Shown piece by piece: positions 1 to 19,521 of a stretch of 19,521 nt of DNA; the stretch's first letter is position 1; each line of letters starts with the position of its first letter. This DNA comes from Bacteroidota bacterium (GTDB lineage Bacteria > Bacteroidota > Bacteroidia > Sphingobacteriales > Sphingobacteriaceae), in contig JABDEQ010000037.1 of the NCBI GenBank assembly GCA_013286985.1, positions 1 to 19,521 on the forward strand, in the 5' to 3' direction. The notes beneath the pieces were generated by a model. The model searched no databases, had not been told where the DNA came from, and saw only the letters and a program-made list of their open reading frames with translations. A program made the position numbers and the translations under genes.

Positions 1-438
1 GCAAACCTGTTTGTGGTTTTGTTATTAAAGATTAAAGCTTGCTTCTGGCTGGATTATAATCCTATCTATGAGGGAAACAGAAGCTCATTGATCGTTAAAA
101 ACTTTAAGCGCCTGCTGGAAAAACATTACCGCGATCTTAGTGAGGGTAAGGCAGACCGGGCCTTCAGGGTACAGGAATATGCAGATGCTCAACATCTGCA
201 TCCCAATTATTTAAGTACAGTTATCAAAACTAAAACCGGCAAGCCGGTAGGAACCTGGATAACTGAAAAAACAATTGCCGAGGCAAAGTCGCTGTTGCAA
301 AATTCATCCATCTCCATCAAAGAAATTGCCTATCGGTTAGGCTTTACGGAGCTGGCGCATTTTAGTAATTACTTCAAAAAGCACACTCATATTGCTCCCG
401 CGCAGTTCAGAAAGAACGATAAGTCTCCCACATCTTAG
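1..438 (+). CDS. AraC-family transcriptional regulator, 3' part (5' end outside window)
   Basis: The reading frame is open from base 1, so this is the C-terminal 145 residues of a longer protein whose start lies upstream. It contains the AraC DNA-binding domain with both helix-turn-helix units. The first is around VQEYADAQHLHPNYLSTVIK. The second is ISIKEIAYRLGFTELAHFSNYFKKHT, and the domain ends in the usual PAQFRK tail. The effector-binding N-terminal domain is not in view, so the signal is unknown. A hairpin follows the stop codon and the next gene is an SDR oxidoreductase on the same strand. Regulation of that SDR by this protein is a reasonable inference because AraC/SDR pairs are common in Bacteroidota, but nothing in the sequence proves it. 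An ORF caller could use the GTG at 13, but that codon sits inside the domain run-in and is not a real start. Confidence 0.93.
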   Translation, partial: ANLFVVLLLKIKACFWLDYNPIYEGNRSSLIVKNFKRLLEKHYRDLSEGKADRAFRVQEYADAQHLHPNYLSTVIKTKTGKPVGTWITEKTIAEAKSLLQNSSISIKEIAYRLGFTELAHFSNYFKKHTHIAPAQFRKNDKSPTS

Positions 439-441
439 AAT

Positions 442-473
442 ATTGCAAGTCTTGCTTTAAGGCTTGCAATTTT
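442..473 (+). terminator. Intrinsic terminator after the AraC gene
   Basis: Bases 442-451 pair with 461-470 (10 bp including one G-U pair) around a 9-nt loop, and a short T-run follows. It lies four bases after the AraC stop codon, so it probably separates AraC from the SDR transcript. Confidence 0.6.
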
Positions 474-530
474 GCCGGCGCGGCAAACATGACCTTTGTT
501 TTGTCAATTAAGACAAACAAAAAACAAAGG
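471..530 (+). promoter_or_regulatory. Leader/operator region of the first SDR gene
   Basis: Two inverted repeats sit here. The first is TTTGCCG-GCG-CGGCAAA at 471-487, a perfect 7-bp dyad. The second pairs CCTTTGTTTT (493-502) with AAAACAAAGG (521-530), and an inner TTGTC/GACAA pair (501-505 with 512-516) is also possible. The right arm of the second repeat contains the AAAGG that serves as the ribosome-binding site for the ATG at 535, so a transcript starting upstream could hide it. GACCTTTG at 491-498 resembles the Bacteroidota -7 box TAnnTTTG. If that is the promoter, transcription would start inside the second repeat and the hairpin would not form. Confidence 0.3.
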
Positions 531-534
531 AATC

Positions 535-1275
535 ATGAAAACGCTAAATGACAAAGTAATCTTAGTAACAGGCGCCTCAAGAGGTATAGGAGCCGCAGTT
601 GCACACCAGTTGGCCCGGGCCGGCGCAAAAGTAATTGTAAATTATGCAGGCGGTAAAGAAGCAGCCGCAGAAACAGTAAACAGTATCAAAGCTGAAGGCG
701 GTGAAGCAATTGCCTTACAAGCCGACGTAAGCAAGGCTGATGAAGTAGCCAAAATGTTTGACGCCGCTATTGCACAATATGGGCGAATAGATGTACTGGT
801 AAACAACGCGGGGGTGATGATCACCAAATTGCTAAAGGACACTACCGACGAAGATTTTACACGCCAATTCGACATCAATGTTCGGGGCACTTTTAATACA
901 TTGCGTGAAGCCGCAACCAAATTAGCCAACGGCGGCAGTATCATTAATTTTTCTTCAACCACTACACGGGTCATGATGCCCACTTACAGTACCTACGTTG
1001 CCACAAAAGGTGCCGTTGAACAACTGACACGGGTATTTGCTAAAGAAGTTGGGGCAAGGGGCATAAATGTAAATGCTGTTTTGCCCGGCCCTACCAATAC
1101 CGAATTATTTACCAAAGGAAAACCACAAGAGGTAATTGACCGCCTGGCATCACTTAACGCCTTTAACCGCATAGGCCAACCTGAAGATATTGCAAAAGTA
1201 GTAGCCTTTTTGGCAAGCGACGATGCTAAATGGATAAGCGGCCAAACTATAGGTTTAAACGGTGCAATGGCATAA
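535..1275 (+). CDS. SDR family NAD(P)-dependent oxidoreductase (first of two)
   Basis: Classical short-chain dehydrogenase/reductase of 246 residues, the normal length for the family. Visible motifs are the nucleotide-binding TGASRGIG (residues 12-19), NNAG (90-93), catalytic N115, S141 and the Y154-V-A-T-K158 active-site pair, then PGP near 198. Asn-Tyr after the second beta strand (VIVNY) and the lack of an acidic residue there favour NADP(H), which is an inference. The substrate cannot be read from the sequence; the protein resembles 3-oxoacyl-ACP reductase (FabG)-like and glucose-dehydrogenase-like SDRs. The ATG at 535 is chosen over an in-frame TTG at 496 because it follows AAAGG and gives the standard N-terminus (MKTLNDKVILVTG). 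A second SDR follows after 65 bp on the same strand, so the two may be cotranscribed. Confidence 0.93.
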   Translation: MKTLNDKVILVTGASRGIGAAVAHQLARAGAKVIVNYAGGKEAAAETVNSIKAEGGEAIALQADVSKADEVAKMFDAAIAQYGRIDVLVNNAGVMITKLLKDTTDEDFTRQFDINVRGTFNTLREAATKLANGGSIINFSSTTTRVMMPTYSTYVATKGAVEQLTRVFAKEVGARGINVNAVLPGPTNTELFTKGKPQEVIDRLASLNAFNRIGQPEDIAKVVAFLASDDAKWISGQTIGLNGAMA

Positions 1276-1340
1276 TTCAAATAACAATTTTCATCATAAA
1301 TAATACTATCAACATTAATAACCATTTAAAATTTTCAATC

Positions 1341-2093
1341 ATGAACTCATTAAATAATAAAGTAGCCGTTATAACCGGCTCAGCAAGAGGATTAGGTAAA
1401 GCTATCGCAGAACGCTACGCAGCTTTAGGTGCAAATATTGTGATCAATTACTCACGTGATAAGGCATCAGCTGATGAAGTGGTAAGCAACATTACCGCTA
1501 TGGGCGCAAAAGTAATAGCAGTTCAGGCCGACGTGAGCAAAGTAGCCGAAATAGAAAAATTGTTTGCAGAAGCAAAAAAAGCCTTCGGAAAAATTGATAT
1601 CGTAGTGGCTAATGCCGGCGTAGAAATGGTAGAAACACCTGTTACTGATTTTACCGAAGAACAATTTGACCGCTTATTCTCCATTAACACCAAAGGCACC
1701 TATTTTACGCTGCAGCAAGCTGCAAAACAAATAGAAGATGGTGGTCGCATCATTTATATCGCGTCATCAACCACCTCCTTCCCTGTAACAGGTATGGCCG
1801 TTTATGGTGGCAGCAAAACTACTCCGCGCTATTTGGTCGACGTTCTTTCAAAAGAGATAGGTCATCGCGGAGTTACCGTAAATTCAATCATCCCCTTTGC
1901 GGTAGATCATTCAGGGATATTTGCTGAGGCAGATTCCTATCCCCGCTTAAGGAAACAATTGCTGGATAGCTGTCCAATGGGCCGTTTGGCTGAAGTGGTT
2001 GACGTAGCCAACGTAGCTGAATTTTTTGCCAGCGATCTTTCGTCTTTTGTAAACGGACAACACCTTTTAGTAAATGGTGGTGCAATTAATTAA
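1341..2093 (+). CDS. SDR family oxidoreductase (second of two)
   Basis: 250-residue classical SDR with TGSARGLG (residues 12-19), N116, S142/S143 and the catalytic Y155-G-G-S-K159. The family NNAG is changed to ANAG (90-93). It keeps the same framework as the preceding SDR: VINY after strand two, QADVSK at 62-67 and GG(R/S)II before the active serine. The pair therefore looks like an old tandem duplication. The substrate pocket has diverged: the upstream copy has PGPTNTELF where this one has IIPFAVDHSGIF. The ATG at 1341 gives the canonical N-terminus; an in-frame ATG at 1230 lies inside the preceding gene and is rejected. The substrate is unknown. The gene ends ten bases before a strong hairpin. 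Confidence 0.92.
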   Translation: MNSLNNKVAVITGSARGLGKAIAERYAALGANIVINYSRDKASADEVVSNITAMGAKVIAVQADVSKVAEIEKLFAEAKKAFGKIDIVVANAGVEMVETPVTDFTEEQFDRLFSINTKGTYFTLQQAAKQIEDGGRIIYIASSTTSFPVTGMAVYGGSKTTPRYLVDVLSKEIGHRGVTVNSIIPFAVDHSGIFAEADSYPRLRKQLLDSCPMGRLAEVVDVANVAEFFASDLSSFVNGQHLLVNGGAIN

Positions 2094-2102
2094 TTCAAAA
2101 TC

Positions 2103-2140
2103 AGGGCCAATAGAAAAATTTAAAGCTTGCTATTGGCCCT
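2103..2140 (+). terminator. 11-bp hairpin between the second SDR and the DoxX-like gene
   Basis: AGGGCCAATAG (2103-2113) pairs perfectly with CTATTGGCCCT (2130-2140) across a 16-nt loop. It lies just after the SDR stop codon, which suits a terminator, but no T-run follows (TAATATATAA). It is also only 14 nt upstream of the next ATG, so it could act as a leader structure or partial attenuator instead. Confidence 0.5.
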
Positions 2141-2154
2141 TAATATATAAAGCA

Positions 2155-2502
2155 ATGTTACTCAAAATCATCACATCGCTTATTATGCTTTTCGTAGTCT
2201 TTATGGGCTTCAAACAGGGGGTTGCTATTGTAGGCGGAAAGCCAGAGTCAATAGCCATCTTTGAAAAAGCAAATCTAAATCCATTTTGGCAAATGCTTTT
2301 TGGCATATTTACTATGGCCGGCGCTATTTTTATCCTGCATCCGCAACTGTACAAAACAGGTAATATAATAATGGCGGTTTCCATCCTCATTATTATATGC
2401 ATGCAACTATCATTCAAAGCAATTAAATCAGCTGTAATTGAATTACCATTTCTCTCGCTTAACCTACTATTGATTTACCTGCAATATCCTTTTGCTAATT
2501 AA
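2155..2502 (+). CDS. Small four-helix membrane protein, DoxX-like
   Basis: 115-residue protein with four predicted hydrophobic segments (about residues 5-22, 45-65, 72-90 and 95-112). It has the pattern of small DoxX-like proteins of Bacteroidota: a GFKQG turn after the first helix, a short soluble stretch, then closely spaced helices ending in IYLQYPF. The molecular function of this family is not established; some members associate with oxidoreductases. The ATG at 2155 is preferred because a longer reading from 2074 would translate through the hairpin at 2103-2140 and overlap the SDR. It follows two SDR genes on the same strand and may depend on readthrough, as I see no clear promoter in the 61-bp gap. 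A terminator-like hairpin lies 58 bp after its stop. Confidence 0.7.
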   Translation: MLLKIITSLIMLFVVFMGFKQGVAIVGGKPESIAIFEKANLNPFWQMLFGIFTMAGAIFILHPQLYKTGNIIMAVSILIIICMQLSFKAIKSAVIELPFLSLNLLLIYLQYPFAN

Positions 2503-2560
2503 AGTGCCGTCTGGCCAATTTTTTAGCTCGATTAATATTCTATCGAAGCGCAAATAGATT

Positions 2561-2592
2561 AAAAGGATTGTTTAAAAAAGCAGTCCTTTTTT
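2561..2592 (+). terminator. Terminator hairpin after the DoxX-like gene
   Basis: AAAAGGATTG (2561-2570) pairs with CAGTCCTTTT (2581-2590) with one G-U pair and a 10-nt A-rich loop; the T-tract continues to 2592. The stem and loop closely resemble the hairpin at 5867-5922. Confidence 0.7.
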
Positions 2593-2685
2593 ATTGATTT
2601 TTATCCAGCCATACTCGAAGCCAAATTAATTCATAGTATTCTAAATGAGCCCCCATTATAGTGAATCTGGTATCACATCAATAAT

Positions 2686-2726
2686 ATCTACTAATTTGGT
2701 AGATTAACTATATTTATTTATTTTCG
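2686..2726 (+). promoter_or_regulatory. Candidate yeiH promoter overlapped by an imperfect palindrome
   Basis: TTTG (2695-2698) and TATTTTCG (2719-2726) are separated by 20 bp. This matches the Bacteroidota sigma-A layout TTTG-N19/20-TAnnTTTG with one mismatch in the -7 box. The palindrome ATCTACTAATTTGGTAGAT (2686-2704, 8 of 9 pairs about a central base) covers the -33 element and could be a repressor site. The leader to the ATG at 2813 would be about 80 nt. Confidence 0.4.
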
Positions 2727-2812
2727 CTTTGCCGCGTAGTTGGAATTGATTTTCCCTGAACAGAGCTATGCTTTTTTATTGAACCTTAAATAACAATTAA
2801 AAAACAATTGAT

Positions 2813-4204
2813 ATGACAACAACTCATACAGAAACAACTGGTACAAAAACATCCGGCTGGCAGGAATTCTGGTCGAAAGAAGACTGGTGGGCGGTTTGGC
2901 TGGGCCTGGGCATTGTTGCGGTGGCCTATGTCTTTTATCTTTCCGGCTCCAGCATTTCGTGGATTGCTGTGGCCCCGGCCAAATGGTCAACCTTATCGCA
3001 GCTTGCCACACAATTCTCAAAAAATGGCATTAAGTACCTTGCGTTGCTCGCCGCATTCCTGGTTCTCTTTACCATTGTAATTTCATTCATCGGGCAAAAG
3101 CCTAAAGCATTCATTCCATCTTTCATTTTTATCTTTGTGCTTTCAACAATCATCTACGCTGCAGGTAATTGGGATCAGGCTAATCATTATAACCTTGAAC
3201 CGCCGCTGGTGGCGCTTGCACTCGGGCTGATTATTTCCAATATAATTGGGCTGCCCCGTTGGCTCGATGCCGGTTTCCGGGTTGAATTTTATATTAAGCT
3301 AGGTATTGTTCTGTTAGGGGCTACTTTGCCCTTCACGTTAATTATATGGGCCGGCCCGGTGGCTATTCTACAGGCTTCAATCGTGTCACTGGTTACCTTT
3401 TTCGTTATCTTCTTCACTGCCCGAAAGCTGGGTTTGGATCATCGCCTGGCGGCGGTATTGGGCGCGGGCGGCGCTGTGTGCGGTGTCTCGGCGTCAATTG
3501 CGGTTGCCGGTGCCGTACGAGCCAAAAAAGAGCACCCACCAATAGCCATAAGCCTGGTGGTATTTTATGCCATTATTCTCATTTTCGTTTTGCCGCTGGT
3601 TTGCCGCGCTCTTAACCTGCCCACAGGAGTAGCCGGCGCCTGGATTGGAACATCAGAATTTGCAGACGCGGCCGGCCTCGCCGCGGCCCAATCTTATGGT
3701 GGCTTAGCTGGCACACATTCTGGCATTGCCGGAACAGCTGACCAGGCACTAGCTGCCTATACCCTGATTAAAGTTATCGGACGCGACATCTGGATCGGGA
3801 TCTGGTCATTTGTATTGGCGTTAATCGCTGTTACCGTTTGGGAGCGTTCTGAAACCAACTCAAAAGTTCAGGTGGGCCAAATATGGTGGCGTTTTCCCAA
3901 ATTCGTAATCGGGTTTCTTATCGCTTCGGTACTTACTACACTAATTGTGCATGGAAATTCGCTGGCCGATTACAACAAATTGGTAAAACCATCCCTTATA
4001 CTGCCCATTACAGCATTGCGCACCTGGGTGTTCACTTTTAGTTTCCTGAGCATCGGACTTACAACGCGATTCCGTGAATTAGCTGCTGCCGGTATCAAAC
4101 CTTTTGCAGCCTTCACTTTCGGGGTTGTTGTAAACGTAGCTTTGGGATATGTGCTTTCGGTGATTGTATTTGGTCATTACTGGTCTGCTATTGTGACGCA
4201 TTAA
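2813..4204 (+). CDS. yeiH: YeiH-type putative sulfate exporter family transporter
   Basis: 463-residue polytopic inner-membrane protein of the YeiH / UPF0324 family (Pfam Cons_hypoth698), annotated in databases as putative sulfate exporters. The transported substrate is not firmly established. About a dozen hydrophobic helices are visible. The family signature around residues 218-240 is present: a Gly-rich, Cys-containing GGAVCGVSASIAVAGAVRAK segment followed by KEHPPIAISLV. A second conserved segment near 300 reads GLAGTHSGIAGTADQAL. The N-terminal extension with a Trp-rich amphipathic stretch (SKEDWWAVWLGLG) marks the longer form of the family. The start at 2813 gives a soluble MTTTHTETTGT leader before the first helix. 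A small cysteine-rich gene begins three bases after the stop, so the two are almost certainly translated together. The middle of the gene looks more GC-rich than its neighbours by eye. Confidence 0.9.
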   Translation: MTTTHTETTGTKTSGWQEFWSKEDWWAVWLGLGIVAVAYVFYLSGSSISWIAVAPAKWSTLSQLATQFSKNGIKYLALLAAFLVLFTIVISFIGQKPKAFIPSFIFIFVLSTIIYAAGNWDQANHYNLEPPLVALALGLIISNIIGLPRWLDAGFRVEFYIKLGIVLLGATLPFTLIIWAGPVAILQASIVSLVTFFVIFFTARKLGLDHRLAAVLGAGGAVCGVSASIAVAGAVRAKKEHPPIAISLVVFYAIILIFVLPLVCRALNLPTGVAGAWIGTSEFADAAGLAAAQSYGGLAGTHSGIAGTADQALAAYTLIKVIGRDIWIGIWSFVLALIAVTVWERSETNSKVQVGQIWWRFPKFVIGFLIASVLTTLIVHGNSLADYNKLVKPSLILPITALRTWVFTFSFLSIGLTTRFRELAAAGIKPFAAFTFGVVVNVALGYVLSVIVFGHYWSAIVTH

Positions 4205-4207
4205 CAC

Positions 4208-4450
4208 ATGAAAATTTTTAATTCAATTCAACTGGGTAAATCGAAGTGTATCTGTCAAAATTGCACACATTTCCAAAACGGTCCCGCTGTTATTGAAGCA
4301 GCCTATCCCGGACTCACCATCATGAGTTCGGGATTTGCTTCCGTACGTGATCAGGATGGCTTATGCAATTATAATCAACTTTACCTTTCTGCAAGGGACA
4401 GCTGCCCGCACTTTACACCACGCACCCAGCATTTAGCCGAAGCAAAATAA
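4208..4450 (+). CDS. Small cysteine-rich protein coupled to YeiH
   Basis: 80 residues, no signal peptide, and not a family I can name with confidence. Five cysteines are arranged as C14-x-C16-x2-C19 near the N-terminus and C53 plus C66 near the C-terminus. His21 and His68 sit next to Cys pairs (CTHF and CPHF). This pattern suits a small zinc-binding knuckle or an iron-sulfur site. CPHF-like endings are common in small zinc-ribbon proteins, but no function can be assigned. The start codon lies three bases after the yeiH stop, which implies translational coupling and a shared role with the transporter, for example in sulfur-compound handling or metal sensing (inference only). About 90 bp separate its stop from the next gene, which has its own promoter-like box. 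Confidence 0.75.
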   Translation: MKIFNSIQLGKSKCICQNCTHFQNGPAVIEAAYPGLTIMSSGFASVRDQDGLCNYNQLYLSARDSCPHFTPRTQHLAEAK

Positions 4451-4491
4451 TTTATTAATAAAGGGCAAGATATTAATCGACGCCTTTTAAG

Positions 4492-4526
4492 GATGATTCA
4501 ATATTGTCATCATAGATATATCTTTG
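4492..4526 (+). promoter_or_regulatory. Candidate promoter of the Crp/Fnr gene with a dyad at -33
   Basis: TATCTTTG (4519-4526) is a perfect match to the Bacteroidota -7 box TAnnTTTG. It is only 13 bp from the ATG at 4540, so the transcript would have a leader of roughly 5-8 nt. A dyad GATGA-N10-TCATC (4492-4511), with CAATATTG inside it at 4499-4506, covers the -33 zone and could be an autoregulatory site. No clear TTTG -33 box is present. Confidence 0.4.
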
Positions 4527-4539
4527 CGTTAAATTAAAA

Positions 4540-5106
4540 ATGCAGACAGAACTTAAGACTTTTATCAGCAGCTACGTAAATATCGATGAAGAACAATTGA
4601 ACGCTATCGCAGGCAAATTCCGGCAGCGCACGATAAAGAAAAATGAGTTCCTATTGCACCAGGGCACGGTTTGCAGGGATATTATTTTCGTGCAAGAGGG
4701 TTGTTTGCGATTATATTATTTAGCAGAACATGTAGAAATATCGGTCTGGTTTGCCTTTAAGCATTCTTCGGCTATTGAGATTTATAGTTTCATTAGCGAA
4801 AAACCATCCGACTACTTTTTACAGGCTATCGAAGATTCAACAGTTTGGTATCTTCCAAAAAAAGAATTAACTCAACTGTACAGGCAATATCCGGTAATGC
4901 AGGAGATTATGCGTAATTTTTGGGAAGATGTGATTCTGAACCTGCTTGAGCGTTTTACTGCACTTCAAAGAGAATCGGCCGAACAACGCTATCTCGATCT
5001 GTTAAAAAAGCCGGTGTTTATGAATAAAATTCCTCAAAAATACCTGGCTTCCTTTATCGGCGTTACTCCAACATCCTTAAGCAGAATAAGAAAAAATATC
5101 CATTAG
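4540..5106 (+). CDS. Crp/Fnr-family transcriptional regulator
   Basis: 188-residue protein with the usual length of the compact Bacteroidota branch of the Crp/Fnr family. Residues about 25-115 form the cyclic-nucleotide-binding-type jelly roll, recognised by FLLHQGTVCRDIIFVQEGCLRLYY and later FLQAIEDSTVWYLPKKEL. Residues about 148-188 form a short winged-helix domain ending in YLASFIGVTPTSLSRIRKNI, where the recognition helix is SLSRIRK. The canonical cAMP-contacting residues are not evident, and the iron-sulfur cysteine cluster of true Fnr proteins is absent, so the ligand is unknown. The start is fixed by full domain length. It lies downstream of the yeiH pair and upstream of an M24 protein, either of which may be a target (inference). 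Confidence 0.9.
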   Translation: MQTELKTFISSYVNIDEEQLNAIAGKFRQRTIKKNEFLLHQGTVCRDIIFVQEGCLRLYYLAEHVEISVWFAFKHSSAIEIYSFISEKPSDYFLQAIEDSTVWYLPKKELTQLYRQYPVMQEIMRNFWEDVILNLLERFTALQRESAEQRYLDLLKKPVFMNKIPQKYLASFIGVTPTSLSRIRKNIH

Positions 5107-5174
5107 CAATTTGTTGTCACAGGGCAATTTTATCTTCACCGGTACTGGCTAATTTGCGCCATTATTTTATAATT

Positions 5175-5849
5175 ATGGAAACGATAAAACTTAAACTAAT
5201 TGAGGCTGAAAAAAAAGCAGATGATCTTTTTTTGGAGATTAAGCACCGGAATCTGATCACAACTGGAAAATCGGAGCGTGATTTAAACAATGAGATATTC
5301 AGCCTTGCGGATGAACTATTTGGAATTAAAAAATATTGGCACAAAAGAATTGTTAGAAGCGGGCCGAATACACTCGCCCCTTATGATGAAAATCCACCAG
5401 ACCTAATCATCAAGGAAGACGATATTTTATTCCTTGATTTCGGTCCCATATTTGAAGATTGGGAAGCCGACCTTGGGCGGACCTATGTAATTGGAACAGA
5501 TCCGGTTAAACACAAGCTCAGGGATGATATTATTGCTGCATGGCATGAAATAAGGGATTGGTTTTTTACACAAACAGAATTAACCTGCGCCCAACTTTAC
5601 AACTATTCAGTAGCCGTTGCAAAAAGAAATGGCTGGGAATACGGATCTGAGATTGCTGGTCACCTGATTGGTAAATTCCCCCACGAACGCCTGGAACCGG
5701 GAGACTATAATTTATATATCCATCCGGAAAATCACAATAGCATGTTTACCCCCGATGCCTTTGGCAATAAAAGGCACTGGATACTGGAGTTGCACTTTGT
5801 AGACAGGGAAAAGCAAATTGGCAGCTTTTTTGAACAGCTTTTAGTCTGA
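5175..5849 (+). CDS. M24 family metallopeptidase (Xaa-Pro aminopeptidase-like fold)
   Basis: 224-residue protein with the pita-bread metallopeptidase fold of the M24 family. All five expected metal ligands can be placed: D88 (in FLDFGP), D99 (in EADLGRTY), H163 (in GHLIGKFPHE), E205 (in LELHF) and E220 (in FFEQL). An active dinuclear metal site is therefore plausible. The protein has only the catalytic domain, shorter than prolidases that carry an N-terminal creatinase domain. The natural substrate is unknown. The ATG at 5175 gives a compact N-terminus; an in-frame ATG at 5154 would add seven hydrophobic residues and is less likely. It lies 68 bp after the Crp/Fnr gene on the same strand and ends just before a strong bidirectional hairpin. 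Confidence 0.88.
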   Translation: METIKLKLIEAEKKADDLFLEIKHRNLITTGKSERDLNNEIFSLADELFGIKKYWHKRIVRSGPNTLAPYDENPPDLIIKEDDILFLDFGPIFEDWEADLGRTYVIGTDPVKHKLRDDIIAAWHEIRDWFFTQTELTCAQLYNYSVAVAKRNGWEYGSEIAGHLIGKFPHERLEPGDYNLYIHPENHNSMFTPDAFGNKRHWILELHFVDREKQIGSFFEQLLV

Positions 5850-5866
5850 CAGATGTACCTGAGCAC

Positions 5867-5922
5867 CAATAGCCAATAAAAAAGGATTGCTCAAAAAAGC
5901 AATCCTTTTTTATTGGCTATTG
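5867..5922. terminator. Bidirectional terminator with a perfect 25-bp stem
   Basis: Bases 5867-5891 are fully complementary to 5898-5922 around a 6-nt CAAAAA loop. A-runs on the left arm and T-runs on the right arm give a T-tract in either direction. It sits between the convergent M24 gene (+) and the beta-helix hydrolase (-), and the minus-strand stop codon (5917-5919) lies inside the right arm. Confidence 0.9.
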
Positions 5923-7641
5923 AACTATAGTGAAATTATCCGATTCATTTTTAATTCCCGGAATATTCGATTGCTTGATCTGTAGTTTGCCATGTGCATC
6001 GGCATTGATAAACAAACCGTGTTTACCTTTTACGCCTACCCCATAGCCGGATATAGCTACGTTTTGTATGATTGTACCGGATAATTCACCAACCTTATCA
6101 GGTTCATTTTTGGCTATTATCGCAATCGCATTCGACAAGCTTTTTTCAATAGTCAGGTTACTGACGACAAGCCCTGTAATGTTTCGTTTATCTACACATA
6201 TTTCCACAGCTGCACGCCAATCCCACTCGTGATCAAAACCTCCGCTGGTTTTTATGTAACAGCTGTCAATTACCGTGGTTCCGCTAAAGTTATTGTTGAT
6301 GCTTTTGTCCTTGTTTTCGGTTGGGAACGTGGTGCTGACCAATATGGCTGAACCTTGCGATATATCAGTACATGAGCAATCCTCTACCCTATTGCTATCA
6401 CCACCATAAATAGCTACGCCGTTAGCCAAAAAAGGCAATTGCGCCGTACAATGGATAATAAGGTTATGACCGGGCGAAAACATTTGTTTGCGAAAAACAG
6501 TGGGCCAAATAGCAAAACAATCGTCGCCTGTTCCCCGGGCGGTACAGTTTTCAATTACAGATTGGCTCATACCAACGCAGAAATTTATACCATCGGCCAT
6601 GGTATTCCTCATCCGGCATCCTGTAATTTTCAGGTTCTGTGAATTTTCTATCCACATACCCACTTTTGTATGTTCAATCCAGATATTTGAGATAGTTGAA
6701 TTTGTGCCGAAAGATCCGGTTATACCATCATTGTCTTCCTTATCACTTCTGTAATTCAGTTTCCCACTGATAGCAAAGTCATTTAAATGAATATTATTCC
6801 CATCTCCAATTAACCTTACCCGTTTGTTAGAATTGGTATACTGCACTGAGTCACCCGCCAGCTCTGTATACCACATCCCAGCGCCCTGGATAGTTAAATT
6901 TGGCGGCAAAACAATGTTCCCGGTAATTTTATAAGTTCCAGCCGGAATCCATACTATTTTACCTGTTTGGCTGGCCTGGGCAATACAATTTCGTAAGGCA
7001 TTGGTGTAGTCATCTGTTGAATCAGTCCCCCGAAAAGTTTTATCAGTAATTGACAATGCATTAGCTGGCTCGTTTAACGGTGCGACAATATTTTCCAGAT
7101 CAACCAAATCAATTATGCAATAGGCTGCTTTATCCTCTTGCCGGTCATCGCGTTGTATCCGGATATGGTCGCCACTAGCAATATCCAGCCCCTTTAATCT
7201 AATCTCATCATAAAAATGTCTGGGCACTCCCGCAGTTGGATCATTGGTAAAAGGATATTTCCCGTAAAGCCATGTATAATGCGAAGAAATTAAAAGCCAC
7301 CGCACACACTTCCCGTTTTTATATATTCCTATGGTGGAACTTAGTCCGTTACCATCCTTGCTGTCTGGCAAACTATACCTGATCACCATGCTGTTAGCAG
7401 CCGTAGCAGAGGCAAATTCAACATATTGACCTTTAGCATTCAATTTCACACATTGCTGCCCTGATGATTCTGTTTCTACGCGATAAGGTTCATATTTGGG
7501 CCCTAAAACAACACCTGTTGTTGCCATTTGCTCAGCCTCATAAGTAACCCATGGAATAGTGGCACCAGGTTTTTGCTGCGCGAAGCTTTGTAATGCGCCA
7601 AAAAAAAGGATGATGGAGATGCATCCGCACTTTATATTCAT
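5917..7641 (-). CDS. Secreted GH87-like beta-helix glycoside hydrolase with N-terminal CBM35-like domain
   Basis: 574 residues. Residues 1-21 form a signal peptide with a likely cut after SFA (QQKPG follows). Residues about 30-185 look like a CBM6/35-type carbohydrate-binding sandwich (VTYEAEQ near 33-38, then YVEFASATAANSMVIRYSLPD). Residues about 200-560 are a right-handed parallel beta helix. It starts with a pectate-lyase-superfamily-like segment (TDDYTNALRNCI, VWIPAGTYKITGNIVLPPN) and contains GAGMWYT, the NLWIQHTKVGMW-like stretch NIWIEHTKVGMW (319-330), ADG (D350) and TGDD (D373/D374). This combination recalls GH87 alpha-1,3-glucanases, with acidic residues at the expected helix turns, so endo-hydrolysis of an alpha-1,3-linked glucan is my best guess. 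A less specific alternative is a GH28/GH49-related enzyme. No SusC/SusD pair is nearby, so it looks like a stand-alone exported enzyme. Confidence 0.75.
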   Translation of the reverse strand: MNIKCGCISIILFFGALQSFAQQKPGATIPWVTYEAEQMATTGVVLGPKYEPYRVETESSGQQCVKLNAKGQYVEFASATAANSMVIRYSLPDSKDGNGLSSTIGIYKNGKCVRWLLISSHYTWLYGKYPFTNDPTAGVPRHFYDEIRLKGLDIASGDHIRIQRDDRQEDKAAYCIIDLVDLENIVAPLNEPANALSITDKTFRGTDSTDDYTNALRNCIAQASQTGKIVWIPAGTYKITGNIVLPPNLTIQGAGMWYTELAGDSVQYTNSNKRVRLIGDGNNIHLNDFAISGKLNYRSDKEDNDGITGSFGTNSTISNIWIEHTKVGMWIENSQNLKITGCRMRNTMADGINFCVGMSQSVIENCTARGTGDDCFAIWPTVFRKQMFSPGHNLIIHCTAQLPFLANGVAIYGGDSNRVEDCSCTDISQGSAILVSTTFPTENKDKSINNNFSGTTVIDSCYIKTSGGFDHEWDWRAAVEICVDKRNITGLVVSNLTIEKSLSNAIAIIAKNEPDKVGELSGTIIQNVAISGYGVGVKGKHGLFINADAHGKLQIKQSNIPGIKNESDNFTIVQ

Positions 7642-7716
7642 ACTTTCCAGATATATTTAATATATCAAAGAGAAGTGATAGGCAGCGCAATTGCTAATTC
7701 TCAAATTAAAATATAA

Positions 7717-7735
7717 AAAAATATCCGATATTTTT
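7717..7735. promoter_or_regulatory. 19-bp palindrome upstream of the hydrolase gene
   Basis: AAAAATATC-C-GATATTTTT is a perfect 9-bp dyad around one central base, 76-94 bp upstream of the hydrolase ATG. It could be a regulator-binding site or a weak hairpin after the upstream gene. AT-rich composition makes chance occurrence fairly likely. Confidence 0.25.
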
Positions 7736-7823
7736 GCAGTAAAAAATTGAAAAACAGCAATTTATATTTACAAACAGGCAGCAAAAATATAAACGCGTTA
7801 TAAGTAATAATTCAGTAGTTGAG

Positions 7824-8213
7824 CTATGATTTATGCAGCTCAAATACTTCCTTCGCGTGGCTCAATGCGTTACTTACGGCAGCGCCGCCGGCATAAAATG
7901 TCATTTGCAAAATTACTTCAACTATTTGCTGTTTGGTTGCACCCAGCTTTAAAGCGGCATCAATATGGGCTTTTAGTTGGGGAACCGTGTGGCCAAGTGT
8001 AGTACAAGAAGCAATAAGTAAATATTCGCGGGTAAGCAGATCAAGCCCCGGGCGCGCCATTATCCCCTGCATTGCCCATTCAATGGTCATATCAACAAAA
8101 TCAGGACAGATATCTTTCAAATTATTTACCAATTGTTCACCAGCCTGACCGCCATGTAAATGGTTTAATAATTCGAGACCTTTTTGATAGGTCTCTGTTT
8201 TTTTATTTTCCAT
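7824..8213 (-). CDS. Carboxymuconolactone decarboxylase family protein
   Basis: 129 residues, essentially one CMD domain. Typical features are the ETYQKGLELL start, the long helix DMTIEWAMQGIMARPGLD, LLIASCTTLGHTVPQLKAHIDAAL (66-88), and the GATKQQIVEVILQMTFYAGGAAVSNAL segment (91-116). The AhpD-type CxxC active site is absent; a single cysteine C70 with H75 and H83 remains. This places it with the gamma-carboxymuconolactone decarboxylase-like branch and not with peroxidase-like AhpD proteins. The substrate is unknown; many members appear next to regulators of the HxlR type and are linked to detoxification. It is divergent from an HxlR gene across a 102-bp gap with a strong dyad, and regulation by that protein is likely. 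Confidence 0.9.
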   Translation of the reverse strand: MENKKTETYQKGLELLNHLHGGQAGEQLVNNLKDICPDFVDMTIEWAMQGIMARPGLDLLTREYLLIASCTTLGHTVPQLKAHIDAALKLGATKQQIVEVILQMTFYAGGAAVSNALSHAKEVFELHKS

Positions 8214-8261
8214 GTTGTTTATTTTTTGGCGAATTTAAGTTGCTGACGTACTTTTATCAAG

Positions 8262-8300
8262 TAGTTACTTTTCTGTCGGGTAATGACAAAAAAGTAACTA
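8262..8300. promoter_or_regulatory. Inverted-repeat operator between the CMD and HxlR genes
   Basis: TAGTTACTTTTCTGTC (8262-8277) and GACAAAAAAGTAACTA (8285-8300) are inverted copies matching at 15 of 16 positions, separated by GGGTAAT. The site is central in the divergent intergenic region, 16 bp from the HxlR ATG and 49 bp from the CMD ATG. It is well placed for a dimeric HxlR protein to control both genes. Confidence 0.65.
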
Positions 8301-8315
8301 ATACTGACGATCAAT

Positions 8316-8669
8316 ATGTTACTAAACGAAAAATTTGAAAAAAAATATGATCAGGTTAACGATTGTCCAATCGGAGCAACAGTTGATGTGATTGGCGGTA
8401 AATGGAAACCTATTATTATTTGGATATTAATGCACGAATCCAGGCGTTTTGGAGAGCTACATAAATCAATACCCAGCATTGCTTTAAAAGTATTATCGAG
8501 GCAATTAAAAGAGCTGGAGGCCGATGGAATCATTATCCGCAAAGCTTATCCAGAAGTCCCCCCGAGAGTTGAATACTCATTAAGTAAAAAGGGCGAATCG
8601 CTCAGGGACATTATGGAGCGCATGGCTGCATGGAGCGCGAGTAATATTATGAAGATACCGCAGGCTTAA
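8316..8669 (+). CDS. HxlR-family transcriptional regulator
   Basis: 117-residue MarR-like winged-helix protein of the HxlR family (full length). The diagnostic N-terminus CPIGATVDVIGGKWKPIIIWIL (17-38) is present, with the conserved Cys17 that in several family members responds to oxidants or electrophiles. The helix-turn-helix and wing follow (RRFGELHKSIPSIALKVLSRQLKELEADGII, then RVEYSLSKKG). The divergent neighbour is a CMD-family protein, a frequent partner of such regulators, and a 16-bp inverted repeat lies just upstream. The natural reading is an autoregulated sensor of electrophilic or oxidative stress, with the sensing role inferred from family knowledge. Its stop codon overlaps the stop of the convergent outer-membrane protein gene. 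Confidence 0.92.
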   Translation: MLLNEKFEKKYDQVNDCPIGATVDVIGGKWKPIIIWILMHESRRFGELHKSIPSIALKVLSRQLKELEADGIIIRKAYPEVPPRVEYSLSKKGESLRDIMERMAAWSASNIMKIPQA

Positions 8670-9925
8670 AATATCTCACCCACATCAATGAATAACCCGT
8701 TTGAGCCCTGACGGCCGAAGCCATAATCAATACTGATATTTGTATTTGATACTTTATTGAGTTTGATACGCAAACCAGGACCATAACCGGGTTGCATAGG
8801 CTGTAGCTTAGTGCCGGGCGCTGCTGACAAAGACTGGCCATTAACAAAGAATGTGCCTCCTATTAAACCATCGTCGGTTATTTTATATCTGTATTCGGCT
8901 TCAACATAAACCATCTGTGCTCCTCTGAATCGTCCTTGAATGTACCCCCGTCCGGTAGCTGAAGCTTCATCCCACTGGGTGCTGGGCAAATCAAGATATG
9001 CCGGCCTGCCACTTAATATTAGCCATTCATAGTTCCATAAGGCTAATACGTTGTCAGAACTGGCGGGAAACTTGAAATACTTGCGAACATCTACAATCAA
9101 CGATTGCCAACTAGACGTACTTCCCAACGCGGTAAGATTATCCCGGTATTGCAGCGTTATAAATTCTCCTTTTGTTGGGTTAATCGTGTTATCGCGTGTA
9201 TCCATCAAACCATTCAGCGTAAAGCCTGATGCAATTGAGTGAGCATTCTTTCCATAAATTGAGTAGTCTGATACCGTACCATCCATATCACCCTTATCAG
9301 TCACATTCCAATGATTGTCAATAATATAACCCGCGCCTGCATAAATCTCCCCTGTAATATGTCTTAAAACCGTTTCATAAAACTGAACGTAAGAATAGTC
9401 CATTGGATCCTCATCTTTTATATTTGAACTACTGCCAAGCCCGAATGTACTCTGCGGGTATCTAAAAAAACGATAATCACCAACAAAATTATATTTATTA
9501 TCCTTAGTCCAGATACTGGTTTGTACCGGTAAGGTAAATTGCTTCCGTTGTGTTATAGAAGTACTGGCCACAACTGTTGAAACACGTGCATCGGGCCCGG
9601 TGCGAAAAGCGGCATTTCCGGATACAACAATGGCCAATTTTGATACGAGTGTATAACCAATTGCGGGTACTATAGAGTATGTGGGTTTTGAAGTAATGGA
9701 ATCAACCTTTGCCACACGGCTTTTGTGAAATAGCCGCGCTATTACATCCGATATATCTTGTTGTTTCACGCCGTTAACATATTTTGTCGTGGTATCAACA
9801 ACAGGGGGCATATTGGGCATTACAGGGAAAATAGTAACAGGTACCTGGTTATTTTCTTGCGCAAAAACAGGTAAGGCAAAAAATACAGTAATAAAATATA
9901 AAAAAATCTTGTAGAAAGCCTTCAT
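8666..9925 (-). CDS. BamA/TamA family outer-membrane beta-barrel protein
   Basis: 419 residues. Residues 1-22 form a signal peptide (hydrophobic core FLYFITVFFALPVF, likely cut after VFA before QENN). The rest resembles the D15 / Omp85 surface-antigen barrel (Pfam PF01103) without recognisable POTRA domains: alternating strands, GFTLNGLMDTRDNTINPTKGEF as the typical late-barrel motif, and GYGPGLRIKL near the end. The chain ends in Phe, as outer-membrane proteins usually do. Without POTRA repeats it is unlikely to be the essential BamA; accessory or unassigned roles are more likely. It converges on the HxlR gene with stop codons sharing the palindrome TTAA, leaving no room for a terminator between them. 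Confidence 0.88.
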   Translation of the reverse strand: MKAFYKIFLYFITVFFALPVFAQENNQVPVTIFPVMPNMPPVVDTTTKYVNGVKQQDISDVIARLFHKSRVAKVDSITSKPTYSIVPAIGYTLVSKLAIVVSGNAAFRTGPDARVSTVVASTSITQRKQFTLPVQTSIWTKDNKYNFVGDYRFFRYPQSTFGLGSSSNIKDEDPMDYSYVQFYETVLRHITGEIYAGAGYIIDNHWNVTDKGDMDGTVSDYSIYGKNAHSIASGFTLNGLMDTRDNTINPTKGEFITLQYRDNLTALGSTSSWQSLIVDVRKYFKFPASSDNVLALWNYEWLILSGRPAYLDLPSTQWDEASATGRGYIQGRFRGAQMVYVEAEYRYKITDDGLIGGTFFVNGQSLSAAPGTKLQPMQPGYGPGLRIKLNKVSNTNISIDYGFGRQGSNGLFIDVGEIF

Positions 9926-10161
9926 TATGCGCTGATAAAAAAAACCAAAAAGTTAAATATAGGAGTTAACATCTATTTAACATCTGATTTTTATTTGGCG
10001 ACGAAAGTAATCATTCTGTTACAAATCAGCCTAATCTATCTGTAATCACTTTAGATAATGACAACAGTATGGCAATATATTTTGTGAAGATATTGACTAT
10101 AAAATAATTACCCGTTCTGAAACATGTAAAATACGTTTACCGGCAACATGCCGAAATTGTA
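9926..10161. other. 236-bp gap between two minus-strand genes
   Basis: No ORF or strong hairpin was recognised. On the minus strand TACTTTCG resembles a -7 box roughly 80-90 bp upstream of the barrel gene start, but no properly spaced TTTG element accompanies it, so I do not call a promoter. Confidence 0.4.
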
Positions 10162-12570
10162 TTACTCCGTTTTTATGCTTTTTACCGGGTTCATCAGCGC
10201 TGCCTTAACACTTAAATAAGAAACTGTTGCCATAGCAATTATAGCAACTGCTATAAAAGGAATTACAAAAAGTGTCCAGCTGATGTTTATCCTGAAAGCA
10301 TAGGTTTGGAGCCATTGATGAATAGCATACCATCCCAGTGGCGCTGATATTACAAAAGAAATTAAAACCAGCTGCGCAAAATCTTTATATAATAATTGCA
10401 AAATGCTGTTTACCGAAGCTCCCAATACTTTGCGGATGCCTATTTCTTTAGTACGCTGAACAATGGTAAACGATACTAATCCAAACAGGCCCAAACAAGC
10501 TACAAAAATGCCAATACCTGTAAACGTTGCAAATACCTGTCCGAATTGCTTATCGGCGTGATATTGTTCATTAAAGTGCTGATCAAGGAAAAAATAATTG
10601 AACTCATCGCCGGGGAAAAAGGCATTCCAGTTTTTTTTCAGCGCGGCTATGGTTTGCGGCAAATTGGTGGTGTTTATTTTTACCGATACCTGGCCCCTTA
10701 CATCGGGTATGCAGCGGAAAATAACAGCGTCAAAGGCATCATGTAATGATTGCTGGTGATAATTATCAACTACACCTATTATGGTATAAATCTGGCCCCA
10801 AAAGTCTATTTGTTTTCCAATAGCCTGTTCTGGTTTTTCAAAACCCATTTCCTGGGTGGCTTTTACGTTAAAAACTACAGCGTGAGGATCAGTAGTAAAT
10901 TCTTTTGAAAATAATCTGCCGGTTATTAATTTGGCATTGTAAGCTTTCAAATAATCATAGTCGCCGCCAATAATACGGTATTGTTTGCCTTGCGATTGAT
11001 CGGTACCTGTTAGTTTAATGCCCCCGGCATTCCACTGCACCGGATCGCCGGGTATTGATGTTGAAACGGTTACACTTTTAACGGATGGATCACGCAGACT
11101 TTCATTTTTAAAAGCGCTCATACTGCGGTAAAAAGAATCAACATGCGCCAGTGGTTGTTTTATCACCAGCGTTTGATCAATATTGATACCCAGCTTTTGG
11201 TTTTGCATATAACTAACCTGCCGGTAAACGGTTAACGAAAATATAAGCAAAAAGATGGATGCTGCAAATTGAAAAACCACCATCACCTTACGCATTACTA
11301 TGCCTTTTGGCGAAGCCGACAGTTTTCCTTTAATCACCTCTACCGGTTTAAAATTCGATAATACAACAGCCGGATAAAAGCCCGAAAAGAATGAACCCAG
11401 TAAAAACAATACAATTACAGCTATCCAGAAAATTGGTTTAAACAATAGCGTTAAAGTGATGTATTGCCCCGATATAACCGAAAAAATGGGTAGGAAAAGA
11501 ATGATTAATATAATAGAAAGCAGTATGGCCATCCCATTCAACAACATGGCTTCGAACATAAACTGGCTTAGGAGCTGGCTTTTTGCTGAGCCAAGCGTTT
11601 TACGGACACCCACTTCTTTGGCCCGGGTTATACCCTTAGCTGTAGCCAGGTTTATATAATTTATCCAGGCTATAATAATAACAAATATGGCTATGGCGGC
11701 TAATAAATAAACTGATTTTCCATCGCCATTTGGTTCGGCCTCGAGCATTAAGTGCGAGTACAGGTGGATGCTTTGTAATGGCTGCAGATGATATTTTGCG
11801 CTTGCCCCCGACCAATTTATTTTGCGATAAGTTTTATCAACAAAAGGCACAAATTTAGCTTCTAATGCTTTTGGATCAACGCCGGGCTTAAGCAGCAGGT
11901 AGGTTAAACAACCATCATTAAGCCAGGTAACATCCAGGTCACTTTTCGGGCCAACAAACTTCATTAAAGTGCTGTATGATATCAGCATGTCTGTTTTAAA
12001 GTGCGTATTTGCCGGAAAATCCTTCATCACCCCGGTAACTTTTAATGAATTAACATCCCATATAAAAGTTTTGCCTACAGCATCAGTAGTACCAAAAAGT
12101 TTTTTTGCCACTGATTCAGTTACCACAGCCGAATTAACTTCCTGTAAAGCAGTTTTAGGATCACCACTGATTAACGGATAACTGAAAATATTAAAAAATG
12201 ATTTGCCGGCGAAATAGGTTTTATCAAGCGTCAGTCTTTGATCTTTATATACCGCCAATAATGAACCATTGCCCACTACCTTTACAAAATCTTCAACTTC
12301 AGGGAAGTTATTTTTGAACGCATTCCCGGCCCCAAAAGCCCCGCCGGCCCATTGTGTACTTAATTTACCTCTATCATACCTATCCTGGCTAACACGGTAC
12401 ACCCTATCTTTCTTTGCATGAAAATTATCAAAGCTCAATTCAAACGATACATACTGTATAATTAACAGCCCGGCTGCCATACCAATGGCTAGGCCCGTAA
12501 TGTTAATGAAGGAGAAAGCCTTATTTTTTGAAAGGTTTCTGAATGCGATGAGTAGGTAATTTTTGATCAT
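10162..12570 (-). CDS. FtsX/MacB-like ABC transporter permease
   Basis: 802 residues with the duplicated layout of Bacteroidota FtsX-type permeases. First half: TM helix about 20-42 in the motif FINITGLAIGMAAGLLII, a MacB-like periplasmic core (about 45-280), then TM helices near 286-306, 342-364 and 379-400. The cytoplasmic-coupling motif AKEVGVRKTLGS (317-328) lies between the first two of these. Second half: TM near 430-449, a second periplasmic domain, and three helices in the last ~120 residues with TKEIGIRKVLGAS. No ATP-binding partner is encoded in the window, so it must use one from elsewhere. Related permeases export peptides, antibiotics or lipoproteins; the substrate here is unknown. 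It is divergent from the BlaI/BlaR-type operon and shares a 304-bp region containing three operators. Confidence 0.93.
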   Translation of the reverse strand: MIKNYLLIAFRNLSKNKAFSFINITGLAIGMAAGLLIIQYVSFELSFDNFHAKKDRVYRVSQDRYDRGKLSTQWAGGAFGAGNAFKNNFPEVEDFVKVVGNGSLLAVYKDQRLTLDKTYFAGKSFFNIFSYPLISGDPKTALQEVNSAVVTESVAKKLFGTTDAVGKTFIWDVNSLKVTGVMKDFPANTHFKTDMLISYSTLMKFVGPKSDLDVTWLNDGCLTYLLLKPGVDPKALEAKFVPFVDKTYRKINWSGASAKYHLQPLQSIHLYSHLMLEAEPNGDGKSVYLLAAIAIFVIIIAWINYINLATAKGITRAKEVGVRKTLGSAKSQLLSQFMFEAMLLNGMAILLSIILIILFLPIFSVISGQYITLTLLFKPIFWIAVIVLFLLGSFFSGFYPAVVLSNFKPVEVIKGKLSASPKGIVMRKVMVVFQFAASIFLLIFSLTVYRQVSYMQNQKLGINIDQTLVIKQPLAHVDSFYRSMSAFKNESLRDPSVKSVTVSTSIPGDPVQWNAGGIKLTGTDQSQGKQYRIIGGDYDYLKAYNAKLITGRLFSKEFTTDPHAVVFNVKATQEMGFEKPEQAIGKQIDFWGQIYTIIGVVDNYHQQSLHDAFDAVIFRCIPDVRGQVSVKINTTNLPQTIAALKKNWNAFFPGDEFNYFFLDQHFNEQYHADKQFGQVFATFTGIGIFVACLGLFGLVSFTIVQRTKEIGIRKVLGASVNSILQLLYKDFAQLVLISFVISAPLGWYAIHQWLQTYAFRINISWTLFVIPFIAVAIIAMATVSYLSVKAALMNPVKSIKTE

Positions 12571-12874
12571 AACATTGGCTATTTGAACTTGCCCCTGCTA
12601 ATATTATGCCGTTTTAATAAACAGTTGACTATCAATATTTTAAATAAAAATTGATTTTTCATTTTCGTTCGGATATATTATAGTTATTGTCCGCATCCGT
12701 ACAGTTATATTACTTGTTAATTTTCTTAAAAATCACGCCTTCGTTTCCTATAATATTTTTTCTTATTGAAAATCAAATACTTATGATTTAAATACTAATT
12801 AATTAGTAGAAATACTAATCAATTAGTTGTATTACTAATAAATTAGTATCAACTTTATAAAAAATTACAACCGT
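12571..12874. other. 304-bp divergent intergenic region, FtsX permease / BlaI operon
   Basis: The right quarter holds three operators (12793-12848). The left part (12571-12790) is AT-rich with no ORF; I could not place a convincing promoter for either direction. Confidence 0.6.
12793..12848. promoter_or_regulatory. Three tandem BlaI-type operators at 20-bp spacing
   Basis: The sites are TACTAATTAATTAGTA (12793-12808, perfect palindrome), TACTAATCAATTAGTT (12813-12828) and TACTAATAAATTAGTA (12833-12848). Shared core: ACTAATNAATTAGT. The starts are exactly 20 bp apart, close to two helical turns, so dimers would line up on nearly the same face. The last site ends 26 bp before the BlaI-type start codon. 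BlaI/MecI repressors bind short TAC...GTA palindromes and often autoregulate, which fits. Confidence 0.8.
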
Positions 12875-13237
12875 ATGCAAAAGCTGGCCAAAAGAGAAGA
12901 ACAAATAATGCAGGTGATGTGGCAACTGGGGTACGCATTTATAAAAGAAATTATAAACGAAATGCCCGACCCCAAGCCCCATTATAATACCATTGCTACT
13001 ATGGTAAAAATATTGGAAGACAAACGTTTTTTAGAACATGAATCAATTGGTAACGTTTTCCGTTATTATCCAGTCATATCAAAAGAGCAGTATCAAAACC
13101 ATGCTATGACAGATATTGTCAGTCAGTATTTTGATAACTCCTACCCTAACATGCTGATGTTTTTCGCCAAAGAGCAAAAAATATCCGAAGAAGAATTAAC
13201 TGAAATAGTAAACCTCATTAAATCGCAAAAGAAATGA
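12875..13237 (+). CDS. BlaI/MecI/CopY-family transcriptional repressor
   Basis: 120 residues, the standard length. Residues about 1-75 form the winged-helix domain: LAKREEQIMQVMWQLGYAFIKEIINEMPD, then the recognition helix in HYNTIATMVKILEDKRFLEHESIGNVFRYYPVIS. Residues about 80-120 form the dimerisation helices (QNHAMTDIVSQYFDNSYPNMLMFFAKEQKISEEELTEIVNLI). In characterised systems the partner BlaR1 protease triggers repressor cleavage between these domains. The start is supported by full length and by the three palindromes immediately upstream. The stop overlaps the start of the BlaR1-type gene as ATGA, so they are translationally coupled. Confidence 0.93.
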   Translation: MQKLAKREEQIMQVMWQLGYAFIKEIINEMPDPKPHYNTIATMVKILEDKRFLEHESIGNVFRYYPVISKEQYQNHAMTDIVSQYFDNSYPNMLMFFAKEQKISEEELTEIVNLIKSQKK

Positions 13238-15657
13238 TACCTTACCTGTTACACGTAGCTTTATTGATATCAGTTTGCCTTTTGTTTTATAAGCTGTTAT
13301 TGCAAAAAGAAACCTTTTACCGGCTTAACCGTGTTGTTTTAGTTTTTTGTTTGGCTTTAGCATTTGTATTACCGCTTATACCTATACCCCAACAATGGGC
13401 GCTAAGGGAAGTTTCTAAAGCACCCGAGGTAAGTACTCAGCCGCAAAAAGCTTATCAGCCTGTTATTATTACACCGCAGAATGATGTGTCAAACATGCCC
13501 GTGGCAAAGCCTGCTGCTAGTCCCACTTCAGCCATAAAACAAACTTCGGCAATAACCAATCAAAGCGAGCCCTTAATGCACAGTGCTATTAAATGGCTGT
13601 TTTATTTATACTGGATTGGGGTTGCCGCCTTTGGATTAAACTTTTTGCTGCAAATTATAGTATTGCTATACCAGGCCTATACCAAGCCGGCAATAAAGGA
13701 TGGCAAGTTCCGAATTGTTGAGCTTTACGGCGATAAGGCCCCCTGTTCATTTGGCAACAACATTTTCATTAATCCCGAAAAGTATGACTGGGATACTTAT
13801 AGCCAGATTTTACTACACGAAAAAATCCATATTCAACAGGGCCATAGTTTTGATATTTTAATAGCTGAGCTGGTTTTAGTGGTGCAATGGTTTAACCCAT
13901 TTGCATGGATTTATCGTACCGAAGTTGAAAATAATCTGGAGTTTTTAACCGACGATGCCGTACTGGAACACAAAGAAATTGAAAGGGAAAGTTATCAGAT
14001 GAGCCTTTTAAAGGTATCGGCACCACACCTTTCGCTTGGAATTACAACCAATTACAACCAATCATTATTAAAGAAAAGAATTGTTATGATGAATGCTAAA
14101 AAATCAAACATCCATATTATGTGGAAATACTTTTTCCTGGTGCCCTTGCTGGGAGTATTGGCATGCGCATTAAATGACCCGGCTGCTTATAGCATGCCCG
14201 TTAACACATCGGCTAAAAACCATTTACAAACTACAAAAGATACCGATAACCGGCCCGATGACAGAACCCAGGGAGCATGGTTTGCAACAATTAAAAATGA
14301 TAAAGTTCATATTGAATTTAAAAGCAATGACGATGATCACAACTGGTCAAACAGTTCGACATTCAATCTTAGTGACTTTCCGGCCCTGCCAAAAGATCAA
14401 AAAGGTGAATTTACCCTAAAACGCGAAGCCGGTGTTATTGTGTTTAACGGCAAGTTTGAGGGAAATGAAGGCTACGGCCATTATAAATTCACGGCCGATA
14501 AAAGTTTTAACGCTTTTTTAACCAGCCAGGGTATTACTGAAATTGAAGATGGCGACTCATTTGCTTTCTTTAGCTTGAATATTAAAAAGGACTATGTATT
14601 GATGTTGCAAAAAAATGGATTCAAGGATATCTCTAAGGGCAATTTGATTGCAATGTCGGCCCTTAAAGTTGATGAACCGTACATAGCCATGTGGAAAGCA
14701 AACGGATTTAATGATCTTAGTCCGAATGAGCTGGTATCAGGCAAGGCATTGGGTATAACCAGCGAGTACGTAAACGAAATACGAAAGGCCGGTTATAAAG
14801 ACATCAGTTTTAATCAGTTGGTGAGTTTCAAGGCACAAAATATTACCGGAGCCTATATTAATGGTCTGCGCAAAAACAAAATTAAAAATGGCTCAGGCGC
14901 AGGCGAAGATAGTTTACCATCAGCCAATGAAATATCCAGCTATAAAGCCATGAACATTGATTCGGCGTATGTGCGGTCATTAGCCGCCGCCGGGTATAGA
15001 AATATATCTTATAACCAACTCACTACCCTAAAAGCCCTGGGTATTACCGCTGCTTATACAAAAAGCTTCAAAGAAGTAGGGTATACTACTTTAACGCTTA
15101 ACAATCTTATCACCTTAAAATCTTTAGGTATAACACCTGCTTATATTAAAGGCTTTGAAGCTTTGGGATACAAAAACCTTACCGTAAATAATGTCACTAC
15201 CTTAAAATCATTAGGTATAACTGAAGATTATATTAAGGGTTTTGAGGCGATGGGGTATAAAAATTTATCAGTAAATAATTTGTCCACCTTAAAATCATTA
15301 GATATCAATGAAGAGTATATTAAAAGCTTTGAAGCGTTAGGATATAAGAATCTTTCTATAAACAATTTAAGCTCTTTAAAGGCGCTGGGCATCAATGAGG
15401 AATATGTTAAAAGCTTTGAAGCCATCGGTTATAAAAACATCCCGGTTAATTCATTAAGCTCATTAAAAGCAATGGATATTACTCCTGATTTTGTAAAAGG
15501 ATTTAAAGACATTGGGTTTACCGATATTTCTATTAATCAGCTGTCATCATTAAAAGCTACAGGCGTAACCCCCGCTTACATTACCGAAATGAGAGGTAAA
15601 GGCTTTAACTCAAATGATGTAGAAAAGTATGTGCGTTTAAAAACAGCCTTTAATTAA
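13234..15657 (+). CDS. BlaR1-type M56 membrane metalloprotease with a repeat-containing ectodomain
   Basis: 807 residues. TM helices lie near residues 3-21, 34-51, 121-146 and 299-313, the four-helix layout of BlaR1. The gluzincin site is H195-E-K-I-H199 with E236 (EFLTDD) as the likely third ligand, so the protease looks intact. The usual C-terminal penicillin-binding sensor is missing. Residues about 335-446 form a beta-rich module (GAWFATIKNDKVHIEFK ... FTLKREAGVIVFNGKFEG). Residues 447-807 are twelve copies of a 29-residue repeat, consensus xLGITxxYIKxFxxxGYKN followed by LSxNxLxxLK. The fourth copy carries a 9-residue insertion and the last copy is a divergent cap. The ectodomain should face the periplasm. 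The ligand is unknown. The next gene encodes the same module and repeats without the membrane part. Confidence 0.9.
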   Translation: MIPYLLHVALLISVCLLFYKLLLQKETFYRLNRVVLVFCLALAFVLPLIPIPQQWALREVSKAPEVSTQPQKAYQPVIITPQNDVSNMPVAKPAASPTSAIKQTSAITNQSEPLMHSAIKWLFYLYWIGVAAFGLNFLLQIIVLLYQAYTKPAIKDGKFRIVELYGDKAPCSFGNNIFINPEKYDWDTYSQILLHEKIHIQQGHSFDILIAELVLVVQWFNPFAWIYRTEVENNLEFLTDDAVLEHKEIERESYQMSLLKVSAPHLSLGITTNYNQSLLKKRIVMMNAKKSNIHIMWKYFFLVPLLGVLACALNDPAAYSMPVNTSAKNHLQTTKDTDNRPDDRTQGAWFATIKNDKVHIEFKSNDDDHNWSNSSTFNLSDFPALPKDQKGEFTLKREAGVIVFNGKFEGNEGYGHYKFTADKSFNAFLTSQGITEIEDGDSFAFFSLNIKKDYVLMLQKNGFKDISKGNLIAMSALKVDEPYIAMWKANGFNDLSPNELVSGKALGITSEYVNEIRKAGYKDISFNQLVSFKAQNITGAYINGLRKNKIKNGSGAGEDSLPSANEISSYKAMNIDSAYVRSLAAAGYRNISYNQLTTLKALGITAAYTKSFKEVGYTTLTLNNLITLKSLGITPAYIKGFEALGYKNLTVNNVTTLKSLGITEDYIKGFEAMGYKNLSVNNLSTLKSLDINEEYIKSFEALGYKNLSINNLSSLKALGINEEYVKSFEAIGYKNIPVNSLSSLKAMDITPDFVKGFKDIGFTDISINQLSSLKATGVTPAYITEMRGKGFNSNDVEKYVRLKTAFN
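14572..15654 (+). repeat. Twelve tandem 87-bp (29-residue) coding repeats in the BlaR1-type gene
   Basis: Units start at codons 447, 476, 505, 534 (extended by 27 bp), 572, 601, 630, 659, 688, 717, 746 and 775. Neighbouring units 7 and 8 differ at about 23 of 87 bases; ten codons change synonymously and six residues change. The repeats are therefore old and held by selection on the protein, not a recent DNA expansion. Confidence 0.88.
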
Positions 15658-15676
15658 TGATCTAATCTTAATCATC

Positions 15677-16753
15677 ATGAAAAAAATCATTATAATAAAC
15701 TTGTTGGCATCGTTTTTATTGTTTGCTATGGCTGGCAGTCAAACATTTGCTCAACAGCCTCACCCAAAACCAAAGCCTACCCACAATAACGACTGGAATT
15801 TTGATAACAACGGTCATCTGCCCGGTACATGGAACGCTGTTATAAAAGATGGTGTTGTAAATATTGAATTCTTCGGCGAGCATTGGAGCGATGGCAGGAA
15901 TTTCACCATAGCGGAACTTGGTGTGCTGCCTGCAGACAAAATTGGAGACTTTAGCCTAAACCGGGAATCTGGCAAATTGAGTTTCAAAGGCGTATTTCAG
16001 GATCAATGGGGCCACGGCACTTATCAGTTTGATGAAAATCCTGGCTTTAAAGCATACCTGGCACAAAAGGGCTATACCGGTTTAGACAAAGAATTAATGC
16101 TCAATGTCTTCTTTACCGATATCAATAAAAGTTATTTTGACTACTTAAAGTCAAATGGCTACGTGTCCATTTCAAACAGCCAATTTAAAGATCTTGCCGA
16201 ACAGGACATCAACCGTAAAGCGTTGGATGATTATTTTAACCTGTTTAAAACGGAAGGCTATGGCCATCAATCCATCGATAAAATTGTTGAGTTAAGGGAA
16301 CATGGTGTAGGCGCCCGTTTTATAAACAGCTTTCACCAGGCGGGGTATAAAGACATACCGCTTGACAGGGCGCTGGAATTACGTGACCATGGCGTAAGCG
16401 TTGAGTATATAACCAGTATTCAAAAAATGGGTTACGAAAAAGTATCGCTGGAAAGAGCACAGGAACTACGTGATCATGGTGTAACCACCGAATTTATAAG
16501 CGATATGCAAAATATCGGGTATAAAGACATCAGCCTGGAAAAAGCGCAGGAGCTACGTGATCATGGCGTTAATCCGGAGTTTATAAAAAGTATTGCGGCT
16601 TTAGGTTTTAAAGATATTACGCTTGATCAGGCCCAGGAATTGAGAGATCATGGAGTAAATGCCGCTTTCATAAAAAAAGCGCAGGGCAAGGGCATGAATC
16701 TTCATACACTTGATGATTATATCAGATTAAGAGATACTGGTTTCAACGATTAA
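15677..16753 (+). CDS. Secreted protein homologous to the BlaR1-type ectodomain
   Basis: 358 residues. Residues 1-25 are a Sec signal peptide (MKKIIIINLLASFLLFAMAG, cut expected after TFA before QQPHPKPKP). Residues about 48-145 match the beta-rich module of the upstream protease: GTWNAVIKDGVVNIEFF, then FSLNRESGKLSFKGVF, then WGHGTYQF. Residues 146-358 are seven 29-residue repeats: two divergent ones (the second with a 4-residue insertion), four regular copies sharing the joint ELRDHGV, and a cap with GKGMNLHTLDDYIRL that matches the last repeat of the protease. The repeat class is the same, though the joint is ELRDHGV here and TLKSLGI there. It starts 19 bp after the protease gene and shares its operon. 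Likely periplasmic or exported. A role as ligand, competitor or scaffold of the sensor is inference. Confidence 0.85.
   Translation: MKKIIIINLLASFLLFAMAGSQTFAQQPHPKPKPTHNNDWNFDNNGHLPGTWNAVIKDGVVNIEFFGEHWSDGRNFTIAELGVLPADKIGDFSLNRESGKLSFKGVFQDQWGHGTYQFDENPGFKAYLAQKGYTGLDKELMLNVFFTDINKSYFDYLKSNGYVSISNSQFKDLAEQDINRKALDDYFNLFKTEGYGHQSIDKIVELREHGVGARFINSFHQAGYKDIPLDRALELRDHGVSVEYITSIQKMGYEKVSLERAQELRDHGVTTEFISDMQNIGYKDISLEKAQELRDHGVNPEFIKSIAALGFKDITLDQAQELRDHGVNAAFIKKAQGKGMNLHTLDDYIRLRDTGFND
16112..16750 (+). repeat. Seven tandem 29-residue coding repeats in the secreted paralogue
   Basis: Units begin at codons 146, 175, 208, 237, 266, 295 and 324. Units three to seven begin with (E/D)HGV preceded by ELR, and the corresponding DNA (gagctacgtgatcatgg-like) is well conserved between copies. 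Confidence 0.82.
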
Positions 16754-16763
16754 AAGACTTTCA

Positions 16764-16798
16764 AGCATAAGCAAAACCATTAAGGTTTTGCTTATGCT
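16764..16798. terminator. Bidirectional terminator with a perfect 15-bp stem
   Basis: AGCATAAGCAAAACC (16764-16778) pairs with 16784-16798 around ATTAA, and CTTTTTTC follows on the plus strand. It ends the BlaI/BlaR-type operon. The stop codon of the minus-strand gene (16792-16794) is inside the right arm. Confidence 0.88.
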
Positions 16799-17811
16799 CT
16801 TTTTTCAAGCTCCATATAGTTGTGCATGTATTCTTCCCGCGCGTAAATGCCCATCAGATCGCGGCAGATATTGGCAATTTTACGTGCCGATGTTCCATTA
16901 TTTTGTAATGGGGCAAGCCTTTTCAAATCGTTAATATCAAAGTAAGAATGTACCTTTTTGCCAAGTGCTAAACCAACATAAACCACTGTTGAATACTGGG
17001 TAATTAATTCGCTGCAATTGGCTATCATATGGTTGGTATTGCCTGAGCGGTATATCAATGTGCCCACGGGCGCATATTTCTTTATTTCGGCCTCTGCGCG
17101 TTCAAAGTTTTCATTGGGATGCAGTTTAAACAACAATTTTCTGCCATCGGCAATTTTCACCGCCTCTTTAATAAATGCAGGCCTGTTTTCGTACCTGAAC
17201 GTTTCGCGCATATCAGTAGTGGCTACCATAACATAGTTTTTGTACGGAAAATCGTTACTCAAAAACTGTTTGATATTATCGTAATTGGGTATGCCTGTAA
17301 TTTTTATTTTGGCAGCATCTGTACCCAATTTTATAAACTGATTTTTATATCCTTCAGATCCGGCACAATAAACATCGCAGATATTTGACGAACCATTTAA
17401 TGAGGTTCCTCCGCTTAAAATTGGTGGTAATTTTAAAGCTTTCACAATGGCGCTTAATATGGTATATTTATCGGTCATTCCCTCCTGCACCCATACTGTT
17501 TTTACCTGCTGCATGCGTTTAGGGATATGTAAGTCACTGCAATAAACTACAAGATCATATTGATTTTTAAGGGCCCGATAGTCAATTTGCAAGCCATTAG
17601 CTTCCAGATATTTTTCTGAATTGATTTTAAACTGCCCGGCCAGGATGGTACCGTTTAATAGCGAAGTATGTTTTATTAATTTATTTACGATCGGCGAATC
17701 AATAAATAACTGACTAAACCAGCAATCAAACTCACTGAGCTGCTGTGAAATAAGGTGCATTTGAACAGTTTGGTTCATTGAACCGGTTATAAAGAGTATT
17801 TTTTTATTCAT
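16792..17811 (-). CDS. GT-B-like protein, putative surface-polysaccharide enzyme
   Basis: 339 residues with no TM helix or signal peptide. Two Rossmann-like halves are suggested: an N-terminal strand KKILFITGSMNQTVQMHLI, and a C-terminal half containing YVMVATTDMRETFRYENRPAFIKEAV, LLFKLHPNENFERAE and ELITQYSTVVYVGLALGKKV. The H-P-N-E and TQYSTVVYVGLALGK segments resemble the nucleotide-sugar-binding part of UDP-GlcNAc 2-epimerase-like and CDP-glycerol-transferase-like GT-B proteins. I therefore read it as an enzyme of cell-surface glycan synthesis but cannot name the reaction. An ATG at 17811 is preferred to an in-frame TTG at 17820. It stands alone on the minus strand, convergent with the BlaI/BlaR-type operon. 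Confidence 0.6.
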   Translation of the reverse strand: MNKKILFITGSMNQTVQMHLISQQLSEFDCWFSQLFIDSPIVNKLIKHTSLLNGTILAGQFKINSEKYLEANGLQIDYRALKNQYDLVVYCSDLHIPKRMQQVKTVWVQEGMTDKYTILSAIVKALKLPPILSGGTSLNGSSNICDVYCAGSEGYKNQFIKLGTDAAKIKITGIPNYDNIKQFLSNDFPYKNYVMVATTDMRETFRYENRPAFIKEAVKIADGRKLLFKLHPNENFERAEAEIKKYAPVGTLIYRSGNTNHMIANCSELITQYSTVVYVGLALGKKVHSYFDINDLKRLAPLQNNGTSARKIANICRDLMGIYAREEYMHNYMELEKRA

Positions 17812-17903
17812 ATAAAGCAATATGGGGTATCTGAATAAATCATTGCAACATTCCAGTTACATACGAAGTAAATAAAATCATTTCAATCAAAATTCACCCA
17901 ATT

Positions 17904-17923
17904 GTCAAAATCTACTATTTGAC
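17904..17923. promoter_or_regulatory. Short dyad upstream of the GT-B-like gene
   Basis: GTCAAA-N8-TTTGAC is a perfect 6-bp inverted repeat 93-112 bp upstream of the ATG at 17811 (minus strand). It may be a regulator site; evidence is limited to symmetry. Confidence 0.2.
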
Positions 17924-17976
17924 TAAACCAGTACATAGGTCAGTAATGTGTCTTATTGACACTTGATTTCTCTTTA

Positions 17977-18005
17977 AAACAAAACAAAGCCCCTTTGCAG
18001 GAGCT
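17977..18005 (-). terminator. Terminator after the Hsp20 gene
   Basis: On the minus strand AGCTCC pairs with GGGGCT (18000-18005 with 17988-17993, one G-U pair) around a 6-nt loop, followed by TTTGTTTTGTTTT. It lies about 27 bp after the Hsp20 stop. Confidence 0.5.
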
Positions 18006-18031
18006 CGTGTTGTTGCCATAGGTGTTTTGTA

Positions 18032-18457
18032 TTAATTTACCGGAATTTCCTGCGATGGTTTTTGAGCTTCTGCATTTTTAGGCAGGTTAATAATTAACAC
18101 ACCTTCTTCCTGTTTGGCGGTGATGTTTTCCACATCAACCTGGCCATTTAAATTCAGCATCCTTTCGAATGATTTTATCGGATATTCCTGTTTGCTAAAG
18201 TTCGGCACATTGGCTTCATCAACTGCACGGGTACCACTGATGTACAAAATATCATCCTGAACAGAAATTTTTATATTCTCTTTAGTATAGCCAAGAGCGT
18301 ATACATAAACGTCAAAATTGGCTTCGTTATCTGCAATATTTATCGGCAAATTATATTTGGCCCGGCGAAAGTATTCTCCTTTGAAATGGCCGTGTTTTCC
18401 GTGTGCATGGTGGCCGCAACCTTGTGCGCCTCTGCCTGAATTATGATCTCTAAACAT
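18032..18457 (-). CDS. Hsp20/alpha-crystallin family small heat-shock protein with His-rich N-terminus
   Basis: 141 residues. The alpha-crystallin domain spans about 38-128: LPINIADNEANFDVYVYALGYTKENIKISVQDDILYISG and the signature EEGVLIINLPK (117-127). The C-terminal I-P-V (138-140) matches the I-x-I/V anchor used in oligomer assembly. The role is ATP-independent holding of unfolding proteins in the cytoplasm. The unusual part is residues 1-24, rich in Gly and His (H5, H16, H17, H19, H22, H24 plus C14), which could bind metal ions. The gene lies downstream of an ECF sigma factor operon with a 132-bp gap, so it may have its own promoter; a shared stress response is a guess. Confidence 0.92.
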   Translation of the reverse strand: MFRDHNSGRGAQGCGHHAHGKHGHFKGEYFRRAKYNLPINIADNEANFDVYVYALGYTKENIKISVQDDILYISGTRAVDEANVPNFSKQEYPIKSFERMLNLNGQVDVENITAKQEEGVLIINLPKNAEAQKPSQEIPVN

Positions 18458-18589
18458 TTTTGTCTTTTTTTAATGCGGGCTTTAATGCCTCGCTATTAGT
18501 GAAGACGGATGGTTTAGAAAATTACTTTAAACAAATTTTATTTTTTGGAAAGATGATTTGCAGAGAGCGATTAGGTGATAATTTAAGGA

Positions 18590-18883
18590 TTATAGCCGGT
18601 TGCTGCGCTTGCGCCACTCTTCTTTAAACGATGAGCGGTCATTTTCATCCATCCCCATTAGTTTTTCCTTTAAAAAATATTTGGCATTTCGTCCCTTGTT
18701 GCCAAAGTTAAAGCTGCCAAATAATACGCGGCATAAAATCATTAAGCCCAGGGCTTGCCAATAAGAAATTTTACCTAATTGCGTAACCTGCAGTAAAATA
18801 GCATTCCATAATAGCATTACCGCAATGCTTAAAAGCAGAAATACAACTATACAGAAAATCAGATATAAAAACTTGTGCCTCAT
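18590..18883 (-). CDS. Small two-TM membrane protein linked to an ECF sigma factor
   Basis: 97 residues with two hydrophobic helices (about 4-28 and 42-60) and a charged, probably cytoplasmic tail (FLKEKLMGMDENDRSSFKEEWRKR). It starts 28 bp downstream of the ECF sigma gene on the same strand, in the place where membrane anti-sigma factors or regulators are usually found. It is far shorter than known anti-sigma factors and has no ZAS cysteine-histidine motif. I do not recognise a named family. A role in holding or modulating the sigma factor is inference from position only. Confidence 0.75.
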   Translation of the reverse strand: MRHKFLYLIFCIVVFLLLSIAVMLLWNAILLQVTQLGKISYWQALGLMILCRVLFGSFNFGNKGRNAKYFLKEKLMGMDENDRSSFKEEWRKRSNRL

Positions 18884-18911
18884 ACCAGCGGGTATATTTG
18901 CCTTAAAAGTA

Positions 18912-19460
18912 TTAATAATCTAAAAAATCATCATACAATTGTTGCAAACGATTGCGTAAATATTTTACAGCATACCCTTTCCGCGATATAATAGTCTTTA
19001 AATTTTCACCGGTTTCGTCGGCAATTTGGCGTAGTGTCTTGTCTTCCAACTCATTCCAAACAAACACCTCTCTTTGCTTTTCGGGTAGTTCGTTTAAGGC
19101 TTCAAACAATTCGTCCCAAAATAATTCTTTCAAATAAACCGATTCGGGGTCATCTTCATCGGTTAATAAAATATCAGCAAAATTATAGTCGTCCTCCTCA
19201 TCGTCATCAATTAAATCATCAATTAGCTGTTCTGTGCGTTTTCGCCCTTTGTCAATTATTTTATTCCGGGCCACTTTAAATAGCCAGCCTTTTAAATGAT
19301 CAATGTCATCTGTATCGGTTATATTGCTTAACTGCAACCAAACATCCTGCAAAATATCTTCAGCATCAGCTTCTGTAGTAACTTTTCCTCTGATAAAATT
19401 GAAAAGCCCTTTACCATAATCGCCTACCGCCTTAATTATATTTTTAGATTTTTGAGTCAT
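18912..19460 (-). CDS. ECF-type RNA polymerase sigma factor
   Basis: 182 residues. Sigma region 2 spans about 8-75: ADAEDILQDVWLQLSNI, then LKGWLFKVARNKIIDKGRKR as regions 2.3-2.4. Sigma region 4 spans about 112-175: ALNELPEKQREVFVWNELEDKTLRQIADETGENLKTIISRKGYAVKYLRNRL, with the helix-turn-helix in RQIADETGENLKTIISRKGYA. The linker (81-105) is strikingly acidic, with twelve Asp or Glu in the first dozen or so positions around DDLIDDDEEDDYNFAD. The start at 19460 gives a normal N-terminus. The small two-TM protein follows on the same strand. The target promoters are unknown. Confidence 0.92.
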   Translation of the reverse strand: MTQKSKNIIKAVGDYGKGLFNFIRGKVTTEADAEDILQDVWLQLSNITDTDDIDHLKGWLFKVARNKIIDKGRKRTEQLIDDLIDDDEEDDYNFADILLTDEDDPESVYLKELFWDELFEALNELPEKQREVFVWNELEDKTLRQIADETGENLKTIISRKGYAVKYLRNRLQQLYDDFLDY

Positions 19461-19521
19461 TCGTTAATTATCCTTCATTAAAGAAGACGAATGAGGATTC
19501 AATTTACTTTAAGACAAAAGG

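What the first reader, a model, noticed from the sequence alone, without database searches (positions are those of the whole stretch)
12875..16753. BlaI/BlaR1-like operon whose sensor domain is replaced by a beta module plus 29-residue repeats, with a free secreted paralogue of that sensor
The repressor and the M56 protease (HEKIH at 195-199, four TM helices) are standard. The penicillin-binding sensor is absent. In its place is a beta module and twelve repeats, and the third gene encodes the same module, same repeat class and a matching terminal cap as an exported protein. A signalling protease and a soluble copy of its own ectodomain in one operon suggests a ligand, decoy or co-receptor arrangement and a signal other than beta-lactams. 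Presence of the domains is seen; the mechanism is inferred.
Basis: partly seen in the sequence, partly recalled or inferred. Interest (0 to 1): 0.78.

Follow-up and report, generated by a model that had tools for sequence, protein, structure and literature searches.

The report
BlaR1-type operon with secreted sensor twin
A soil bacterium carries a version of the penicillin-sensing switch in which the penicillin sensor is replaced by a repeat-built module, and the same operon also makes a secreted free relative of that module, which points to an undescribed way of sensing and answering something outside the cell.

Summary
The operon encodes BlaI, an M56 protease without a recognisable penicillin-binding domain, and an exported protein. 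The protease ectodomain and the exported protein share a six-strand beta module, 29-residue two-helix repeats (12 and 7 units) and a cap (BLASTP E 3e-41; same predicted topology). Tandem palindromes (ACTAATnnATTAGT, 20-bp register) precede blaI in 30 of 32 related loci (0 of 6400 shuffles). In 12 of 14 genomes holding the pair it lies only at this promoter; two genomes lacking blaI-M56 lack it.

Of 35 related loci, 24 have blaI-M56 without a secreted gene, 8 with one or two, 2 have only secreted genes, 1 is cut off. Five blaI-M56-secreted triplets occur in another order of the phylum. The exported protein is a separate clade; a second free copy in three operons derives from the protease gene.

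Best reading: a BlaR1-type switch for an unknown, probably non-beta-lactam envelope signal, whose secreted product is an effector or buffer for the same ligand, not an obligate co-receptor. The ligand is unknown. I found no description in the papers searched. New variant of a known kind.

The parts
12794..12847 (.). three palindromes ACTAATnnATTAGT at 20-bp spacing (12794, 12814, 12834), proposed BlaI operators
   Evidence: exact matches; 20-bp register in 30 of 32 related blaI loci, 0 of 6400 shuffles
12875..13237 (+). blaI: penicillinase-repressor family, 120 aa
   Evidence: PF03965 E 7e-32; aligns with MecI of known structure E 8e-10
13157..13165 (+). BlaI residues M95-F96-F97, predicted cleavage site (P1' F97)
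   Evidence: F97 aligns with the Phe of MecI LNF; BlaI cleavage N101/F102 in PMC9834060 (passages); prediction only
13234..15657 (+). M56 membrane metalloprotease with repeat ectodomain, 807 aa
   Evidence: PF05569 E 3.8e-13
13816..13830 (+). HEKIH zinc motif, residues 195-199
   Evidence: H195, E196, K197, H199 invariant in 51 sequences
14269..14496 (+). beta module of the M56 ectodomain (residues 346-421)
   Evidence: six strands in the model; homologous to SEC
14548..15654 (+). 12 repeats of 29 residues plus cap (residues 439-807)
15677..16753 (+). SEC: exported beta-module and repeat protein, 358 aa
   Evidence: 395 homologues at E <= 0.001
15827..16036 (+). beta module of SEC (residues 51-120)
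   Evidence: six strands, block pLDDT 93 or more for residues 51-120
16088..16750 (+). 7 repeats of 29 residues plus cap of SEC (residues 138-358)
16764..16798 (+). terminator-like hairpin after SEC
   Evidence: consensus scan, 15 pairs then T run; 8 such sites found in the region against 5.2 expected, so weak
10162..12570 (-). divergent MacB/FtsX-type permease; possible second target of the operators
   Evidence: PF12704, PF02687; divergent from blaI in 6 of 8 loci with blaI, M56 and SEC; link is inference

Best explanation
This is a BlaR1-type regulated-proteolysis switch with a non-penicillin sensor. BlaI represses the operon from tandem palindromes. The outer part of the M56 protein, a beta module plus a two-helix solenoid, binds an envelope ligand of unknown nature. 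Binding activates the metalloprotease, which cuts BlaI (predicted F96/F97) and lifts repression. The operon then makes more receptor and the exported soluble relative, SEC. SEC most likely binds the same kind of ligand and is the output of the circuit: an effector or buffer that captures the ligand and, by taking it from the receptor, also shuts the signal off. A divergent ABC-type permease may be co-regulated. Shown: gene order, homology, predicted folds, conserved operator-like sites, separate occurrence of either half. Inferred: repression at these sites, ligand binding, cleavage, shared ligand, feedback.
For: M56 and BlaI family membership with the catalytic residues kept. Operator-like tandem in 30 of 32 blaI loci; genome-wide in 14 of 16 genomes, only at this promoter in 12 of those 14, absent from the 2 genomes without blaI-M56, so the operon's own products are most of the output. 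Receptor and SEC share fold and all six invariant residues of the SEC beta module. SEC-type proteins exist without blaI-M56 in 2 loci, and blaI-M56 without SEC in 24. Triplets recur in another order (L127, L128, L141-L143). Low dN/dS on every part.
Against: No ligand, expression or binding data. Identity of receptor and SEC is only 24% and they form separate clades, so the ligands may differ. In the distant triplets the receptor lacks the beta module. In G120 a second exact tandem lies near another permease gene and G024 has a weak extra site, so the regulon is not strictly the operon. In 24 loci there is no secreted product, so the output there must be something else.
Confidence: 0.5

Rival explanations
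1. SEC is an obligate ligand or co-receptor of the M56 ectodomain: the two solenoids pair, and SEC presence or occupancy is the signal.
For: Same operon and same fold; solenoids often bind proteins (general knowledge).
Against: 24 of 35 loci have blaI-M56 without a secreted gene, and their genomes hold no other relative at E <= 0.001; 2 of 35 have secreted genes without blaI-M56.
Confidence: 0.13
2. SEC is an effector with its own, different target; the switch merely sets its dose, and the homology reflects reuse of a common exported scaffold.
For: Separate clades, 24% identity, wide spread of the scaffold in free proteins.
Against: Repeated pairing of exactly this scaffold with M56 receptors that carry its relative, and recent release of middle copies from the receptor gene itself.
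Confidence: 0.25
3. The switch still answers beta-lactams or cell-wall damage, through wall fragments or a partner, as a resistance-type system.
For: BlaI-M56 logic; in one relative (L055) a PF00144 serine hydrolase follows M56 after about 9 bp.
Against: No penicillin-binding domain found; no beta-lactamase among the Pfam-tested window proteins (only 5 window proteins were tested); only 1 of the 4 downstream neighbours tested was PF00144.
Confidence: 0.08
4. The repeats are TALE-like and bind nucleic acid outside the membrane.
Confidence: 0.04

Closest known systems
BlaI-BlaR1 / MecI-MecR1 of staphylococci and Bacillus licheniformis
   Same: Repressor of the BlaI/MecI family next to an M56 gluzincin membrane protease with an extracytoplasmic C-terminal part; conserved Phe at the repressor's cleavage position; palindromic sites before the operon
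   Different: No penicillin-binding sensor found, a beta module plus 29-residue repeats instead; no beta-lactamase or PBP2a gene in the operon; an exported homologue of the sensor is encoded; the candidate operator sequence is ACTAATnnATTAGT
Mycobacterium tuberculosis BlaI-BlaR1 homologue
   Same: M56 receptor without the penicillin-binding sensor (PMC9834060, passage)
   Different: There the sensor is missing; here it is replaced by a large repeat ectodomain and paired with a secreted homologue
TALE-like repeat proteins (TALE, BurrH)
   Same: Tandem two-helix repeats forming a superhelix
   Different: 29-residue units (TALE units are about 33-35, recalled), exported, beta module in front; only weak sequence and structural matches
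Soluble or periplasmic regulators of envelope sensors, such as CpxP (recalled, no call)
   Same: Exported product of the regulated operon that may damp its own sensor
   Different: CpxP is not homologous to its sensor's ectodomain (recalled); here the soluble protein is

Membership tests
BlaI/MecI repressor family (PF03965) | profile match over the cut-off | tested here: met
   110.6 bits against 22.6; MecI structure match E 8.3e-10
BlaI/MecI repressor family (PF03965) | operator palindromes at its own promoter | tested here: met
   sequence only: 30 of 32 loci with 20-bp tandem; binding not tested
M56 (BlaR1) peptidase family (PF05569) | profile match and HExxH...ExxxD | tested here: met
   49.7 bits against 31; H195, E196, H199, E236, D240 invariant in 51 sequences
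M56 (BlaR1) peptidase family (PF05569) | cleavage of the repressor | not testable with these tools
   only the conserved Phe at the expected place
BlaR1/MecR1 beta-lactam sensor | C-terminal penicillin-binding (transpeptidase-like) sensor domain | tested here: not met
   no such Pfam domain up to E 1; blaR1_generic 19.9 bits against 400
BlaR1/MecR1 beta-lactam sensor | control of a beta-lactamase or PBP2a gene | tested here: not met
   the operon holds blaI, M56 and SEC only; the genome of the window is not held, so targets elsewhere could not be looked for in it
TALE-like DNA-binding repeats | repeat homology and fold | tested here: inconclusive
   weak matches only
TALE-like DNA-binding repeats | DNA binding with a repeat code | not testable with these tools
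   no binding data; signal peptide (read by eye) and ectodomain position speak for an extracytoplasmic place

The most novel reading that the evidence does not exclude
An undescribed, widespread class of BlaR1-type receptors whose two-helix solenoid ectodomains recognise an extracellular polymer or peptide, with soluble solenoid relatives secreted under the receptor's own control as a ligand-buffering effector: a closed receptor / soluble-receptor feedback circuit in bacteria, with such a free partner gained more than once.
Probability: 0.3. Interest if true: 0.78.

Novelty: new variant of a known kind. Interest (0 to 1): 0.58.

Why it matters
BlaR1-type switches are best known as beta-lactam sensors, while each of the 12 genomes scanned here has 4 to 10 M56 matches. 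This locus gives one kind of M56 protein a defined non-penicillin ectodomain, a soluble homologue usable as ligand bait, and an operator-like sequence usable for a reporter. That makes the question of what orphan M56 receptors sense directly testable in soil bacteria. The same repeat class, free or fused to M56, also turns up in proteins whose sources name Acidobacteriota, Thermoanaerobaculia, Vicinamibacteria and Candidatus Krumholzibacterium (among the 120 of 3555 hits listed).

Tried and rejected
Recent duplication of the M56 ectodomain as the origin of SEC: rejected by the tree (quick method, SH-aLRT only), where SEC-type rows form a clade at 99 and M56 ectodomains another at 92 (under the 95 mark). 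It does fit the middle copies, which fall among the Mucilaginibacter M56 rows without starred support. In that tree three rows (L002 358 aa, L008 392 aa, L054 385 aa) were labelled 'mid' by my rule and are SEC by position and clade; the two window proteins were entered twice; P0118, labelled SEC, fell among the distant rows; P0114 and P0116 dropped out because the region was not covered.

A conserved His in the repeats as a mark of free copies: seen in the window and in L127/L128, but protease-fused repeats carry it too, so dropped.

Literature: searches listed nothing that describes this operon or repeat class by title or shown abstract. Two repeat-screen papers (PMC5472282: term search and part 1 of 6 of the text; PMC11417379: term search) do not hold the terms M56, BlaR1 or Mucilaginibacter; the first screened units of 30-43 residues, so 29 lay outside it. 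Only an open-licence library was searched.

Survey limits: one search scored at most 7 candidates a genome and at most 4, so 26 of 251 and 55 of 395 are lower bounds. Of 395, 812 and 3555 hits each were listed. I aligned 64 of the 120 listed SEC hits and 50 of the 120 listed M56 hits with the window proteins. The shuffles keep base composition only, not dinucleotides.

Full report
What is there. The window matches Mucilaginibacter (Sphingobacteriaceae) most closely: of the nine loci found with the secreted protein, eight bear that name and one is a Bacteroidetes bacterium. The nearest, L001, keeps the gene order with the annotated-type genes at 84.7-99.2% protein identity (antisense frames left out). 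The operon is blaI (12875-13237), an M56 protease (13234-15657, overlapping blaI by 4 bp) and an exported protein, called SEC here (15677-16753), followed by a terminator-like hairpin. A MacB/FtsX-type permease is transcribed away from blaI across 304 bp.

The protease. PF05569 is over its cut-off. H195, E196, K197, H199, E236 and D240 are invariant in 51 aligned sequences. PMC9834060 (passages read) gives H201EXXH and E242XXXD as the BlaR1 signature, places the active site on the cytosolic side and the sensor outside, and reports BlaI cleavage between N101 and F102. The window's BlaI aligns with MecI over residues 4-116, with F97 at the Phe of MecI's LNF. A pattern search caught 24 of the 32 related loci with blaI, and all of them have FF here (where L008 is listed again as L053); the other 8 have a different surrounding sequence and were not caught. 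No penicillin-binding domain was found.

The shared ectodomain. BLASTP aligns M56 347-807 with SEC 50-358 in overlapping pieces, best E 3e-41. AlphaFold of SEC with 65 sequences has pLDDT 90.9 and pTM 0.79: six strands (51-120), then helix pairs to 353. The M56 model is weaker overall (70.9, pTM 0.40), but from residue 341 on its ten-residue blocks lie between 70 and 89, except one at 45 in the insert, and it shows six strands (346-421) and helix pairs to 806. All six residues invariant in the SEC beta module (W70, R96, G99, G105, G112, G114) fall on invariant M56 residues at a constant offset of 301. So fold and key residues are shared, while identity is 24%.

Who else has it. I examined 35 loci of this family: the window, L001-L009, L054-L072, L132-L134 and L138-L140; L053 is L008 again. 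blaI-M56-SEC: 5 (window, L001, L002, L004, L054). blaI-M56-middle copy-SEC: 3 (L003, L006, L008). Secreted genes only: 2 (L005, L009). Cut by the contig end: 1 (L007). blaI-M56 without a secreted gene: 24. In those 24 genomes every candidate of the first look was scored and no relative of SEC outside the M56 gene was found. In the two genomes with secreted genes only, every candidate was scored too and nothing besides the pair was found, although M56 proteins of other kinds remain. In an order-level search around the distant genome G501, 14 of 114 genomes matched. From there and from the phylum search I have five triplets blaI-M56(repeats)-secreted(beta module + repeats): L127, L128, L141, L142, L143; and five blaI-M56(repeats) pairs with no secreted gene recognised beside them: L129, L144, L149, L150, L151. 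L145-L148 showed no blaI-M56 pair; three of these four reach a contig end. In these distant proteases only the repeats match and the beta module is not found, so the shared element there is the solenoid. L130 and L131 have blaI and an M56 protein with beta module and repeats; L130 is cut just after M56.

Origins. In a tree of the beta module and first repeats (76 rows, 155 columns, quick method), SEC-type rows form one clade (SH-aLRT 99) and the family's M56 ectodomains another (92), with L134 outside both. So SEC does not look like a fresh copy of its neighbour. The five middle copies fall among the Mucilaginibacter M56 rows, without starred support. Three of them (L003, L006, L008) begin with the sequence of the protease's last membrane helix (KYFFLLPL or KYFFLVPL), now in the place of a signal sequence, which supports derivation from the protease gene independently of the tree. 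Free relatives were therefore gained at least twice.

Regulation. ACTAATnnATTAGT occurs exactly at 12794, 12814 and 12834. Among the 32 loci with blaI, 32 have at least one site within two mismatches, 31 at least two, and 30 a pair in 20-bp register; of 6400 composition-keeping shuffles 387 had a site and 0 the register. Genome-wide with up to three mismatches, 14 of 16 genomes have the tandem, in each at this promoter. One further place each exists in G120 (exact) and G024 (three mismatches); the two genomes without blaI-M56 have none, and the pattern read backwards gives 0 in all 16. The G120 site lies upstream of an open frame that resembles the window's permease by eye (no profile was run on it). 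The exact 16-base form gave, in 13 genomes, one site away from the operon (G120 C30). The regulon thus seems nearly confined to the operon, so its products are the main output. The permease is divergent from blaI in 6 of 8 loci with blaI, M56 and SEC (L003 is cut, L006 differs). Together with the G120 site this makes it a candidate second target, but shared synteny within the genus could explain it.

Selection. Between the window and L001, dN/dS is 0.054 for blaI, 0.086 for the protease part, 0.056 for the ectodomain and 0.076 for SEC, against 0.017-0.036 for three neighbours; with L002 the values are 0.031, 0.091, 0.040 and 0.048, at high dS. All parts are constrained, though less than the neighbours in the nearest pair. 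For L005 against L009 dS is saturated; only intact frames and dN 0.28-0.29 can be stated.

How it most likely works. By family knowledge, an M56 antirepressor senses outside and cuts its repressor inside. Here the sensor is the beta-module/solenoid ectodomain. Each half occurs without the other, which argues against an obligate ligand or co-receptor. The near-absence of other tandem sites makes SEC a main product of induction, and the shared fold and invariant residues suggest the same class of ligand. I therefore favour SEC as an effector or buffer with negative feedback (0.5). The main rival is an effector with an unrelated target whose dose the switch controls (0.25). The weak TALE-like resemblance is kept only as a description of a superhelix.

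Novelty. Searches in an open-licence library, plus term searches in two repeat-screen papers, gave no description of these ectodomains or operons. Pfam and NCBIfam gave no convincing model for module or repeats; SAM_2 and UBA_3 only reach their cut-offs on single short stretches. The BlaI-M56 logic is known, so I rate it a new variant of a known kind.

Noticed in passing
L056, L057, L058, L060, L061, L062, L064, L065, L068, L069, downstream of M56: In 10 of the 24 blaI-M56 loci without a secreted gene, a co-directional gene of about 805-826 aa follows M56 after 69-275 bp. The two that were tested (L056, L064) are PF19313 (DUF5916) with CBM9_1; the others look alike at the N-terminus.
   Followed up: partly
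L055 4375-6018: A PF00144 (beta-lactamase family) serine hydrolase gene starts about 9 bp after the M56 gene in this one relative.
   Followed up: no
L003 3572-5179, L006 6391-7929, L008 6161-7837, L005 6594-7844, L009 6455-7828: The middle free copies carry a low-complexity linker rich in VNPVVNANV-type repeats between signal and beta module.
   Followed up: no
L053 14243-14276: A second exact tandem operator in genome G120, between the end of one FtsX-type permease gene and the start of another that resembles it.
   Followed up: partly
L110, L113, L117, L119 (about 235-250 aa open frames): Another protein type with a few of the same repeats behind what looks like one membrane helix, seen in several genomes of the phylum survey.
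   Followed up: no
L127-L129 and L130-L131, upstream of blaI: Other palindrome-like sequences stand there (ATGCTAG...CTAGCAT types and ACGAA...TTCGT types), suggesting changed operator specificity (read by eye).
   Followed up: no
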